From Streptomyces altiplanensis (GTDB lineage Bacteria; Actinomycetota; Actinomycetes; Streptomycetales; Streptomycetaceae): a stretch of DNA of 64,000 nucleotides. Each line of letters opens with the position of its first letter. Within the stretch, counting starts at the first letter, position 1. Made by a program: the position numbers and the translations under genes. This document shows positions 1 through 64,000 of this stretch, piece by piece. The notes beneath the pieces were generated by a model that was given only the letters and a program-made list of their open reading frames with translations, made no database searches and was not told the DNA's origin. Location: the NCBI GenBank assembly GCA_003719395.1, contig RHMC01000010.1:1-64000 (forward strand). The letters run 5' to 3'.

Positions 1-485
1 TGGAACGGATCACCGCGCGCCGTGCGGAACTGGACGAACTCGAAGAACAGCTGGCCAAGCAGTTGGCGGAGGTGTGGGCCGAGCGGGCCGAGCGGGACGA
101 GCTCGCTGTCACCGAACGCGTCCTTGAGCGGGTGAGCGAGCAGCTCGCCGACGAACGCGCCTCGGCCGCCCCGGCGCCGGGGCAGGTGGGCGGCCGGGCG
201 GTGATCCGTTCCAGCAGCTCGGGATCCAGCATGCACCGGATCGTAGAGGGCCGCCGAGCCGCAGCGGGCAAGAACCGGACGGTTCAGCTCTCTGCTTCTG
301 CTGCCCGCCGCTTCCCCAGGGCCCGATCGCTACGAAAGTCGGTTGTGGCCAGGCCGGTCATACGCCAGGCGCCGCGCTTCGGCCGGGCCCTCGGCATCGA
401 GATGGATCAGCACCCTGTCCCCGTACTCGACGAGGTCGTACTCGCCAACAAGCTCGGCAAGACGTTCGGCTGGTCTGTTCGGTGA
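1..485 (+). pseudogene. Remnant of a small coiled-coil actinomycete protein
   Basis: The frame is open from the first base; the first codon would be ?TG with its first base just outside the window. The N-terminal ~60 residues are a charged heptad-like helix (ERITARRAELDELEEQLAKQ at the start) ending in GQVGGRAV. From memory this resembles a short protein frequent in Streptomyces that continues into a winged-helix-like half. Here coding character is lost after about base 205, and the rest to the stop at 483-485 is serine/arginine-rich filler. I read it as the 5' part of a gene truncated by recombination. The family recollection is not verified. Confidence 0.45.
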
Positions 486-1274
486 TCAAACAGATACGGA
501 ACAGACAGGCGGCTTCTGCCACACGGAGACGTGCGATCTGCTGGACGCGGTGAAAGACGTCTCGTTCCAGTCGGCCCAGCGCTCGGACAGTTCTAGGCCG
601 GCGAGCTTGGCCATCAGGTCAAGTTCGGAAGGCCAGACGTACCGATGAGGTGAGAGGAATGTGGAGCCTCGACCGTCCGTGATCGTGTAGTGGTGTGAGA
701 CCAAATGCTGGTTGACCAGGTCGTACGTGTCGAAGCCAACGTGCTGGTCGCCGATGTGGAACGGGCGTGCGGTCTCGCCCGGCGGCAGACGCTGCAGTTC
801 GGGGACGAACACCTCGAGCACAAAGCGGCCACCCGGCTCAAGGTGCTTCGCGGCATTGCGGAAACACGCCACTTGCTCATCCTGGGAGAGCAGGCAAGTG
901 ATGGCGTTATAGACGAGATAGACCAGACTGAACGTCCCTGGAGCCCGAGAGACCGTCATGTCTCCGACGATCACGGCCACATCACCGCCGCGGGGCTTCT
1001 TACCAAGCTCCTGGGCCATGGGCTCCGACTTCTCGATCCCGACCACTCGCACGCCTCGCGCGCTCAGCGGAAGCGCGACGCGGCCAGTCCCCACCGCGAA
1101 CTCAAGGGCAGGACCAGAACCCGCACGGCCCTCAAGGAAGCTAACTGTGGGATCGAGAATTTCGGGCAGGTACATGTGCTCCGATGACTTGTCGTAGCTC
1201 CGTGCTACCTGCTCGGTCCATACGTCCGTATCCATGGCCTCGAAGACTGCCACGCTGCTAGGCACATATGCCAT
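486..1274 (-). CDS. Class I SAM-dependent methyltransferase
   Basis: Predicted 262-residue soluble methyltransferase. The SAM-binding motif I is seen as LEFAVGTGRVALPL, followed by an acidic strand end (VVGIEKSE), a motif II-like VGDM and a post-motif GGRFVLEVF, the usual Rossmann order of UbiE/Methyltransf_25-type enzymes. The substrate cannot be told. I chose the ATG at 1274 (MAYVPSS); the ATG at 1235 (MDTDVW) is an alternative. The frame stays open upstream to 1487, but that extension crosses a strong hairpin and lacks coding character. It converges on the remnant at 1-485 and shares strand with the relaxase gene upstream. Confidence 0.8.
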   Translation of the reverse strand: MAYVPSSVAVFEAMDTDVWTEQVARSYDKSSEHMYLPEILDPTVSFLEGRAGSGPALEFAVGTGRVALPLSARGVRVVGIEKSEPMAQELGKKPRGGDVAVIVGDMTVSRAPGTFSLVYLVYNAITCLLSQDEQVACFRNAAKHLEPGGRFVLEVFVPELQRLPPGETARPFHIGDQHVGFDTYDLVNQHLVSHHYTITDGRGSTFLSPHRYVWPSELDLMAKLAGLELSERWADWNETSFTASSRSHVSVWQKPPVCSVSV

Positions 1275-1450
1275 CGGATTTCGTCCGCTGTCGACCACGC
1301 GAAGCCATGATTTAAACGAAACACCGTAGGCGCGACCATGCTGACGAACGATCTTCTCCGCAGACTCCCGCCCACGACCAGCACGAGCACTCCGAGAGCC
1401 GGTCAGGCCAGCCCTTTGACCTGCGATTTCAAGTTGGCGGAGGCTCACTC

Positions 1451-1494
1451 CGGTGCGGTGGACTCCACTCGGTGGAGTGAAGTCCACCGCACCG
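1451..1494. terminator. Strong stem-loop after the relaxase gene
   Basis: A 20-bp inverted repeat (arms 1451-1470 and 1475-1494, one mismatch, GGTG loop) lies just 3' of the relaxase stop. No T-run follows, as is usual for Streptomyces terminators. Confidence 0.65.
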
Positions 1495-1515
1495 GGGGCG
1501 CACCATCGGGTCCAC

Positions 1516-3489
1516 TCAGTGGCCGGCCTCCCGGCCCCGGTGCGGTCCGGGCTCCTGCGGGCGGTGCGCCTGCTGGTCGTCCGGGCGCACCGGGCGCACT
1601 ACGTCGGCGTCGGCCTGTGCGGTGCGGCGGTCCGCGCGGACGCGGGAGTCGTCGGCCGCCTTGGTGAACGCGTCCTGGAGGCGACCCAGCCGGTCGGCCG
1701 TGAGATCGAGAGCTTCCACGTCCGTGCGGGACTCACGCAAGGCCCGCAGCGCCGTCATGTCGATCGCCTCCTGGTGTCCGGGCTCCGGCTCCTGGTCGTC
1801 GTGCTCGGCTTCGGCGGCCAGGGGCGCGAGCAGCTGCTCGGGCATCGCCGCCTGCTGGTGGGTGATGACGTCGTACGCCCGGCCCCGCACGGCGGTGGCG
1901 GCGGTGGTGGTGCGCAGCTTCTCCCGCACCACGGCACCGGCGAGGGCGGCACGCTCGTACTGGAGCGGGATGCGGGGTATCTCCCACTCCCCCGCGTCCT
2001 GGCCCGGCGGCCGGGGCGCAGCCGGCTCGCCGGGATCGGCCGGGGGCTGCCGGTCCGGGTCGGGCGCGGAAGTGGGTGGGCGGCGCCGGGCGGGAAGGTC
2101 GGCCAGGTCCCACCGGGCGGTGTAGAGGCGGTAGCCGGCCTCCAGGCCGCGTACGGTCTTCGGCTCGCTGATGTCCAGGCAGTGGGTGGAGATGGCGGCG
2201 GCCACGATTTGGTCGTCCAGGCCGGGGTCGCGGCGGCGGCCGCGCAGGACGAGGGCGAGGTGGCGGCGTGCTTCGGCGAGCAGGTGCCGGCGGTGGAAGC
2301 GGCCGCCTTCGTTCATCACGAACACCGTCGCGGCGACGTCGACGGCCGCCAGGGCGACGTCGACCACGGCGGCAACCCGGGCCCGGATCGCCGCAGCCGC
2401 AGCACGCGCGTGCTCGAGGAGGGAGGTGATGTCGTCGGCCGCGACCTTGGAGGTGAGGATCGCGCTCACCTTCCACCAGACGCGCAGCTGCGCGAGCGGC
2501 CGGGCCGTCTGCTTGGGCGGGCGGGTCTTGCGGGCGGCCATGGCGTTCAGCTTGGCGCGGGCCCGCTCGGAGACCACGGGCAGGAACTTCAGCTCGCCGT
2601 CGTCGTCGACGGCGGTGACGTACTCGTGCTCCAGCTCGGCCAGGCAGGCGGCGATCTGGTCACTGCGCCGGGCAGTCCAGCGGATCAGCTCGTGCGGCAC
2701 CCCAGCAATCTCCATCACCGGCCGGCGCCCCGGCGTGACGATGCGCGGCTCGGTCGCCACCCCCAGCGCCTCGCAGACCTCAGCGGCCACCAGCTCGTTG
2801 TAGAGCGCGGAGGCCGCGACCGTGTTCTCGTGCAGGGCCGTGGTGTGGATCGACCCCCACTTCCCGTCCAAGCGCTGCCCCTTCACGCTCAAAAGCAGAT
2901 GGTCATGAAGCAAGGGCCGGCCGGAACGCGCCTCGTAGTGGCGGAAGCGGGCGGCGACCAGACCGCCGGGCGGCCTCACCCGGTAGATGCCGTCCTTGCC
3001 GTACCGGATCACCGCCACCTCGTCCTCGATCCACTCCAGCACCCGCTCGATCGCCCGCTCGTGCGCGGCCTCGATCGCCAGACGGGTCTCCTCATCCCCG
3101 AACGCCCACAGGAGGTAGATCGTCGGCTGCGGCCGGAACACGAAGTCCACGCCCGTGACCGTGACCCGGCGTCCGAGGGCGCCGGCCCGATACGCCTTCT
3201 TCGGGGAGTCGAACGCGGCGAGCCGGTCGGCCTCGATCCGGTCCGCGTACGGGTGGCGGCCCCGCTCGCCGAACAGGTTCCGCAGCTGCGCCTCGGTGAC
3301 CTCCTCACCCGACGCCAGTCCGAGCACGGCCAGGCCGCGTCCCATCCAGCGCCCGGCCGGGACCCCGGCTTGCTCCTGGGCGGCGCGCAGCGGCGTGCGG
3401 GCCGGGCGCCGGCCGTCGCCGACAACGGTCTCGCGCAGGTAGTAGCGGTACATCTGACCAGCCCGAATGATCTTGATATCCACTGTCAT
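1516..3489 (-). CDS. MobF (TrwC-type) relaxase without helicase half
   Basis: A 657-residue protein whose first ~300 residues match the TrwC relaxase domain. It starts MTVDIKIIRAG, has an N-terminal tyrosine cluster (MYRYYL), and carries the metal-binding motif LLHDHLLLSVKG near residue 195 followed by RLDGKWGSIHT, the MobF signature. Relaxases nick one strand at oriT and lead it into the recipient. The C-terminal half is alanine/arginine-rich and helical, with no recognisable RecD-like helicase motifs, so it is shorter than typical MobF proteins (about 900 or more residues); the last ~40 residues are low complexity and may reflect truncation. ATG 3489 is chosen; a GTG at 3498 also fits. Confidence 0.85.
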   Translation of the reverse strand: MTVDIKIIRAGQMYRYYLRETVVGDGRRPARTPLRAAQEQAGVPAGRWMGRGLAVLGLASGEEVTEAQLRNLFGERGRHPYADRIEADRLAAFDSPKKAYRAGALGRRVTVTGVDFVFRPQPTIYLLWAFGDEETRLAIEAAHERAIERVLEWIEDEVAVIRYGKDGIYRVRPPGGLVAARFRHYEARSGRPLLHDHLLLSVKGQRLDGKWGSIHTTALHENTVAASALYNELVAAEVCEALGVATEPRIVTPGRRPVMEIAGVPHELIRWTARRSDQIAACLAELEHEYVTAVDDDGELKFLPVVSERARAKLNAMAARKTRPPKQTARPLAQLRVWWKVSAILTSKVAADDITSLLEHARAAAAAIRARVAAVVDVALAAVDVAATVFVMNEGGRFHRRHLLAEARRHLALVLRGRRRDPGLDDQIVAAAISTHCLDISEPKTVRGLEAGYRLYTARWDLADLPARRRPPTSAPDPDRQPPADPGEPAAPRPPGQDAGEWEIPRIPLQYERAALAGAVVREKLRTTTAATAVRGRAYDVITHQQAAMPEQLLAPLAAEAEHDDQEPEPGHQEAIDMTALRALRESRTDVEALDLTADRLGRLQDAFTKAADDSRVRADRRTAQADADVVRPVRPDDQQAHRPQEPGPHRGREAGH

Positions 3490-3534
3490 GGAGACCACGC
3501 CACACGGCTCTGACCTGCAAGAAAAGGCCGATCA

Positions 3535-3548
3535 GCGGGACGTCCCGC
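3535..3548. promoter_or_regulatory. Palindrome upstream of the relaxase, possible oriT or operator
   Basis: A perfect 14-bp palindrome GCGGGACGTCCCGC lies 46 bp upstream of the relaxase start. Further GCGGGA-type motifs follow at about 3552 and 3592. oriT is often beside the relaxase gene, so this is a candidate nic-region structure; an operator is equally possible. Nothing here proves either. Confidence 0.35.
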
Positions 3549-3779
3549 CATGCGGGAGCAGCGGCCGAACTTTCTTCTCAGGTGCCCGCCGGGCGGGACG
3601 CGGCTCCAGGCCGGACGCGAATGTCATCGCTCTCCGGCAGCACTCACACCACGACCGAAGAAGCAGTCGCCCGTCTTCCTGGGCCTACCCAACCTCGCCC
3701 AGCCCACCGCCCGCACCGGCGAAGCCACCGAGTAGCCGCGACTGGCGCTTCGGGTCCTCCAAGCGACTTTCATCTTCGG
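3549..3779. other. Gap with a possible short gene relic
   Basis: No convincing gene. A short rightward stretch at about 3620-3735 reads as a small threonine/glutamate-rich peptide only if one frameshift is allowed, ending in NLAQPTARTGEATE and TAG at 3733. I do not recognise it. Confidence 0.25.
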
Positions 3780-4262
3780 CTATGCGGTGCGCTCGGCTTG
3801 CACGATCTCAAGGGCCCGCTCGAAGGAAATGCCGGAGAAGTACTCCCGATGGGTCTTCTGCACGCCAGGGACGGCTTCGATGGCGTCGCAGACGCGCTTC
3901 TCCCAATGACGGACGTTCGGCCACGGCTTCGAGACCCAGCCATCGAAGATGACGAGCATGCCCAGCTCGGCATCGTGCTCGTACTCCTTGAGACGCTCAG
4001 GGAAGATGCGCTCTGTGACGATGCCGGGCTTCACAAAGCTCTGAATCCCCTCAAAAGACAGCAGGTAGAGGCGCGCGCCGGGAGCATCGAGGGGATCGCC
4101 GGAGCGGGTCATGGCGTCGTATGCGCTCTGCATCACACGCACCGAATCGTCGGTGTGCGGCACGATCTGCCTCTCGAAGCAGTACCGCAGGTGCTGCTTC
4201 GAGACCCGCAGCGCGATCTCTTCGAGTCGCGGGTCGACCGGGTGGTCGTCGTAGATGCCCAC
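3780..4262 (-). CDS. Hypothetical protein, 160 residues
   Basis: Unrecognised soluble protein of mixed alpha/beta composition without membrane segments. The start is the GTG at 4262 (VGIYDDHP) because a near-perfect GGGGGGAAG ribosome binding site lies 6 nt upstream; the frame extends five codons further to a TTG. Features include a central DAELGMLVIFDGWVSKPWPN and a basic C-terminal helix. It stands alone between the relaxase and the Mrr-like gene, with its own candidate promoter upstream. Function unknown. Confidence 0.7.
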   Translation of the reverse strand: MGIYDDHPVDPRLEEIALRVSKQHLRYCFERQIVPHTDDSVRVMQSAYDAMTRSGDPLDAPGARLYLLSFEGIQSFVKPGIVTERIFPERLKEYEHDAELGMLVIFDGWVSKPWPNVRHWEKRVCDAIEAVPGVQKTHREYFSGISFERALEIVQAERTA

Positions 4263-4341
4263 TGTGCTTCCCCCCAATTCCGGGTTACAGCTTGTCTCGC
4301 GGGTACGTCACACGATCTGCGGTACGACGGCCAGCGTGACG

Positions 4342-4372
4342 ACGGTACCGGCGCTGGCAGCTACCAAGTCAA
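4342..4372 (-). promoter_or_regulatory. Candidate promoter for the gene at 3780-4262
   Basis: On the minus strand TTGACT (4372-4367) and TACCGT (4347-4342) are separated by 19 bp, a plausible housekeeping-type promoter about 80 bp upstream of the GTG start. Confidence 0.35.
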
Positions 4373-4458
4373 CTCTTTCCCCATGGGCGTCCCGGTCGCT
4401 TGATCAACCCCTAGTTCAGAGAAGGGAACAGCCACATCGTGTGGCGCCGGAGCGACAC

Positions 4459-5091
4459 TCATGCCCTCCTAGCCGGCCCGTAGCCGAGGAAGCATGTCGG
4501 TGAGGTCGACGACGGGCGTTCAGCTATCTGGAGTCGCTTGCGGTTGGTTCCGGACCGGCTGATGTCCAGGTCCAGGAGTGCCGTCAGGGACGTGCCGCTG
4601 TTCCAGAAGCCGAGCAGGTCGACGTCGACGAGGACCAGGCCGTGGCGGGCTGCGAAGGCGCGGGCCTGCTTGGTGAACTTGCACGAGGCGATGAGGAGCG
4701 GGACGTCCGCTCGGTGTTCGCTGCGCGCGGTGCCGTTGAACTTCTGGAGGTCTGGGCTGCCGACGGTTCGGTGCTTCGCGTAGCGCTTGCACTGCACCAC
4801 GATCTTCCGCCCGTCCGGTAACCGGCCAATGACGTCGGCGCCTAGGTCGTTCGCGCGCCCACCCGGCGGACCTGAGTGCACCCGTCACGACGACACAACT
4901 CCGCGACATACTCTTCGAACTCCCGGTCCCCCAGGAGCCAGATTTTCTCCATCGACCGCATGGCCTGGACCCGTGCCTGCTCCGCGAACCGGGTCTTCTC
5001 AACCGCTGCTTCGAGGCGCCCGGCGCGCACCAGCGTCCCCGTCACCCACTGCGGCCAGGACCGCTAAGACCACCAGCAACACCGTTCCCAT
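4459..5091 (-). pseudogene. Mrr-like restriction endonuclease with N-terminal membrane segment, twice frameshifted
   Basis: Reading from an ATG at 5091 (upstream AAAGGGCAGGGC) gives a hydrophobic N-terminus (MGTVLLVVLAVLAAV). After a shift near 5040 the frame reads a basic helix and EKIWLLGDREFEEYVAELCR; after a second shift near 4865 it reads GADVIGRLPDGRKIVVQCKRY, the D...QxK core of Mrr_cat nucleases, then FNGTARSEHRADVPLLIASC. The assembled order (TM helix, helix, Mrr domain) matches a common actinomycete family of membrane-tethered Mrr-like proteins that may act on foreign or modified DNA. The shifts are decay or sequence error; the catalytic residues are retained. Confidence 0.65.
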
Positions 5092-5163
5092 GCCCTGCCC
5101 TTTCTTGATCCGGTTGTTCGTGCGCTCTACAGCTCCCCAGCCGCGCAGGGATCCATCCAGACG

Positions 5164-5196
5164 CAGAGGCCGGACTCTCACCGAGTCCGGCCTCTG
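5164..5196. terminator. parB terminator hairpin
   Basis: A perfect 14-bp stem (5164-5177 with 5183-5196) and 5-nt loop TCACC, just downstream of the parB stop and upstream of the Mrr-like gene. Confidence 0.7.
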
Positions 5197-5239
5197 GGAA
5201 AGGGCGCTGCTTGACCACAGTCCTCGATCTGGGTGTCGA

Positions 5240-6400
5240 TCAGATAGCGCCCAGGTCGGCCGCCACTGCGGCCAGGATCGAAGCAAGTTGGAGGCGTCCT
5301 TCTCGGGGGAGGCCACGCGCAAGGTCAGCGACCAGCGCCTCCTTGCTCCCGCTCTGCTCGACATAGCGATGGAGGAATCGGCTTCGCTGGTCTTCATCCA
5401 GAGTGGCCAGGACGAGGTCCATGACGGCGTTTCCGTCGTGCCACGGCACAGGAGCCACCGGCCGAACTTCCACCGGGCGTCCGGACGGGGCCTCGTCGGT
5501 GATAACGGCGTTATCAGTCGGTGGGTTCTCGGTGGGCTGGTCCTGTGTCTTGGAGGTGATAACGGCGTTATCAGTCTTCGACGGGGCCGCGGTGGTGTCC
5601 TCTGGGTATGCAGCTAGCGGGTTGATAACGGCGCTATCAGTGGCAGGGGCCGAGGGCTGAGTCGGCACGGCGCTCCGACGTCGCGGTTGGGAGGCGGCGG
5701 CCCGTTCGTCGGCTGTGGTCCGCTGCTCTTCGGGCGTGAGTTTGGCCAGGCCCCGCACGTGCTCTACCTTGCGTCGGCCAGCTTCCAGGTCTGCCTGGAG
5801 GTCGGGTGCGAGCGCGAGGAGCGAGAGGCGCTGGGAGATGTATGGCTGTGTCACTCCCAGCCGCTTGGCTGCCTTGTGCTGCGAGCCGTAGAGCTTGACA
5901 AGCTGGTTGAGGGCATGGGCCTCTTCCAAGTCGGTCAGGTTCTCGCGCTGGGCGTTGGCGACGAAGGCAGCTTCGAGCAGCTTCTCGTCGGTGGCCGCCA
6001 GGGCGTCGTTGACGGTGATCCGGACGGTCTCGATGCCCGCTTCGCGGGCGGCGGCGAGGCGGCGGTGCCCGTCGATGACGACGTACTGGGCACCGGCGGC
6101 GAGTTCGTCTTCGCGTCCGGGGCGTTCCTTCAAGTAGGCCTCGACGGTGGCCACTGTGATCGCTTGGACGAGTCCGATCTCGGCGAGGCTGGAGGACAGG
6201 CCCTCGATGTCTCCGAGGGTGTCGCGGGGGTTGTCGGGGTTCGGACTGATGCGGTCAAGGCTGAGTGCGGTGACGGTCTCGTCTTGGGCTTCGCCTGTAG
6301 CGGCTGCGATGAGTTGGCCGCGGGTACTGCGGGCGAGGGCCGCACGGCCGAAGGAGCTCGAGCTCCCGACACGGTCTGCGGCGGACTGGCGGGTACTCAC
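5240..6400 (-). CDS. parB: ParB centromere-binding partition protein with parS-like sites in its own gene
   Basis: A 386-residue ParB. After ~45 basic residues comes the ParB/Srx nuclease-like domain (ISPNPDNPRD, VVIDGHRRLAAAREAG, NAQRENLTDLEEAHAL), then the helix-turn-helix (KAAKRLGVTQPYISQRLSLL). A proline-rich linker and C-terminal dimer domain (MDLVLATLDEDQRSRFLHRY) follow. The linker contains three copies of a T-D-N/S-A-V-I motif because the DNA there carries three palindromes matching those upstream of parA. The GTG start at 6400 overlaps the parA stop (GTGA), implying translational coupling. ParB should load on the palindromes and stimulate ParA. Confidence 0.92.
   Translation of the reverse strand: MSTRQSAADRVGSSSSFGRAALARSTRGQLIAAATGEAQDETVTALSLDRISPNPDNPRDTLGDIEGLSSSLAEIGLVQAITVATVEAYLKERPGREDELAAGAQYVVIDGHRRLAAAREAGIETVRITVNDALAATDEKLLEAAFVANAQRENLTDLEEAHALNQLVKLYGSQHKAAKRLGVTQPYISQRLSLLALAPDLQADLEAGRRKVEHVRGLAKLTPEEQRTTADERAAASQPRRRSAVPTQPSAPATDSAVINPLAAYPEDTTAAPSKTDNAVITSKTQDQPTENPPTDNAVITDEAPSGRPVEVRPVAPVPWHDGNAVMDLVLATLDEDQRSRFLHRYVEQSGSKEALVADLARGLPREGRLQLASILAAVAADLGAI
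5500..5516. promoter_or_regulatory. parS-like palindrome 1, inside parB
   Basis: TGATAACGGCGTTATCA, perfectly palindromic around one central base. Encodes TDNAVIT in the parB frame. Confidence 0.75.
5557..5573. promoter_or_regulatory. parS-like palindrome 2, inside parB
   Basis: Identical 17-mer to the site at 5500, 57 bp away and in the same parB codon phase (TDNAVIT again). Confidence 0.75.
5623..5639. promoter_or_regulatory. parS-like palindrome 3, inside parB, one mismatch
   Basis: TGATAACGGCGCTATCA, the same 17-mer with one T-to-C change in the right arm. Encodes TDSAVIN. Confidence 0.65.
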
Positions 6401-7602
6401 GTGATCTCCCGAACGATCTTGCGCATGCTCATGGCCTGGTCGCACTCCGGTGCGTAGGAGAGGAGCGGCATCTTGTTTCTGACGGCCTCGCGCTGTTCCT
6501 TGAGACGAGCGACCTTCGCAAGGACCCTGGGGTCGCCGAGGGATTCCCACTCCCTAAGGGAGGAGGTGACGACGTAGCCGTCGCGGGCGTCGTACATGTT
6601 GACGACGAGGCCGAGGTACTCGACGTCGATCCGCCAGTCCGTCTTGCCGGACTCGATCTGCTCTATCAGCAACTCGAAGGCATCCGCTGACGAGTCTTCC
6701 GCCTGCACGATGATCATCACTCCGGACTGGTCCTTGGCTTCGCCCTCGCGGCGCCGCCCGTAGTAGATCGCGGCATCCATGCCCACGCCGAGGCTGGGAG
6801 GGGAGTCGACGACGATGACGTCGTAGTCCTTCTCCAGGGGCTCGAGAGCGCGCTCCAGAGTGGCCTGCCGGTTACGGTCCATCGCGATCATGATGTCGAG
6901 AAGGAACGCGTCCGGACAGGACGGCAGGACGTGCAGCCGGTCTCCGTACCGCTCGTCGTCGACGACGACTACGAGGTCCCTAATCGAGGAGTCCTTGATC
7001 TGCCCGGCCATGAACTTGGCCAGGCTGGGCCCCTTCGCGGGAAGGCTCTGCAGGCCGAGCTGCTTCGTGAGGTGTCCCTGCGGGTCGTAGTCGACGAGCA
7101 GGACACGCAGCCCCCGACCTCGGAACTCCTCCAGGAGTGCCTCGGTGTTTTTGGCAACGGTTACGTAGGACTCGCCTTCCGCCAAGGCCTCGCCGACGCC
7201 GGCTGAGATGGCCGTCTTCCCCACGCCGCCCTTCTGGTTGCACACCACGATGCGGCGGGGGAGCCCTGTGACGGGTCTGTACTTGGGGGAGGGATGCGTC
7301 TGGAGCCATAGGGCGACCGACTGCGCGAGTCCTTGGACGAAGGGGATGCCGCGCTCGCCGCACGTCGCCTTTAGGTCCTCCCACTGGCCTGGGAACAGCC
7401 AGGTCGAGAACGTCACGGATCCTGCCGTGTCGATGGTTTCGTGCGCGATTGGCGAGGCACGCCAGGCTTCGACGCCCTCGGTGACGGCGTCCTGGATGTC
7501 CACACCGAGTTCGGCTGCTCTTACCTTGAGGTCCTGGCGCAGCTCGACTGGCAACTTGGAGACAACTTTCTCTCTGTCTCCGGAGGGGCTTTGGGTGACC
7601 AT
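6397..7602 (-). CDS. parA: ParA partition ATPase
   Basis: A 401-residue Walker-type ParA. The deviant Walker A CNQKGGVGKTA lies near residue 120; Walker A' follows as VDYDPQGHLTKQLG and Walker B as DVIVVDSPPSLG. The N-terminal ~110 residues are a longer extension than in chromosomal Soj and could carry DNA-binding or autoregulatory activity; its start (VSKLPVELRQDLKVRAAELG) resembles a ribbon-helix-helix segment. ATG at 7602 with AAGGTG upstream. First gene of parAB. Two parS-like palindromes lie 100-245 bp upstream, so ParA or ParB probably represses its own promoter. Acts on the nucleoid to segregate plasmid copies. Confidence 0.92.
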   Translation of the reverse strand: MVTQSPSGDREKVVSKLPVELRQDLKVRAAELGVDIQDAVTEGVEAWRASPIAHETIDTAGSVTFSTWLFPGQWEDLKATCGERGIPFVQGLAQSVALWLQTHPSPKYRPVTGLPRRIVVCNQKGGVGKTAISAGVGEALAEGESYVTVAKNTEALLEEFRGRGLRVLLVDYDPQGHLTKQLGLQSLPAKGPSLAKFMAGQIKDSSIRDLVVVVDDERYGDRLHVLPSCPDAFLLDIMIAMDRNRQATLERALEPLEKDYDVIVVDSPPSLGVGMDAAIYYGRRREGEAKDQSGVMIIVQAEDSSADAFELLIEQIESGKTDWRIDVEYLGLVVNMYDARDGYVVTSSLREWESLGDPRVLAKVARLKEQREAVRNKMPLLSYAPECDQAMSMRKIVREIT

Positions 7603-7699
7603 GAAGACACCTTACTAACTCCGTTGACAATGTGGGCGCCGACTCACAGGGGACCACCCGGGTTTGGTCCCATTTGTGCCTGCTGATCGCAGCGCGCCT

Positions 7700-7716
7700 C
7701 GATAACGGCGTTATCG
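7700..7716. promoter_or_regulatory. parS-like palindrome 4, upstream of parA
   Basis: CGATAACGGCGTTATCG: same 15-bp core as the parB sites with C/G outer pair, about 100 bp upstream of the parA start. Confidence 0.75.
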
Positions 7717-7821
7717 GCATGCTCACGTCCAAGGCAGCATCTCAATCCCGGGTCTGAGCAAACTGGATCGGCAGCCAAACGGCAGAGAACTCGAGGCGTG
7801 CAGCTCCTGACGGTCGGCACG

Positions 7822-7846
7822 CCGCTGATAACGGCGTTATCAGCGG
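7822..7846. promoter_or_regulatory. parS-like palindrome 5, upstream of parA, longest arms
   Basis: The same core extended to a perfect 25-bp palindrome around a single central base, about 230 bp upstream of parA. It is the best-conserved copy and a good candidate for the nucleating parS. The 7850-8085 stretch beyond it has no convincing gene. Confidence 0.78.
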
Positions 7847-8085
7847 GCGACAACCCACACCCGTAGCGCCAACGTGAGCAGTTCATGCCGACCTGGTTAA
7901 ACACCTTCGTGCCGAGCCACCGCCCTGGCGACGCCCACGTTCTCGGAGCGGCCTGGTGGCTGGTCCCTGTTCCCCGAGCACTACGGTCCTCGACGCGTAC
8001 GACGCCCTCGGCGGCGTCGCAAACTGATCCGCCTGGCGGTCCAATCGCACCGCGTGCCCGGACTCGGAACAGCGACCGAAACGCA

Positions 8086-8128
8086 GAAGGCTCTTTCTCC
8101 TCAGATGGGCCGGGGAGAAGGAGCCTTC
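8086..8128. terminator. Hairpin terminator after the gene at 8152-8739
   Basis: Inverted repeat with arms 8086-8100 and 8114-8128 (15 bp, one mismatch) placed just 3' of the leftward gene. Confidence 0.65.
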
Positions 8129-8151
8129 GCGGAAAACTCGGATGGCACTCC

Positions 8152-8739
8152 TCACATCAGGGGAGGGTCGCTGTCTCCTGCTCGAACTTCCGCCGCGCGG
8201 TGCAGCAAAGACGTGTTGGCGCTGGAACGCCGCGCGGCTGCATTGGCACAGGGCGTGGAGCAGTAGAGCGGAAGGGCCCGCACCACCGAGCCCGACACGA
8301 TGAGGGGAGCCGTGCATACGGCGCACACCTCTGCTGAGACGTACTCCTTGCCGCTGGACACCTCCGGCTCTGCGGGCGAAACGGGCTCGAAGGTTCCCAG
8401 CCGTTCCCAGACATCGATGTGTGCCGACTGTGCCACCGGTTGTACGCGCCCGACACTCTCCAGCCAGCCCGCCTGCCACAGTGTGGCAACGCAATCCAGT
8501 TCGGCCGCTTCGTCCGCGCCTCGGAGCCGGACCACCAGCACATCGGCTACCGCCATCACGGGGTCACGGCCGCCTACGTGAGGGCTGCTGAACATGTTCC
8601 AGACAGTATTCCGGCCGCACCTCCGGATGGGCTGGATCTCCCTGCGAATGGTCGCGATCGAGGGCGAACCAGCCCGTAGGAGAAGCGTGTGCAGGTGCTC
8701 CTTGAACGTGCGGACTGCACCCGCCGGGAGGTCCGGCAT
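8152..8739 (-). CDS. Predicted helix-turn-helix protein with Cys-rich tail
   Basis: A 195-residue protein starting at ATG 8739 (MPDLPAGAV) behind a GGGGGA binding site. The N-terminal ~90 residues have the shape of an actinomycete regulatory HTH: FKEHLHTLLLRAG, then an IATIRREI segment and NTVWNMFSS, followed by a helix over the partner residues. The tail carries CAVCTAPL and YCSTPCANAA, a C-x2-C plus C-x3-C set that could bind zinc. I cannot name it. It lies upstream of parAB on the same strand but is separated from it by a terminator and the upstream parS sites. Confidence 0.65.
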   Translation of the reverse strand: MPDLPAGAVRTFKEHLHTLLLRAGSPSIATIRREIQPIRRCGRNTVWNMFSSPHVGGRDPVMAVADVLVVRLRGADEAAELDCVATLWQAGWLESVGRVQPVAQSAHIDVWERLGTFEPVSPAEPEVSSGKEYVSAEVCAVCTAPLIVSGSVVRALPLYCSTPCANAAARRSSANTSLLHRAAEVRAGDSDPPLM

Positions 8740-8907
8740 TTTCAGATCCCCCGCCCGCCCACGTGCCACCGCGACCGCCTCTCAGAACTTTCCACCACCA
8801 TCGACAACTGCCCCAGATCATCCCAAGGTCGCAGCTGCTTGATTGCACATTTCGCAGAACTGCTCAGGGCTGCGAACTGTCCCGGCTCCCGCTCGACGAT
8901 GTGCCGC

Positions 8908-9123
8908 ATGAACCTCACCGCGGAGAACATCCTGAGCTTCCTGCTCCACGAAGTCCTCGGAAACGTCCTGGCGACTGTGCTCGTTGCCCTGGTCGGATCC
9001 TCCTTCCGCCGGGCGGCCCTGAGAGCCCGCAAGGGCTTGATGTGTCAGCGCTGCACCCTGCTGCAGCGCCGATCTTCCTTGCATCCGCGCCGTGCCTCGT
9101 CGCCCACGTGCAGTTGCCCATGA
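8908..9123 (+). CDS. Small putative membrane protein
   Basis: A 71-residue frame from ATG 8908 with one hydrophobic segment (ILSFLLHEVLGNVLATVLVALVG), then a basic stretch. The C-terminal third looks non-coding and no clear ribosome binding site is present. A strong terminator follows immediately, which supports rightward transcription. Function unknown. Confidence 0.4.
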   Translation: MNLTAENILSFLLHEVLGNVLATVLVALVGSSFRRAALRARKGLMCQRCTLLQRRSSLHPRRASSPTCSCP

Positions 9124-9130
9124 CCGGGAA

Positions 9131-9174
9131 AAGGCCCCCGCTCCGTCCGGAAAATCCGGCGGAACGGGGGCCTT
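9131..9174. terminator. Strong hairpin terminator
   Basis: Arms starting AAGGCCCCCG at 9131 and ending CGGGGGCCTT at 9174, extended inward by CTCCG/CGGA and TCCGG/CCGG pairs. Follows the rightward frame at 8908-9123. Confidence 0.7.
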
Positions 9175-9194
9175 CGTCGTGCGACAGGGGCGCC

Positions 9195-9417
9195 CTACTT
9201 ACCCACCAGGAACGCAGGGTCGAAGGCAATGGGGAACGGCTCGTCGACGTGAGCGACGGCGCCCGCCAGGAAGGGCGGGTGGTCGGCGTACGAACCGACC
9301 GTTTTGGACGCAGCCGATCAGAAGCCGGGGCGCGGGCTCCAGCTCGATACGCCAGTAGTGCTGGTCGATCCCGCCGACGTCCTGAGCGTCCTGCGGGCGG
9401 TGATGCCGAGGCCCTGA
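9195..9417. pseudogene. Mosaic of two gene remnants
   Basis: On the minus strand a frame ending at TAG 9195-9197 reads DHPPFLAGAVAHVDEPFPIA, coding-like but blocked by an upstream stop; in the next frame further upstream HYWRIELEPAPRLLIG appears, so a leftward gene is broken here. On the plus strand 9361-9417 is a near copy of the last ~57 bases of the small membrane gene at 10770-10982 (LVDPADVLSVLRAVMPRP then stop). Both are recombination debris. I do not recognise the leftward family. Confidence 0.4.
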
Positions 9418-9644
9418 TCAACCGACGGTCGGCGACGGCCTCATGTGCTGTCCGCCGCTGCCGGGCTGAGGGTGGGGAGGACGGGCACTCCCCGGTTGGT
9501 CATCTACCCGCCCGACGAGATCGGTGGCGTCGCGTGCGCAGGGGCGTCTCCCCGGCGACCGTCCAAGATATTTTGCCGGATCGAGGCCCGCCCAGGCCGA
9601 GAGAGTGAGGAACTCAATCCCGAACCCACCGGCAAGGAACATTC

Positions 9645-10555
9645 ATGATCATCCCACCGTCTCCCCGATCCTGCATCGAGTGCCTGGCGCGGCCAGTCCC
9701 TCCCCCGCGCCTTTCGAACTACGAGATGCAGTTGGTCCACTTCTGGCACCAGGCCCTCGGCTGTGACTTCGCGTGCGCGGCGTTGAGGGCGTTAGGCGAG
9801 ATTGCAGCAGTTGCTGCCGAACTTAATGTTCCGGTGGACCCCACGTGCGCCATCTGTCAGCGCGCCTGGGCAACCCCTTTCGCCGGCATCCTGCTGGACC
9901 TGGAAGCGAAGCTCCGCCAGTGCACACCCTGGCCGGACCGTTCCGCGCTGCGCCAGGCCCTCTCGGCCCGGAACGCTGCCATCGAAGGTGATTCCGAGGG
10001 CGTGGATCTCTTCAGCAGGAGCTGGCTGAAGCTGGACCGGCCCGCCGCGTGGCGACCGGCGGTGGAGATGGCCCTGCTCGGCGACTGGGTAGGTGCACTC
10101 GGCAACGGCACAGCCCACACTCCTGCCCTCGTCGCCCAGCTGCGGCGGGACGCCGGAACCGAGCACCGACATCTCCAACCGCTGTGGGAACGCAAGGCTG
10201 GTGGCACCCGGACAGTCCTGCTCAGTACACCAGTGGGCGAAGGCTTGGTCGTCGGTGATCTGCTGGCCACGTCGGCCACGCCGGAGGACACCGTGCTGTC
10301 AGACGAGTTCACCGACCTTCGAATCCCAGCCGTCTTGCGGCGGCTGCGCCCGTCGGAGGAACGGGTTGCCCTCGAATGGCGCGCCCAGGTACCGCCAGCT
10401 GGGCCGAGGCGGCAACTCGCACGATCGCTCACGACGCCGCCAAGCTCAAAGGATTCGATCCATGCGCGTTGGGCGAGCGGGTACGCCGCAAGCTCAGGCG
10501 CCTCGGCGATAGTCACACCGCACGTACCACGGCCGCCAAGGCCGCGCCCCGATGA
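9645..10555 (+). CDS. Protein with paired Cys motifs and C-terminal sigma-like HTH, frameshifted
   Basis: ATG 9645 has AAGGAA 9 nt upstream. The N-terminal ~70 residues contain CIEC and CAIC motifs suggesting a metal site. The rest is helical up to RLRPSEERVALEWRAQV. The frame shifts near 10392; the continuation reads SWAEAATRT... and ends GERVRRKLRRLGDSHTART before TGA at 10553-10555. This segment resembles sigma region 4 or a LuxR-type helix-turn-helix (a W-A-E-A step, then basic R-x2-R-K-L-R-R-L-G). The same tail type occurs in the gene at 46481-48012. A two-helix membrane protein follows both genes. Function unknown; a regulator or conflict-module component is possible. Confidence 0.6.
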
Positions 10556-10769
10556 CCGAGCCTGGATCTGGCCGCCGGTCCGAACGACGGAGGACGACAG
10601 GAATCATCACGCAGGGGACGCGACAGGAGCCCCAGGGCATGCAGACCAACGCGAACCCCCGAAGAGACATGACGCAGATCACTAGATATCCGTACTGTCG
10701 CGGAGTCGGTTTCAAAGGCGCAGGCGTGAAGCCGGCGATTTGCCTGGCGTCACAGAACGGACCACGCCC

Positions 10770-10982
10770 TTGAACCTGCTATTCCTGGTCCTCCTCGCCC
10801 TCGCCGTTCTGGGCGGCCTCGCCGGATACGCCCTTCGCCGCGCGGCCCCGGCCGACGTTCCCGCCGTCCTCAAAACGGCGACCTACGTCCTGCCCGTGCT
10901 CGTGCTCGGCGCCATCGCGCTCATGCTGATCGACCCCACCGACGTCCCTAGCGTCCTGCGGGCGGTGATGCCGAAGCCCTGA
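10770..10982 (+). CDS. Small two-helix membrane protein
   Basis: About 70 residues with two transmembrane helices (LLFLVLLALAVLGGLAGYAL and TYVLPVLVLGAIALMLI) and a short tail LRAVMPKP. The likely start is TTG 10770, with another in-frame TTG at 10740. It follows the HTH-tail gene at 9645. Its last ~57 bases are duplicated at 9361-9417. Function unknown. Confidence 0.6.
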   Translation: MNLLFLVLLALAVLGGLAGYALRRAAPADVPAVLKTATYVLPVLVLGAIALMLIDPTDVPSVLRAVMPKP

Positions 10983-11066
10983 ACACCGCCCGGCAGCGGC
11001 AGCTCCATACGCGCCGTCGCTGCCGGCCACTCCGACTTCCACGGTGGCGCCCCCGCATTCGACAGG

Positions 11067-11095
11067 GCCGCCGGAACCTTGGTGATCCCGGCGGC
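11067..11095. terminator. Hairpin between convergent genes
   Basis: 8-bp perfect GCCGCCGG/CCGGCGGC stem (11067-11074 with 11088-11095), placed between the rightward gene ending at 10982 and the leftward gene ending at 11111. Confidence 0.5.
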
Positions 11096-11110
11096 CGGAG
11101 CGGGTGGGGG

Positions 11111-11356
11111 TCAGCAGGTGGCCGGGGTGAGCGCGGCCTTGTGGCTGTCGCGGTGCGCGCTCTGCGCCGGTTCGGCGAGGACCCGCAGGTTGCGCGGCTC
11201 GCCGACCGGGCCGCAGGAGCTGCACACCACGGCGTAGTTGCGGCGGCCGGCGCATCCGGAGGCGGCGTCGCGGGGCCTGCCGGTGGAGGTCACCGCGTGG
11301 GTGCACTCGGTGCCGTCCGGATGGAGCGCGACGATCTTGACGGTGATGCGGGCCAT
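11111..11356 (-). CDS. Small Cys-containing protein, 81 residues
   Basis: Starts at ATG 11356 (MARITVKIVALHPDG) with AGGAG 12 nt upstream. Beta-rich N-terminus, then cysteines in CTHAV, SGCAGRR and VCSSCGP that could form a zinc ribbon, and a basic/polar tail. Unrecognised. The open frame continues upstream into an HNH-like remnant, but the binding site favours this start. Confidence 0.6.
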   Translation of the reverse strand: MARITVKIVALHPDGTECTHAVTSTGRPRDAASGCAGRRNYAVVCSSCGPVGEPRNLRVLAEPAQSAHRDSHKAALTPATC

Positions 11357-11419
11357 GGGCTTCGGCTCCTGTTCAGGTTCGTGGAAGGGCAGCTGGTGGA
11401 GTGCGGCCGCAGGGGCGCG

Positions 11420-11605
11420 GCCCCGGGTGGGGCGCGGCGGGGTGGGCGGCTCGGTGCGGACGAGCGTGGTCTCGGGGAGGAGTCCGAGCTGTCCGGCGGC
11501 GGCCGCGCGGGCGGCGAGGGTGAGGGAGCGGGTGACCCGGTGGTGGCCGTGGTCGATCCGCAGGTGGCAGAGCTGGCAGGCGGCGAGGAGGTTCTCGACT
11601 GCGGC
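11420..11605 (-). pseudogene. 3' fragment of an HNH-type gene
   Basis: The minus frame reads ENLLAACQLCHLRIDHGHHR, the C-terminal metal-binding half (C-x2-C-H...H-x2-H-H) of HNH-like proteins. The natural N-terminal half, with its DNA-contact and first Cys motifs, is missing here but a matching 5' half lies at 12593-12937 on the same strand, on the other side of the HEPN gene. Confidence 0.5.
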
Positions 11606-11753
11606 TGGTTCTCCTGCCCGAACACGGTCCGGACTGCGGTAACGGCTGCCGTTGCGACCTCGACCTGCTCGGCGCTGGGGCAGACGCGGACATGTCGCCG
11701 GTGGCACTACTGAGCGCCACCGAAATTTTGACAATGGGTTTGCTCCAGCCGCC

Positions 11754-11759
11754 TAGTGT
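11754..11759 (+). promoter_or_regulatory. -10 box of a leaderless promoter
   Basis: TAGTGT ends 7 nt before the ATG at 11767; a TTGACA lies further upstream at 11728-11733 (20-bp spacing). No ribosome binding site is present, so the mRNA probably starts at the ATG. Confidence 0.5.
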
Positions 11760-11766
11760 CCTGGCC

Positions 11767-12690
11767 ATGGACTCTGAACTGCTCAAGCTCTCTTCACGCA
11801 AGTGGATGATCGCGGCCTTCGCCGCGCTCGCCGAAGGCCCGTCGTCTCATGACCTGGCGGTCCACCACGCCGGGATCGCTGCCGAGCATCTCCTCAAGTC
11901 ATACCTGGCCAGCCTCCACCCGGCTCTCGTAGTGGAGGGCAAGGATTTCAACTCCTTGCTGCACGCGACGGGTCACGGAGCACACGCTTCGGTTCCCGCG
12001 GAGCAGGTCAAGACCATCGGCTTGGCCGAAGCCCATGCCCGAGCGCAGAAGATCTTGCGGAAGAAAATGCCGGTCGATCAACGCGCGCTTGGACCGCTAG
12101 CCAATGCTCGCAACGGCGTCGCACACAGTGGCATGTACGACCGGTCAGAGGTCAATGCCGTCTTCACCACGTGTCTCCGGCTGATCGACCCCTTGCTCGT
12201 CGAGCTCAAGATCGACACTTCCTACTGGGGCCGTTACGAGTCCCTGCACAACCGGCTTCTCGAAGAGAACGTGGAAGCTGTCCGTGTCCGGCTGGAGAGC
12301 AAACTTGCTCGGGCCAAGGATGTCTTCTCTGAACGTTACGGCCACTTGCCCCAGAAGGAACGCGAGCTCGTCCTCGGCACGATTGCACGAGTCTCTCCTC
12401 CCGGCTACATCGAACACGACGAGCCCGCCACCTGCCCGGCATGCGACTCGCAGGGCTGGCTTAGTGGTGACACGCACGTGGACGAGGATGAGTGGGCGGT
12501 CATGTTCACCCCGTTCGTCTTCACCTGCCCAGCCTGCGACCTGCGTGTCGAGCACGAGGAACTTGAAGAGCTGGGGGGGCTAGCGGAGGAGGTCAAGCTG
12601 GATGAGCCACCAACCGACTTCTACGCGGACTGGGAGCCAAGTGAAGTCCGTGGATCTTCATGGGATGGAGGACCATTCCACAACTTCTGA
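11767..12690 (+). CDS. HEPN-type protein with C-terminal zinc ribbon
   Basis: A 307-residue protein. The N-terminal ~140 residues are helical with HHAGIAAEHLLKSYLASL and, near residue 117, LANARNGVAHSGMYD, which contains the R-N-x3-H arrangement of catalytic HEPN domains (metal-independent RNases common in toxin-antitoxin, abortive-infection and CRISPR effectors). The C-terminal third has CPACDSQGW and CPACDLRV, two C-x2-C knuckles of a treble-clef or ribbon, then an acidic tail. Start at ATG 11767 without Shine-Dalgarno; see the leaderless promoter. It sits between two pieces of an HNH-like gene and is not partnered by an obvious antitoxin. RNase activity is inferred from the motif only. Confidence 0.75.
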   Translation: MDSELLKLSSRKWMIAAFAALAEGPSSHDLAVHHAGIAAEHLLKSYLASLHPALVVEGKDFNSLLHATGHGAHASVPAEQVKTIGLAEAHARAQKILRKKMPVDQRALGPLANARNGVAHSGMYDRSEVNAVFTTCLRLIDPLLVELKIDTSYWGRYESLHNRLLEENVEAVRVRLESKLARAKDVFSERYGHLPQKERELVLGTIARVSPPGYIEHDEPATCPACDSQGWLSGDTHVDEDEWAVMFTPFVFTCPACDLRVEHEELEELGGLAEEVKLDEPPTDFYADWEPSEVRGSSWDGGPFHNF

Positions 12691-12937
12691 TAGCCGGACT
12701 TACCAACACTCGCACGTCTTCGGGGGTGTGGTTGAGGTGGGCGGTGGTGAGGCCGACTACGGACCCGGTGTCTGGGTGGGTCTCCTTGTGGACGGCGGGG
12801 CAGCGGCCGCCGGGGTGCGTCAGGCCGCAGTGGCCGGTGCACTCGCAGCGGCTGCCTGCCCGTTCGAACCGGATCCGCGCGCTGATCTGGGGCCAGTCGC
12901 GCGGGTAGCGGTGCAGGTTCTCGGGACGGATGGGCAC
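12593..12937 (-). pseudogene. 5' half of an HNH-type gene
   Basis: From GTG 12937 (VPIRPENLHRYPRDWPQIS) the frame carries RCECTGHCGL, GGRCPAVH and TTAHLNHTPEDVR, the first half of an HNH-like protein frequent in Streptomyces plasmids and phages. After about 12711 coding similarity stops and the frame ends at 12593. The expected next segment (ENLLAACQLCHLRID) is at 11596 on the same strand, about 1.1 kb away. It starts 7 bp after the preceding gene of the block. Confidence 0.6.
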
Positions 12938-12944
12938 GGTCGGG

Positions 12945-13439
12945 TCACTCGCCGCCAGCGGCCTGGCGCTGCTCGAACGTCTCGATCAGTTCGCTCAGCG
13001 CGTCGGGGTCGCCGGCGGTGCCGACCCAGGCTCCCGCTTCGGTCCACACCGGCACCTCGCCGGAGTCTTCGGCGTCGAACCAGCAGATGTACGGGCCGTA
13101 GCGCTCGATGACGGCCGTGGCGACGGCGGCCGGGTCGGACAGCTGAGGTGCGGTCTCCAGCACGGCGAGCGTGTTGACGGCCAGCCACATCGGTTCGTCC
13201 GGCGTTCGGGGGAGCCGGAGGTAGCCGGTGACGCGGAGCTTGTCGCCGGGGGCCAGGTCGTGGATGAGCGCGCGCGCCAGCTCCGGGTCGGCGACGCTGC
13301 AGGGCAGGATCATCTCGTCCGTGCGCTCGTCCGTCGGGGAGACGGTGAGGCTGAACCGTGCCGTCGACCCGTGCAGGTCGCCGGGCACAGTCTCCTCGTC
13401 CAGGAATCCGTCCAGGGCTATCGCGTCGTCGTCGGCCAC
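12945..13439 (-). CDS. Probable OB-fold-like protein, 164 residues
   Basis: GTG start at 13439 lies 2 bp after the upstream stop, so translation is coupled. The first ~110 residues are beta-strand-rich (ALDGFLDEETVPGD, STARFSLTVSP, GDKLRVTGYLRLPR), a layout like single-strand DNA-binding OB folds, followed by an acidic helix (ALSELIETFEQRQ). Its place beside a nucleoid-type Lsr2-like gene in a transfer block fits a DNA-binding role, but this is inference from pattern. Confidence 0.6.
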   Translation of the reverse strand: MADDDAIALDGFLDEETVPGDLHGSTARFSLTVSPTDERTDEMILPCSVADPELARALIHDLAPGDKLRVTGYLRLPRTPDEPMWLAVNTLAVLETAPQLSDPAAVATAVIERYGPYICWFDAEDSGEVPVWTEAGAWVGTAGDPDALSELIETFEQRQAAGGE

Positions 13440-13441
13440 GG

Positions 13442-14274
13442 TCAGCCGGCCTTGCGGACCGGCGCCTGGTGCGCGTCGTCGTACGCCGCCAGGATCCGCT
13501 TGGGCACCATGCCCCCGTCGGCGACCTGGTGGCCGTTGGCGCGCGCCCACGTCCTGATGGCGGCGAGCTCCTCCCGGCTGCGGCCACTGCCCAGGCCCGC
13601 CCGGATCGGGGTGGGCGCGCGGCCGCCGTGGTGGTGCGGGTGCCGGCCTTCACGGTGCGCAGTTCCTCCTGCGCCTTCTCCAGTTCGGCGCGGGCCTTGG
13701 CGACCTTCGCTTCGGCCTCGCGCTGCGCGGCCTCGCTGTCGCGGCGCTCGGACAGCTCGGACAGGTCGGCGGTGATGCGTGCGGCGCGGCTGCGCACCGA
13801 GGCGGCCGGGTGCGCGGCCGCCCAGTCGAGCAGCTCCTGAAGCGCGTTGGAGACGGGCAGCGCAACGACGGGGACGTCGATGGCCGGGGCGTCGGCGGCC
13901 GCGCGGGGCAGCCCGAGGACCTGGTCGGCGATGAGGTCGCTGAGCTCGGTCTCGCTCAGGCCGGTGGCCTCGCGGATGGCCTGCTCGGAGTCGCCGTTGT
14001 TGTGCATGGAGATCGCCATGGCCTCGTGCGCGGACAGGGCCGGGGCGGTGGGGGTGTTCGTCATGGTGGGTGCGTCTCCGGTTTCCGGGATGAGGGGGAG
14101 CAGGGCGGTGAGGGTGTCGGTGGGCAGCCCGAGGACGTCCAGGAGCAGCCCGAGGTCGTCCTTGTCGCGGGAGCTGCGGGCGGTGATGCGGGCCGCGGCG
14201 GCGAGCTGCTGCGCCGGGTTCGGGTCCAGGGGCAGCGCTTCGGCCTCGAGGGCTTCGGTCCAGTCGGTGAACAT
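13442..14274 (-). CDS. Lsr2-like DNA-bridging protein, frameshifted
   Basis: From ATG 14274 (MFTDWTEALEAEALPLDPNP) the frame reads an acidic helical N-terminus, a domain starting ALSAHEAMAISMHNNGDSEQ with an HTH-like SETELSDLI, and a coiled coil to RTVKAGTRTTTAAA. Near 13620, in a GC-only run, the frame shifts; the continuation gives REELAAIRTWARANGHQVAD, VPKRILAAYDDAH, the C-terminal AT-hook-like domain of Lsr2. Lsr2 silences AT-rich foreign DNA in actinobacteria. A second start at MTNTPTAP would make two adjacent genes instead. Overlaps the WhiB gene by TGATG. Confidence 0.65.
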
Positions 14275-14832
14275 CACGCGGCCTTGCCGCTGGCGACCAG
14301 GGCCAGCACGTGCCGGTTGGACGCGGCCTGTGCGGGGGTGATCGACTGCTTCCAGCGGTTGTACGGCGTGGGCCGGGTGGGGATGGACTCCAGCTCCAGC
14401 CGGGCGAGGGCAATGTCGCGGGCGGTCGGCGCACGACGCGCGCCGCGCGCTGCCGCTCCCTGCGGAGCCGGTCCTGTTCGGCGACCACGCCGACCCAGTC
14501 CTCACCGAGCCGCGCCACGAGCTGCTTGCGCAGCTGCTTGCGGTCGCGCTTGGTGGTCGCCGCCCACACGCCGGTCTTGGTCAGGCCGGGGTTGGCCAGC
14601 GCCCATTTCAGACAGTCCTTGACGATCGGGCAGCCGGAGCAGGCGTGCTTGGCCTGGGCGAGCACCTTCTCGCGGGCGCGGGGGTCCTTGTCGGTGTTGT
14701 GGATGTCCTCGATCGCGAACAGGTCCGGGCTCGTCCGGCAGCGCAGGGCCTGGTCGGTGTCGGGGAAGGGGATCCGGTCGTCGGCCGCGATGAACGTCGG
14801 CGGCTGCGGGACGCCGGTGCGGTTGCCGTTCA
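14274..14832 (-). CDS. WhiB-family Fe-S regulator, frameshifted
   Basis: Starts at ATG 14832 with GGAGGGC upstream. Four conserved cysteines are seen as C(RTS...) then HACSGCPIVKDC (C...C-x2-C-x5-C), the WhiB [4Fe-4S] signature, followed by GVWAATTKRDR, the degenerate G-V/I-W-G-G turn. After a shift near 14445 the frame continues PTARDIALARLELESIPTRP to TGA 14274-14276. WhiB proteins bind sigma factor region 4 or DNA to control development and stress. The C-terminus is longer than in minimal WhiB proteins. ATG overlaps the ASCH gene stop (ATGA). Confidence 0.8.
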
Positions 14833-15283
14833 TGAGGTGCCCTCCGGAGCGAGGTGGGGGAGCTGGAGGAGGACTTGGTCCACGAGGTCCTGCGGCGGGC
14901 GCCATGGCCCGAGCTGTCCGTTCAGCCACGGGATGGGAAGCGCGAGCTCCTGGACGTCGGCGAGGACGAGGTGGAACGCGTCGGCCTGCGCCCACTTCGA
15001 GCAGGGGGCGGTGCCGGCGGCATCCTGGTGGCAGTCGGTGAGGCGGGCGACGCCGATGACGGCCCGGGTGTGCAGGGTGCGGCCGCGGATCGCGTGCGAC
15101 CAGCGGGTCGCGCATCGGGGCCCGCTCGGTGGCCTGCCCGGCGTGCAGCAGCACCAGGCCGCGCCAGGACCAGGGGGCCGACCTGTTCTCCACGTCCTTC
15201 CCGGCGAGGATGCAGGTCGTCCAGGGCTGGCGGATCGTGATGCCCCGGATCCATGTGCCCGGGTCGGCGGTGGTCTCGCTCAT
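14829..15283 (-). CDS. ASCH-domain RNA-binding-like protein, frameshifted
   Basis: From ATG 15283, WIRGITIRQPWTTCILAGKD followed by VENRSAPWSWRG is the ASCH signature (hydrophobic strand, I-R-Q-P-W, G-x-K-x-V-E-N-R). A shift near 15095 links PMRDPLVAR to AIRGRTLHTRAVIGVARLTD, then a cysteine/tryptophan segment CSKWAQADAFHLVLAD and NGQLGPW. ASCH proteins are beta-barrels related to PUA and usually bind RNA or hydrolyse modified nucleosides. Overlaps GGDEF upstream and WhiB downstream by ATGA. Confidence 0.75.
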
Positions 15284-15960
15284 GCGGCCCGCCCCAGGGT
15301 GTGGGTGCCCGGCCGTCCGGCACGGCGGCCGTTGATGGAGGGCACCGTGGCGTGCTGCGGTCCGGCGAGGACCGCTCGGCCGGTGTGCTTGCCCGCGTAC
15401 ATCGCGGCGTCGGCGGCCCGCTGGAGCACGGACAGGTCCGTCGTGCCGAGGGCGTCGGGACAGGCCGCGCCGATCGACGCGGCGACGTCGACCAGGACGC
15501 CGTCCTCGACCTCCACCGGCTGCGCGAGCATCTGCGCGAGCTGGGCGAGACGGAGCTCGCGGCGGCCGGGCCCGATCCGGTCCGCGACGGCGAACTCGTC
15601 CCCTCCGATCCTGCCGACCGCCCCGCGGTTGCCCGCCCACGCGGTCAGCCGGGTCGCGGTGGCCGCCAGGACGCGGTCGCCGGCGGCGTGCCCGCCGGGT
15701 CCGTCGTTGATCGCCTTGAAGTGGTCCAGGTCCACCAGGACGATCAGGGCGGCGTCGCCGTACCGGTCGGTGATCTGTCGGGCCCGGGTGGTGTAGCCGT
15801 CGCGTCCGAGCAGCCCGGTGAGCGGGTCGCGGCGGGCGGCGGCGAGCTTGCGGTGCAGCGCGAGCGCGTGCACGGTCCAGCCGGTCAGCGGCACGGCGAG
15901 CGTGGTGATGAGCAGGGCGCGATTTCCCGAAGGGGCCTGTACGCGCGCGGTGGAGGCCAT
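15280..15960 (-). CDS. GGDEF diguanylate cyclase
   Basis: A 226-residue protein: one N-terminal membrane segment (ALLITTLAVPLTGWTVHALAL), then a complete GGDEF domain. Visible motifs are RDPLTGLLGR, VDLDHFKAIND, GGHAAGDRVL, GRIGGDEFAV (intact active site) and SIGAA with DAAMYAGKH at the end. It should make cyclic di-GMP, which in Streptomyces controls the BldD developmental switch. No RxxD inhibitory site is visible before GGDEF. ATG 15960; coupled to the ASCH gene. Its place in a plasmid transfer block is unusual. Confidence 0.9.
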   Translation of the reverse strand: MASTARVQAPSGNRALLITTLAVPLTGWTVHALALHRKLAAARRDPLTGLLGRDGYTTRARQITDRYGDAALIVLVDLDHFKAINDGPGGHAAGDRVLAATATRLTAWAGNRGAVGRIGGDEFAVADRIGPGRRELRLAQLAQMLAQPVEVEDGVLVDVAASIGAACPDALGTTDLSVLQRAADAAMYAGKHTGRAVLAGPQHATVPSINGRRAGRPGTHTLGRAA

Positions 15961-16049
15961 ACTGGTCTCTCCCTCTCGTCTTGTACGGGATGGGTGGCCC
16001 GGGGCGGCCGACTGGTTTTGCGGCCTTTGGCGGCCGTCCCGGGGCGGAT

Positions 16050-16346
16050 TCAGAACGTGCGGCGCGTGCCGAACAGGCCGCGGGGGTTCACCCAGGGAGC
16101 GGCCGTCGCCTTGTTCCAGTCGAGGTCCCAGTCGGGCCGCAGCCCCCGGGCACCCCAACCGCTGACGAACTCGTGCGGGATCTCCTGCCCGGCCTGGTGC
16201 AGCAGCCGCGCCTTGTCGTACGCGTCGTGCGCGGCGTTGCGGGCAGCGAGGGGGTCGTCAGCCAGGCCGACGAAAATGTGGATGCGCTGCCCCTGCTGGT
16301 CGTTGTGCTTGGTCGGGACGTCAACCTCGAAGTAGCGAAGCGGCAT
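16050..16346 (-). CDS. Hypothetical protein, 98 residues
   Basis: ATG 16346 (MPLRYFEVDVPTKHND) with GGAGAG upstream. A small alpha/beta protein with IHIFVGLADDPLAARNAAHD and a Trp-rich C-terminus (DWDLDWNKATAAPW). No membrane segment or motif I recognise. It is bracketed by GC hairpins and belongs to the leftward transfer block. Confidence 0.7.
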   Translation of the reverse strand: MPLRYFEVDVPTKHNDQQGQRIHIFVGLADDPLAARNAAHDAYDKARLLHQAGQEIPHEFVSGWGARGLRPDWDLDWNKATAAPWVNPRGLFGTRRTF

Positions 16347-16448
16347 GACGCCCTCTCCTTCCTGTCGCTGGTCGTGGCGGAACACCGCGACCGCCCCGGC
16401 CGGTGAGCCGGGACGGCACGGAGGAACGCCGCGCTCACGCGGAAGGGA

Positions 16449-16864
16449 TCAGCGGTTCACGGCCGCCGCCACGATCTCGGCGTGGTCGAACGCGAGGTCG
16501 GGGAGCGCGTCCAGGGGCCACCAGCGGGCGGCAGTGGCGTCGTCCCCGGCCGTCGGTTCGACCAGCGCGGGCAGGGTGGCCGTGTAGGCGACGCTGACGT
16601 ACCGGCCGCGCGGGTCACGACCGACGGCGTCGAAGGCGCGACCTGCCGGAGGTCGGCGGCCGGGACGGTGATCCCGCTCTCCTCCTCCAGCTCGCGCGCG
16701 GAGGCGTCCAGGCTGCTCTCCCCCGTGTCCACGTGACCACCCGGCAGCGCCCAGCGGCTCTTGAACGGGTTCCAGCCCCGCTCGATCAGCAGGACGTGCC
16801 CGGCGGCGAACAGGACCACGTCGGCGGTGTAGCGGATCGTCTCGTCGGTGGTGTCGGTGATCAC
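16449..16864 (-). CDS. NUDIX hydrolase, frameshifted
   Basis: GTG 16864 (VITDTTDETIRY) with AGGAGA upstream. The NUDIX box is complete: GGHVDTGESSLDASARELEE followed by ESG, matching G-x5-E-x7-R-E-U-x-E-E-x-G-U. A shift near 16635 links LRQVA to FDAVGRDPRGRYVSVAYTAT and AARWWPLDALPDLAFDHAEI before TGA 16449-16451. It hydrolyses nucleoside diphosphates linked to another group; the substrate is unknown. Nucleotide-handling neighbours include the P-loop kinase at 17772. Confidence 0.82.
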
Positions 16865-16895
16865 CAGATGTCTCCTGGTCTCGAAGAGGATGAAG

Positions 16896-16921
16896 CAGGC
16901 CGCCCCGGGCGGGGCGGCCTG
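16896..16921. terminator. Perfect GC hairpin between genes
   Basis: 11-bp stem (CAGGCCGCCCC/GGGGCGGCCTG) with a 4-nt loop between the NUDIX gene and the next gene upstream. One of a family of such hairpins in this block. Confidence 0.6.
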
Positions 16922-16937
16922 GAAGATGTCGCGGTGG

Positions 16938-17729
16938 TCAGGCCGGGACGGGGGCCGGGGTGTCGAGTCCGGCACCGAGCAGCAGGCCGCGGATCGACTG
17001 CTCATACTCACCGGTGCGGATCCGGTCGAACATGAGCTGACCGGCGACCAGGCAGCGGGCCCGCAGGCGGATCGCGGCCAGTGCCTCGGGGTCGGCGCCG
17101 CGTCGTCGCGGCCTGGGCGGCCGTGTCGGCGAGCTGGTCGACCGCCTTGAGGCCGGCCTCCCGTCGGGAGTACTGCGCCCGGTAGTGCGCCCACCAGTCC
17201 AGGGCGTGGGTGTCGTTCACCCGCTCGTTCCACGCTGCGTAGGTGCGGCGCGTGTCCTTGGGATCGGCGGCCCACTCCGTGGCCCACTGCCGGGCGAGGT
17301 CGGGCAGCTGGGCGATGGCGGCCAGGGTCTGCGCGCCGCGGTGCCCGAACGCCTTCCAGGCGTCGGTCTCCTCGACGACGCGGATCTGCTGGGACATCAG
17401 CCAGTACGGGTAGTGGTCGCCGCCCCAGTTGCCGGTCTCACCGAGCGGCTCCACGATCCAGAGCCGGACCGGCCAGCCCTCCTCGATGCGCTCCAGGATC
17501 TCTCCGGGCCGGGTGTACATGTGGAAGTACGAGAACGGCTTGTCCGTGTACCACTTCTGGCCGGGGCTCGGGTGGTCGACGGTCTCACCGATGTGGTCGG
17601 CGAGGTTCACGGTCGGGATGGTCTCGCCCAGGCGCTGTAGTAGCGGGCGAGGTGGTTGTCGGTGGGCGGGACGGTGCCGTCGGGCCGGGTCGCCATGTAG
17701 TGAACGACGGGCCGGGCGCTGCGTGCCAT
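16938..17729 (-). CDS. Hypothetical protein of the transfer block, twice frameshifted
   Basis: Begins at ATG 17729 (MARSARPVVHYMATRPDGTV) behind AGGAGGAACCCC. Shifts near 17640 and 17102 separate three coding pieces: MARSARP...NHLARYY, then QRLGETIPTVNLADHIGETV...ADTAAQAATT, then ADPEALAAIRLRARCLVAGQ...GAGLDTPAPVPA ending at 16938. The rebuilt protein is about 260 residues, rich in tryptophan and tyrosine, soluble, with no motif I recognise. Confidence is in the gene, not in a function. Confidence 0.65.
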
Positions 17730-17771
17730 GGGGTTCCTCCAGGTCGGGTCAGGACGTGCAGGTGGGTCAGG

Positions 17772-18284
17772 TCAGCGGCGGGTGCCCTGGCGCAGGGCGC
17801 CGGACGTGGCCAGGAGTTCGGAGATCAGGTGCACCGCGGCGAAGCCCTCGCGGTGGAGCTGGTCGACGTCGGGCAGCAGCTGGTAGTGCTCGCGCACGAT
17901 GTGCAGCGGGACCACGCGGTCACGGCCGGCGTTCTGGGCTTCCACCCTGGGCAGCAGGACGTCGAACAGGACGGCGACGGCGGGACGCTGCCAGTAGCGG
18001 GCGCGGGCGAGCAGACCGGCCCTGCCGTGCGGGAAGACGTTGGTGGAGTCCACCAGCACGTTCAGGCGCCGGGAGAGGCGGGCGTCCAGGAGAAGGTTCT
18101 GGATCTCGGCGGCGACCGGAGTCGCGGACTGGTCGGCCTCGGAGTCGGTGGCCAGACACCGGTAGACGTCCAGGCACACGCGCCAGCTGTCCGGGTAGCG
18201 GGCGGCGAAGGTCGACTTGCCGCTGCCCGGCGGGCCGACCAGGGCGCAGAGGGCGCCGTCGGGAAGGTCCAGCAGGCCGTCCAT
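17772..18284 (-). CDS. P-loop polynucleotide-kinase-like protein
   Basis: A 170-residue kinase with Walker A GPPGSGKST near residue 18, an acidic VCLDVYRCL strand, VLVDSTN (the D-S-T-N of Pnk/AAA_33 kinases) and a lid region with ARLSRR and HGRAGLLARAR. Length and motifs match the 5'-kinase module of bacterial Pnkp or small zeta/tRNA-repair kinases. Substrate unknown; RNA or DNA 5' ends are possible. The ATG overlaps the previous stop by TGATG. Confidence 0.78.
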   Translation of the reverse strand: MDGLLDLPDGALCALVGPPGSGKSTFAARYPDSWRVCLDVYRCLATDSEADQSATPVAAEIQNLLLDARLSRRLNVLVDSTNVFPHGRAGLLARARYWQRPAVAVLFDVLLPRVEAQNAGRDRVVPLHIVREHYQLLPDVDQLHREGFAAVHLISELLATSGALRQGTRR

Positions 18285-18856
18285 CAGCTCCGTCCGGCGG
18301 TCTGATCGGTGGCCAGGCCGCGCAGTTCGTCCACGCGCGTGGCGGTCTGCTCGGTCTGCTCGGCAAGGGCGCGGATCCGGCTGGCCTTGTCCGCGACGGG
18401 CTCGCCGCGGATGAGGCCGGCGGCGAACTGCGCGCTGAGCCGGGCCAGCTCCTGGGCGTGCTTGGCGAGCTGCTCCATCTCCCGGCCGACCGGGTCGAGG
18501 TGCGGGGCGCCAGGCTCAGGCAGCGGCTGGTCGATCAGCCGCCGTGCGACGACACCGAGGGCATCGGCGACGGCGTCCAGGTCGCCGTCGGCGAGCCAGG
18601 AGTCGATGTCGTCGTGGCCCGCCAGGTCGGGGGTGTACTTCGCGTGGCACCGCCGGTCAGGGGCGGCGAGCGATGCGGTGGTGAAGATGATCCGGCTGTT
18701 CTTGCGGTCCGGGTAGACGGTGAGGGCGCGGTCGGCGGCGGTGCGGGTGAAGTTCACCGGCCAGTTGGGGACGCTGGGCGGACTCCACTCGCTTCCGACG
18801 ATCTCCCCGACGATCGCGATGAAGCGGTCGGGGGCGTGCGCGGCGGGACGGGGCAT
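18284..18856 (-). CDS. Hypothetical protein, 190 residues
   Basis: ATG 18856 with AGGAGG seven bases upstream. The N-terminal ~100 residues are mixed alpha/beta (FIAIVGEIVGSEWSPPSVPN, RIIFTTASLA); the C-terminal ~80 residues form a long helix (EMEQLAKHAQELARLSAQFA and SRIRALAEQTEQTATRVDEL), probably a coiled coil. No family recognised. Coupled to the kinase gene downstream. Confidence 0.7.
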   Translation of the reverse strand: MPRPAAHAPDRFIAIVGEIVGSEWSPPSVPNWPVNFTRTAADRALTVYPDRKNSRIIFTTASLAAPDRRCHAKYTPDLAGHDDIDSWLADGDLDAVADALGVVARRLIDQPLPEPGAPHLDPVGREMEQLAKHAQELARLSAQFAAGLIRGEPVADKASRIRALAEQTEQTATRVDELRGLATDQTAGRS

Positions 18857-18943
18857 GGGCGCCTCCTGGCGGTGTCTGTGGGCTGACGTGCCCCCGCACC
18901 GTCCCGGCCGGGAGGGGCCGGGGCGGCACGGCGGCGCGTCAGG

Positions 18944-19513
18944 TCACAGGCGCCGGGCGAGGTCCGCGGTGATGCGTTCGGCTTCGGCTCCGTCGGCGAG
19001 GATCTGCGCCTTGAGCTTGTTCTGCTGCCGCTTGCTGAGGGGTGCCACGTTCATCTCGTGGCGGACCCAGGCGATGCGGTTCTCGCGGGCGCCGGAGCGG
19101 ATGAGCTGGTCGACCTCGACGAAGCCGCGCAGCAGGCTCAGCTTGAGCTGCTTGGGGTCGCGCATCTTCGGGGCGTTGATCAGCATCCACATCGCGCCTT
19201 TGGGGGCGATCACGGTGGCGACGCGGAAGTCCTTGGGCTTGCCGATGATGCTCTGCTGCACGCCGACGGACTTCCAGGTGTTCTCCGGAATGCCGGCGGC
19301 CTCGCCCTGCGCCTCGTTGGCGAGGGAGAGCAGCAGGCGCGGCTTGGTCAGGATGATCGTGACCGCGCCCAGCGGGCGGCGTCCGAAGTGGTCGTGGACC
19401 AGGTTGCGGACGGTCGGCGCGTGGGAGGTGATGCGCTGTTCGGCGGTGCGGGAGACGAACGCGCCGTAGCGCAGCACGCTGAGCTGGGAGGGCCTGTTCC
19501 TGGTCGCGGGCAT
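18944..19513 (-). CDS. Hypothetical protein, 189 residues
   Basis: The likely start is ATG 19513 (MPATRNRPSQLSVLRYGAFV), with GAGAGGA upstream. A basic, soluble protein with VHDHFGRRPLGAVTIILTKP, SVGVQQSIIGKPKDFRVATV and a lysine-rich tail (LSKRQQNKLKAQILADG). No motif recognised. It is flanked on both sides by GC hairpins. Confidence 0.7.
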   Translation of the reverse strand: MPATRNRPSQLSVLRYGAFVSRTAEQRITSHAPTVRNLVHDHFGRRPLGAVTIILTKPRLLLSLANEAQGEAAGIPENTWKSVGVQQSIIGKPKDFRVATVIAPKGAMWMLINAPKMRDPKQLKLSLLRGFVEVDQLIRSGARENRIAWVRHEMNVAPLSKRQQNKLKAQILADGAEAERITADLARRL

Positions 19514-19568
19514 GGTCGATGCGGTCCTCTCGGTGGGGATCACAGGGCTGGGCTGATTGGCCACCGCA

Positions 19569-19596
19569 CCGCCCCGGCCGCGCGGGGCCGGGGCGG
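19569..19596. terminator. Perfect GC hairpin between genes
   Basis: 11-bp CCGCCCCGGCC/GGCCGGGGCGG stem (19569-19579 with 19586-19596), loop of 6. Same punctuation type as 16896-16921. Confidence 0.6.
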
Positions 19597-19610
19597 AACG
19601 GGTAGCCCGG

Positions 19611-20318
19611 TCAGGCTTCGAGGGCCTTGAGGTGGTTGTCGAGTTCGGCGATCGTGTCCGCGACCGTGTCCTCGGTGTCGCCGGTCACCGGGGCGGCGGG
19701 GAGGCCGGCGGCGCGGGCGGCGAGGCGGTGGCGGATCTGCTCCACGTGGGTGATCGGCACCGGCTGGTCGCCGTCACCGGTCAGCAGCGTGAAGCGCGCC
19801 GTGTCGCGGCCGTACTCGTTCTTCTCGGTGCGGTGGTGCAGCCAGACACCGGGGGCGAGGAAGAAGGACGCCGTGGCGTCCTCGTAGCCGCGCCACCGGT
19901 CCTCGGCCCGCAGGAAGCCGTCACCCTGGTCGATCCCCCACGCGTCGGAGGCGGCTCGGGAGGCGGCGTCGTTCTCGGTGGCGGTGGCGAGCTGCGCCAG
20001 GCCCTCGGACAGGGTGGCCGGCGCGGCCGGGGCGGTGCGCCTGCGCGTGGTGGTCGGCTGGGCGGTGCTGCGGGCCTTGGTGAGTAGGCGGCGCAGAGGG
20101 GTCAGGAACAGCTCGGCCAGGGAGTTGACGGTGACGGCGGCCACGACCGCGACGGCGCCGGCGAAGGCCAGGCGCCAGTCGCCGGACCAGGTGTCGGGCG
20201 AGTAGGTGTAGCCCGCCCAGGCGCCGATGGCGCCGCCGATCACGACGGTGACCATGTCCAGGCCCTCGGTGGCGGCGTCGGCGACGGTGAGGGTGGCGCG
20301 GCGAACAGCTCGGTTCAT
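19611..20318 (-). CDS. Membrane protein, 235 residues
   Basis: ATG 20318 (MNRAVRRATLTVADAATEGL) with AAGGAG upstream. Two membrane segments occur at residues ~20-75 (MVTVVIGGAIGAWAGYTYSP and LAFAGAVAVVAAVTVNSLAE), then a cytoplasmic domain of ~150 residues with GWLHHRTE-like aromatic stretches (FFLAPGVWLHHRTEKNEYGR) and a C-terminal helix. Probably a spread or transfer accessory, judged only from location. Confidence 0.7.
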   Translation of the reverse strand: MNRAVRRATLTVADAATEGLDMVTVVIGGAIGAWAGYTYSPDTWSGDWRLAFAGAVAVVAAVTVNSLAELFLTPLRRLLTKARSTAQPTTTRRRTAPAAPATLSEGLAQLATATENDAASRAASDAWGIDQGDGFLRAEDRWRGYEDATASFFLAPGVWLHHRTEKNEYGRDTARFTLLTGDGDQPVPITHVEQIRHRLAARAAGLPAAPVTGDTEDTVADTIAELDNHLKALEA

Positions 20319-20413
20319 GATGGTGGGGCTCCTTCTTCTGTCGGATGCGCTCTGGTGGGGGAAGGGGTGGCTCCGGGGCGGCCGGGTTCGATGCCTGCGG
20401 CCGTCCCGGGTGC

Positions 20414-20795
20414 TCAGCTGGCCGCGTGGAGCGCGGCGGTGGTGCGGACGGTGTCCGCGAGCAGCACGGTCATCTCGTGGCCGTGGTCGACGGCGTCCTC
20501 CAGGCGCTCGATGAGCTCGCCGGGCAGGCCGCGGTTGCGGGCACCGGTCAGGACGCCCTCGAGGTAGAGGACGTCGGCGAGGAGGCGGCCGCGGACGTCC
20601 AGGACGCCGGGCTGCACGGCGAGGACGTCGTCGTTCTTGGCGGTCGCCAGCTGCGCGTGGTCGGCGGCCTCGGTGTACGCGGTCTCGGTCTGCTCGGTGA
20701 GCAGCTCGTCGATCAGCGGTGGTGTCGCCGTAGGCGCGGCGCCAGCCGAAGCGGGCGGCGGCGGCCTCCATGAGGGAGCGGCGGGCGAGGGACAC
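20414..20795 (-). CDS. Hypothetical helical protein, frameshifted
   Basis: GTG 20795 (VSLARRSLMEAAAARFGWRR) with GGAGG upstream. A shift near 20725 joins AYGDT to PLIDELLTEQTETAYTEAAD; the rest (LADVLYLEGVLTGARNRGLP, LERLEDAVDHGHEMTVLLAD) is an all-helical ~125-residue protein ending at 20414. Unrecognised. Confidence 0.65.
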
Positions 20796-20903
20796 GGTGA
20801 CCTCCGGGGGAGGGCCGGTCGTCCGGTCTCGGCTGACCGGGCGGACACCGCGTCGCCCCCGGCCGCCGGCGTGCGGCGGGCGGGGACGCGCGGAGAGCGC
20901 CGG

Positions 20904-21479
20904 TCAGTTCTCCGGGAGCTGGCGGGCGTAGTAGAAGACGCTGTCGCTGTACTCGCTGCGCTCGGTGCGCAGGACGTCGGGCTGGTCGGCCGCCAGCTGC
21001 TGGAGCTCAGCCTCGATCCAGGCGTTGGTGCGCTGGACGGTGAGGCGGATCAGGTCCAGGTGGGACAGGTAGAGCTGGACTTCCTTGTCCCGGTGGCGGG
21101 CGCCACGCGCCCAGGAGTGCAGCCGCTCGCGGACGGTGTCGTCGTCCGGGCGGGCGGGGATGTCGCGGGGCAGCGCCCGGCAGGTCGTGGCGTGCTCGTT
21201 GGCGACCTTCGCGGCGTCGGCGAGGCCGTAGCGCGTGTTGTAGGTGCGCTCGCCGTTCTCGCGGGTGGCGTAGTGGCAGCCCAGGCAGGCGACGGAGTAG
21301 TAGGTGCCGTACGGGCCGTCGTCGGTGGTGTAGACGAGGACGACCGCGTGCGCCTGGTTGTAGTACCGCTGGGCGATGGTGACGCCCTCGGGCTTCCAGG
21401 TCTCGCCGATCTCGGGCCACGGCTCGGGGGCCGGCGCTTCGACGGGCTCGGGGCGGCGGGCGAACAGGGTGAGTGCCAT
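20904..21479 (-). CDS. Hypothetical protein with a Cys/His cluster
   Basis: ATG 21479 (MALTLFARRPEPVEAPAPEP) with AAGGAGCAG upstream. 191 residues. A C-x2-C-H motif (SVACLGCHYATREN) and a later H-x3-C (NEHATTCRALP) suggest a zinc knuckle. The C-terminal half is helical (VQLYLSHLDLIRLTVQRTNA). Soluble. No family recognised; conserved position in the transfer block. Confidence 0.7.
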   Translation of the reverse strand: MALTLFARRPEPVEAPAPEPWPEIGETWKPEGVTIAQRYYNQAHAVVLVYTTDDGPYGTYYSVACLGCHYATRENGERTYNTRYGLADAAKVANEHATTCRALPRDIPARPDDDTVRERLHSWARGARHRDKEVQLYLSHLDLIRLTVQRTNAWIEAELQQLAADQPDVLRTERSEYSDSVFYYARQLPEN

Positions 21480-21482
21480 GGG

Positions 21483-21615
21483 TTACTGCTCCTTCTGGTC
21501 GGCCTGGGCGTGGATGCGGGCGGCGGTGCGGCGGGCGGCGGCGATCACGAACGGGATGGCGAGCGCGCCGGCGAGGCTGGCGTAGCTGATGACGAAGCTG
21601 GCGGCGGTCCCTCAC
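21483..21615 (-). CDS. Very small membrane protein, start uncertain
   Basis: The frame reads ASFVISYASLAGALAIPFVI then AAARRTAARIHAQADQKEQ and stops at 21483-21485. No start codon is in frame after the preceding TGA, but GTG at 21615 overlaps that TGA (GTGTGA) and would join if one G of a G-run is deleted. One transmembrane helix and a basic tail, ~43 residues. Most likely a real coupled gene with a sequence indel. Confidence 0.45.
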
Positions 21616-22082
21616 ACCAGCACCCCGATCGCGGCGACGGTCAGCAGGGCGAGCGCGGCGAGGATGACGTCGACCGCGAGGGCCAGGCGCCGGAACTTGC
21701 GGACCGCGAGGATCGACAGCGCCTTCACGCGGGCGGGGCGGTGGTCCTGGCCCATCGCCTCCTGGAGCTCGTTCTCCTCCAGGCGTGCCCACTGCGGGAA
21801 GGTGCCCGGCGCGGGGCCGCCGGGCATGGTCAGGCAGGGCCGGACGACCAGGAGGAGTAAGACCGCGGCGGCGGCGAGGGCGAGGACGGCCAGGGCGCCG
21901 ACGACCTTCGTGAACACGGGCAGGTCCTTGTCGGCGACGCTGGCCAGACCCGCGAGGACCGCGCCGTCGAAGGCGAGCAGCAGGCTGGCCTTGCTGTCAG
22001 TGCGGGCGATCTCGCCGCTCACGGCGGCGCAGGCGGCATCCAGGTTCCGGTCGCCGCTGATGGTGAGGGGGGCGGTGGTCAT
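21612..22082 (-). CDS. PycTM-like (Pycsar-effector-type) membrane protein
   Basis: ATG 22082 with GGGAG upstream; 156 residues. The arrangement EIARTDSKASLLLAFDGAVL near residue 25 followed by two membrane helices (VVGALAVLALAAAAVLLLLV and a C-terminal VILAALALLTVAAIGVL) fits the PycTM family, the membrane effector of Pycsar systems. A conserved R/K-T/A-D-x-K-A motif precedes the first helix. No pyrimidine cyclase partner is visible nearby, so this would be an orphan. The family call is from pattern memory. Confidence 0.65.
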   Translation of the reverse strand: MTTAPLTISGDRNLDAACAAVSGEIARTDSKASLLLAFDGAVLAGLASVADKDLPVFTKVVGALAVLALAAAAVLLLLVVRPCLTMPGGPAPGTFPQWARLEENELQEAMGQDHRPARVKALSILAVRKFRRLALAVDVILAALALLTVAAIGVLV

Positions 22083-22115
22083 GTGCGACTCCCATCCGGG
22101 CCGGGCTGTCCGGCT

Positions 22116-22159
22116 CCCCGTCACCACCCGGCCCGCGTGTGCGGGGCGGGTGGATCAGG
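22116..22159. repeat. Intergenic hairpin block, copy 1
   Basis: CCCCGTCACCACCC...CGGGTGGATCAGGCA around a hairpin (22124-22153). A second copy lies at 22842-22880 after the next gene. Confidence 0.6.
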
Positions 22160-22170
22160 CAGCCGTCAGA

Positions 22171-22766
22171 TCAGCGAGCCGGGTGGTTGTGGTTGTGCAG
22201 GTGGATCAGCGGGCGAAGGGACAGGCCGCGCAGGGCGAAGAAGCTGCCGATCGTCCAGGCCAGGACCGCGAGGGCGGCGGCGACGGGGCGGCCGGCGACG
22301 GGGGCGGCGTCCCACACCATGAACACCGAGCAGGCGCCGTGTGCCGTCCAGGTCAGCCGGGCACCGACGGCGCCGGTGAGCCAGGACAGGACCAGGGAGA
22401 CGATGCCGACGCTCTGCCAGATGACGAACGCGCTGGTGGCCGTGAGCGGCAAGCCGACCGTGTGCGCGCTCAGGTAGGCGTGGACGGGGTCGGCGACGGT
22501 GGCGGTCCACTGCGTGAACCACGCCCAGTCCTGGTGGTGGTACCAGTCGATGCCCTTGGGGATCCCCCACTTGAGAGCGAGCAGCAGGGCGACCAAGGAG
22601 ACGATGCCGAAGGCGGCGATGGCGCCGGGCGGAATGTCGTCGGCGGCCTTGATCGGGCGCGGCCGGGGCGGGGCCGGCCTGCGGGGCGGCGGGACGCGCT
22701 GGCTGTCGTCGATGGTGACAGCGGCGGGATGGCGGGGTCGGGCTCGTGCTTGTCGGGCTCGCTCAC
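22171..22766 (-). CDS. Four-helix membrane protein, Spd-like, frameshifted
   Basis: GTG 22766 (VSEPDKHEPDPAIP) with AAGGAG upstream. A shift near 22727 leads into AAVTIDDSQRVPPPRRP and a proline linker, then four membrane helices (AIAAFGIVSLVALLLALKWG, TATSAFVIWQSVGIVSLVLS, CSVFMVWDAAPVAG, AALAVLAWTIGSFFALRG) and a His-rich tail (LIHLHNHNHPAR). Membrane proteins in this position are usually spread (Spd) functions for intramycelial plasmid movement; that is inference from context. Confidence 0.65.
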
Positions 22767-22841
22767 CGGGTTCTCCTTCACGGTGGTCGACGGCTGCGGG
22801 ATGAGGTGGTGCGGTACGTGGGCGGGCCGGGCTCACCGACT

Positions 22842-22880
22842 CCCCTTCACCACCCGCCGACGGGCGGGTGGATCAGGCAA
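22842..22880. repeat. Intergenic hairpin block, copy 2
   Basis: CCCCTTCACCACCC...GGGTGGATCAGGCA with a perfect 9-bp stem (22850-22858 with 22863-22871). Near-duplicate of 22116-22159; flanks the same gene on its other side. Confidence 0.6.
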
Positions 22881-22902
22881 CCGGCAGACGCGGGAGAGGG
22901 GT

Positions 22903-23355
22903 TCAGGCCGCGGCGGCGAGGTGCTCGCCGGGCGGGCGCATGTAGCTGCCGGGCGCGGCCGGGGTGCCGTCGTAGCACTCCAAGCAGGACCCGAGGGTGC
23001 GCAGAGGAAGGCAGTGGTAGTACCGGCGCGAGCACTTCGGGCAGGTCTGTCGGGCGGCCATCGCCTTGTCGAGCGCGAGCTCCTTGGCGAAGGTCATCGG
23101 CCGTATCGGCTTGGCACGCTCGATCTCGTACAGCCACGCCTTGCGCTTGCCGCCCCGGCATTCGATGACGGCGACCGGGTCCTGGCCGCCGGGCCGTAAG
23201 CGCCGCTCCCTGAGCTGCCGCCGTGCAAGCCCCTTCGGGGCTTGCCACCCGTGGTAGACGGGGAGGGCGCCGGTGGGGGTCGCGTAGATGTCGACGTCCC
23301 GGACGGCCGGCGGGGACGCGGGGTCAGCGGCGGCCACGGCCTCGGTTGTGTCCAC
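22903..23355 (-). CDS. Zinc-ribbon protein of Streptomyces plasmids
   Basis: GTG 23355 (VDTTEAVAAADPASPPAVRD) overlaps the end of the upstream gene by 32 nt. 150 residues. A basic segment (RRLRPGGQDPVAVIECRGGK) is followed by CPKCSRRYYHCLPLRTLGSC and LECYDG, giving C-x2-C plus C-x2-C knuckles. Similar RRQ-type zinc proteins are common in Streptomyces plasmid transfer regions. Likely binds nucleic acid or protein; role unknown. Confidence 0.7.
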   Translation of the reverse strand: MDTTEAVAAADPASPPAVRDVDIYATPTGALPVYHGWQAPKGLARRQLRERRLRPGGQDPVAVIECRGGKRKAWLYEIERAKPIRPMTFAKELALDKAMAARQTCPKCSRRYYHCLPLRTLGSCLECYDGTPAAPGSYMRPPGEHLAAAA

Positions 23356-23821
23356 GGCCGGTGTGGACCTGAACCTTGGCGCGGCCGCGGGCGTTGACGT
23401 TGATCGAGCGGCCGCTGCCGGGGCCGGTGACGAGCATCTTGAGCAGGATGAAGCCGACCAGGGCGACGCCCGCGATGATGGCGAGCGCCTTGGCGAGCAC
23501 GAGGATGGCGGCGGCCAGGAAGTAGACGCCGACCCCGGCGACTCCGACGATGAACGCGACCAGCGCGGCCTTCACCAGGAGCGGGGAGACGTAGGGCTGC
23601 GGGGCCGGGGCGGGCGGCGGCATGTAGTAGGCGACCGGGTGGCCGTTCGGGCCGGGCATCATGACGACGCCGTCCAGGCCGGCGGTCGGCGGGTAGACGA
23701 CCGCGTTCTGGGGGAGCGGGACGACGTGCTGCCCGTACTGCGGGGCGGGCGGCTGCCCGTACTGGGGCGGCAGCGGCGTCGGGTAGTAGGTGGGCTGGGG
23801 CTGCTCGCCGTGAGACGGCAT
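23324..23821 (-). CDS. Membrane protein with proline/tyrosine-rich N-terminus
   Basis: ATG 23821 (MPSHGEQPQPTYYPTPLPPQ) with GAGAGGA upstream. 165 residues. The first ~75 residues are proline, glutamine and tyrosine-rich. Two hydrophobic helices follow (LLVKAALVAFIVGVAGVGVY and FLAAAILVLAKALAIIAGVA), then a basic tail (INVNARGRAKVQVHTGRGHN). Likely an Spd-like membrane component next to the long Spd-like gene; not proven. Confidence 0.68.
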   Translation of the reverse strand: MPSHGEQPQPTYYPTPLPPQYGQPPAPQYGQHVVPLPQNAVVYPPTAGLDGVVMMPGPNGHPVAYYMPPPAPAPQPYVSPLLVKAALVAFIVGVAGVGVYFLAAAILVLAKALAIIAGVALVGFILLKMLVTGPGSGRSINVNARGRAKVQVHTGRGHNRGRGRR

Positions 23822-23963
23822 GATGGGTCCTCTCCTCGATGGGGAGCGCGGGCGCATGTCATGGCGTGAGATCGCCCGTGGAGGCTTCGGCCTCTTCACC
23901 GGCCCCCGAGGTGGCTTCAACATCTCGGGGGCCAGTGGAGCCGTCGAAGCTCAGGTGGCTGCG

Positions 23964-24146
23964 TCAGTCGGTGAGCTGGCGCCACCGCGTGGGCAGCAGC
24001 GCGTCCCGGCGCAGCAGGATCGTGGGCGGGTGCTCGGGGCCGGCCTTGGGGAGCAGGGCGACCGGCTCGGTGCCCAGGTGGGTGAAGTCGAACTCGAAGT
24101 CCGTGTCCACGGTGTCTTCTTCCTCTTCTTCGGGCCGGTGGGTCAT
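23964..24146 (-). CDS. Small acidic protein, 60 residues
   Basis: ATG 24146 overlaps the preceding stop (ATGA). MTHRPEEEEEDTVDTDFEFD followed by FTHLGTEPVALLPKAGPEHP and a short basic tail. Acidic, soluble, unrecognised. Translational coupling to the Spd-like gene suggests a shared role. Confidence 0.65.
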   Translation of the reverse strand: MTHRPEEEEEDTVDTDFEFDFTHLGTEPVALLPKAGPEHPPTILLRRDALLPTRWRQLTD

Positions 24147-25651
24147 GCCGCACCGGCGCTGTCGCTGTCGTCGTCTTCGAAGACGTCCAGGGCGTCGGCG
24201 ATGACCGACTCCTCGAATCCGTCCTCTTCCGCGAGGCGCTTCTTCGCGGCGCGGACGCGGTCTCCGACCCACGTCTCGCCCTTGCCGTACTGGTTTCCGA
24301 GGCGCTCCAGGTCCGGCGCGATGCCGGACAGCGAGCACTTCGCGATGTACCGCTCGGCTTCGTCACGCTGCTTCTCGCGCACTTCGCGAGGGATCCGGCC
24401 GCCGTTTTCCGAGGCGGTCAGGGCGGGCACCGCGCTGAGCGCGACCCCACTTTCCGAGGCGCGGCCCGCAGAAATCGAGGTGCGGGCGCCTGCACTTTCC
24501 GAGGTTCCGCGAGTCTTGGCGGCGGCCCGCTCCAGGGCGCGCTGCCGCTTGAGCTTCTCGGCTTCCTCCAGGGCGCGGGCCTCAGCCTCAGCCTTGATCC
24601 GCTCAGCCTCAGCGGCGGCTTCGGCCTCCTTGCGCAGCGCCTCTGCCTGGGCTTCGGCTTCCTTGCGCAGCGCCTCTGCCTGCGCTTCTGCCTTGACGAT
24701 CTCGGCCTGGCGGGCGGCCTCGCGGTCCCGTTCGGCCTGCTCCCGCTCCCACTGCTCGCGGCGGCGGCGGTCTTCGATCTCGGCTTCGGTCTTGCGACGC
24801 GTCGCCTCGATTTCTGCGGTGCGCTCGGTCAGTGCGAGCCGCTCGCGTTCTGCCTCGATTTCTTCGCGGCGGGCGCGGGATGTGGCCTCGATTTCTGCCT
24901 GCCGCCGCTCGTTTTCGAGCCTCGCGTTCTCCTCGCGTTCGCGCCGGACTGCCTCGCGTTCTTCGCGGGAACGCTTCGCGGCGGCCTCGCGTTCTGCCTC
25001 CTCGCGCTTGGCGGCGGCCTCGCGTTCCGCTTCCTCGCGGGCTCGTTTTTCGGCGGCCTCGCGTTCCGCGACCTTCGCGCTCTCGAACCGCGCGATGATC
25101 GCGGTCAGTTCGCCGCGCCGCCGGGTCGCGTACTTGCGGTAGCCGGTGGCGGCTTCCGCGAGCAGGATCAGCAGCGCGGGGGCGACGGAGTGGAGCAGGA
25201 TGCCGCCCGCGTCGGGCTTCTGCGGGACGAAGTGGAAGTGGCCGTCCGGGTAGAGCGACGTCCAGCAGTTCATCACCCAGGTGGAAAGACCGGCCGTCCA
25301 GCGCAGCAGGAACGGCCAGCCGCCGGGCTTGTAGTCCCCGCCGTGTTCGGCGAGGACTCCGTCGACGTACAGGACGGTGATCAGGGCGAGGCTGGCCAGC
25401 GGGTCCAGCATCCAGGCGATGTACCAGGGGATCTCGTGGGAGATGCCGAACAGGGTCACATTCACACAAGTGAAGATCAAAGCGCCGCCCCCGAGGGTGA
25501 GCAGCGCCTTGGTGACCATGGCCAGGACCTCGTCCAGTTTGGCGATGGACTTCCGGGCCTTGGCGGCGTCGCCCTCGCTGACCGGAGGGGGCGGGGCGGG
25601 GGTCTTGGGCGGCCCGGCCTGCTTCGGCCGGGGCACGGTCGGGGCGCTCAT
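24143..25651 (-). CDS. SpdB2-like membrane protein with long charged coiled coil
   Basis: ATG 25651 (MSAPTVPRPKQAGPPKTPAP) with GGAAGG upstream; 502 residues. Residues ~30-190 hold four membrane helices (ALLTLGGGALIFTCVNVTLF, IAWMLDPLASLALITVLYV, FLLRWTAGLSTWVMNCW, LLHSVAPALLILLAEAATGY). Residues ~210-390 are a highly charged alanine/glutamate/arginine coiled coil with repeated AEREAAAKREE units, and the last ~110 residues form a winged-helix-like domain (DLERLGNQYGKGETWVGDRV). This architecture matches spread proteins of Streptomyces conjugative plasmids that act with TraB to move plasmid DNA through septa. Confidence 0.75.
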   Translation of the reverse strand: MSAPTVPRPKQAGPPKTPAPPPPVSEGDAAKARKSIAKLDEVLAMVTKALLTLGGGALIFTCVNVTLFGISHEIPWYIAWMLDPLASLALITVLYVDGVLAEHGGDYKPGGWPFLLRWTAGLSTWVMNCWTSLYPDGHFHFVPQKPDAGGILLHSVAPALLILLAEAATGYRKYATRRRGELTAIIARFESAKVAEREAAEKRAREEAEREAAAKREEAEREAAAKRSREEREAVRREREENARLENERRQAEIEATSRARREEIEAERERLALTERTAEIEATRRKTEAEIEDRRRREQWEREQAERDREAARQAEIVKAEAQAEALRKEAEAQAEALRKEAEAAAEAERIKAEAEARALEEAEKLKRQRALERAAAKTRGTSESAGARTSISAGRASESGVALSAVPALTASENGGRIPREVREKQRDEAERYIAKCSLSGIAPDLERLGNQYGKGETWVGDRVRAAKKRLAEEDGFEESVIADALDVFEDDDSDSAGAA

Positions 25652-25767
25652 TCTGGCTACCTTCCGTAGTGTGCGGGGGGAGTGTGCGGCGCACACTGCA
25701 CAGGGTGCAAACCGGTATAAATCACCTATGCGCGGGCCTGCACACTGGAAAGTCCCTAGGGGGAGGG
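25652..25767. promoter_or_regulatory. spd/traB intergenic region with AGTGTGC palindrome, candidate operator or clt
   Basis: Contains a perfect 7-3-7 palindrome AGTGTGCGGCGCACACT (25681-25697), a further AGTGTGCGG just to its left, and GTGCA and TGCACAC motifs at about 25697-25745. A TTATAC element on the minus strand at about 25712-25720 could be a -10. The dense TGTGC repeats mark protein binding, either for the Spd operon promoter or for TraB (clt). Confidence 0.5.
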
Positions 25768-25804
25768 AGGGGCCGCACAGTGCGGTGTGCGCTGTGCGGC
25801 CCCT
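25768..25804. terminator. traB terminator hairpin
   Basis: Perfect 13-bp stem AGGGGCCGCACAG/CTGTGCGGCCCCT (25768-25780 with 25792-25804), 18 bp 3' of the traB stop. Confidence 0.75.
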
Positions 25805-25821
25805 TCCAGGGACGGTTACTG

Positions 25822-27963
25822 TCAGTTGCCGTTTTCGAGCGGGGAGCGGATCAGGTCGTACGATCCGTAGCCCTCCTCGGACTCGTCCTTGGCGATGACG
25901 CCGTCGTCCAGGAGCTGCTTCTTCAGGCGGTTCCACCAGTCGCGGGCGCCCTTCTTGTTGACCCGCATCCACAGGTCGTTGAGCTCCTTGGGCTCGAAGT
26001 TGTCTTTGCCTTCGCGCACCCAGGAATCCAGGCGAGCAAAGATGGCGGCCTTGGTGTCCTCGGGGGAGAGCTTCTCCTCGTCGGCCACCGCGCCGGGCAG
26101 CTGGAAGACCGGGGCGTCGTCGGCCGGGGCCTCGATCTCGGTCTCGACGCTGAGGTGGTCGTACGCGCCGGGCTCGGGATCGGCGGCCAGGATCTGCCGC
26201 AGTTCCTCGTCCAAGTCCTCGGTCTCCTTCGCGAGCAGGTCCGGGTCGATCTCCACGTCCTCGTCCTCCTCGTACTCGTCGTCGGCGTCGTACTCGGAGG
26301 CCGTGTCCGCCGGGGCGGCGGGGGCGGCCGGCTGCTGGGGGAAAGCACCGGATCCGTCGGCGTCGCCCTCCAGGAGCGGGGTGGTGTAGAAGGTGCGGTT
26401 GGTCCACAGCGCGCCGAACGCCTCAGCGGTCGTGGCGTCCATGGGGGTGCGCACGTTCATGCCCGCGGTGACGGCGGCCGCCAGGGTGGGGCGGTCGGCG
26501 TTGTAGGTGCGGGCGGTGACCGCCCAGCGGTCTTCGGCGATGCCCATCCCGGCCGCGTACAGGTAGCCGGGCTTCCTGTTCGCCCAGCCGGGGAAAGCGC
26601 CGGCGTCGATCGCCTCGGGCGGCAGGACGTACTGGGCCTCCGCCCCGTCGGACAGGCCGTAGGCCATACCGGCGGGGTGGTTGGAGCGCGCCGTGGTGTC
26701 CATCTGGTCGTGCGTGGCGCGCTGGATGGAGGAGAGGAACCAGCCGCCGGTGGAACGCAGGGTGCGCAGCACCTTGCCGTACGCCTCGCCGTCGGCGAAG
26801 TCAGCGGCCTCCTCACCGATGATCAGCAGGAAGTTCAAGCCGCAGCCCGGCTTCCACTTCGCCAGGCCCTTGGCCGCGAGGTACTCGCCGCGGGCCTTGA
26901 TGACCGTGTGCATCTGCTTGAAGAACCGGCGAGCGTCCTTCTCGTTGGTGATCACCATGTCGGCGGCGTGCCGGACGTGCCCGTAGTCCTGCATGAACTT
27001 CGAGCAGTTGATGACGATGACGGACACCTCGGTGCGGGTGGCGGCCTCGGTCACGATGATCGAGTTGCCGACCGTCTTGCCCGCGCCGTTAACGCCCTGG
27101 GCGACGCAGTGCTCGACGTTCTCGCCGCCCTTGACCTCCTGCGGGTCGTTGAGGATGCCGGGCAAGTTGAGTTTGAGCGTCTCGCCGTCCTCGTACCGTC
27201 CGAGGTTGATCGGCAAGTCACCGAACCCGGCGCCGAACGCCGACGGGCCGGGCCAGGCGAAGCCCTCCTTGAGGAGATCGGCCACCTGGACCCGCATGGT
27301 GATCAGCGAGGCGTCATCGTCGTCGACGGTGTGGGTGATGCGGCCCTGCCCGAGCTTGAGCGCGGAGGTCATGGCGGGGATACGGCGGGCGAACTCGTCC
27401 GCCGTAGCCCCGTCCTTCGCCTCGATCTTGGCGACGACCGTGCCCTTGCCGTTGGACTTGGCCTCCTGGAGCTCGTGCTTGGCCAGGCCGATCTCGGATT
27501 CGAGCTTGGCCCACTTGCCGCCGACCTTCTCGCCCGAGCCCTTCTTGTACAGCGCCGACCAGAGGTGGTTGGCGATGCACAGGCCGGACCCGGCGAGCAT
27601 CCAGGCGCCCATCGTGGCGCCGGACTCCAGGCCCACCACGGTGCCCAGGGTGACCCCGGCCGTGGTGGCGACGGCGTTGACCTGGTGGAGGTAGCGCACG
27701 TCCTTGTCACGCTTGGCCTTGTGGTCCATGTGGTTGATGAACTTGGCCAGGACCGCGCCGGTGCCGGCCAGACCGAGCGCGGCGAGCGCCAGGGAGGCCG
27801 GGGTGGTGGCGAGCAGCACGTGGGCGGTCTCAGCGACGATGCAGCCGCCGATGTTGATGCCCCACGGCCCGCCGTAGGTGACCCACGCCTTCCTCGAGGA
27901 CTCCTGCTCCTCTTCGGTACGGGTGTCGATCTTCTTCGCTCGTGCGGAGATACGGCGAGCCAT
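25822..27963 (-). CDS. traB: TraB FtsK/SpoIIIE-like plasmid translocase
   Basis: A 713-residue protein. Two to three N-terminal membrane segments (residues ~30-160), a linker, then the RecA-like motor with Walker A GVNGAGKT near residue 290 and a Walker B-like LNFLLIIGEEAADF, an RSTGGWFLSSIQRATHDQMD segment, an acidic linker (DEYEEDEDVEIDPDLL) and a C-terminal winged-helix domain (GARDWWNRLKKQLLDDGVIA) that should read clt repeats. TraB hexamers pump double-stranded plasmid DNA into the recipient mycelium. ATG 27963 overlaps the upstream stop by TGATG; a GTG one codon earlier is possible. Confidence 0.9.
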   Translation of the reverse strand: MARRISARAKKIDTRTEEEQESSRKAWVTYGGPWGINIGGCIVAETAHVLLATTPASLALAALGLAGTGAVLAKFINHMDHKAKRDKDVRYLHQVNAVATTAGVTLGTVVGLESGATMGAWMLAGSGLCIANHLWSALYKKGSGEKVGGKWAKLESEIGLAKHELQEAKSNGKGTVVAKIEAKDGATADEFARRIPAMTSALKLGQGRITHTVDDDDASLITMRVQVADLLKEGFAWPGPSAFGAGFGDLPINLGRYEDGETLKLNLPGILNDPQEVKGGENVEHCVAQGVNGAGKTVGNSIIVTEAATRTEVSVIVINCSKFMQDYGHVRHAADMVITNEKDARRFFKQMHTVIKARGEYLAAKGLAKWKPGCGLNFLLIIGEEAADFADGEAYGKVLRTLRSTGGWFLSSIQRATHDQMDTTARSNHPAGMAYGLSDGAEAQYVLPPEAIDAGAFPGWANRKPGYLYAAGMGIAEDRWAVTARTYNADRPTLAAAVTAGMNVRTPMDATTAEAFGALWTNRTFYTTPLLEGDADGSGAFPQQPAAPAAPADTASEYDADDEYEEDEDVEIDPDLLAKETEDLDEELRQILAADPEPGAYDHLSVETEIEAPADDAPVFQLPGAVADEEKLSPEDTKAAIFARLDSWVREGKDNFEPKELNDLWMRVNKKGARDWWNRLKKQLLDDGVIAKDESEEGYGSYDLIRSPLENGN

Positions 27964-28427
27964 CACGCTGCCCTTCCGGCCTCGCCCGGACGCCCGGCGG
28001 CGCCCTTGGGCTTGTCACCGATGGAGAATCCGGGCTTCTTCGAGCCCTTCCCCTCGCGCGCCTTCCGCTCAGCCTCGATCTCCGGCTGGATGAAGTGCTT
28101 GACGAAGGACGCGTACATCTTCACGCCGCTCAGCCCGAGGACCTTCGCGGCGGACGCGCCGCCCTTGAGGTGGGCGGACACGAGCTTCGCGCGGATCTTG
28201 GACTGGGCACCGAAGGTCCACCACTTGCCCTTGTACTGGGCGAGGATGGCGCCGACCATGTCCGCGTCCATGCCGATCCGCATGTGGAGCTCCAGGCCGA
28301 TCGCCCGCAGGATCCGGGCGTACTGGTAGAGGTCGCGGTCGCTCGTGAACTCGATCTTCTCCAGCTGCTTGATGAGCTCCGAGAGGTTCGAGCCGAGCTT
28401 CTCGCCGCTGTCGCTGCTGTCGCTCAT
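27963..28427 (-). CDS. Transfer-operon protein upstream of traB
   Basis: ATG 28427 (MSDSSDSGEKLGSNLSELIK) with GGAAGGAACCC upstream; 154 residues. The N-terminal half is helical (YQYARILRAIGLELHMRIGM), the centre has GKWWTFGAQSKIRAKLVSAH and the tail is lysine/glycine-rich. Its position directly before traB and translational coupling resemble the small TraA-type genes of other Streptomyces plasmids, but I cannot match it to one. Confidence 0.72.
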   Translation of the reverse strand: MSDSSDSGEKLGSNLSELIKQLEKIEFTSDRDLYQYARILRAIGLELHMRIGMDADMVGAILAQYKGKWWTFGAQSKIRAKLVSAHLKGGASAAKVLGLSGVKMYASFVKHFIQPEIEAERKAREGKGSKKPGFSIGDKPKGAAGRPGEAGRAA

Positions 28428-28495
28428 GTCGGGGTGGGTTCCTTCCAGGTCGGGGATCGTGCGGACGGGTCGGGGGCTGTCACCTCCCCGCGGGC

Positions 28496-28513
28496 CCGCA
28501 CCTCGCGGTGCGG
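28496..28513. terminator. Short hairpin before the gene at 27963-28427
   Basis: Perfect CCGCACC/GGTGCGG stem with TCGC loop (28496-28513), within a GC-rich 90-bp gap. Confidence 0.5.
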
Positions 28514-28534
28514 AGCCACGGGCAAGCGGCAAGA

Positions 28535-28741
28535 TCACTTGCTGGCGGCGGCGCTGTCGTTGGCGCTGGAGATCGCGGCGCCGATGCCGGTGCCGATGCC
28601 GTCGATCGCGTTCGCGAGCGGCGACGTCGCCAGGGCGTAGCCGCACACGAGCGCGGCGATCAGGACGCCCGCTCGCATGTCGGAGCGCCAGAACAGCCAG
28701 GTGGCGCCACCGGCGAGCAGGAAGAGGGGAAGTGCAATCAC
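28535..28741 (-). CDS. Small two-helix membrane protein
   Basis: GTG 28741 (VIALPLFLLAGGATWLFW) behind GGAGGACCTC; 68 residues. Helices at residues 1-18 and ~25-45 (AGVLIAALVCGYALATS), then a glycine/serine tail (GIGTGIGAAISSANDSA). Function unknown. Confidence 0.65.
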   Translation of the reverse strand: MIALPLFLLAGGATWLFWRSDMRAGVLIAALVCGYALATSPLANAIDGIGTGIGAAISSANDSAAASK

Positions 28742-28889
28742 GAGGTCCTCCAAGGACGGGGAGTCGGGGAAGTGCTCTCCAGCCGCGAGGGCCGAGCCGA
28801 GCGGGGGCGGGTGCTCCTTCGCTCTCCACCGCCACCGGACCGCGCGGGGCGGGCCGGTGGCGACTGGGCAACGCAGGAAGCGCAGCGGG

Positions 28890-28961
28890 TCAGCGGGCCA
28901 GGAGGACCGCGGCGATGACGATGAACGGCCCGGCCATGCCGAGCAGGTAGAGGAAACGCAT
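28890..28961 (-). CDS. 23-residue single-helix peptide
   Basis: ATG 28961 behind GAAGAAGG reads MRFLYLLGMAGPFIVIAAVL then LAR and TGA. It is one membrane helix with basic ends. It has a proper binding site and in-block position, so it is probably a real tiny gene rather than chance. Function unknown. Confidence 0.6.
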   Translation of the reverse strand: MRFLYLLGMAGPFIVIAAVLLAR

Positions 28962-28991
28962 GTCGCCTTCTTCCAGAGGGAGTTGACGGAG

Positions 28992-29246
28992 TCAGGCAGC
29001 GGAGCGGGCCCGGATGCGGGCGGCGCGCCGCTTCATCGCGCGGCGCTCGTCCTCGGACAGGCCGCCCCAGACGCCGTCGTCCTGGCCGGCCTCCAGCGCC
29101 CACTGCAGGCACTGCTCCATGACCGGGCAGCGGCGGCAGACCGCCTTGGCCTCCTCGATCTGCAGGAGCGCCGGTCCGGTGTTGCCGATCGGGAAAAACA
29201 ACTCGGGGTCCTCTTCGCGGCAGACCGCGTTGTGACGCCAGTCCAC
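28992..29246 (-). CDS. WhiB-family Fe-S regulator
   Basis: 84 residues from GTG 29246 (VDWRHNAVCREEDPELFFPI); a GTG at 29255 overlapping the previous stop is the alternative. Cysteines: NAVC, KAVCRRCPVMEQC (C...C-x2-C-x5-C), then GVWGGLSEDERR, the canonical WhiB turn, and a basic C-terminal tail (MKRRAARIRARS). A complete WhiB-like (Wbl) protein, the second in the window. Probably regulates plasmid or host genes in response to redox or sigma-factor binding. Confidence 0.9.
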   Translation of the reverse strand: MDWRHNAVCREEDPELFFPIGNTGPALLQIEEAKAVCRRCPVMEQCLQWALEAGQDDGVWGGLSEDERRAMKRRAARIRARSAA

Positions 29247-29251
29247 CGCGG

Positions 29252-29335
29252 TCACTTCCCCTGCCGGACGCGGCGCAGGGCCTCGTCCATGTCGGTGTCG
29301 GAGTCGCCGTTGTTCCATGCGATGCTGATCTGCAT
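29252..29335 (-). CDS. 27-residue peptide coupled to WhiB
   Basis: ATG 29335 behind GGAGG reads MQISIAWNNGDSDTDMDEAL followed by RRVRQGK and TGA. The stop overlaps (or lies 5 bp from) the WhiB start. Possibly a leader or coupling peptide for the WhiB gene. Confidence 0.6.
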   Translation of the reverse strand: MQISIAWNNGDSDTDMDEALRRVRQGK

Positions 29336-29357
29336 CGGGGCCTCCATACAGGTCCTG

Positions 29358-29390
29358 GACAGCCCCGGGGGTCCGATCCCTGGGGCTGTC
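29358..29390. terminator. Hairpin upstream of the 27-residue gene
   Basis: 9-bp stem GACAGCCCC/GGGGCTGTC (29358-29366 with 29382-29390). May be an attenuator or processing site at the 5' end of the WhiB transcript. Confidence 0.5.
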
Positions 29391-29877
29391 GCCGTTGGTA
29401 GAGCCGGTGTCCACCGCGCTCTCCACCGCTCACCGAACGACCTGAAGGTCGGCGGTGGGCGACTGGGCAGCGCGGGGCTGCGAAGTGCTTGGTGCGCGGC
29501 CTCTTCCGCCGCTGCGTGATCGTCTTGAGGGAGCCGGAACCTCGGCTCCGACACGGCCCCGGGGGGCGTGTCCGGTGGTGCCAGACAGGGAGACGACGTG
29601 CCCTGCGGTGCTGTGCGATATGAACCTGGTCCTCTGTCCCGCTCGCCCGAGGAATCGCTCTCGGGGTCGTCGCGCTACCGGCGTCCGTTCCTTCGGACCA
29701 GATCCGTTCTTTTGAGTCGGGTCGCCCCTACGAGGCTTGCCGACTGGTCTCCACTCACCTCGGCTGGTGTGGTCACGGCCGTCGTATCTGTGGTGGATCA
29801 CGCTGTTGAGTTGTGCTGGTCACCGACGGTTCCGGCTCCCACATCCGGCGCCGCCAGCGACGGTTCCGGGTGAAGGA
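29391..29877. other. About 490 bp without a convincing gene
   Basis: No coding pattern on either strand. It holds a hairpin-like GGAGCCGG/TCGGCTCC at about 29530-29550. It may contain the promoter for the small-gene/WhiB group to the left. Confidence 0.4.
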
Positions 29878-29897
29878 GCCGGGTCCGAAGACCCGGC
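29878..29897. terminator. Terminator of the gene at 29914-30315
   Basis: Perfect GCCGGGTC/GACCCGGC stem with CGAA tetraloop. Confidence 0.65.
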
Positions 29898-29913
29898 GTG
29901 GTGCGGGGGAGCG

Positions 29914-30315
29914 TCAGGCCGCGAGCGGTACCGGCGCGGCGGCGGCCGGCGGCGCGATGCGCAGTTGCGCGGCGTAGGGGAGGAGCACGTCCACCAGGCG
30001 CTCGCGAACCAGCTCGGTGATCGACGGGTCGGCCGCGAGGATGTCCCGCGCCGCTTCCCGCCGCGCCCCGGACTCCGCGACGACCTCGTCGCGTGCTTTG
30101 GTCTTGCCCTTCGTCACCGCAGCTGCGGCGTCCCACCGGGCCAGCTCGTCCGCAGTCACCAGGTCGTACATCTCGAGCGGCGTGCCGAAGGCGACGTCCA
30201 GGTCCAGGTCGGCGAAGTCGGGGAGCGGCACCTCGACCGCCTCCAGGAGCGCGAGCGTCTCCGCGTCGAAGTCCTCGGTGGTGAGGCTGGCGGCGGGGCG
30301 GCGGGGGACGTTCAT
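29914..30315 (-). CDS. Hypothetical protein divergent from the GntR regulator
   Basis: ATG 30315 (MNVPRRPAASLTTEDFDAET) with GGGAGCTCC upstream; 133 residues. An acidic helical protein (FDAETLALLEAVEVPLPDFA, LVTADELARWDAAAAVTKGK) with an alanine/proline tail. Unrecognised. It is the first leftward gene after the GntR operator region, so it should be the most directly repressed. Confidence 0.7.
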   Translation of the reverse strand: MNVPRRPAASLTTEDFDAETLALLEAVEVPLPDFADLDLDVAFGTPLEMYDLVTADELARWDAAAAVTKGKTKARDEVVAESGARREAARDILAADPSITELVRERLVDVLLPYAAQLRIAPPAAAAPVPLAA

Positions 30316-30441
30316 GGGGTGGAGCTCCCTTCGGTAGCGGTCCGCCGCAAGGGCGGGGTACGTCGATCAGGTGCATTCGGGCAGGCGGAATAAGCGTCTT
30401 TTTGGCGTTTCTCCGGGTTCAGAGCGCCGCTGACGACTACG

Positions 30442-30470
30442 ACAATGGAGTCTTCTAGAAGACTTGTCAA
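30442..30470 (-). promoter_or_regulatory. Leftward promoter overlapping a GntR operator
   Basis: Minus strand TTGACA (30470-30465), 17-bp spacer, CATTGT (30447-30442). The spacer contains the perfect palindrome GTCTTCTAGAAGAC (30450-30463). Confidence 0.65.
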
Positions 30471-30482
30471 GGTCTTCTAGAA
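30450..30482. promoter_or_regulatory. Paired TCTTCTAGA operators between divergent genes
   Basis: Site 1 is GTCTTCTAGAAGAC (30450-30463, perfect palindrome); site 2 is GTCTTCTAGAA (30472-30482) with a perfect TTCTAGAA core, 22 bp away. A central TCTAGA is the hallmark of HutC/DasR-type GntR operators. Site 2 overlaps a TAGAAT -10 (30478-30483) of the rightward GntR gene. Confidence 0.65.
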
Positions 30483-30523
30483 TGCTGTTGACTGGGTGGT
30501 GTTCCGACCAGGAAGGAGCTGCC

Positions 30524-31279
30524 GTGAACCCCGCAGCCCCGAAGACGCCACCGAAGTGGCGGCAGCTCGCCGACGAGATCGCGGCCCAGATCGCCAGCGG
30601 CGTATACGCCCCTGACGACCGGCTTCCCTCCGTCCAGGCCCAGGTCAGCGCAGGTAAGGGCGCTACCGCGACAGTCCATCGCGCATACCAAGCACTGGAG
30701 GCTGAAGGACTCGTGCGTACCCTGCAGGGGAGCGGCACAACGGTCCTGGGCCCCGAGAGCGCGCCCTTGAGCACGATCACCGGCGCGGCCCGCCTTGAGC
30801 GACTTCGTCGAACCGGACGAGCACTCGCCCCGCGGGAGGACTACGTGAACTCGCGTTCCGTCCTTCGCTCCTGCGCAGACCCAGAGGTCGCTGACCTCCT
30901 CGGCATCGACCTCTACGACGAGGTGGTCCTGAGGAGCCGGACGTTCGTGCGGGACGACAAGCCCATTGCGCTCGCCCTGAACGTGATCCACATGCGAGCT
31001 TTGAACACCCTCCCTGAGCTGCTCGACTCCGGCCCCATGGAGAAGTTCCGCCACGACCTGTACGCCGAGCGCACGGGCAAGACCATCACCGCCGGCCCCG
31101 AGCGAAGCACCGCGCGGCTGGCGTCCGATAACGAACTCAGCGAGTTCGGCATCGACGTGCCTCCGGACATCCCGGTACCCGTGCTGGTGCTGCGAACCGT
31201 CTATTCCGACGAAGACGGTCCTCTGGAGGTCTGGGTGGACATTCTCCGCCCCGGCATGTGGCACAGCAGCAGAGCCTGA
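30524..31279 (+). CDS. GntR-family (HutC/UTRA) transfer repressor
   Basis: GTG 30524 behind GGAAGGAG; 251 residues. N-terminal winged helix (WRQLADEIAAQIASGVYAPD, LPSVQAQVSAGKGATATVHR, AYQALEAEGLVRTLQGSGTT) and a C-terminal UTRA ligand/dimer domain (LLGIDLYDEVVLRSRTFVRD, PVPVLVLRTVYSDEDGPLEV). This is the KorA/TraR-like repressor that keeps tra genes off in Streptomyces plasmids. It is divergent from the transfer block with two operators between them. The effector molecule is unknown. Confidence 0.88.
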   Translation: MNPAAPKTPPKWRQLADEIAAQIASGVYAPDDRLPSVQAQVSAGKGATATVHRAYQALEAEGLVRTLQGSGTTVLGPESAPLSTITGAARLERLRRTGRALAPREDYVNSRSVLRSCADPEVADLLGIDLYDEVVLRSRTFVRDDKPIALALNVIHMRALNTLPELLDSGPMEKFRHDLYAERTGKTITAGPERSTARLASDNELSEFGIDVPPDIPVPVLVLRTVYSDEDGPLEVWVDILRPGMWHSSRA

Positions 31280-31447
31280 ACTCGTACCTCCAAGCACTGT
31301 GCCCCCTCTCGACCGTCTCGTCTTGTGGGGGCAATCACACTCGCGGCGGAGGAAACGGAACATCACAACGGCTTGTCGAAGCCCGTACGCACTTCCATTC
31401 ACGGGTTTTCAACATCCACGTACACACGGGATTTGAGGCCGCGGGCC

Positions 31448-31453
31448 TAGGCT
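31448..31453 (+). promoter_or_regulatory. -10 box of a leaderless promoter
   Basis: TAGGCT ends exactly 7 nt before the ATG at 31461, and no ribosome binding site precedes that ATG. Confidence 0.5.
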
Positions 31454-31460
31454 CGCGGCC

Positions 31461-32498
31461 ATGACGACAGCGGAGGGGACAAGGGTGGGGAAGCACCGGA
31501 CGGGGTGGCAGCCGGACAAGCTGCGCGAGCAGCGAGAGGCTCACGGCTTGACCTTGGAGAAGGCGGGCGAGCGCCTCCGGGCGGTTGCCGAGCAGGCGAA
31601 GCTCAAGGGCATCCCGGCCGCGAATCCGCAGACCTTGTGGCAGCACGAGCAAGGCGAGGTCTTCCCCGGTCCTCACTACCGGCGCGCCTACTGCCTCCTC
31701 TATCGGGCCACCGAGCCTGACTTGGGCTTCCGCAACGCTCTGCCGGGTGAGGAGACGTCGTTCAAGCTCACGCCGATGGATGACCGCCTCAACGGTTCGC
31801 ACGTTTTGGCTGTTGAGCGGGCTATTCATCGCATCGCGCCCGGCTCGGGAGAAGCCGACCACTTCGACTTGCAGCAGCGCATCATCGACGCGTGGAAGCG
31901 CCGGCACACGGGCGGCGACCCGCACCGCCCCGTACTCATCCTGGTCGGTGGCTTCGCCGGCAGCGGCAAGACCGAGCTCGCCCGCTTCTTCGTTCAGCTC
32001 ACCGGCTGGCCGCTGCTCGACAAGGACCCGCTCACCCGCCCACTGGTGGAGCGCCTCCTGGTCGCGCTGGGCGGAGACGCGAACGACCGGCACACCGACC
32101 TCTACCGCGAACAGGTCCGGCCGGTGGAGTACGACTGCCTAATGCAGTCGGCCATGGCCAACATCAAGTGCGGCATCTCCACGGTGCTCACCGCGCCGTT
32201 CATTGCCGAGATGACCGACCCGGCCTGGATGCAGCGCCTGGCCAACCGAGCGGGCTCGATGGGAGTAGACGTCTTCCCCGTGTGGGTGCGCTGCGACGAA
32301 GAGTCGATGCGCGAGTACATCGGATTCCGTTCCGCGGCTCGAGACGCGTGGAAGCTGGCGCGGTGGGACGAGTACATGGCGACGATCGACTTGGAGCTGC
32401 GCCCGGCGGTGCCGCACCTGGTCGTCGACAACCGACTGGGGACCGCGGTGACGCTCGCGGACCAGGCCCGGCAGGCGATGGGGGCGATGTACGCATGA
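31461..32498 (+). CDS. XRE helix-turn-helix fused to a P-loop kinase
   Basis: 345 residues. Residues ~15-85 form an XRE-type HTH (KLREQREAHGLTLEKAGERL, then PQTLWQHEQGEVFPGPHYRR). A linker follows, then an AAA_33-like kinase: VLILVGGFAGSGKTELARFF (Walker A near residue 165), LLDKDPLTRPLVERLL, MGVDVFPVWVRCDEESMREY and a lid RSAARDAWK. Fusions of a DNA-binding domain and a small-molecule kinase suggest a regulator that senses or modifies a nucleotide-like ligand. Overlaps the next kinase gene by ATGA. Confidence 0.78.
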   Translation: MTTAEGTRVGKHRTGWQPDKLREQREAHGLTLEKAGERLRAVAEQAKLKGIPAANPQTLWQHEQGEVFPGPHYRRAYCLLYRATEPDLGFRNALPGEETSFKLTPMDDRLNGSHVLAVERAIHRIAPGSGEADHFDLQQRIIDAWKRRHTGGDPHRPVLILVGGFAGSGKTELARFFVQLTGWPLLDKDPLTRPLVERLLVALGGDANDRHTDLYREQVRPVEYDCLMQSAMANIKCGISTVLTAPFIAEMTDPAWMQRLANRAGSMGVDVFPVWVRCDEESMREYIGFRSAARDAWKLARWDEYMATIDLELRPAVPHLVVDNRLGTAVTLADQARQAMGAMYA

Positions 32499-33063
32499 CC
32501 GGACGTCAGGGCGTGATCCTGTACGGCCCGCCGGCGTCGGGCAAGGACACCGTCACCGCCGCGCTCACCGAGCTGAACTCGAAGTACGCGCAGTTCGCCC
32601 GGCTCAAGGTCGGGTCCGGCAAGTCGGCCGGCTACCGGATGGGCACCGCACAGCAACTGCACGAGCTGGAGGCCGCAGGCGACGTCGTCTACGCGAACAC
32701 CAGGTACGACAACACCTACGTGATCGACCGGCCCGGCGTCGACGCGGCGTTCACGGCCGGGGTGCCCGTGGTGCACCTCGGGCAGATCAACGGCATCCGC
32801 GCGCTGGTCGACGGCTACCCGACCGGCTGGTCGGTGGTGTTGCTGTGGTGTCCGCGCGAGGTGACCGAGCAGCGGTCGGCGGGGCGCGGCGACAGCGACA
32901 CGCGGCGCGCCTGGCGGCGTGGGACGCGACCCGCGAAGACCTGGACGCGCACCCGGGTACGGCTTGGGACCTGACCGTGGACACCACGGAGGCGGCCCCG
33001 CAGGACGCGGCTCGACTCATCGACCAGCTGCTGGCGCAGCGGCTGGGGGCGGCGTCGGCATGA
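32495..33063 (+). CDS. Guanylate-kinase/PhnN-like kinase, frameshifted
   Basis: ATG 32495. GVILYGPPASGKDTVTAALT is a Walker A with D after the lysine, as in PhnN and some guanylate kinases; YANTRYDNTYVIDRPGVDAA and LLWCPREVTEQRSAGRGDSD follow. A shift near 32895 links to ARLAAWDATREDLDAHPGTA and the C-terminal DAARLIDQLLAQRLGAASA. The substrate is unknown. Coupled to the HTH-kinase gene, it converges with the dehydrogenase gene 8 bp away. Confidence 0.75.
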
Positions 33064-33070
33064 GCGCGGG

Positions 33071-33910
33071 CTACGGGTGGGCGAGTCGGTCCAGGGCGTC
33101 GGTGAGCGTGAGCTCGCTGTCGTCCTTGACCTCATGCCACTGGGCCAGCGTGGACGCGGCCGCGCGCAGCATCTCCGGTGGAAGGCCGGCGGCCGCGAGC
33201 GCGTCGGCGGCTTCCTCGAGCTCCGGGCCCCAGCGCCAGGCGCGGGCCGCGGTCTTGGCGACGTACTGCGGCTCGGACAGGTACGAGTCGGTGCGCTTCG
33301 AGGCGACCTTGATGAGCTCCTGGTCGACGCCGTGCTCGCGCGCCATCCCGATCGCGAGCGCCACCAGTACCCGGCTCGTCTTCTGGAAGCTGGCGTACGC
33401 CAGCTTCAGCGCGGACGCCTTCCCGATCTCCGTGCCCAGCACCGCCGTCTGGACGGCGGTGCCCGCGAACAGCGCCTCGGTGCGCTCGGTCGCGGCGGCA
33501 GGCCCGGACAGGTACAAGGTCGGCGACTTGCCGCGCACCGGCGGGGAGCCGACGACGCCTCCGTCCACGACGGTCGCGGTCGGTTTGAGCAACCCGGCGA
33601 TCCGCTTCACGCGTTCAGGATTGACGGCGTTCGCCTCCACGTACACCCCGGTGAAGCGGTGCGTGGCGACGTCGCGGGCCAGGTCCTCGGCTGCGGCCGG
33701 CGGGCAGAGGCTGATGACGATGTCGCTGCGGTCCAGCAGGTCGGACAGCGTGGCCACGGGCGTCAGGCCGAACCGGGCGGCGCGCTCTTTCGACGGGGCG
33801 CTGCGCCCGGTCTCGCACCACAAAACCTCCATTGCGTTGGGCGCGGCGCAGGCGGCGACGGCGGCACCCATGCTGCCCGGATGGAGGATGCCGACAGTCG
33901 GCTGGTCCAC
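33071..33910 (-). CDS. NAD(P)-dependent dehydrogenase (6PGDH/HIBADH-like, DUF1932 tail)
   Basis: GTG 33910; 279 residues. Rossmann start VGILHPGSMGAAVAACA, RSDIVISLCPPAAAEDLARD and GVYVEANAVNPERVKRIAGL, VDGGVVGSPPV, then a helical C-terminus with KLAYASFQKTSRVLVALAIG, whose lysine sits where 6PGDH enzymes have the catalytic one. Most like DUF1932 beta-hydroxyacid dehydrogenases. Follows the HAD gene by 4 bp on the same strand. Confidence 0.85.
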   Translation of the reverse strand: MDQPTVGILHPGSMGAAVAACAAPNAMEVLWCETGRSAPSKERAARFGLTPVATLSDLLDRSDIVISLCPPAAAEDLARDVATHRFTGVYVEANAVNPERVKRIAGLLKPTATVVDGGVVGSPPVRGKSPTLYLSGPAAATERTEALFAGTAVQTAVLGTEIGKASALKLAYASFQKTSRVLVALAIGMAREHGVDQELIKVASKRTDSYLSEPQYVAKTAARAWRWGPELEEAADALAAAGLPPEMLRAAASTLAQWHEVKDDSELTLTDALDRLAHP

Positions 33911-33914
33911 GGTG

Positions 33915-34562
33915 CTACTCCCAGGTCTCGTTGAGCAGGATGGCGATGGCGTCGGTGACGTCGTCGACGACGTGGTTCGCGGCGGGAAGTCCGTTGGGCC
34001 AAGGGCGGCCGCGCAGCCAGATGGTGCGCAGACCGGCCTGGTGGCCACCGCCAATGTCTCCGGCCGGGTTGTCGCCGACCATCCAGCCGCCCTCAAGGCT
34101 GACGCCGCACCGCGCGGCCCCAAGTTCGAAGAGGCGCCGGTCCGGCTTTCGGATCTCCAGGTCGCCGGAGGCGGCGACTCCGTGCACCAGGTCGGCGAGG
34201 CCAGTCCCGGCGAGCTTGGCGCGCTGGATGTCACCGGCCCCGTTGGTGACGACGCCGATCGTCCACGCGGCCGCGCGCAGACGAGCCAGGCCCTCGAGGA
34301 CCTCGGGGCGACAGGTGACGGCGGCAGCCATGAGGTGGACGTACTCCTGCCACAGGTCCCCGGCCGACACTTCCAGGCCGAAGACTTCCCGCAGTCGGGC
34401 GAAATCGCCGGCGGTTGCGCGGTCGGCCAGCGCGGCGCGCAGCCACTGTTCGGCGTCTGGGGAGAGCGCGCGGGAGCGGCACAGGCACGTCAACGCGTCG
34501 CTGAGCGCCGACTGTCTGTCGGCCAGCGTGCCATCCAGATCGAAGAACACGAGGCGGGCCAC
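33915..34562 (-). CDS. HAD-superfamily phosphatase
   Basis: GTG 34562 (VARLVFFDLDGTLADRQSAL); 215 residues. All HAD motifs are seen: DLDGT, VVTNGA, the lysine in IRKPDRRLFELG, and MVGDNPAGDIGGG. A capped phosphatase of the PGP/YjjG type with a helical cap. Substrate unknown. With the two kinases and dehydrogenase it forms a small metabolic-looking cassette. Confidence 0.85.
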   Translation of the reverse strand: MARLVFFDLDGTLADRQSALSDALTCLCRSRALSPDAEQWLRAALADRATAGDFARLREVFGLEVSAGDLWQEYVHLMAAAVTCRPEVLEGLARLRAAAWTIGVVTNGAGDIQRAKLAGTGLADLVHGVAASGDLEIRKPDRRLFELGAARCGVSLEGGWMVGDNPAGDIGGGHQAGLRTIWLRGRPWPNGLPAANHVVDDVTDAIAILLNETWE

Positions 34563-34676
34563 GGGACCGGACCCTACCGGGCACCCAGCGAAACCCAGTT
34601 CGCGGCGGCCGCTTCGCACAAGCGGAGATCAGATCTTGTATCTTTCGTAGTTACAACGATCATGAAAGGCGTGGCT

Positions 34677-34982
34677 ATGTCCGACTCGGACCGCTCGCAG
34701 CGGGTCGACGCTCTGCTGAACGGCCTGCCCGAGGCTCTGCCGTCTCCGCAGGTGTGCGCGAAGCTGCGCCTCGCGGCTGGCCTCACTCAGCAGGACGTCG
34801 CGGACGCCGTGGGCGTGAAGAGGGTCGCGGTCACGCGCTGGGAGTTGGGCCAGACCAGTCCTCGACGCCCGCACCGCGAGAACTACTTGCGTCTCCTCAA
34901 GGGCCTCGCGGAACGCTTTCCCGAGGCCGCGAAAGCGGATGAGGGCATGCCGACGCCGGCCTCCGAAGGGGGGTCGGGATGA
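34677..34982 (+). CDS. XRE-family DNA-binding protein
   Basis: ATG 34677 (MSDSDRSQRVDALLNGLPEA) with AAAGG upstream; 101 residues. The HTH is clear: AKLRLAAGLTQQDVADAVGV followed by KRVAVTRWELGQTSPRR, then a short helical tail. The GTATCTTTCGTAGTTAC area upstream is locally AT-rich and could be its promoter or operator. Likely a regulator of the divergent HAD/dehydrogenase pair or of replication to its right. Confidence 0.8.
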   Translation: MSDSDRSQRVDALLNGLPEALPSPQVCAKLRLAAGLTQQDVADAVGVKRVAVTRWELGQTSPRRPHRENYLRLLKGLAERFPEAAKADEGMPTPASEGGSG

Positions 34983-34995
34983 CCTAGTGGCCATC

Positions 34996-35045
34996 GGCCG
35001 CGCGCGCCAAGAGGCGGACTACCAATCCGCTGGCCTCGCGCGGCC
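34996..35045. repeat. Long stem-loop with tRNA-like apical loop
   Basis: Outer 9-bp stem GGCCGCGCG/CGCGCGGCC (34996-35004 with 35037-35045), inner GCCA/TGGC, and apical GCGGA-CTACCAA-TCCGC (35014-35030). It also follows the XRE gene closely and may serve as its terminator. Confidence 0.55.
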
Positions 35046-35050
35046 CGTCT

Positions 35051-35076
35051 ACCGACCGGCTTACCGCCGTGTCGGT
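35051..35076. repeat. Hairpin 2 of the origin-region array
   Basis: ACCGAC-CGGC-TTACC-GCCG-T-GTCGGT; loop TTACC. Confidence 0.55.
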
Positions 35077-35136
35077 CGCTCAGGTCCCAGTTCCCGCTGG
35101 TCCTGAGCCGCGACTCACTGAGCCGCTCTTTTCTCT

Positions 35137-35187
35137 ACCGGCCCCTTACCAGGGCCACCACCACCGGCCGCTTACCACGGCCACCAC
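35137..35187. repeat. Tandem 25-bp repeats forming covarying hairpins
   Basis: Unit A (35137-35161) and unit B (35163-35187) are identical except for two positions that pair with each other: the stems are GGCCC/GGGCC and GGCCG/CGGCC around the same loop CTTACCA (35140-35156 and 35166-35182). A compensatory C-G to G-C change implies selection on structure. Confidence 0.7.
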
Positions 35188-35220
35188 AGCCGCAGATCCG
35201 CACCACTGGTGTCACCGCGG

Positions 35221-35237
35221 GCCCCCACCACAGGGGC
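35221..35237. repeat. Hairpin 5 of the origin-region array
   Basis: GCCCC-CACCACA-GGGGC: 5-bp stem and 7-nt ACCA-containing loop, like the two units at 35137-35187. Confidence 0.5.
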
Positions 35238-35846
35238 TTCGCGATTCACCGGGATCAAGAGAAGAGGAGAAATCTCCCCCACCTGATCGGTGTCCGCCCG
35301 CTTCTCACGAAGAGGGCTCACCCCTTCACATCCACTCGCCGACCGTTCCGCTTTGCGGACTGTGTCAGCTTGCTTATGGAAGTTGGTGTCCCCGTCATAG
35401 TGCCCGAGATCCGTGTCTCTTGTCAGCTTGGCCTTGTCCGTTTCACCCAGGTTCAGGCGCGGCGGTCGTCCCGTGTGACGGGATCGACGTACGGTTCATC
35501 CCCCCTTTTCCGCTTCGTACAGAAAGAGGGTCTTCCGGTAGGAAGCTACAAGCGCGGTGCTTTCGGAACGGTCTCGCCGGGCCGAATCGCGGCGTCGGCC
35601 GTCCGGCTCGTGCACCCGCTCGCGGACGTCATCCGCAACTCCGTCGACGGGGACGTCCTCGGGGGCGGCTTCCCGTGTGGCGGGACGCGATCTGAAGTTG
35701 TTGCCCGCCGTGCGGGAGCGACGGGGGAAATCGGGGCTCGCCGGCCTCTGTCCACAGGACTCCCGGTGCAGGGTCGTCGCGTGGATCAGGAATCGAGCGT
35801 TTCGGCTGCTCAGGGGGGTGTCCGCTTTGGCGTGTACACCGGCCCC

Positions 35847-35909
35847 ATGCAGACGCAGAAGATCGCGGCCCGTGCGGGTTCCGCTCTCGCCGGGGTGGTG
35901 GGCCGATGA
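35847..35909 (+). CDS. 20-residue leader peptide coupled to rep
   Basis: ATG 35847 reads MQTQKIAARAGSALAGVVGR and ends at TGA 35907-35909, overlapping the rep start (ATGA). There is no obvious ribosome binding site; a TGTACACC 8-10 nt upstream could be a -10. A short coupled leader upstream of rep is a common way to control Rep level. The reading frame stays open upstream but without coding character. Confidence 0.55.
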   Translation: MQTQKIAARAGSALAGVVGR

Positions 35910-38114
35910 GCGCCGTGGCGGCACCGGCCGCACCCCCGCGCCCCCGTACGTTCGTCGGCGGGGCTGCGCGCCGTCGGCTGCGGTCGGTCCCGGCACAGGC
36001 CGGGCCGGTCGCGCAGCTGGAGGTGGGCAACCCGCTCCAGCTGACCGAGACGATGCGCACCCGGCTGCTCGCTGCGGTGCGCGCCCTGCTGTCGGATCCC
36101 AACCTGAAGGGTGCTGACGACCCGGTGCGCCTGGCGGCGGTGGTGCTGATGGCGAAGGCGAAGGTCGCGAAGGACTACCGCACCACGATCACGGCCAAGG
36201 AGCTCGGCCGGTGGGTGGGCCTCAAGCCGTCCCGGATCGCCCACCATGTGCTGCCGGAGCTGCGTGAGCGCGACGTGCTGGGCTCGAAGGAGAAGACCAG
36301 CGCTGCCGGGCGGGTGGAGGGCCTGAAGTGCTGGGTGGTCCCGATGTACCGGGCGCAGCACGGCGGGGACCGTCGGCACGCCTTGGCGCTGTCGCGGGTG
36401 GAGCTGGTCGTGCTCCTGGCGCTGATCGAGGCGCTGTTCGCGCCGGGCTGGAAGCACAAGGACGGCCGGGTGACCCCGGCCGGGATGCTCGCGGACCGTA
36501 CGGGGCGCGGGGCGGCGACCGACCGGCTCGGGCTGCTGCTGATGGTGCTGTCCTCGAATGCGAAGGGCTGGCTGCAGCTGTGCTCGGGCAGCGTGGACAC
36601 CGAGCGGGGCCGTCCGGCGGCGACGGTGGCGCGGCTGCTGGGCTGTTCGCCGGCGGGCGGGGCGAAGGTGCTCTCCCGGCTCCAGGAGCGGGACGTGCTG
36701 TCGGTGGACCGGCGGGAGACGGCGTCGGGGCTGAACGCGCGCAGCCAGGTCCGGCTGCTGTCGGTCGCCAAGGCGCATGGGATCGCTGTCCAGGAGGCCC
36801 GCGAGGCCGCCGATGCGGTGTTTTCAAACCTCGCCGTTACTGCATCCGGCGATCATGAGGCGACGGTTGAGGCTGTGACCCCTGTGGTTACTGGGGTTCA
36901 GGGCGCCGGGGAGGGCCTGGAGGCCGATTCGGCAGACCGCGCCGATGCTGCACACCTTCACGCCTCTCACGCTTCTGTGGTTCCTCCCGGTGGGTCTCTC
37001 TCGCTCTCTGGTGGTTTTTCCGGCGAAGGCCGTGGTGGGAACCACGGTCTGCCGGACCGCGCGTGCGTGCGCGAGGACGGCGGCCCGCTCCGCAGGGAAA
37101 AGCCGAAGAATTCCCCGTCGATCAGCAGCGAGAAGCCCGGCCTTGGGCCGGTGGCCGGTGGCCCGGTGCGGGTCGTGGACGGTGCGGGTCAGGGCAGGCA
37201 GCAGCGGGGGAGGGGGCCTCTGCCGCCGGAGGACCTGCGGGCCGTCCTGGCTCCGGTGGACCTGGTGTGGGCGCGGCTGGAGCGTCCGGCCGCCCGGCGC
37301 CTGGTGGAGGCCGCCGCCCGCAGCGAGCTGGGCAGGGTGGTCGGCTTCGCGGGTCGTACGGACGCGCCGCAGATCCTTGCCGACCGCCTCGCCCGGCGCC
37401 TGGCGGAACAGATGCGGCTGGCTGGGCCGATCAAGGACCCGGTGGGCTGGCTGATCGGCCGGGGCCTGCCGCAGCGCCAGCTATGCGCGGAGACCCGGTG
37501 CGACGAGGGCGCGCTGCTCGACTCCGGCCGGGACTGCCCGCGCTGCGAGGACCGGCAGCTCGACCGCCGCGACCAGCGCCGTGCGGTCGCGGCCGCCGTC
37601 GACGCCGCGATGCCTGGCGCCTCCGAGAGCGAGCGCCGCACGCCGTCGACCAGCAGCTGCACCAGGACGTGACGGCCGAAGCGTGGGCCAAGGCCCGCCG
37701 GTGGGAGCAAGTCCGCGAGCAGCAGGCCGCCGCTGCCAAGGCCCGCGCCGAAGCCGCTGCCCAGCGCGCGCGCCGAGGCCGCGGCCGCGCAGCCGGCCGA
37801 CATCGCCGTGGACGAGCCGGTGGCCCCGGTCGTGCTGCCCGCGCCGCGCCCGGCCGCCGTCGTGCCTGCTCCGCAGCCGGAGCCGGTCGACGTCGACGAC
37901 GACCAGGAGCTGGTCCTCGAGGAGCTCACCCGCGAGCAGGTCCTGGACTGGCGCAACCGCGCCGCCGCCGACCACCAGCTGGTGTTCGACCACATCGACC
38001 GGTATCGAGCTGTCGGCGCAGCGCCTGTTCACCCGGGCGTTCGTCGACCAGGTGCAGCGCCTGGCCGGCCTGGGGCACCTGGACCTCGGCTACACCACCT
38101 GGGGGCAGGCGTGA
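35906..38114 (+). CDS. Winged-helix replication-initiator-like protein, three frameshifts
   Basis: ATG 35906 overlaps the leader stop. The N-terminal ~330 residues have two winged-helix modules (ITAKELGRWVGLKPSRIAHH, LLGCSPAGGAKVLSRLQERD) typical of plasmid initiators; a serine/glycine linker follows, then helices (DLVWARLERPAARRLVEAAA) and a zinc knuckle ETRCDEGALL...CPRCEDRQ. After shifts near 37630, 37765 and 38005 the frame continues HAVDQQLHQDVTAEAWAKAR, TREQVLDWRNRAAADHQLVF and FTRAFVDQVQRLAGLGHLDL, ending at 38114. A partial copy of this C-terminus lies at 48822-49231. Rep function is inferred from context and fold. Confidence 0.7.
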
Positions 38115-38925
38115 GCGGCGGCGAGACGTCCGGCGTCGACCTGGCCCGGGTCGCGCTGCGGCCGCGATGGAGGCGGCCCGCAAGAACGGCGGCGGCCAGA
38201 AGGCGAAGCGGAAGCCGCGGGCCGTCACGACGGTGCGGCGCGACGGGCGCGAGCCGATGGGCCTGGGCGCGGCGATCGGCGCGCTGGTCACCGAGCGGGC
38301 CTGGGAGCTCCCGGCCGCCGGCGCGACGCTGCGGGAGCGGTGGGCGGCCATCGCCCCCGAGCTCGCCGGGCACGTCGCCGCCGTGTCGTACGACGCGGAC
38401 TCCGGCCGGCTCACCGTGTGCCCGGATTCGACGGCCTGGGCGACGAAGGCCCGCATGGAGCAGACCCGCGTCATCGCGACCGCCAACAAGGCGGCGGGCC
38501 GCACCGTCGTGCGCGCCCTGCGGATCCTGCCGCCCGGCTCCGCACCCGCGTCCGACCCAGCCGACATCGCCCCGGCGGTCCCGGCAGCCGTCGCCACGGG
38601 CCCGTTGAGGACATGGGAGACGGCGTCCGAGGGCTACCGTCGCGCCCTCGCCGCGCACCAAGAGGCCGCGCCGCCGCGCCGGGTAGACCCGGGCATCGCG
38701 GAGGCGGTGGAGCGACAGACGAAGGCGATGCGCGAACTCAGCCGCCGCGCATTCCCTGAACCCGCCGTTGTCCCAGGCGATGGGCCAGCCCCGCTCGATG
38801 CCGCCCGTGTCGAGCGGCGCTGCCAGGCCGATGCCGTCCACGCGGCCGCGGTGCTGCGAGCTCGGCAGGAGCGGGCCTGGACGCTGCCCCGGCAGAGCGC
38901 GCTCTCGCTGGGCAGGACGGCGTAG
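38111..38925 (+). CDS. DciA/DUF721-like replicative-helicase loader, frameshifted
   Basis: GTG 38111 overlaps the Rep stop (GTGA). The N-terminal VSGGETSGVDLARVALR is followed by a shift at about 38160, where one G is missing compared with the copy at 49278. Then come ARKNGGGQKAKRKPRAVTTV and the DUF721 core ALVTERAWELPAAGATLRER, WAAIAPELAGHVAAV, GRLTVCPDSTAWATKARMEQ and NKAAGRTVVRALRIL. DUF721 is the DciA family that loads DnaB in most bacteria. A ~120-residue helical extension ends at 38925. Operon with rep suggests plasmid-specific helicase recruitment. Confidence 0.72.
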
Positions 38926-39102
38926 GTCGTGCCCCCGGCTGGAGCATCACCGCGGCCCGGACGCGGTCGTTGAACCGGGGTCACATCCGGTTGTCGAAGG
39001 GATTCGTGGTGGCGAGCAAGACGTCGCAGAGATGTGCACCTGTGTGGAGAGGGCGGATGACCTATTTCACCCCGACTTAGCCCGGACCCCAGGCACCGCA
39101 GC

Positions 39103-39549
39103 TCATTCGCAGGCGGGCGTGCCGATGGGATCGGAGGCGAAGCTCCTTAAGCTCGGGCTGGGCCAGTCTTGTGCCCTGGCCAGATAGTCGAGGGACGCGG
39201 CCAGACGGGTGCGTCCCTCTTCACCGTCTATGCCGATCCAGGCCGCGGCATCAAGGTTGGCTGCGGCGTAGCCCAAGAGCTGGCGCTGGTATCCGTGGCT
39301 GCGCTGTTCGGCTTGGCGTAGGGCCGCGATCAATGCAGGGGTAGTGGGGCACGGAGGCAGGTCTGGTGTGGTCTGCCGGGCAAGACAGGCGATATCCACG
39401 AGGGTGACGGTGACGTAACCAACTGTTGTGGTAAGGCCGTTGCCGGTGCCAGTAGGCTCTGCGGTGGTGGCTTTGGGAAGTTGTTGTGGCGCGGTTGGCT
39501 CGCTGTGTGGCCAGGGCAAGACGCTGTCCCCCATGATGGGCCGCCCCAT
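39103..39549 (-). CDS. Hypothetical protein, about 148 residues
   Basis: The likely start is ATG 39549 (MGRPIMGDSV) or 39534. The C-terminal ~90 residues look coding: TLVDIACLARQTTPDLPPCP, ALIAALRQAEQRSHGYQRQL and GYAAANLDAAAWIGIDGEEG, an all-helical domain. The N-terminus is polar and uncertain. Unrecognised. Confidence 0.55.
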   Translation of the reverse strand: MGRPIMGDSVLPWPHSEPTAPQQLPKATTAEPTGTGNGLTTTVGYVTVTLVDIACLARQTTPDLPPCPTTPALIAALRQAEQRSHGYQRQLLGYAAANLDAAAWIGIDGEEGRTRLAASLDYLARAQDWPSPSLRSFASDPIGTPACE

Positions 39550-39759
39550 ATGAGTCCCACCGTCAGACGTTGACGGCACGCCGTGTCGTACCGGACCGCC
39601 CACGAGCATTCCGGGGCCGGGTGATGGCACGACAAAGCGGGCCTCCGCTGTGGCGTGTATGCAGCGGCAGACGTGTGATATCCGTTATGGGGCGGCTTGG
39701 GAAGAGTGTCCAGCAGCAGCGTGCAAGCGGCTGCTGGACATGTGCGGATTGGTAACCCT

Positions 39760-40314
39760 TCAGGCCCCTCGCGGCGTCCAGGTGTACGGGAGCAAGGGAT
39801 TGCCGTCCCTCATCCAGTAACAGAACTCCTGGGCGTCGCGGAGCACACCCGTACCGGTGGCCCGCCGGCCCTCGACCTCGAAGCTGTCGACTTCGAGCAG
39901 CACGTGGGCGCCGACCTGGGGTGAGTGCCCCAGATCCAGGACAACGCGACCGTTGCAGTCCCCGATGAGGACCCATGCTTTCGACCAGGTGAAAGCGACC
40001 CGGGAGCCTTGGCGGAACAGCCACAGGTCGCCGGCGAAGTGCTGGTTGATGACGCAGAAGACCCACATGATCCCGGTGGCATGGGCGAGCTCTTTGCCGT
40101 GGGTGTTCGGGAGGGTCTCCTTCGCCTGCTGGAACTCCATTTTCGTTCCGTCGTCAGCCCAGACATCGAGCCGGCGGCGGCCTCCGTGCATTCTGATCTC
40201 AGACCGCCAGGCCCCCACCACCCGCTGGTAGCACAGGGTCCACAACTTGCGCTCCTCGGCGGTGGACAGCGGGGTGGGCATGAGTTGAAAGTGCTTGCGC
40301 GTGAGGGTGCTCAT
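39760..40314 (-). CDS. CoiA-like nuclease-fold protein
   Basis: ATG 40314 overlaps the upstream stop (ATGA). 184 residues. The N-terminus is helical (STAEERKLWTLCYQRVVGAW); then RLDVWADDGTKMEFQQAKET has the D...E-F-Q layout of the CoiA/Restriction_endonuclease-like PD-(D/E)xK fold, followed by a beta region (WLFRQGSRVAFTWSKAWVLI, VGAHVLLEVDSFEVEG). CoiA acts in competence; relatives occur in mobile elements. Activity is inferred from a short motif. Confidence 0.6.
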   Translation of the reverse strand: MSTLTRKHFQLMPTPLSTAEERKLWTLCYQRVVGAWRSEIRMHGGRRRLDVWADDGTKMEFQQAKETLPNTHGKELAHATGIMWVFCVINQHFAGDLWLFRQGSRVAFTWSKAWVLIGDCNGRVVLDLGHSPQVGAHVLLEVDSFEVEGRRATGTGVLRDAQEFCYWMRDGNPLLPYTWTPRGA

Positions 40315-41111
40315 GCTGCGACCCTGGGGTCGAAGGCGGCGATGAACTCCCTGAGCTTCTTATAGTTCAGTCCGTGATCCAGCAGGCTGATCTTCTCGGC
40401 GCGGACGATTTCCTCCACGCCGCTCTTGCCATCCAGGTACCTGGGGCGGGCTGCGGCCACGAGGTTCAAAACGTCGTAGTAGTTCCGGAGCTGAATGTTC
40501 TGGCGATCGATGCCCTTGGCCTTCTCTCGTGCTTCCTTAGCGTTACGTGCCGCTTCGGCCAGCACTTCGTCGTCGGCCGCTTCCTTGAGGACTTCCGCCT
40601 GCCTGGCATTGCGGTTCATCGTCTCGAAGCAGTGGCTGAGGGCCGCATTGAGCTGTACAGCGACGTGGTCGACGGGCGGAGCTTGGTCGGTGCCAGGCGC
40701 CTCTGGCGGAACGATGACGGTGCGGAGTTCTCCGGTGTCCGGGTCGACCATCTCCACACGCTGACCAGGGATGAGCTTTTCCGGCAGTGGCGTGGGTGCA
40801 TTGACGTGATGCGGGGGCAGCTTCGGGCCACGCTGGTGCTTGGCATGCGCGGAGTACGCGGCCTTGAAGGCCCGGTAGCTGGCCGCCCAGTGCCGTGCCT
40901 GCTCATTGCGCGCATAGGCGGGGTTCTCATGGGTGGGCTTTGGCATTTTGCGAAGCATGTGGTCCACCACCCCCTGAGGGTTGTTGGGATACGCGGCGGT
41001 GGCGGCCGACATATCAATGAAAAGCGCCAGTGCTGCCTCCTGGTCTTCTCGTTCGTAGTCGGATGGGCCGACGTACTCGGTGCCCTTGTGCTTGATCACA
41101 TGAAAGCTCAT
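40311..41111 (-). CDS. Hypothetical coiled-coil protein, 266 residues
   Basis: ATG 41111 (MSFHVIKHKGTEYVGPSDYE) overlaps the previous stop by ATGA. The centre has a proline loop (KLIPGQRVEMVDPDTGELRT), then a long charged helix (RNARQAEVLKEAADDEVLAE, AARNAKEAREKAKGIDRQNI) likely to be a coiled coil, and a C-terminal helix. Second gene of a coupled three-gene operon with an HTH-like protein and a CoiA-like nuclease. Function unknown. Confidence 0.7.
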   Translation of the reverse strand: MSFHVIKHKGTEYVGPSDYEREDQEAALALFIDMSAATAAYPNNPQGVVDHMLRKMPKPTHENPAYARNEQARHWAASYRAFKAAYSAHAKHQRGPKLPPHHVNAPTPLPEKLIPGQRVEMVDPDTGELRTVIVPPEAPGTDQAPPVDHVAVQLNAALSHCFETMNRNARQAEVLKEAADDEVLAEAARNAKEAREKAKGIDRQNIQLRNYYDVLNLVAAARPRYLDGKSGVEEIVRAEKISLLDHGLNYKKLREFIAAFDPRVAA

Positions 41112-42091
41112 GCCACTACCTCCGTTTTATTGTTTTCTGCTGTCCGCGCGGCTGCGAGCAACAGTTCGTGCCATTGCGACACTGATCCGCACAGCCGGTT
41201 CAGGGCGGCGAACTGCTCCGGGGGCAGCGCCTCCACGATCTGTGACGGGTCGAGATCTAGCGGTGCTTCCAGCGCCTTCATGGCGCGCACGACAGCCCGC
41301 AGGATCACTTCGAGAGGGGAGGGCTCCGGGTCCTTTCCGAAAACCTCCACCTCCCGGGCTTTGGCATCCGTCCTCGCCTTGCGCAACGAGAACGATGCAG
41401 TCTCCAGGGCCTCCAGGCCGCCCTCTTCGGCCAGGGTGCTGAAGAACTGGGCGGGCCCCTCGGGGTCTTCAGCGACGGCGCGCAGTACGGATTCGACAAC
41501 CGCCGGGTCGGCTCGTACCGCTTCGATGACCGTGGCTCTCACCTGGGTGTCCTCCGCGATCTGCGCCAGGACGCGGCCAGCTTCAAAGCGGCCATCACTG
41601 GCAGGTTGCGGGTTGACCCCCAGGTGATGCAGGTAGTCGCGGCGGGTGATGTGCCGTTTCCCGTTGTCAGTGGCTCCGCGTAGCGCGGCCAGGAGGGTGG
41701 TGAAGCGGACCTCACCGTCGGTCGCTGTTCCGTGGGTATGAAGGGCGACCTCCCGCAGCAGCGAGTACGAAGCGATGACGCCGCTCTTCTCGATCGCTTC
41801 CCGTCGCTGCGGGTGATACCACGCAGCGACGCGCCGGTACTGATCAACGGTGTCGACGCTCAGGCGGCGCCGCCTTCCCCACTCCGCCAGCCGCTCCCGG
41901 ACATTAGGCGGCGTGCCACCTTCGCTTATCGGTACATCTGCCAAGATGAGATCACCCTTGGCTAGGCGAGCGGCGCACACTGCGGCGACCCCTGCTGCCT
42001 CAGCTCGGTCCAACCGGTCCCACGGGTCAACACTGTTATTTGGCACGGCAGCATTCTGGGGTTGTGCGCCTGCGCCGTTTCCAAGGTTCAT
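41108..42091 (-). CDS. HTH-type protein heading a coupled three-gene operon
   Basis: The likely start is ATG 42091 (MNLGNGAGAQPQNAAV), set by a -10 box 7 nt upstream; GTG 42121 is possible. About 327 residues. Residues ~55-145 resemble a DNA-binding domain (RERLAEWGRRRRLSVDTVDQ, YRRVAAWYHPQRREAIEKSG), followed by RDYLHHLGVNPQP and a long helical C-terminal half. Unrecognised family; possibly a regulator or adaptor of the two downstream genes. Confidence 0.68.
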   Translation of the reverse strand: MNLGNGAGAQPQNAAVPNNSVDPWDRLDRAEAAGVAAVCAARLAKGDLILADVPISEGGTPPNVRERLAEWGRRRRLSVDTVDQYRRVAAWYHPQRREAIEKSGVIASYSLLREVALHTHGTATDGEVRFTTLLAALRGATDNGKRHITRRDYLHHLGVNPQPASDGRFEAGRVLAQIAEDTQVRATVIEAVRADPAVVESVLRAVAEDPEGPAQFFSTLAEEGGLEALETASFSLRKARTDAKAREVEVFGKDPEPSPLEVILRAVVRAMKALEAPLDLDPSQIVEALPPEQFAALNRLCGSVSQWHELLLAAARTAENNKTEVVA

Positions 42092-42098
42092 GTCGCCG

Positions 42099-42104
42099 AC
42101 GCTA
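42099..42104 (-). promoter_or_regulatory. -10 box of a leaderless promoter (minus strand)
   Basis: TAGCGT on the minus strand ends 7 nt before the ATG at 42091; there is no binding site before that ATG. Confidence 0.5.
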
Positions 42105-42121
42105 GAAGCCGCCTCTGACAC

Positions 42122-42780
42122 TCGAGCCCCGAAAATCCCCCCTCAAATCCCGTTCGGCGTAATCCAATAAGAGAGCTTCACCAAGAAGGAGCATTAGTAG
42201 GGAGAAAAGAATCCTTCATGCAGTCCAGCGCGATGCGGCAGCACGCGCGATGCAGCCAAGGTGCACCTTGGTCGATCCACCCTGAACGGGTGAATCGTCC
42301 GCGGGGCCTGGCGGCGCTGACCGCTCGATCCGCAGCCTTCACCGCCTGTGTTGTTGGACTACTTCAAGATCTTCAGCTCTGAGGCCGGGGAGGCAGAACG
42401 GGCAGTCTTGTAGGGGATCTTGGGCGTCGACGGCAGCGTGACGGTGTTCGACAGCGTCAGCACTACGAGCTCGGTGTGTAGCCCGCCCACATTCGTTCAC
42501 CCCAGAAGCGGCGGGACGTCACGTCGTGAAACCGGTGTCCGCAGGCAGGGCTGCGGACACCCGGAGAGAGCCAGCGGACTACCAACCGACCGGCCGCCAG
42601 CCCCGCGGAAGCAGTCCGCCACAGCAAGATCCATCGTTGCACTTAGCTGTCACCGGAGCTGAGGGGCCAGATACGTGGCGTGCGGACCCGGCGCGGTACG
42701 CGACCGGGCCCCAGGCTGCCTATGGAGAATCTGTTGCGGCCGAAACCACGCCATCTCCCGATACGACTGGTGATGTCTGC
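42122..42780. other. Intergenic region, 660 bp, no firm gene
   Basis: A 43-codon minus-strand frame at 42359-42490 (GTG start, TELVVLTLSNTVTLPSTPKI then a KILK end) looks coding but is short and lacks a clear binding site; it may be a gene relic. Nothing else is supported. Confidence 0.35.
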
Positions 42781-43701
42781 CTACGAAGCGTGGGCGCTGC
42801 GTTGTGGCGTTCTTCGGGCTCGCGGATCAGTCAGCGCCGCGCGTTGCGCGAGGAGGGAGCGGGCGGATCGCTGGGAGTTCTGGATGCTGCGCGCGGCCGC
42901 CAGTTCCCTGGAGGACAGGACGCGGTGCCCGAGGGCGATCTCCTCCATGCGCTGCAGGAGCACCGTCTCGGGTATCACTGCTTTTCGACTCAGCTTCCAC
43001 ATGTCCTGTCCGCCGGCATCGCGTGTGCGATCGAGGTAGACCATGGGGCCACTGCCCGCGATGACCGGGCGCCGACTATTGCGTTTGGCACCGCCGGTGC
43101 GCCGGTCCTCTGCGCGGTCCCACGCCTGCTCCCAATCTCTGAGCGCGACGCCTCGCAGACCGCAGACCCGGACGAACTGGGTGACGAAATCCCGGGTGGG
43201 ACGCCCTGTCTGCTCGTTGAGTACCCGCCAGACGGTGGAGTGTGACAGCTGCCCGCCGCTGAGGTCCTCCAGCTCCTGGCAGGATCGGGCACCGTCTTTG
43301 CGGTACAGGTCCACCAAGGCCAGATGCAGGTCAGCGAAGTCGCGCACATAGGTGATGTGCTTCGGCTTCTCCTTCAGCGGCTCGGCCTCCTGGATCTGCC
43401 GGTAGCGGGCTGCCTTCCACAGCCGGTCGGCCTCGGCCAGGTTCGCATCGCACGCCGCTGCGTAGGCCAGCACCGCTTTGCGCCGCGGAACTCCGTGCGC
43501 CCCGGATGCAGCGCGCAGCAATGTGTCCGCACTGCACTTGGCCGACTCGCCCTCGGGCAGTGAAGCCCAGCGGATCCGCTCCGTACGGCGTGCCAGTTGG
43601 GTGTAGTTCAGCCCAGCGTTCTCGCGCTGGCTGCGCAGCCACTGGGACAGCGTCTGGAGCGCCTTGTCACACGGGGCAATGGGGTTTTCGCGTCGTCCCA
43701 T
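42781..43701 (-). CDS. Regulator with two helix-turn-helix regions
   Basis: ATG 43701 (MGRRENPIAPCDKALQTLSQ); 306 residues. Residues ~15-85 form an XRE-like HTH (WLRSQRENAGLNYTQLARRT, KCSADTLLRAASGAHGVPRR). A second HTH-like segment (LSGGQLSHSTVWRVLNEQTG, RPTRDFVTQFVRVCGLRG) lies near residue 155. The C-terminus is basic and low complexity. Follows the small membrane gene directly. Likely a transcription regulator. Confidence 0.7.
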   Translation of the reverse strand: MGRRENPIAPCDKALQTLSQWLRSQRENAGLNYTQLARRTERIRWASLPEGESAKCSADTLLRAASGAHGVPRRKAVLAYAAACDANLAEADRLWKAARYRQIQEAEPLKEKPKHITYVRDFADLHLALVDLYRKDGARSCQELEDLSGGQLSHSTVWRVLNEQTGRPTRDFVTQFVRVCGLRGVALRDWEQAWDRAEDRRTGGAKRNSRRPVIAGSGPMVYLDRTRDAGGQDMWKLSRKAVIPETVLLQRMEEIALGHRVLSSRELAAARSIQNSQRSARSLLAQRAALTDPRARRTPQRSAHAS

Positions 43702-43703
43702 CG

Positions 43704-43943
43704 TCAGTTCACCGCCCGTGCTGCCGTCCTGGACCCGCACAGTCTGCGGGCAAGCTTCACGCCGATGGTGGTGGCCTCGGTCAGCAGGACAATGACCGAG
43801 ATGCTCGGCATGCCTGCCAGGGCAAGGGCCCCGGCGAGGATCAGCACGATGATGATGACGACCGCCTCGGGGGCGGTCAACGGGGCGGGGCCGGACTGTA
43901 CGCACGTAACGCGGGTAGGGCGGCTGGGCACGGGTTCCTCCAT
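43704..43943 (-). CDS. Small single-pass membrane protein
   Basis: ATG 43943 (MEEPVPSRPTRVTCVQSGPA) with TTGGAG upstream; 79 residues, one long hydrophobic helix region (EAVVIIIVLILAGALALAGM then PSISVIVLLTEATTIGV). Ends 3 bp before the HTH regulator. Possibly a membrane partner of that regulator. Confidence 0.6.
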   Translation of the reverse strand: MEEPVPSRPTRVTCVQSGPAPLTAPEAVVIIIVLILAGALALAGMPSISVIVLLTEATTIGVKLARRLCGSRTAARAVN

Positions 43944-44177
43944 TGGTTGCGGCTCCAACTCGTGCACACTCAGAGGCGGTTGGCGTCGCCCGTTGGAGTG
44001 GCACCCTCAGATGTTGTCGTACCGCACACTGACAGGGGAACGAGGGCCCCCAACAAGCCGCGATAGCGGGCAAGCACCTCTCAGACTGGCCTCGCCCATT
44101 CAGTTCTGACGACAGGACGTTGCTGCACGTCAGAACCTTGATCCAGAACTGAATCCGCAGGAACCTCCCAAACACAG

Positions 44178-44389
44178 TTGAGCGACCCGCTCAAGCCCGT
44201 GATTCTGGGCACAACCTCGTACGCGTACGTGCGCACAGGTACGGACAGTCCCTCCGGTCTGTGGCTCCAACCTCGACACGGGATAAACGCGGTGGCCGCG
44301 TTGGCGCGAGGGCCCCCGCAGCAAACTCGGCAGTTCATACCTGCCGACACCGAAGGCGGCCCGGAGACATCGCTCTCCGGGCGCCTTCG
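44178..44389. other. Structured gap with strong terminator
   Basis: TTGAGC-GACCC-GCTCAA hairpin (44178-44194), CGGCAG/CTGCCG hairpin near 44330-44348, then a 16-bp stem with one bulge (44351-44389). No gene lies between, so a small RNA reading rightward is possible. Confidence 0.4.
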
Positions 44390-44469
44390 TGCTCTCGGCC
44401 CAGCAGCAGGAACTATCACCTACGCGGGCGCGAGGTAGTCGGGCCCGCGTCCTGACCGCGGTCCCGTTC

Positions 44470-44724
44470 GTGCCCGCGTACGTCCTGCTCGCCGCGCTCG
44501 CGGTCATCGTCGTACTGCTCACCGTTGTGGCCATCGTCGCGCGGGCGGTGATGGCGAAGGCCCGGCCCGAGGACTTACAGCACATCTTCCCGGGCTTGGG
44601 GCAGGTCCTGGCCGCGTTGGCCCTGCTCCTCCCCCAGGGGGCGCGGACGAGGGGGCCGACCGTGTCCCCGCCGGCCCTCGTGTGGTCCGAGCGAAGAGGA
44701 GGCCGACACCACCCGCGGGGCTGA
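44470..44724 (+). CDS. Small membrane protein
   Basis: GTG 44470 (VPAYVLLAALAVIVVLLTVV); 84 residues: a long hydrophobic N-terminal helix, KARPEDLQHIFPGLGQVLAA and a second hydrophobic stretch. The proline/arginine tail may be beyond the true end. The start could be further upstream in the same frame. Function unknown. Confidence 0.5.
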   Translation: MPAYVLLAALAVIVVLLTVVAIVARAVMAKARPEDLQHIFPGLGQVLAALALLLPQGARTRGPTVSPPALVWSERRGGRHHPRG

Positions 44725-44732
44725 GGTTTGGG

Positions 44733-45635
44733 TCAGCCCGCCGACGGCTGACCGGAGGGCGCGGCCTGGTCGGCGGGCTGGTCCAGCTGCTGCTGGCGAC
44801 GCCGCTGCTCGTTGCGGCGGTCTTCGACCCGCTGGGTGAACAGCTTCAGCGCCTGCTGCTCCTGGTCGGCGTCGAAGTCGCTGTAGGGGCCAACGCCAAG
44901 GGTGAAGGCGTTGACCTCCTCCTCGATGGCGTCGGCGGTCTGGAGCAGGAAGTAGCTGCGCTCGCGGTACTTGTAGTAGCCGGTGAAGGCAGCGGCCAGC
45001 GTGACGGTGAAGCCGATGATGACGATCGTGATGTTCTGCCAGGTGAACTGGTTGCGAGTGTCCAGGGCGGCGACGGTGGTCGTGGACGCCGCCCCGATCA
45101 TGATGAGGTTCTGCAGCATGTTGTGGATGAACCGGTATCTGCGGCTGTCCGTCCGGTGCTGCTCGATCACCCCGGCCACATCCTCGCGGTAGAGGCTGCG
45201 CCGCTCCTTCAGCGTCGGATGGATGAGCGCGCTGAGAAATCGGAGGGCCTCACGGTTCGTCGCGAGCATGTCCTCCAGCTGCGCCAGGCTCAGCTGGCCG
45301 CGGGGAGGAGCGGCGACCCAGGCGGCCACGCCGGAGACCAGCGCCACCACTCCGCAGATGATGTCCACCCGGAGGAACCGGGAGGGGGAGCCCCATGTCA
45401 GAACAGTCCACAGCAGGCCCGCCAGGACCGCACCGCCGGTCACGGCCAGGGCGACGCCCATCGTGCGGATCCTTCTCCTGCGTCGCGTCAGATCCCGTTC
45501 CGTCTGCCTCACGTCGTGCCGCAGCTTGCGCAGCGAGGAGTGTTCATCGGCTTCGGTTTGCCATTGTTCGGCACTCAGATGGTCGTCCGCGTCGCTGAGT
45601 CGGCGGGGCGCATCGTCGTCAAGACTGCGGGCCAC
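44733..45635 (-). CDS. SLATT/DUF4231-like 2TM protein
   Basis: GTG 45635 with GAGAGGACC upstream; 300 residues. Charged N-terminal helix (HSSLRKLRHDVRQTERDLTR), two helices (MGVALAVTGGAVLAGLLWTV, IICGVVALVSGVAAWVAAPP), a cytoplasmic helix, two more hydrophobic segments (LIMIGAASTTTVAALDT and ITIVIIGFTVTLAAAFTGYY), then the signature YKYRERSYFLLQTADAIEEE with GPYSDF. SLATT-type proteins are predicted pore-forming effectors in nucleotide-signalling conflict systems. No sensor gene is adjacent. Confidence 0.68.
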   Translation of the reverse strand: MARSLDDDAPRRLSDADDHLSAEQWQTEADEHSSLRKLRHDVRQTERDLTRRRRRIRTMGVALAVTGGAVLAGLLWTVLTWGSPSRFLRVDIICGVVALVSGVAAWVAAPPRGQLSLAQLEDMLATNREALRFLSALIHPTLKERRSLYREDVAGVIEQHRTDSRRYRFIHNMLQNLIMIGAASTTTVAALDTRNQFTWQNITIVIIGFTVTLAAAFTGYYKYRERSYFLLQTADAIEEEVNAFTLGVGPYSDFDADQEQQALKLFTQRVEDRRNEQRRRQQQLDQPADQAAPSGQPSAG

Positions 45636-45662
45636 GGCTTTGGTCCTCTCGTCTGCGCAGGC

Positions 45663-46235
45663 TCAGCGGGCGAACGCTTCGGTCAGGCTGATGCGGTAGC
45701 CGTCCTCTTCCATCAGCACGACGGTGACGCCGAACGGGTCGGGGTGGTCCAGCTCGATCGGGGTGAAGGAGAAGTTCACCGCCGCCTGGATCGGTGGCAC
45801 CAGTTCGCCGCTGGGCTGCGGCGCGGGGGCCGGCCTCCAGTCGGGGGCGACCGAGGCCCAGCCCTCGGGGCTGCGGGACAGGAGCTGCTCGCTGTAGGGG
45901 AACTGGTGCAGGACGTGCCCGTCCCGGGTGGCGACCACCATGTTGAGGCACGGTGCCGGGCCGACGATCGGCAGCTCGCAGGCGGTGGCGACGTCGTGGG
46001 TCTCCCAGGCGAGGACGACCTCGTCCGCGCCGGCCGCCGCGGCGATGTTCGCGAGTTCCGCGATCCCGGCGAGCGCGTCCTGGCCGACCTTGAGCGGGCG
46101 GACCCAGATCAGCCCGACCAGCTCGCCGCGCACCAGCGGCATCATGAGCGGGCGCGGCATGACCCCCTCGCCCAGCGAGGCGGTGTACGTCTCCTTCGCG
46201 ACGCCGACCAGTCCGTCCCACATCCGCGCGTCCAC
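45663..46235 (-). CDS. Hypothetical protein, 190 residues
   Basis: GTG 46235 (VDARMWDGLVGVAKETYTAS) with AAGGGGGC upstream. Alpha/beta, soluble: MPLVRGELVGLIWVRPLKVG, AAAAGADEVVLAWETHDVAT and a C-terminal beta region (VNFSFTPIELDHPDPFGVTV). Unrecognised. It lies 28 bp upstream of the SLATT-like gene, probably in one operon, and may be its regulator or sensor. Confidence 0.68.
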   Translation of the reverse strand: MDARMWDGLVGVAKETYTASLGEGVMPRPLMMPLVRGELVGLIWVRPLKVGQDALAGIAELANIAAAAGADEVVLAWETHDVATACELPIVGPAPCLNMVVATRDGHVLHQFPYSEQLLSRSPEGWASVAPDWRPAPAPQPSGELVPPIQAAVNFSFTPIELDHPDPFGVTVVLMEEDGYRISLTEAFAR

Positions 46236-46480
46236 GGAAGCCCCCTTATCTCAGCTGTTCGTGATCGCAGCCGACCTTGCCACGCGGAGTGATGCCGTGT
46301 CAGGGCGATGATCGGCCAGCCCCTTCAAGCGGCGGATGCTGGGCTGGTGAAAGGGGAGCGCTGCCAGACAGTGAGGTGTGGCGTGAATCACAGCGGGTGT
46401 CGGGAAATTGAGTGCCGGATCAGCTCTTCCCCGTCGCAGGTAAGTGAACAGACTTACCCAAGCAACAAAGGAGGCCCGAG

Positions 46481-48012
46481 ATGCCTGCGGTTTCAACTCC
46501 GGACTCGGCACCCGAGGATGCCGCTCAGCGTCCTGCTGCAGCACCGTCCGACGCAACAGGAGCGCTGCTCGTTCCCTCAGCGGAAGGATGCGGCTCGCCC
46601 GAAACCGTCGCGCTCGACGAGCCGGGCGACGCCGGTCTCGCAGCGCCGATGGACGGCCCGACCTGGACATGGACGGGCCCGACCTGGACCACGGTGTCTT
46701 CCCGCCGCTTGACGATGCCGTCCTGAACTCCGGCAGCCTGGCTGATGTCGTGGACACGGCCGCCTTCTGGTCCGGCGTCAGCGACTCCTTCCAGCCGCTG
46801 GTCGGCCTCAGCACGATGCTCAGCGAGTTCACCGAGCGGGCGAACTTCGGGCTCGCCCCGGCTCTCGCAGGCATCGAGCTGGCAGTTCCCCGGCTTCCCA
46901 ACATCGGAGAGATGGTCGGCCAGTCACTGCTGGACGGACTGACGGCCCGCAATGCTGCGCTGTCGGCGCTGGCTGGCGTGCAGCCCCAGATCCTCTCGCT
47001 GTCCGAGAGCGTGAACTCGGTCCTGCCCTCCGTCGTGAACACGCTGGGGCTGCTGGACGGGCTCAACCCGGCCAGGGCGGTCTTGTCCGTAATCGAGCCG
47101 CAGGTCAACAGCCTGGCGAGCGTGCTGGGATCGGCCGCCCGTCTGTCGTCGATGGCTGACGCCTTTCAGCCGCTGGTTGGTCTCGGTGAACTCGTTCGTC
47201 CGTTGCACTTCGGCCTGGCCCCGGTGTTCGAGGGTCTCCCGGCTCTGATGCCCCCGCTGCCCAGCCTGGCGAAGATGGCAGGAACGCTCGCCCCATGCTT
47301 CGCCATCCAGGTGGGAGTGCCGCGGATGATGCAGGAGGTCCTGCGCACCCTGCCGACGATGGCGGACCTCATCGGTGGCCATATGGCCGACCTCTTCGCC
47401 GGAGTCCGGTCTGTTGCTGACTGGGCGAAGCGGCTGAAGCCGTCCGTCCTTGCCGAGGCCCGCTACGCCTTCGACGCGTATAAGAAGGGCGACACGGAGC
47501 CGATGAAGGACTTCCTGCGCCGCTGCCTGCGTCTGTGGCCGGTGCTGGAGGACCACTGTCAGGCCCTGGCTGTGGCGATGTTCGAGCGCGCATGGGAGCA
47601 GGAGGCCGACCTCACCGACGACCAGTCGGTGCGCAGGGTCCTGGTCCGGTACGCGCGCCAGGGCTGCGACTTTGAGCGCGATCACCAGATCCGCGGTGTC
47701 TCGATCGGTTACATCCCGGACGGTTGGGAGCAGCGGGACACCGTGCCCGGACCGGAGGATCTGGTGATTCCCCGCCTCGTTTCATGGGCCGAGCAGTTCG
47801 AGACCGCTCCGGTGAGCTACGTGGCAGGCAAGCTCAACGAGCAGGAACAGGCCCTGGTCCGTGCCTGGTCGGAAAACCACCCCATGACGTGGCCCAAAGC
47901 GTCGGACCTGGTGCAGCAGGATAAGGCACAAGGAGTGCGGGCCCGACGCAAACTGAAGCGCCTCGGCAAGGAGTGGCGCAGGCGCGAGAACAGCCGCCAG
48001 GAGCTGCCGTGA
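46481..48012 (+). CDS. Large protein with internal repeats and sigma-like C-terminal HTH, frameshifted
   Basis: ATG 46481 behind a perfect AAAGGAGG. The N-terminus is acidic (PAVSTPDSAPEDAAQRPAAA); then a tandem repeat MDGPDLDMDGPDLD is broken by one missing G (GGCCC in copy 1, GGGCCC in copy 2, near 46655-46675). The central part duplicates a unit of ~45 residues (FQPLVGLSTMLSEF... and FQPLVGLGELVRPL...), rich in leucine and alanine. The C-terminal half has FDAYKKGDTEPMKDFLRRCL and ends KASDLVQQDKAQGVRARRKL followed by KRLGKEW, like sigma region 4. Coupled by GTGA to a 2TM gene. Function unknown. Confidence 0.68.
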
Positions 48013-48206
48013 GTGCGCCGTCCGACCGATCGCAGGAGCCGCTGATGACGGTGCGTGCCGCGGTCATCTTGATGCTGGGTACGCAGATCGCCGTGGTTGC
48101 CGGCGTGCTGACCGTGCTGGCAGGGAACGCATGGGCTGTCGCGGTACTGGCTGCCGGGGGCGCCTTCGCCGGCACTGTCGCCTTCGCCCGGTCCGTGATC
48201 GGCTGA
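48009..48206 (+). CDS. Small two-helix membrane protein coupled to the previous gene
   Basis: GTG 48009 overlaps the stop (GTGA). 65 residues: TVRAAVILMLGTQIAVVAGV then LTVLAGNAWAVAVLAAGGAF, short ends. The pairing of an HTH-tailed protein with a 2TM protein recurs at 9645/10770. Confidence 0.65.
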   Translation: MSAPSDRSQEPLMTVRAAVILMLGTQIAVVAGVLTVLAGNAWAVAVLAAGGAFAGTVAFARSVIG

Positions 48207-48245
48207 ACCGCCCGGGCGAACAGGACGCCCGGGCCGACGCCGTGG

Positions 48246-48821
48246 TCACAGCGAAGAAGTACGCAGGCCGTTGCGGCGGGTGGTGACCAGACCTCGCCAT
48301 CGCCGCCGCGTGTGCTGGGCACCGTCGATCCAGCGTGTTGGTGAGGTTTCCTCGAGGGCAGGTCGGCCATGAAGGCGACGATGTCGCTGTAGTAGGCGAA
48401 GTCGCCGCGGGTGTTCTCGCGCAGCCGGGCGATCGTCGCGGCCACCTGGTCCTGGTCGTTGCGGACGGCGTGGTGGAAGGCGAGGGCGAGGTCCAGGGCA
48501 AGCTCGCCGTACGTCACGCCCGCTGTGAGGATCTCGGCGCGCAGCACCTGGGCGCGGTCGTCGATGTCGGCGTCGGTGCGGCCGGCGTCGCATGCAAGCG
48601 CCGCGATATGGGTGACCAGGGTGGTGGCGCGCAGATCCACGCCAGCCAGAAGCTGCTCAGCGAGGGCGAGCTCGCTGCCGGCTAAGGCCGGGTCGGTGAA
48701 GGCCAGAGCGAAGGCGCGGTGGGCCTGGCTGTTGCCGCGCTCACCGGTGACACCGTGGTGCTCGGCTTCGTCGCGTGCGGCGGCGTACGCGACGGCGGCG
48801 CGGTCCATGTCGCCGTGGGGC
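48246..48821 (-). pseudogene. 3' fragment of a STAND-TPR gene
   Basis: The minus frame reads PHGDMDRAAVAYAAARDEAE, HAVRNDQDQVAATIARLREN and, after a shift near 48345, TRWIDGAQHTRRRWRGLV to TGA at 48246. It aligns along its length with the C-terminal TPR part of the gene at 59185-61858 (PHGDMDRAAAAYATARDQAE, TRNRWRGLV). At 48821-48824 the similarity ends abruptly and rep-derived DNA begins. Confidence 0.7.
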
Positions 48822-49231
48822 CAGCTGCACGAGCGGGTGACCGCCCAGGCGTGGGCCAAGGCGCGCGAGTGGGAGCAGGTCCGCGCCCGGCGGGCTGCCG
48901 CGAAGGCCACGGCCGCGCAGGTCGCCGCCATCCCGGCCGAGCCCGTGGCGCCCGTCGTCATCCCCACGCCGCGCCCGGCCGCCTCGCCGGCCCCGCCGTC
49001 GACGACGTCGGCCAGGAGCAGGAGCTCGTGATCGAGGACCTGACCCGCGAGCAGGTCATCGGCTGGCGCGCCCGCGCCGCCCACGACCACCAGCCTGTGT
49101 TCGACCACATCGACCGGTATGACGAGACCTCGGCCCGGCGCCTGTTCACCAGCAGGTTGGTGGACCAGGTGCAGCGCCTCGCGGGCCTCGGCCACCTCGG
49201 TATCGGCTACACCCCGTGGGGGAAGGCATGA
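48822..49231 (+). pseudogene. Partial copy of the Rep C-terminus
   Basis: Reads HERVTAQAWAKAREWEQVRA, a shift near 48995, then QEQELVIEDLTREQVIGWRA, VFDHIDRYDETSARRLFTSR and GLGHLGIGYTPWGKA, matching 37655-38114 closely. The N-terminal DNA-binding half is absent, so it is a fragment. Fused to the STAND fragment at its left end. Confidence 0.7.
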
Positions 49232-49540
49232 GCGGCGACCGGATGTCCGACGTCGACCTGGCCCGGGTCACGCTGCGGGCCGCGATAGAGCAAGCACGGA
49301 AAAACGGCGACCGTACAGCGAAGGCCAAACAGCCGCGCCCAACCACAGCGGTGCGCCGGGACGGGCGCAAGCCGCTGAACCTCGCGGCGGCGATCGGCGT
49401 GCTGGTCACCGAGCGGTGGGAGCTCCCGACCGTCGGCGCCTCGCTGCACAAGCGGCGGTGGGCTACGCCGCGGAGTCGTCGGCCTGGGCGATAAAGGCCC
49501 GGCTAGAGCAGGCAGCAGGTGCGTCCAGGGCGCGATCCCG
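49228..49540 (+). pseudogene. Partial, internally deleted DciA-like copy
   Basis: ATG 49228 overlaps the Rep-copy stop. Reads SDVDLARVTLRAAIEQARKN, AVRRDGRKPLNLAAAIGVLV and WELPTVGASLHK; then, after a deletion and shift, AAVGYAAESSAWAIKARLEQ near 49455-49515. It lacks the C-terminal region. Its CTGCGGGCC run at 49272-49280 is the reference for the missing G at 38160. Confidence 0.68.
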
Positions 49541-49568
49541 TTGCGCGAATTCCGCCGCATGCCCAGTG

Positions 49569-49583
49569 CTACATATGTAGAGT
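49569..49583 (+). promoter_or_regulatory. PadR operator overlapping a leaderless -10 box
   Basis: Perfect palindrome CTACATATGTAG (49569-49580) overlaps TAGAGT (49578-49583), which ends 7 nt before the ATG at 49591. ATGT-type dyads are typical PadR targets, so autoregulation is likely. Confidence 0.6.
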
Positions 49584-49590
49584 TAGGGCC

Positions 49591-49953
49591 ATGAGGACTC
49601 CTTTCCGTATCACGTCGACAACCCTCGACGTTCTTGAGGCCTTCCTCGCATCAAGCGAGGAACTGCACGGCTTCGCGGTGGCGAAGGCCGTTAGCAAGCC
49701 CACCGGCAGCGTGTACCCGATCCTCTCGCGCTTCGAGGAGGCCGGCTGGCTGAGCAGCAGATGGGAGGACGAGAACCCCCAGGAAGGCCGCCCGAGGCGC
49801 CGGTTCTACGAGCTGACGCCCAACGGCACCGAGGAGGCTAAGCGCATCGTCATTGAGCGGCGGGGTGGGCTGCCCAGTGCGAAGCCCGCGGACCAGCGGC
49901 CGCAAACCCGGCCGAGCTTAGGATTCATGGTGCGCTGGGGGATGGCTCGATGA
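49591..49953 (+). CDS. PadR-family transcriptional regulator
   Basis: 120 residues. Winged-helix domain: STTLDVLEAFLASSEELHGF, AVAKAVSKPTGSVYPILSRF, EEAGWLSSRWEDENPQEGRP, RRRFYELTPNGTEEAKRIVI. This is the short PadR-s2 type with little C-terminal dimer helix. Coupled by ATGA to the membrane protein gene; PadR/membrane pairs often control transport or envelope stress. Confidence 0.85.
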   Translation: MRTPFRITSTTLDVLEAFLASSEELHGFAVAKAVSKPTGSVYPILSRFEEAGWLSSRWEDENPQEGRPRRRFYELTPNGTEEAKRIVIERRGGLPSAKPADQRPQTRPSLGFMVRWGMAR

Positions 49954-50645
49954 ACGAGATGCTCTCCAACCCGGTTGTCAGTCTGCTGGTTGGCCTGCTC
50001 TTGGCCGAAGGCACAGAGATCGCCCCTTGGATGGCGCGCAGAGTTCTGCACACTGCTGCTCGTCGGCTCGGGAGCCCCGAGGCCACCACTCGATACGAGG
50101 AGGAATGGCTTGCGCTGCTCGAAGAGCGCCCGGGGAAGCTCCTTAAGCTCATCCTTGCGATCAACATCCTGCTCTTTGCGACGCCGCGGCTCCGGCGCAG
50201 CTACCGAGCGAAGGGGCAAGCGATCAGCAAAAAGCGCAAGTTGGGCCCCGTCTTTCAGGCGGATGCGCTGCTTCAGCGCATCCGCGAAGACCACGCCTTC
50301 CTCCTCGACCCTGACCTGGGTTCCTGGGAGGTGCTGCGCATCAGGCGGGAGCGAAGTAAGCACGACATCCTCGCCCTCGTGTCGATGAGCATGTTCTTTG
50401 TCGCCTCGAACGCGTACTTCCTCGCCGCGCATGACTTCATCCACCTCGTTCCGTGGGCTTTCTGGGCGGTCAGCGTGGCGGCGGGGATGACCGGTGCAAT
50501 GAGCATCCTCATCCTGATGCTCGGGTTCCGCACGAGGACATACACGATCCTGATCCAGCACACGAGTGGGCCTCGGATCGACGTCACGCGGGTGTCGCTC
50601 TACAAGTACACCTGGCCCTACCTGCTGAAGATGGCCTTCACGTAG
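49950..50645 (+). CDS. Membrane protein co-operonic with PadR
   Basis: ATG 49950; 231 residues. N-terminal helix (SNPVVSLLVGLLLAEGTEIA), RYEEEWLALLEERPGKLLKL (an actinobacterial R-Y-x-E-E-W motif), hydrophobic LILAINILLFATPRLR, then two membrane helices (ILALVSMSMFFVASNAYFLA and LVPWAFWAVSVAAGMTGAMS) and a short beta-rich end. Function unknown. Confidence 0.75.
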   Translation: MNEMLSNPVVSLLVGLLLAEGTEIAPWMARRVLHTAARRLGSPEATTRYEEEWLALLEERPGKLLKLILAINILLFATPRLRRSYRAKGQAISKKRKLGPVFQADALLQRIREDHAFLLDPDLGSWEVLRIRRERSKHDILALVSMSMFFVASNAYFLAAHDFIHLVPWAFWAVSVAAGMTGAMSILILMLGFRTRTYTILIQHTSGPRIDVTRVSLYKYTWPYLLKMAFT

Positions 50646-51190
50646 GCATCGTGGGATAGGTCATTATGCTCCCCGGCTGCTCGGGTGCCCCCCGGGAGCC
50701 GGGCGTGTCATCGGTGGCGGTCGTAACGCGCAGGACGCCTGATCAGCCTGGAGTCAGCCGACGTGATGCCCGGCTCGAAGCACTTCGGAAGGCGGCAAGC
50801 TGCTGGCCCGGGTTGAACAGCCCTTGCGGTACGCCGAAGCCTTGAGCAGGACCGCGGACTGCTCCCCGCCGACATCGTGTCGTACGACAGCATCAGCGCC
50901 CTGCGCACCGCGTAGGAAGACATGTTGGCGCTGCTGGTGTCCTCTCTGCAGCGCTCCCACGTTCAGCTGCCGCATAACTCGGCTACGCCCTCAACCAGGT
51001 CGTCGGCGAGCTGCGCAACAGTTCGATTCCCAGCCCGGCCACTATCGCCGCTGCCGAGGCTGCCGTTGGCGCCCGTCGCGCCGTTCCAGCGCACCGAGCC
51101 GACTGCCTCGTAGGCCGGCTCCAGGCAGGCCGGTCGTGTCCTTCCGCTGTTGGGTACTGCCCGACAGACTGGCTCTCCGCACGAAAGCGA
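50646..51190. pseudogene. Relic coding region, 545 bp
   Basis: A plus-strand frame around 50840-50985 reads LEQDRGLLPADIVSYDSISA then a stop (TAG 50912) and DMLALLVSSLQRSHVQLPHN; a second piece at ~50985-51090 reads GYALNQVVGELRNSSIPSPA. Both look coding but are broken. No intact gene is supported and I cannot name it. Confidence 0.35.
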
Positions 51191-51203
51191 TCAAGGGGAA
51201 ACC

Positions 51204-51533
51204 ATGGAGTTAGAGCCCACCGAACTGTCCGAGGCGATCAAGGCGGTGCGCAGGGGGCTGGCGGCTGCGCAGCAGGACGGGGATGGGTCACCGGTTCGGT
51301 TCACGGTCAAGGAGATCGTGCTGGACCTGGGGATCGAGCTGCGGCACACCGCGTCGGCCGGTGGTGGGGTGAAGGCGTTCGTGGTCTCCGCGGACGCGAA
51401 GGGCGAGCGGGCGAAGACGGCCACGCATCGCATGACGGTCACCCTGGCGGTGGCGCCGGACGGCGAAGGCAGTGATCTGCTGATCGGCGACTCCGGCGGA
51501 GGCCGCGGCGGGCCGGTGGACGGCTTGCGGTAG
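51204..51533 (+). CDS. Trypco2-type partner of a trypsin-STAND protein
   Basis: ATG 51204 behind AAGGGG; 109 residues. Helix LSEAIKAVRRGLAAAQQD, then strands VRFTVKEIVLDLGIELRHTA, GGGVKAFVVSADAKGERA and THRMTVTLAVAPDG. This is the Trypsin-co-occurring domain 2 layout, known from comparative genomics as a companion of trypsin-like conflict proteins. It ends 13 bp before the trypsin-STAND gene. It may regulate or be cut by the protease. Confidence 0.7.
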   Translation: MELEPTELSEAIKAVRRGLAAAQQDGDGSPVRFTVKEIVLDLGIELRHTASAGGGVKAFVVSADAKGERAKTATHRMTVTLAVAPDGEGSDLLIGDSGGGRGGPVDGLR

Positions 51534-51546
51534 AGGAGGCGGCGCA

Positions 51547-54188
51547 ATGGCGGGGAGATCAGTCCTGCGGACCGTCGAAGTCAGCAACCAGCACAAGGGC
51601 ACGTACGGGACCGGCTGCCTGATCGCGCCCGGCCTGGTACTCACCGCCCATCACGTGGCCCTGCCGGGAGGAGACAGCGTCGTCACCGTCCGCGACACCG
51701 CGAGCGCCGGCTTCACCGAGGCGGCGGTGGTATGGGAGAGCCCTGAGCTGGACGCGGTGCTGTTGAAGGCCGACCGCTCTTTGGTCGGAGCCGGTATGAG
51801 CGTCGTGCGCTGGGGCGAACTGGTCTGTGACTACCCGGACCACCGCCCCGTGTGCTCGATGACTGGCTTCCCCAAGGCGATGCGGCGCCAGGCCTTAGCC
51901 AGTCCCGAGCAGTACGTCGACGACCTGAAGACGGTGGAGGGGACCATCGCCCCGCCCACCGGATCCCGTTCAAGGTTGTACGCGCTCGAAGTCGACGGCG
52001 CCGTGCCGGCCGACGTGAGGAACTGGCAGGGACTGTCCGGGGCCGGAGTCTTCTGCAACGGCATTTTGATCGGCCTCGCCCGCCTGGTCGACCGCCAGTG
52101 GGACCGGATCCTCATGGTGCTGCCGCTCTCGCATCTGCTGGCCGCCGACGGCTTCACCAGGGCGGTCGTCGCCCACACCGGCATGTCCCCCCGCCTCCAG
52201 CCCGCCGACCTGCGGCCGCTGATGGACCACCTGCCCGACCCAAGGCTGTCCTCCACCTACCTGCTCGATCCGCGCTCCCAGGTCACCGAGCTCACCGGCG
52301 TGAGCGAACTCGTCCATCGAATCGAGCAGTGGTGCAAAGGCACCGACCGCCTCGACGTCGCCGCCGTGACCGGCCTGGGCGGCACGGGCAAATCCCGTCT
52401 CGTCACCGAGGTCCTGCACCGCCTCACCACGAGCCCGGGCGAGCGGCCGTGGAGCGGGGGCTTCCTCGCCGACAACCCCAGCCACACCGACTACCGGATG
52501 CTCGCCACCGCCAACTACCCGCTGCTCCTGGCCGTCGACCTCGCAGAGACCCGCCTCCCGCAGATCCGCGACTTCATGGCAGCCCTGGCTGGCTCCCACG
52601 ACGGCGCCGCAGTGCGCGTCCTGCTCCTGGCCCGCGGCCACGGCACCTGGTGGCTGTCGCTGCGCCGCCACCTGCAAACCCGCAACATCGGCCCGCTCGG
52701 GCACACCTTCACCCTCACGCCCGACGACGCGCTGGACGGCCACAGCCCGGAGGACATCTACGTAGAGGCGAAGGTGGCCTTCGCCCGCCGCATACGGCTG
52801 CTCCAGCAGGCCGGACACGGCGACGACACCTGGCCGGACCGTATCGTCGCCGACGCGCCGCGCCTCTACGGCGCCGGCATCGAGCACGCCGCGCACCAGC
52901 CGGTGATCTACCACCACATCGCCGCGCTCGCCGATGTCCTGTCCCACGCCAACCCCGAGTTCGCCCTGAACGACCACCCCATGGAGGTCCTGCTCAGGAA
53001 CGAGGTGGAGTACGTACGGCGCGTCGCCGAAGCCCGCCTGCCCCAAGGCACCGTCGACGACGAGCTGCTCCGCACCCTGATCACCGCCCAGTTGCTCGCC
53101 GGCGCCCGCACCGTCCAGGACGGCCGGGCCGCCGTCCGGGCCGGCTTCGACGTCCATCACCGCGGCTACGGGACCACCGCCCCTCCCGACGCACGCCAAC
53201 TGGCCGCGCTCGACGACGTCCTGACCACCGCCTACCCGGCCACCGACGGAGCCCACTGGGGCGCTGTCGGCGAACCACTGGCCGCCGCCTGGCTTGCCGA
53301 AGTCGAGGACGAGAGCGGCGAGGAGTTCATCGAAACCTTCCTGCAGCACGACTCCCTCGCCACCGAGCAGCGCCACCAGACCCTCAGCACCGTAGCCCGC
53401 ACCGCCCAGGACCAGCCCGGCCTCGCCGCCGGTGCCCATCGGGCCGTCGCAGCCAACCCGGAGCGCCTGCTGCCGCTCGCGGCCCAGACCGTCACCACTG
53501 AACTCGGCATCGATCACGCCCGCCAGTGGCTCACCGGCCTCGAACACGCTGTCGCCGACCGCGCCACGCACCCCGATGCGACCCCGACACCTACGAGTGG
53601 GCCAGCAGCCTCATCAGCGAAGCCCAGGAGCGGACAGCGGCCGACAGGGACGACCTTGAGGACCTCGGCATTCCCCTCACCCAGGAGGTGGTCGACGACC
53701 CGGAACAGCCGGACGCGGAGACCGGCGCAGATGCCCCCTCCATCGACACCCCCTTTGTCCTGGTGAAACCACGGGTGGGCCGGCTCACCCGGACCGCCAT
53801 CACCTTCCTGGCGCTCTGCCACCTGGTCCTGGTCACGGCCGTCCCCTCCGGGGTCGCTCTCACCAGCAACATCGGGAACGACGGCTGGTCCCTGTGGTTC
53901 TTCGTCGCCATCAACGTGTTCATGCACCTGACCGTCGCGAGCGCATTCGGAGGCCGCCAGCTCAGCACCATTCCACTCTCGTGGATCATTCCGCTCTTCA
54001 CGATTGGGATGACGACCCTGTCCGGCCTCATGCTCGATCAGCACTGGCCCCCGGAATTGCCTCCGCCCTGGCTCGTGTGGCCGGTCCTCTTTGCCCCCGG
54101 CCTTGCAGCCCTGACCTATGCCTGGCGGATCTGGTTCGGTCAGTTGCAGGCCCGACGGCCAGCCACTCTCGAAGACCCGTCGGGATGA
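51547..54188 (+). CDS. Trypsin-like protease fused to STAND NTPase and C-terminal membrane helices, frameshifted
   Basis: ATG 51547 with GAGGAGG. About 880 residues after joining. Residues ~15-210 form a trypsin-like domain: GTGCLIAPGLVLTAHHVALP (His), PELDAVLLKA (Asp) and QGLSGAGVF (Ser in G-x-S-G-A). Then the STAND NTPase: AVTGLGGTGKSRLVTEVLHR (Walker A near 280), LLAVDLAETR and a helical C-terminal part (HLQTRNIGPLGHTFTLTPDD, EVEYVRRVAEARLPQGTVDD). A shift near 53570 leads to PDTYEWASSLISEAQERTAA, a linker and four hydrophobic segments (TFLALCHLVLVTAVPSG, WFFVAINVFMHLTVASAF, WIIPLFTIGMTTLSGLML, WLVWPVLFAPGLAALTYAW). Such proteins are predicted abortive-infection effectors triggered by invaders. 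Confidence 0.78.
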
Positions 54189-54289
54189 AGACCGAGCACG
54201 ACATGATCACCCAGATAGCGGACGTTCGCGTCACTCAGCAGCCCGAGGCGGACAACGACGCCTCGGACCGTCACTATCACTTCCTCCGA

Positions 54290-54748
54290 TCAATCGGTTC
54301 TCCTTGGCCCGGGCCTTTGCTGGACAACCAGCGAGATCGATGGCACGTCCGGCGGGAGCGCCCATTCGGTGACGTGCAGTCCCGCCAGCTCGATCAATTC
54401 CTCCGGTACTCCCAGCAGGTGCAGCGGGGTCCGGCCGTGATGGGTCAGCCAGGCTCGGCGCCGCTGCTGTTCCACCGGATCGAGCTGCGCCCACACATCG
54501 ACCATCACCCCCGGCGGCACGCTGGGCACGGGGCGGGTACGCCGCCGCACATAGGGCAGGTTGTCCACATCAGCGGCGAGCGCGACCAGGCACCAGGCGA
54601 CTTCGTAGGACAGGGTGGGTCCGTGGGCGGCCCGCAGCCGGCCGGTGCGCCATTGCCAGCGCGGTGCCAGCAGCCAGCGGACCGTCGTCAGCGATACGGC
54701 CCGCTCCCGGGAGCAGGAGCGCTCGGCGTCTTCTCCGCCGCCGCTCAT
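54290..54748 (-). CDS. Hypothetical protein coupled to a SLATT-like gene
   Basis: ATG 54748 overlaps the SLATT-like stop (ATGA). 152 residues, basic. VRWLLAPRWQWRTGRLRAAH, SYEVAWCLVALAADVDNLPY, a proline stretch (RPVPSVPPGVMVDVWAQLDP) and RAWLTHHGRTPLHLLGVPEE. Soluble; unrecognised. Probably works with the membrane protein gene upstream. Confidence 0.62.
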   Translation of the reverse strand: MSGGGEDAERSCSRERAVSLTTVRWLLAPRWQWRTGRLRAAHGPTLSYEVAWCLVALAADVDNLPYVRRRTRPVPSVPPGVMVDVWAQLDPVEQQRRRAWLTHHGRTPLHLLGVPEELIELAGLHVTEWALPPDVPSISLVVQQRPGPRRTD

Positions 54749-55539
54749 TGCGCTGAGCGCTCGTCGTGTGAGGTGCTCTGCTCCAGCTGAATTTCGCGTT
54801 TGCGCTGTTCTTCTTTGATGCTTTCGACAGTTCCGGCGTACAGGATGAGTCGAGGGGTCTCCTCCAGTCCCGCGTAGTCACCAAGCTGAAACCCGCTGGC
54901 GTTGTAGTTCTTCTCGATGTCGTCTGCTGTCGACTGTGAGGTGGTGCCGCGCTCTCGGAACTTGAAGTATCCGGTGACTCCGGCAGAGATGCCGACCAGT
55001 GCGCTCAAGGATGAAGTGACGATCGATAGGGCTGCGTTGGACCCCGGATTCATCGCCGTAAGGGTGGATACCACGATCGACCCGGTGATAATGACTAGCT
55101 GGAATGAGTTGTGCACGCGCCTGTTACGGCTCGCCTGCGCCCGGTAGGAGGTGATGACATCGAGCGAGGCCTCCCGGTAGACGCGCAGGCCCGAGGTCGT
55201 GTCGAGGGGGAGCTGAGCGGCCGCCGTCTGGCGTTTCTGCAGGGCGTCACGTAAATCACTCGTCTTTGTAGCTAGGCTTTTGTGATTGCTGTACAGCCAG
55301 CATGCACACGCAATCCATAAGATGTTGACGATAATCAGGGAGAGCCATCGGGTGACTCCGTCGTTCGCCTTCCATAAGCCGACGATGACGGTGTATCCGA
55401 GCATTCCCGTCAGAGTTAACGAACCTAAAAGGATCAGCCAGCCGATCCTCTGAAGCGCCTTAGCTGCCCTTAGGTCCGCTTCTTTCATGCTGAATGTGGC
55501 GAACTTTTCTCGGTACTCCTCGTGCGGATCAGGTGTCAA
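54745..55539 (-). CDS. SLATT/DUF4231-like 2TM effector
   Basis: TTG 55539 with GGGGAGAG upstream; 264 residues. EYREKFATFSMKEADLRAAK, two helices (WLILLGSLTLTGMLGYTVIV, WLSLIIVNILWIACACWLYS), a cytoplasmic coiled coil, VITSYRAQASRNRRVHNSFQ, two further hydrophobic segments and YFKFRERGTTSQSTADDIEK with YNASGFQLGDYAG, the SLATT end signature. GC is lower than in its neighbours, hinting at separate origin. Pore-forming role is family inference. Confidence 0.7.
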   Translation of the reverse strand: MTPDPHEEYREKFATFSMKEADLRAAKALQRIGWLILLGSLTLTGMLGYTVIVGLWKANDGVTRWLSLIIVNILWIACACWLYSNHKSLATKTSDLRDALQKRQTAAAQLPLDTTSGLRVYREASLDVITSYRAQASRNRRVHNSFQLVIITGSIVVSTLTAMNPGSNAALSIVTSSLSALVGISAGVTGYFKFRERGTTSQSTADDIEKNYNASGFQLGDYAGLEETPRLILYAGTVESIKEEQRKREIQLEQSTSHDERSAQ

Positions 55540-55923
55540 GAGACTCTCCCCCCGGATGAATGAACCTCCGAAGGTACGGGGCGTGATGGAGGGGTCGCAA
55601 TGGCGCCTTGTGATTGGTGAGTTCCATGCGGCGCAGGTTGCGTAAAGAAACACATGAGAATCAAGAGTCAAGAAGATGAGGACCAATGGAGGTTGTCCTG
55701 CAGGGAGCGGCAGGCGGGTCCTGGTCGATGACACATATCCGCCCGCCCGGTACACAACGCCCCCACCGGACGGACTTCCCACTGCCTGCCGATTCCATGA
55801 CGACCAGTGAGGGGCGTCGTCCGAGCGCGCTAGACGGCCGCGGCTGGTGTTTCGTGGGCGTGCTCGAGCTTTATGCGCGCCGTGACCAGCACCGGGCCAA
55901 CGAACCGCGAAGTGACAGCATGC
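55540..55923. other. 384 bp with no gene seen
   Basis: No convincing frame on either strand. Likely holds the promoter of the leftward SLATT-like gene. Confidence 0.35.
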
Positions 55924-58042
55924 CTATGGCGATGAAGCGGCGGGTGGTGTGGGGCTGTACGGGATATCCATCATCGGTTGCCAGGGGGCCGTCGGAGTGC
56001 CGTCCGGGTCCATACCGTGTGGCCATCGCGTGCGGAGCATCGATGCCCAGGCCGTGTGTTCGTATTCGACAGAGGCTCCGCCGTAGTCGGCAACTTCCCG
56101 GGCCAGACTTGTCGCGTTCGCCCGGTCCCCGGCAGACTCCCGCATCTCAGCCAGTTGGCGCAGGGCATCGGTGTCGCCGTGGTCGGCGGCCTGCCGGGCC
56201 AGGGTTTCCGCGTTCGCCCGGTCCCCGGCAGAATCCCGCATCACCGCCAGCCGGCACAGGGCGATGGCGTCACCGTAGACGACGGTCTTCCGGGCCAGGG
56301 CTTCGGCACCATCCTGGTCCCCGGCGAGTTCGCGTGTCACCGCCAGTTGGCGCAGGGCATCGGTGTCGCCGAGGCCAGCGGCCTGCCTGGGCCAGGGCTT
56401 CGGCACCATCCCGGTCCCCGGCTTCCTCCCGCATCTCAGCCAGTTGACACAGGGCGTCGGTGTCGCCGAGGCCAGCGGCCTGCCGGGCTAAGACTCCGGC
56501 GCCGTCCGGGTCCCCGGCCTCCGCACGCAACACCGCTAGTAGGGCCAGGGCCACAGGGCTTCCGTGGGCGGCGGCTTGGTGGCGCAAGTGGTGAGCCCAC
56601 TGCAGCCGAAGGCGTTTCTCGGCTTCATCCGCGATGCGGTTCAGGTCATCGGGGTTGGCGAGATGGGTAAGGGCGGCATGCCAGAAAGATGCAGGTGGGC
56701 ACAGGTGGCGGCGGCTGGTGCGGCCGTGTTGCTCGAGGTAGTCGGCGAGCCGGAACTGAGGTCCTCTCCCTGCCTCTGGACCCGTTGTGGCGGCACAGGC
56801 AGGGGCGGGTGGACGTCGCAGGGGGCGGGGGGTGGTCTGTCGTAAGGGAGCTTGTTTGCCGTGGACAGGCTTGGCGAGGGCGGCGTATGCCTGTTCTGCC
56901 CAACCCTCGGTGAGCTGGTCGTAGTCGCTCTGGCTGAGGTAGTCAGTGGCGGCATCAGTGAGGAAGGCCTGGGAGAGGTGCAAGCCGACGCCGAGGCGGC
57001 GCGCGTCCATCGCGGCCTGCAGCACTGCCTTGGCGGCTGGGCTGGCATGCTGGTAGCGGTTGAGAAGCTCGGGGGCACCGGCCAGGTCCTGGGTGATCCG
57101 GCCGTCAGCGTGTGCACGGGTGAGGGCGTCGGCCAGCAGCCAGTCGCCGTCCTTCGCGAGAGCCCTGGCCGCGGCCAGGGCCGGGGCGTCAAAAGCATCG
57201 GGTACTGCCAAGAGGTGGCCAGCGAGTAATTCTCGTACTCGACTGTGCAGGTCCGGCTCGGTCGGTATGGGTAGAGCCGTGTACTGGGTGGCGTACTCGG
57301 GCCAGAGCGTGCCCAGCACCAGCACGGGCCCGCGCTCCCGGCTGACCAGCAGGCGGTGCACGGCTGCCGCGATCTGCTCACCTACTGCCCGGTCGCCGAG
57401 GTAATGCTGGGCCTCGTTCAGCCACACCACCGTACGGGGCCCGACGCGGTGCAGCTGCTCCAACGCGGCCTGCGCCCTGGTCGGGTCGAAGGGATGCCAC
57501 AACCGCCACCCCTGATCGGCAAGGGGTTGGACAGCCTCCCAGCACGCCCGTGTCTTCCCCGTCGAGGAGGCGCCCACCAGCACCATGATCCGACTGCGGC
57601 CGGCCATGGTGTCGTCGACTGCTTTGTCCAGCACCCGGTCATGCTCGCGGCGCACATAGGCGGGCCAAGCCCGCTCTGCAGACATGTCGGAGCCTGCGGC
57701 CGTCGGGCCGGGTCCGGCCCGGTGGACCTCCAGGTCATGCGGCGCCCACTCTCCAATGGGGCGGCCCGGCCCTTCTGTCGTACTTGTGCCCGCTTGCTGC
57801 ACCGCGGTGCGCTGCAACGCCAGCATTTCTGCCTCGGGCAGCTGCAGCGCGCGTGACAGCGCCGCCACCGTCTCCGCGGATGGCACCGGCTTCTGGGGAG
57901 AGAGGGCCTCCGAGACGGTGGTCCGTCCCAGACCAGCCCGCCGGGCCAGCTGGGTCTGGTTCAACCGGGCCCGAGCCAGCCCGTCGGCCAGTCTCCCGCG
58001 CAGTTTGGTGAGTTGCGGGCTGTGGCCGTTCTGCTCGTCCAT
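55924..58042 (-). CDS. HTH-STAND NTPase with 32-residue repeats, frameshifted
   Basis: ATG 58042 behind GGGGAAGG; about 705 residues. Residues ~10-75 are an XRE HTH (RARLNQTQLARRAGLGRTTV, SAETVAALSRALQLPEAE). STAND ATPase: RIMVLVGASSTGKTRACWEA (Walker A near 160) and RTVVWLNEAQHYLGD (Walker B-like), AHADGRITQDLAGAPELLNR. The C-terminal ~170 residues are tandem 32-residue repeats of the type LARQAAGLGDTDALRQLAV..., Sel1/TPR-like. A shift near 56395 interrupts the second repeat unit. Such proteins are candidate sensor-effector proteins in phage defence. Confidence 0.72.
56087..56560. repeat. 96-bp tandem repeats encoding 32-residue units
   Basis: At least five units (encoding LARQAAGLGDTDALCQLAEM-type segments) in tandem within the HTH-STAND gene; similarity is visible at DNA level. 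Unit number is likely to vary between strains. Confidence 0.7.
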
Positions 58043-58163
58043 GTACCTTCCCCGAGGCCCCGATGTGTTCGCCGGTGTTCATTCTCGTCCCGGCGAACCC
58101 GGGCGAACACCGGTTCCGTGATCTTCGACCACGTCAACACTTCACCACTTACCGGGAGTCCTC

Positions 58164-58355
58164 GTGGCCGTCGTCCTTCTGACCACCGCGCTCGTGATCG
58201 TCGTCGCACTATTGGCCGCCGCCGGCGCGGGCAAACTCGCCCGCATGGAGGGCGCCACGTACCCCATCGCACTCACCCGGGCCGCCGTCGCCTTCACAGC
58301 GGTCCTCACTCTCGCCGCGACCGTGACCGCGGCCCTCGCAGCACTGTTCGCCTGA
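58164..58355 (+). CDS. Small two-helix membrane protein
   Basis: GTG 58164 (VAVVLLTTALVIVVALLAAA) behind GGGAG; 63 residues with helices at residues 1-22 and ~38-62 (AAVAFTAVLTLAATVTAALA). The loop GKLARMEGATYPIALTR is similar to that of small membrane proteins I have seen next to STAND genes in Streptomyces. Divergent from the HTH-STAND gene. Confidence 0.6.
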   Translation: MAVVLLTTALVIVVALLAAAGAGKLARMEGATYPIALTRAAVAFTAVLTLAATVTAALAALFA

Positions 58356-58403
58356 ATCGCCAGACGGATGTTGTCCTACTCGTACGGAGCACGTACGGCT
58401 CCT

Positions 58404-58695
58404 CTAGCTGGAATAGGCCGGAGCGGGGTAGAGCGTCACCAGGGCGCGGTGGGTGCCGCGGTTCAGGTGGCGTCTCCAGGAGTCGAGGGCGACTTCCCCT
58501 TCGGGCGCGTCGACGAAGCCGCCCTCGGTTGTGGTGCAGCAGTTCCAGCCGTAGTCGATGACGCCGCTCACAGGCGAGGGTGCCGTGCATGTCCGGGTAG
58601 CGGCGCTGCCACTCGCCATCGAGGGCGATGACGTCCCCGGCGAGCGGGATGTTCCTGCGGCACAGGCAGCACCTGATGCGGAACGGGACTGACAC
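58404..58695 (-). CDS. Zinc-knuckle protein, frameshifted
   Basis: GTG 58695 (VSVPFRIRCCLCRRNIPLAG) with GGGAACC upstream. CCLCRR and TLACERR are joined, after a shift near 58570, to VIDYGWNCCTTTEGGFVDA; together they give C-x2-C and Cys-rich pairs as in a small HNH/zinc ribbon. About 97 residues, ending at 58404. Unrecognised. Confidence 0.55.
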
Positions 58696-58795
58696 CACAG
58701 GTTCCCATCACCGAGTGCATGACTGGATCAGCCTGGCATCTGGCTTTCGGCCCGAGCCAGAGCCATGCCGCGAGGCGGTGCTGACGTCGATGGCC

Positions 58796-58817
58796 GTGCA
58801 ACACACGGTGCAACACA
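58796..58817. repeat. Direct repeat GTGCAACACA x2
   Basis: 58796-58805 and 58808-58817 are identical 10-mers 12 bp apart, upstream of the small rightward gene at 58985; may be an operator. Confidence 0.4.
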
Positions 58818-58971
58818 GATGCATCGCTCGACTGCAGCAGACCTCGCGTTGCAGCCCTGAACTGCGGAAGTGACGCGTTGCGCGCCTCGGCTCGGCTGGG
58901 AGGCCACGGAGGATATCGCGGGGAGCGCCTGCCCTGGTCCCATGCACGCGACGTTATGCGGCAGAGCCCTC

Positions 58972-58977
58972 TACGGT
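58972..58977 (+). promoter_or_regulatory. -10 box of a leaderless promoter
   Basis: TACGGT ends 7 nt before the ATG at 58985, with no ribosome binding site between. Confidence 0.5.
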
Positions 58978-58984
58978 TCGCGCC

Positions 58985-59143
58985 ATGACAACAGTGATCT
59001 TGATGTACGGCCCGGAGCACGGGCGGGTCCTCACCACTGAAGTGACCGACGGGGAGGTACTGCGTGAGGCCGGGTGGAGCTACCAGCTGACCGACGACGT
59101 GGACGAGCAAGGGAGGTGTATCGCACGGGCCTATATGGACTGA
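58985..59143 (+). CDS. 52-residue hypothetical protein, leaderless
   Basis: Reads MTTVILMYGPEHGRVLTTEV followed by a TDGEVLREAGWSYQLTDDVD segment and CIARAYMD before TGA 59141-59143. Small alpha/beta, soluble. It is divergent from the zinc-knuckle gene and convergent with the STAND-TPR gene, ending 42 bp from it. A small antitoxin-like or adaptor role is possible but not shown. Confidence 0.55.
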   Translation: MTTVILMYGPEHGRVLTTEVTDGEVLREAGWSYQLTDDVDEQGRCIARAYMD

Positions 59144-59184
59144 CCGGGCGGCGGGGACTGTGTGAGGATGGCCCCGCCGACGGC

Positions 59185-61858
59185 TCAGCGCCTGGTGTCC
59201 AGGTACGCCTGCCGTGCGATGACCAGGCCGCGCCAGCGGTTGCGGGTGTGGCGTTCGCTGTCGAGCCACCGGGCTCCGGAAGCATGATCGAGGGACCTGT
59301 CCGCCATGAACTGGGCGATGTCGACGTAGTAGGCGTAGTCGCCGCTGTGCGTGAGGTCGCGCAGCCGGGAGATCGCCGCGCTGATCTTGTGGTGGTCGTC
59401 CTGGACGGCGTGATGGAAGCACACGGCCAGTCCCAGCGCGGCTTCCGACGCTGTCAGGCCGGCGTCGCTGATCTCGGTGCGCAGCAGGCGTACGGGCTCC
59501 AGGCTGCTGATTGCTCCGGCGTCTCGGACGAGCGCGGCGATTTTCGTGGTGAGGGTGGTGGCCCGTAGGTCAAGCCCCCTCAGCAGCTGGTCGGCGAGGT
59601 GGAGTTCGTCGTCGGCGGCGTCAGGGTCGGTGAAGGCGAGGACAAAGGCGCGTTGGGCCTGGCTCGTGGCACGCTCGCCGGCGATGCCGTGCTGCTCGGC
59701 CTGGTCGCGGGCGGTGGCGTAGGCGGCGGCCGCGCGGTCCATGTCGCCGTGGGGCCAGAAGACATCGCCCTCGACGCGGTGCTGGCGGCCTTCCCAGCCG
59801 AGGGTCTGCGCGACGTCGTACGCGGCGCGGAAGTCGCCGGCGAGGCGGGCCAGGTGAGCCAGGCCCCGCTGGGCGGCCGGGGCCAGGCGGCCTTGCCGTC
59901 GGCGACGAGCTGCATCCCCTGGCGCGAGCCGGCGGAGTCACCGAGGTCGCGCTGCGCCTTGGCGAGGTAGTAGACGGCCATCTCGTGCAGGTCGGCGGGC
60001 AGCAGACCGGTGCCTACGACGCCGGAGAGGCGGGAGGCGGTGAGCGAGCGGTGCTCGTGCTGGCGGCGGGCGAGCGTAGCCAGGAGTTCGACGAGGGCGT
60101 CGGCCGGCGTCGTCATACCGCCGTCGGCGTCGGCCCGGGAGGGAGGGGCGATCGGTTCCCACACCGAGTCGGGACGTACGCCCAGGCGGCTTCGGCCAGC
60201 CAGCCCAGGTCGAGACCGAAATCGCGCGCCAGGGCGAGGCCCTGGCGCAGGCAGCCGACCAGCAGCATCCGGTCCCGGCCGGTGCGCGCACTGAACTGCT
60301 CGCCCAGGGCGGCCAGCGCACGCTGGGCTGCCTGCTCCCAGTCGCGCGCCGACCAGCGGTCGTCGGCCTGGTCGTCAGCGCCGCGGACCGTGGAGCGGAT
60401 CAGCCCGTGCAAGTAGTACGGCCACAGCCCGAAAACGTTCTCGCGGACGAAGGGCCGCTCGATCAGCCGCAGGGCCGGCGCCTCGTGCGGCAGTCCGGCG
60501 GCCGCGGTGGCCAGGTTCAGGTCGAAGGCGTCCAGCAGGGCCACGGAGCGCAGGACGTGGCGTTCGTCGGCGGTGAGGTCGGACAGGGTGCGGGCGATCA
60601 GCGCGGGGAAGTCGTGGTCGAAGTCGGCCGGCTGCGGCGTGCGGCCGGTGCGGCGGATCTCGAGGAAGCGCATCACCGACAGATCGAGGTAGAGGGGCAG
60701 GCCGTGGGAGCGGTCGGTAATGACCTGTCGGATTTCCTCGCTGATGAGCGGTTCGCCGCCGCGGGTGAACCGGCGGGCGAGGTGGTCGTCGCAGTCCTCG
60801 GGCGAGAAGTCGCCGACGAGGACCTGCCGCCCGTGGCCGTGGGCCGGCCGGGCGGCGCGTGCGGCCGGGACGGCAGCGGGAAGGGCCAGGCCGGGCCAGG
60901 CGGTCGGGCCGGTGTAGTCGAGCTGGCCTTGGAGGGCGGCATCGGCCCATTGCAGGCGGGAGCGGCCGGTGACGACGAAGAAGCAGTTCGGCAGCAACCA
61001 CACCACCCGTTGGATGAGGCGCTCCAGGTCGCGGTGCGTGCGGTCACCGACATCCTCGAAGGTGTCCAGCAGGATCACCGGCATGACGCGCTTGTCCGCC
61101 GGGAGCTGGGCGAGCTCCCAGGCCAGCAGGTGCGGGTAGAAGGACAGCGCCTCCAGGTCCGCTTCGGCCTCCAGCAAGTCAACCAGCCGCGCGCACCCGG
61201 CGAGCGCCCGTACGGTCTGCCGCCGCTCCCGCAATGCCTTGGTGAGGGAGCCGACCACCGCACCCACCGCCGTGCCGACGGTGCCCGGCAGGAGCAGGGC
61301 CTGGGCGATGTCCGCCAGAGCGGACTGCATCTGCTGGGGCATGGCCTTGCCGAACCGGGCGCCCAGTCCCCCGCGCCGCAGGTACTCCTCCAGGCTTTCG
61401 CCGGGGTGCTGGCTCTCCCAGTAGCGGCGCAGGGCGATGTCGAAGGCAGGCAGTGGACGGCCCAGTTCGGCGAGCGCGGCACGGATCGTGAGGACGACGT
61501 CCTCGAACGAGGTGCCGGCGGAACGGGCGAGGTCGATGCGTACGGGCAGGATCCGCTCCCCGGACCAGGAAGGCTCGCCCCACTGGGCAGGCCGCTGGTC
61601 GGCGCCGGCGAGCGCGGCCTCCAGCTTGCGGGACAGGGTCGTCTTGCCGATGCCGCCGACCCCGTGGAACACCATCACGTTGTGACGCGGGCGCTCAAGG
61701 TCCTCGACATCGAATCCCGGCTCGGTGATCTGACGCAGGTGATCGGCCAGCGCGGCCGCGACCAGCTCCCACTGCATCTGCCGGTTCGTGAACGCCTCCA
61801 CGGCCGTCAGGCCCCGGTCGTTCGTGCTGAACAGTGCCCGCAGATCCCGACCTGCCAC
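59185..61858 (-). CDS. STAND NTPase with C-terminal TPR, frameshifted
   Basis: ATG 61858; about 890 residues when joined. MAGRDLRALFSTNDRGLTAV, then the NACHT/STAND core: VMVFHGVGGIGKTTLSRKLE (Walker A near residue 70), PVILLDTFEDVGD (Walker B), VVTGRSRLQW and GLPLYLDLSVMRFLEI. A helical arm follows, then shifts near 60170 and 59890. The C-terminus is TPR-like (YYLAKAQRDLGDSAGSRQGM, LARLAGDFRAAYDVAQTLGW, MDRAAAAYATARDQAEQHGI, FHHAVQDDHHKISAAISRLR). Typical of signal-sensing conflict ATPases. A fragment of a sister gene lies at 48246-48821. Confidence 0.8.
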
Positions 61859-62054
61859 GTCCCACCCCCGAAACGATGATCACCTGGGGCCAACCTATGC
61901 CCGCGCCAGACCCCTTGGAGAAGCATCTCCCGCAGGCGCCGGGGTGCGAAGGAGCTCTGCCCCTGCTCGTGGCGCGTCGCGGCGCTGGGCCACTGGTTCC
62001 GGCCAGGGAGACAATGGCCGTTTCGAATCAAGATCAACACGAAGGTGGTGGGCC

Positions 62055-62330
62055 ATGTCCGACACTCCCAGCTCTGACTTCTCCGGCCTGGAGGGCGGCG
62101 AGGAGGAGACGGCCGAGGAGGCCATCCAGGAGGTGGTGAACTGGTACAACATTCAGCTCCTCGAGGAGCGCCGCGCGCCGGTGCCGGACGAGGAGCGGAT
62201 CGAGGAGCTGAAGGCCAGCCGGGAGGCCGTCCTCGCAGACGGAGCCCAGCTGGCGACGGCGGATCCGGAGGAGGCCGGCCGAATTGCCGCCGTCTACGCC
62301 GCGCGACTGAAGGAGCTCAAGGAGTCGTAG
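62055..62330 (+). CDS. Small acidic protein, 91 residues
   Basis: ATG 62055 behind GAAGGTGGTG. MSDTPSSDFSGLEGGEEETA, then a helical coil (AIQEVVNWYNIQLLEERRAP, EERIEELKASREAVLADGAQ). Strongly acidic, helical, unrecognised. Its last 37 bases overlap convergently with the end of the zeta-toxin-like gene. An acidic partner next to a toxin-like gene could be an antitoxin, but the convergent layout speaks against a classical TA operon. Confidence 0.6.
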   Translation: MSDTPSSDFSGLEGGEEETAEEAIQEVVNWYNIQLLEERRAPVPDEERIEELKASREAVLADGAQLATADPEEAGRIAAVYAARLKELKES

Positions 62331-64000
62331 CCCGCGGCTCTGCTCGGTACGGGCAGGGGCCAGACGTCCGGGTGCGGCCGCTCCAGCCGGGCCGGCTGCA
62401 CCCCGGCGGGCATCAATGAGCGGGCGAGGGCGACGATCTTGTCCAGCTCGTCTCGATGCTGGGGGAGCGCGCGGCGCAACGCCTCATGGAGACGGAGGAA
62501 CGCTCGGGCCTCCTGCTCGGTGTAGGGACGGTATCGCTCCGCGGCGAGCGCCCATGACGCCAGCCCGGCACCGCCGCCTTCGTGACGGAGCAGGGCATGG
62601 CCATCCCGGCGGATCACCGTGATCGCCGCGATCTGCGGGTGCCCTTCGGCGACGGCGACGACGTCGGCGAGCGCGCGGAAGCATGTCTTGTGCCCGGAGC
62701 GGCTGGTGAACCGGCCGGTTCCGCCGCGCTGCAGCGCGCGGGCGTAGCGCAGGGCGGTGGCGAGCCGGCTGTCGGGCTCGCGCACGGCCAGGACGACGAG
62801 GTCGACCGGGTAGCCGTCGGTCGCGAACGGCAGCGCGCTGGCGAGGAACTCCTCCGTGCTGCCGGGCGCGGCCTCGATCAGGACGTCGCCGCGCCGGTCG
62901 CGGACGTACTGCTCGGCCTGGGCGAACCAGGCCCGGTAATCGGCCCGGATCGACGCCCCGGCGCCTCGGGGGTCGTCGCGCAGCAGCTTGAAGTAGTCGG
63001 GGTGCTGGGCCTTCAGGTCGTCGCCGACCAGCCGGGTCGTGCCGGGCCGCATCGCGCGGCGGACCATCCTCGCGGCCAGCAGCTTGCCCGCGCCGGGCTG
63101 GCCCAGGACGTAGACGGCGCGCGGATCGTCCCGGGTGACGATGCCGTTCAGGTAGGACGGGGCGATCAGTTCGTCGAAGACCCACCGGTGCTCGGCGTGC
63201 GAGAGCCGGTGGTAGTCGACGCCGGGAGTCGCCTGCGGGGCTGGGCGATGCGGCGGACCGGCTCGGCGAGTGCTGCGGCCCGGCCGACGTCCCGGTGAAC
63301 GGCCAGCCGCTCGTCCTCGGGGAGATCACGGTGCACCCGTACCTCAGCGTGCGCGAGCGCACGGTGGAAGACAGCCGTCTCCTGGGCGCTCCAGGGCCGA
63401 CGCTGCTCGTACACCACGGCCTTGTCGGCGGTGATCCGGCGCCGCCACGTGCCGCCCATGAGCTCGTTGTCGTACAGGACGGTGCCGTCGCGCCGGACCA
63501 CGGTGATCCGGTCGGCCAGCTGCTCCGCTTCGACGATCCTGAGCGTCAACGGCAGCTCGGTCACGCATCTGTCGTGGTTGCCCCATGCCACGTACCGCGC
63601 GCCATCACCGCTGACCGCGCCGTCCAGGAGACGGTCCAGGGTCCCGAGCTGGCTCCACGCCTCCGCGGTCGCGACCGCGACGATCTCGATCCGGTGACGG
63701 GAGCGCCGGTACGCCGCCGATGCCGTCCGAAGCTCGTCCGCATGGGCGAGGGCGGACTCGACGACCGCGTCGAGCCGCCGCGCGCGGACGCACTCCTCGA
63801 CCTCGGTCTGCCAATGGCCGGTGTCGGGCCGGACCTTCGCGCCTGCGGTACGAATGTCGGCTGCTAACGCCGCGGTGTAGTGGCGGTGGGCGGCCTTGTA
63901 GAGGTCGCGGCAGACCCGCACCGCGCCGCCCCGGCGGTCGAGCGCGGCCTGAATCCAGTCTGCGATCTCGGTCTTCCCTGCTCCGGGCTGACCGCCGACG
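62294..64000 (-). CDS. Tandem zeta-toxin-like kinase, partial and frameshifted
   Basis: The window edge cuts the N-terminus. Domain 1 begins VGGQPGAGKTEIADWIQAAL with an intact Walker A, followed by CRDLYKAAHRHYTAAL, RRLDAVVESALAHADELRTA and RITVVRRDGTVLYDNELMGG. After a shift near 63245, domain 2 reads VDYHRLSHAEHRWVFDELI, VYVLGQPGAGKLLAARMVRR (Walker A with Leu replacing Thr/Ser), GDDLKAQHPDYFKLL and DVLIEAAPGST, ending at 62294. Zeta toxins phosphorylate UDP-sugars to block wall synthesis; the D...P-D-Y/F and E-A layouts fit. No start codon lies between domains, so one fused protein is likely. Confidence 0.72.

Follow-up and report, generated by a model that had tools for sequence, protein, structure and literature searches.

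The palindromes at the parAB locus of the window, the 64 000-nucleotide stretch of Streptomyces altiplanensis DNA that was analysed, are very probably the parS sites of the ParB encoded there, as judged from related loci. Taken as a whole, it is considered likely that five parS sites serve a type-I ParABS system belonging to the plasmid itself, that three of these sites lie in the codons of the ParB linker, that they are read by the HTH domain and that reader and sites are inherited in linkage. Judging from the loci compared below, the in-gene arrangement is not unique to this plasmid. The coordinates of the features are given in Table 1.

Table 1. Features of the parAB locus, in positions of the window.
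Feature	Position	Strand	Basis or remark
parB, 386 aa, GTG start	5240..6400	-	ORF; ParB_N + ParB-type HTH, linker, helical C-terminal end
Predicted disordered linker codons (aa 241–322), holding the in-gene sites	5435..5680	-	AlphaFold2
In-gene parS-like palindrome, exact	5500..5516	.	Pattern search
In-gene parS-like palindrome, exact	5557..5573	.	Pattern search
In-gene palindrome, one mismatch, reads TDSAVI	5623..5639	.	Pattern search
HTH domain codons (aa 153–233)	5702..5944	-	HTH_ParB match 153–233
E213 codon	5762..5764	-	Tracks innermost half-site base; pairs with Caulobacter ParB G201
Q185 codon	5846..5848	-	Tracks outermost half-site base; pairs with Caulobacter ParB R173
parA, 401 aa, Walker-type ATPase	6397..7602	-	PF13614 + PF01656 (AAA_31/CbiA); translation
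parS-like palindrome 5' of parA	7700..7716	.	Centre 106 bp before parA start codon
Longest copy, 25-bp palindrome, 5' of parA	7822..7846	.	Palindrome scan

The 17-bp palindrome TGATAACGGCGTTATCA occurs exactly at two places, both within the 3' part of parB; the third in-gene copy differs from it by one mismatch and is exact in the related plasmid copy L005. On translation the three copies read TDSAVI (residues 254–259), TDNAVI (276–281) and TDNAVI (295–300) in one common codon phase. The core recurs twice 5' of parA, as CGATAACGGCGTTATCG in the copy nearer to the gene and at 7826–7842 in the other, which has an arm of 12 and is the longest of the five. The 15-base form GATAACGGCGTTATC is exact at 5501–5515, 5558–5572, 7701–7715 and 7827–7841 and has one mismatch at 5624–5638. 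The initial annotation had described two exact copies and one one-mismatch copy in parB, sharing a codon phase and repeating TDN/SAVI, and the same core twice upstream of parA with its longest form there; all of this was recovered. Shuffled windows gave an expectation of 0.02 matches to the 17-base form with up to three mismatches, and ten were found, corresponding to five places read on both strands. The motif search beyond the locus that the annotation had proposed was performed with GATAACGNCGTTATC on the whole assembly of 7 922 561 bases, in which no place other than these five was found with zero or one mismatch; ten further places appeared at two mismatches.

In a tblastn search of plasmids at an E value of 1e-5, relatives came from 733 records, 500 of them from Streptomyces, and the best was a linear plasmid of 88.9 kb at 95% protein identity. 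Streptomyces plasmids are also matched by 24 kb elsewhere in the window (68% covered, at 89%, in the best case), and for these two reasons the window is most likely plasmid DNA. The parA gene lies directly upstream of parB, the start of which overlaps the parA stop by GTGA. Pfam families PF02195 (ParB_N) and PF17762 (HTH_ParB) and NCBIfam TIGR00180 matched ParB above their cut-offs; scans of ParA and ParB with PADLOC and NCBIfam otherwise added little. The locus thus has the composition of a type-I HTH-ParB ParABS system, namely a ParA-type Walker ATPase gene upstream, ParB_N and HTH domains and five repeated inverted-repeat sites. No KorB family was present among the Pfam matches of ParB up to E 0.1, and the sequence match to KorB (PDB entry 8qa8) is weak (E 3.8e-4). 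In the AlphaFold2 model residues 241–322 have no secondary structure, with pLDDT values of about 30–37 up to residue 320; the model is weak (three-row alignment, mean pLDDT 57) and was used only for this missing linker secondary structure. A promoter and terminator scan 5' of parA returned nothing and is uninformative, as the sigma-70 consensus used is ill-suited to Streptomyces.

For comparison, a family of 129 loci was assembled from 14 plasmid loci, 115 of 136 Streptomyces genome hits and the window, minus one duplicate (parB of L168, identical to L029), which was removed before counting. Genome hits were taken at E ≤ 1e-22 from 295 genomes in all, with the window excluded, and 21 were set aside by hand, mostly the weakest ones, along with a duplicate and some that had in-frame stops. 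A single-protein scan of the genome contigs yielded two relatives, L009 and L010, which stand outside the 129. Loci were scored for 14 half-sites within 1.2 kb of the operon; in 16 classified loci with no matched parA start, the start was taken as 1250 bp before parB. The class labels were drawn up after the palindromes had been viewed, and the class counts are therefore descriptive. The tests proper were a synonymous shuffle, a permutation of half-sites, prediction of held-out loci and a permutation of co-resident ParBs.

Throughout the family, recurrent odd-centred palindromes (arms of at least six) are found mostly in the last third of parB and beside the operon, with half-sites that vary by locus. 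One half-site class fits 119 of the 129 loci, 13 of the 14 scored half-sites occur, and none of the 119 classified loci holds two scored half-sites. Sites lie in the parB linker in 100 of the 119, upstream of parA in 78, downstream of parB in 43 and in the parA region in 20; a class site falls in the first 225 codons of parB in a single locus. The number of in-gene copies is one in 57 loci, two in 25, three in eight, four in eight, six in one and twelve in one. A perfect in-gene site is missing from 19 of the 119, which have sites outside parB instead, and in ten of the 129 loci no odd-centred site of the scored classes occurs; an in-gene site is thus dispensable for some members. The linker is the sole place of class sites in 23 of the 119 (16 with a matched parA) within the fetched stretch of about 5–9 kb; in L167 one class site lies farther away from the locus. 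The first in-gene site begins 67–283 bp after codon 213 (quartiles 109–172; 100 loci), and the upstream site nearest to parA has quartiles of 88–109 bp and a range of 48–995 bp (64 loci).

Some linkers are regularly spaced. The twelve in-gene sites of L172 follow an exact 39-bp period, so that the protein repeat would be 13 residues, and a 60-bp in-gene spacing is seen in L169, L219 and L222. In the TTAACG-class loci L253, L177 and L207 up to nine more sites lie within 0.9 kb downstream of parB, some of them overlapping by a half-site as GTTAACGSCGTTAACGSCGTTAAC. Most TTAACG-class sites downstream of parB stand where the fetched stretch has no 60-codon open frame; three loci of the class have such a frame there, but in a different phase.

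Sites inside the gene change in concert with those outside it. For each of the 71 loci with palindromes in both regions, the longest one of the linker was compared with the longest one within 1 kb 5' of parA, and the half-sites were identical in 48 (mean of 2000 permutations 11.0, highest 20); allowing one mismatch added no case. The 23 disagreeing pairs mostly include one member that is not of the form xGTxxx. Among them, L270 has an upstream CGTCGG palindrome with an arm of 6, and a possible exception is L210, of linker class CGTTAA, which has an upstream 25-bp odd-centred palindrome with half-site AGTAAG, 478 bp before parA, which is possibly the site of a different ParB. Linker and downstream half-sites were identical in 24 of 72 loci (permuted mean 5.0). 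As controls, the 5' part of parB agreed with the upstream region in 1 of 22 loci (mean 0.4) and parA agreed with it in 9 of 55 (mean 3.6, highest 8). The latter excess may be explained by the palindromic spelling of a DYDVI motif: in the ATTACG class this parA motif is spelled as the matching palindrome GATTACGACGTAATC in 11 of 33 loci versus 0 of 44 elsewhere (Fisher 2.9e-5, uncorrected for kinship). The loci concerned are L180, L182, L201, L204, L205, L230, L248, L250, L257, L258 and L261; in L230 parA has YYDVI, and the palindrome is TATTACGACGTAATA, matching its TATTACG sites.

Synonymous codons were shuffled within each gene part. For arms of at least 8, 102 palindromes were observed in the linker and 5.9 expected; the corresponding values were 9 and 4.1 for the first 225 parB codons and 16 and 12.5 for parA. 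For arms of at least 6 they were 210 and 41.7 for the linker, 34 and 44.4 for the 5' part of parB and 95 and 79.0 for parA. Most classes have one codon phase free of stops and of the rare TTA codon, and that phase is the one used. The CGTGAT (TATCACG) class has two free phases and uses both, reading YHAVI or YHGVI in four loci and LSRRD or VSRRD in nine. Because the in-gene excess stands over a synonymous null and one class occurs in two codon phases, the comparison argues that the DNA of the linker palindromes, not the peptide, is selected. That the same palindrome is read as such different peptides also indicates that the repeated linker peptide is largely a by-product. Common descent fixes the phase as well, since the two AAAAC classes have three free phases and use one; the phase found in the ATAACT class is barred for just one choice of central base. 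Within the trio of the window, L005 and L167, the sites are identical at 44–45 of 45 positions versus 169–204 of 220 in the remaining linker.

The half-site bases were then related to ParB residues in a covariation scan of the 119 loci, limited to alignment columns from residue 40 to residue 239 that were well filled. For the innermost base, 96% of the uncertainty is accounted for by residue 213 (next best column, 54%): an inner G of the right arm goes with K213 in 14 of 14 loci, an inner C with E, D or A in 102 of 103 and S in the other, and an inner A with S in two. Residue 185 explains the outermost base completely, with Q accompanying T (88 of 88, never otherwise), P, A, G or E accompanying A (26) and S accompanying G (5). 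In a HMMER alignment with Caulobacter ParB (PDB entry 6t1f) residues 185 and 213 pair with R173 and G201, gapless between; the R173/G201 numbering was taken from PMC7383237, and the column ranking preceded the look-up of both paper and alignment. In the accessible part of that paper, these positions are known specificity residues of ParB and Noc, where Q173 reads adenine 1 and R201 reads cytosine 6. Our plasmid family resembles the switch described there in that Q185 goes with A1 and K213 with C6, here from covariation only. It differs from the parS/NBS sites there (PMC7383237) in its 13-bp odd-centred site and in being a plasmid family found in nature, whose main set has 13 half-sites, and it adds further states to those given, E/D/A213 with G6 and S185 with C1.

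A rule built on residues 185, 186, 190 and 213 fits 112 of the 119 training loci; of the seven misfits, six were left open and one (L182) was wrong. It was applied to 25 new loci from other genera of the family, one further Streptomyces, SAP1 and an S. anthocyanicus plasmid that is a relative of training locus L195. Complete predictions were obtained for 18 of the 25, and the predicted palindrome was present in 15. With four copies of one genome counted once, 12 of 15 proteins were predicted exactly, and ten of these have a copy within the reading frame of parB. GGTTAT, which occurs in no training locus, was among the half-sites predicted and then found; CGTGAA is also missing from the training loci but had been seen in L010. 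The failures were L295 and L300, which have no site, and L296, which has AGTTAT instead of GGTTAT. Among the seven incomplete predictions, two agree with a recurrent palindrome (L286 and L302), one disagrees (L293) and four loci have no such site. When 17 of the 21 set-aside hits were scanned, four gave complete predictions and all four were borne out; a further seven have recurrent even-centred palindromes in parB, L108 is a repeat of L237, and in five of the 17 no recurrent palindrome was found in parB. From these sequence comparisons, it appears that a ParB protein sequence can predict its own centromere across the family. The view of the initial annotation that the palindromes act as the parS of their own ParB is borne out to the extent that they differ among plasmids in step with the upstream copies and that residues which pair with known base-reading ones track their bases. 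Its further suggestion of a centromere inside the gene of its binding protein has a precedent in SCP1 and SCP2 of S. coelicolor; the part that coupled the linker peptide to partition needs changing, the repeated peptide being largely a by-product.

Kinship, which makes related loci dependent on one another, was examined using a tree built only from the N-domain (135 rows, the 119 loci and 16 held-out). This tree requires no fewer than 24 changes of half-site class and no fewer than nine of K/R213. Presence or absence of K/R213 matches that of inner G in every row but L296 (134 of 135), and Q185 matches outer T in all 135. Strongly supported branches give five independent pairs for residue 213, concordant in 4.9 on average, and three for residue 185, all concordant; with only five and three such pairs, a p of 0.05 is unreachable for kinship-independent pairs. 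The 15 closest pairs that differ in class include 13 that involve L273. This locus is 91% identical to L269 in the N-domain and 87% in the HTH, its sites have ACG changed to ACC and it has K213; the two pairs with L214 are 89–90% identical in the N-domain and 68–69% in the HTH. Exchange of the parB cassette may have taken place. In 11 genomes with several such ParBs, some on one contig, 0 of 15 co-resident pairs share a class (permuted mean 3.75, P 0.012).

The five palindromes would thus form the centromere of the plasmid's own type-I ParABS system, with three of them inside the codons of the disordered ParB linker. Each 13-bp core, ATAACG-S-CGTTAT, would be a pair of 6-bp half-sites flanking one central S and would be recognised by the HTH, with Q185 setting the outer A:T and E213 the inner G:C, as suggested by the covariation and by what has been tested at the homologous positions of ParB/Noc. 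The sites would serve for the loading of ParB dimers, which would then slide from them as CTP clamps, as reported for the two ParBs of SCP1; with loading and sliding from sites in the operon, the parAB operon itself is proposed to become the partition complex. In addition, the upstream site some 100 bp ahead of parA probably serves to repress the operon; the rather fixed distance of the upstream site from parA fits an operator and is no proof of one. Reader and site may be inherited and changed as one unit, since the first in-gene site follows so closely after codon 213. Pressure to differ from co-resident plasmids may have driven the specificity switches, a proposal supported by the fact that co-resident ParBs share no class. 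We infer ParB binding in this plasmid, the centromere role of the in-gene copies, the repression and linkage as the reason for the arrangement from sequence comparison. Somewhat better than evenly balanced is the broader reading that parB of Streptomycetaceae plasmids is a self-addressed cassette, with at least 15 half-sites, pressure from co-residents, four residues that predict the site and one segment that sets incompatibility. If so, a single open reading frame holds the specificity codons and the centromere within a few hundred bases, and altering one segment of that gene would be enough for a plasmid to switch incompatibility type.

Other explanations of the in-gene copies were considered. 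They might act mainly as operators or road-blocks, where bound ParB slows RNA polymerase and limits ParB, with the upstream copies alone forming the centromere; the location of the sites in the operon, the narrow distance of the upstream site from parA and the repression of transcription by KorB, a ParB (PMC11790492, accessible part), are in keeping with this. It is nevertheless thought improbable, given the loose position of the in-gene sites past codon 213 and their variation from one to twelve copies (100 loci). Moreover, where class sites are found in the linker only, the in-gene copies would be the centromere, unless sites lie farther off as in L167, and in SCP1 the in-gene sites are among the three identical parS bound in ChIP-seq (PMC13245405, accessible part). 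The regular spacings of L172, L169, L219 and L222 resemble duplications, and the copies could then persist in a disordered linker as the harmless product of neutral tandem duplication. In the one trio compared, however, the sites stay intact while the intervening linker drifts, and copies follow the class of their locus, which makes this quite unlikely.

Selection on the peptide, with TDNAVI-type repeats as a linker motif and the palindrome as a codon side effect, would accord with the single phase in which the three copies here spell TD(N/S)AVI and with the use of a single codon phase in 11 of the 12 classes that have sites inside parB, which together make up 87 of the 100 loci concerned. Against it, the excess is lost on synonymous shuffling, and one palindrome is read as YHAVI or LSRRD. 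The peptide also varies by class (DNAVI, VNAVN, QNPVL, DYGVI, ANAVS) while the DNA remains palindromic and equal to the upstream copy in 48 of 71, and the conserved parA motif of one class forms the site mostly by codon, not residue, changes; this explanation is given very little credence. Just as little is given to the idea that the palindromes belong to another factor or to a mobile repeat near par genes and have no link to ParB. Short palindromes are common targets of many regulators, but the bases here change together with residues of the ParB HTH, the rule has predictive value for loci that played no part in making it and the genome holds no further copies with up to one mismatch. The account preferred here remains that of parS sites belonging to the plasmid's own ParB.

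Sites of other geometry were found on a wider scan. In an even-centred scan, run after the odd-centred one, L241 and L265, which are unscored for an odd-centred class, proved to have even-centred palindromes in parB, in four (CTTTACCGCGGTAAAG) and three (TGTTGTCCGCGGACAACA) copies, respectively. Kitasatospora L313 likewise has three even-centred in-parB copies of TGTTGTCCGCGGACAACA, and the set-aside hits L052, L053, L111, L112, L113, L148 and L305 have recurrent even-centred palindromes with copies in parB. As such sites occur in more distant parB genes, in-gene placement would outlive a change of site geometry. In single loci of Rhodococcus, Mycolicibacterium, Xylanimonas and Sphingobium, no recurrent palindrome was found in parB. 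The Pseudonocardia locus L312 (pBCI2-1) has thirteen odd-centred sites of the GTAAACGSCGTTTAC type around and beyond parAB and none in parB. In the linker of L024, another of the ten loci outside the scored classes, there are five near-sites, four of them the hybrid near-palindrome ATAACGACGTAAT and one more degenerate, with half-sites of two classes; its ParB residues predict ATAACG. Bacillus subtilis also has a parS inside spo0J, its ParB gene, but that site is chromosomal, single and canonical. In chromosomal Streptomyces parB a canonical in-frame parS was seen in six of seven loci (L055–L059 and L061), in one of the six with a mismatch. It reads VSRET or VSHET and lies N-terminally, after GLGRGLGALIP and ahead of the CTPase domain.

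Plasmid partition centromeres are usually found singly, by ChIP or deletion. Most genes of this family carry their own site, which provides more than 100 protein–site pairs without experiment, and the residue-to-base code, which is testable, joins the ParB/Noc work to plasmid incompatibility. The family is also a system for asking why a centromere lies in a coding region (reader–site linkage, autoregulation or free linker space) and a possible source of orthogonal ParB–parS pairs for DNA labelling. In a literature search that covered titles and the openings of abstracts, neither a family-wide in-gene pattern nor a residue–site code was found. The phrase 'within the parB gene' in the accessible part of PMC12207404 concerns no parS. 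As far as was searched, the in-gene arrays, the family-wide co-diversification and the readable code are new; a single in-gene parS is already in print for parB1 and parB2 of SCP1 and for parT of SCP2.

Of the known systems, KorB of RK2, described in PMC11790492 (accessible part), is a ParB-family clamp that also represses, and its OB site is likewise an odd-centred palindrome, the printed OB oligonucleotide holding TTTTAGCGGCTAAAA. It silences other plasmid genes with KorA; the ParB studied here has no KorB family among its Pfam matches. The parT gene of SCP2 of S. coelicolor, as given in the accessible part of PMC12260392, resembles the present case as a Streptomyces plasmid gene with a parS, mapped by ChIP-seq, within the gene of its own binding protein; ParT, in contrast, has no CTPase domain, and its 18-bp inverted repeat has one mapped in-gene site. 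The closest likeness is to ParABS1 and ParABS2 of SCP1, also of S. coelicolor, which are type-I HTH ParB systems of a Streptomyces plasmid with parS both inside and outside parB (PMC13245405, accessible part, as for all that follows). There, ParB1 and ParB2, which are reported as CTP sliding clamps, each bind three identical inverted repeats around parAB in vivo, one of them in-gene, as determined using ChIP-seq and BLI. The in-gene site could be recoded with the protein unchanged; recoded parB1 complemented only partly, which according to its authors the missing site or the promoter used may explain. That part of the SCP1 work contains no survey of in-gene sites across plasmids and no residue–base link, and each SCP1 gene has one in-gene site, whereas there are three here and up to twelve in relatives.
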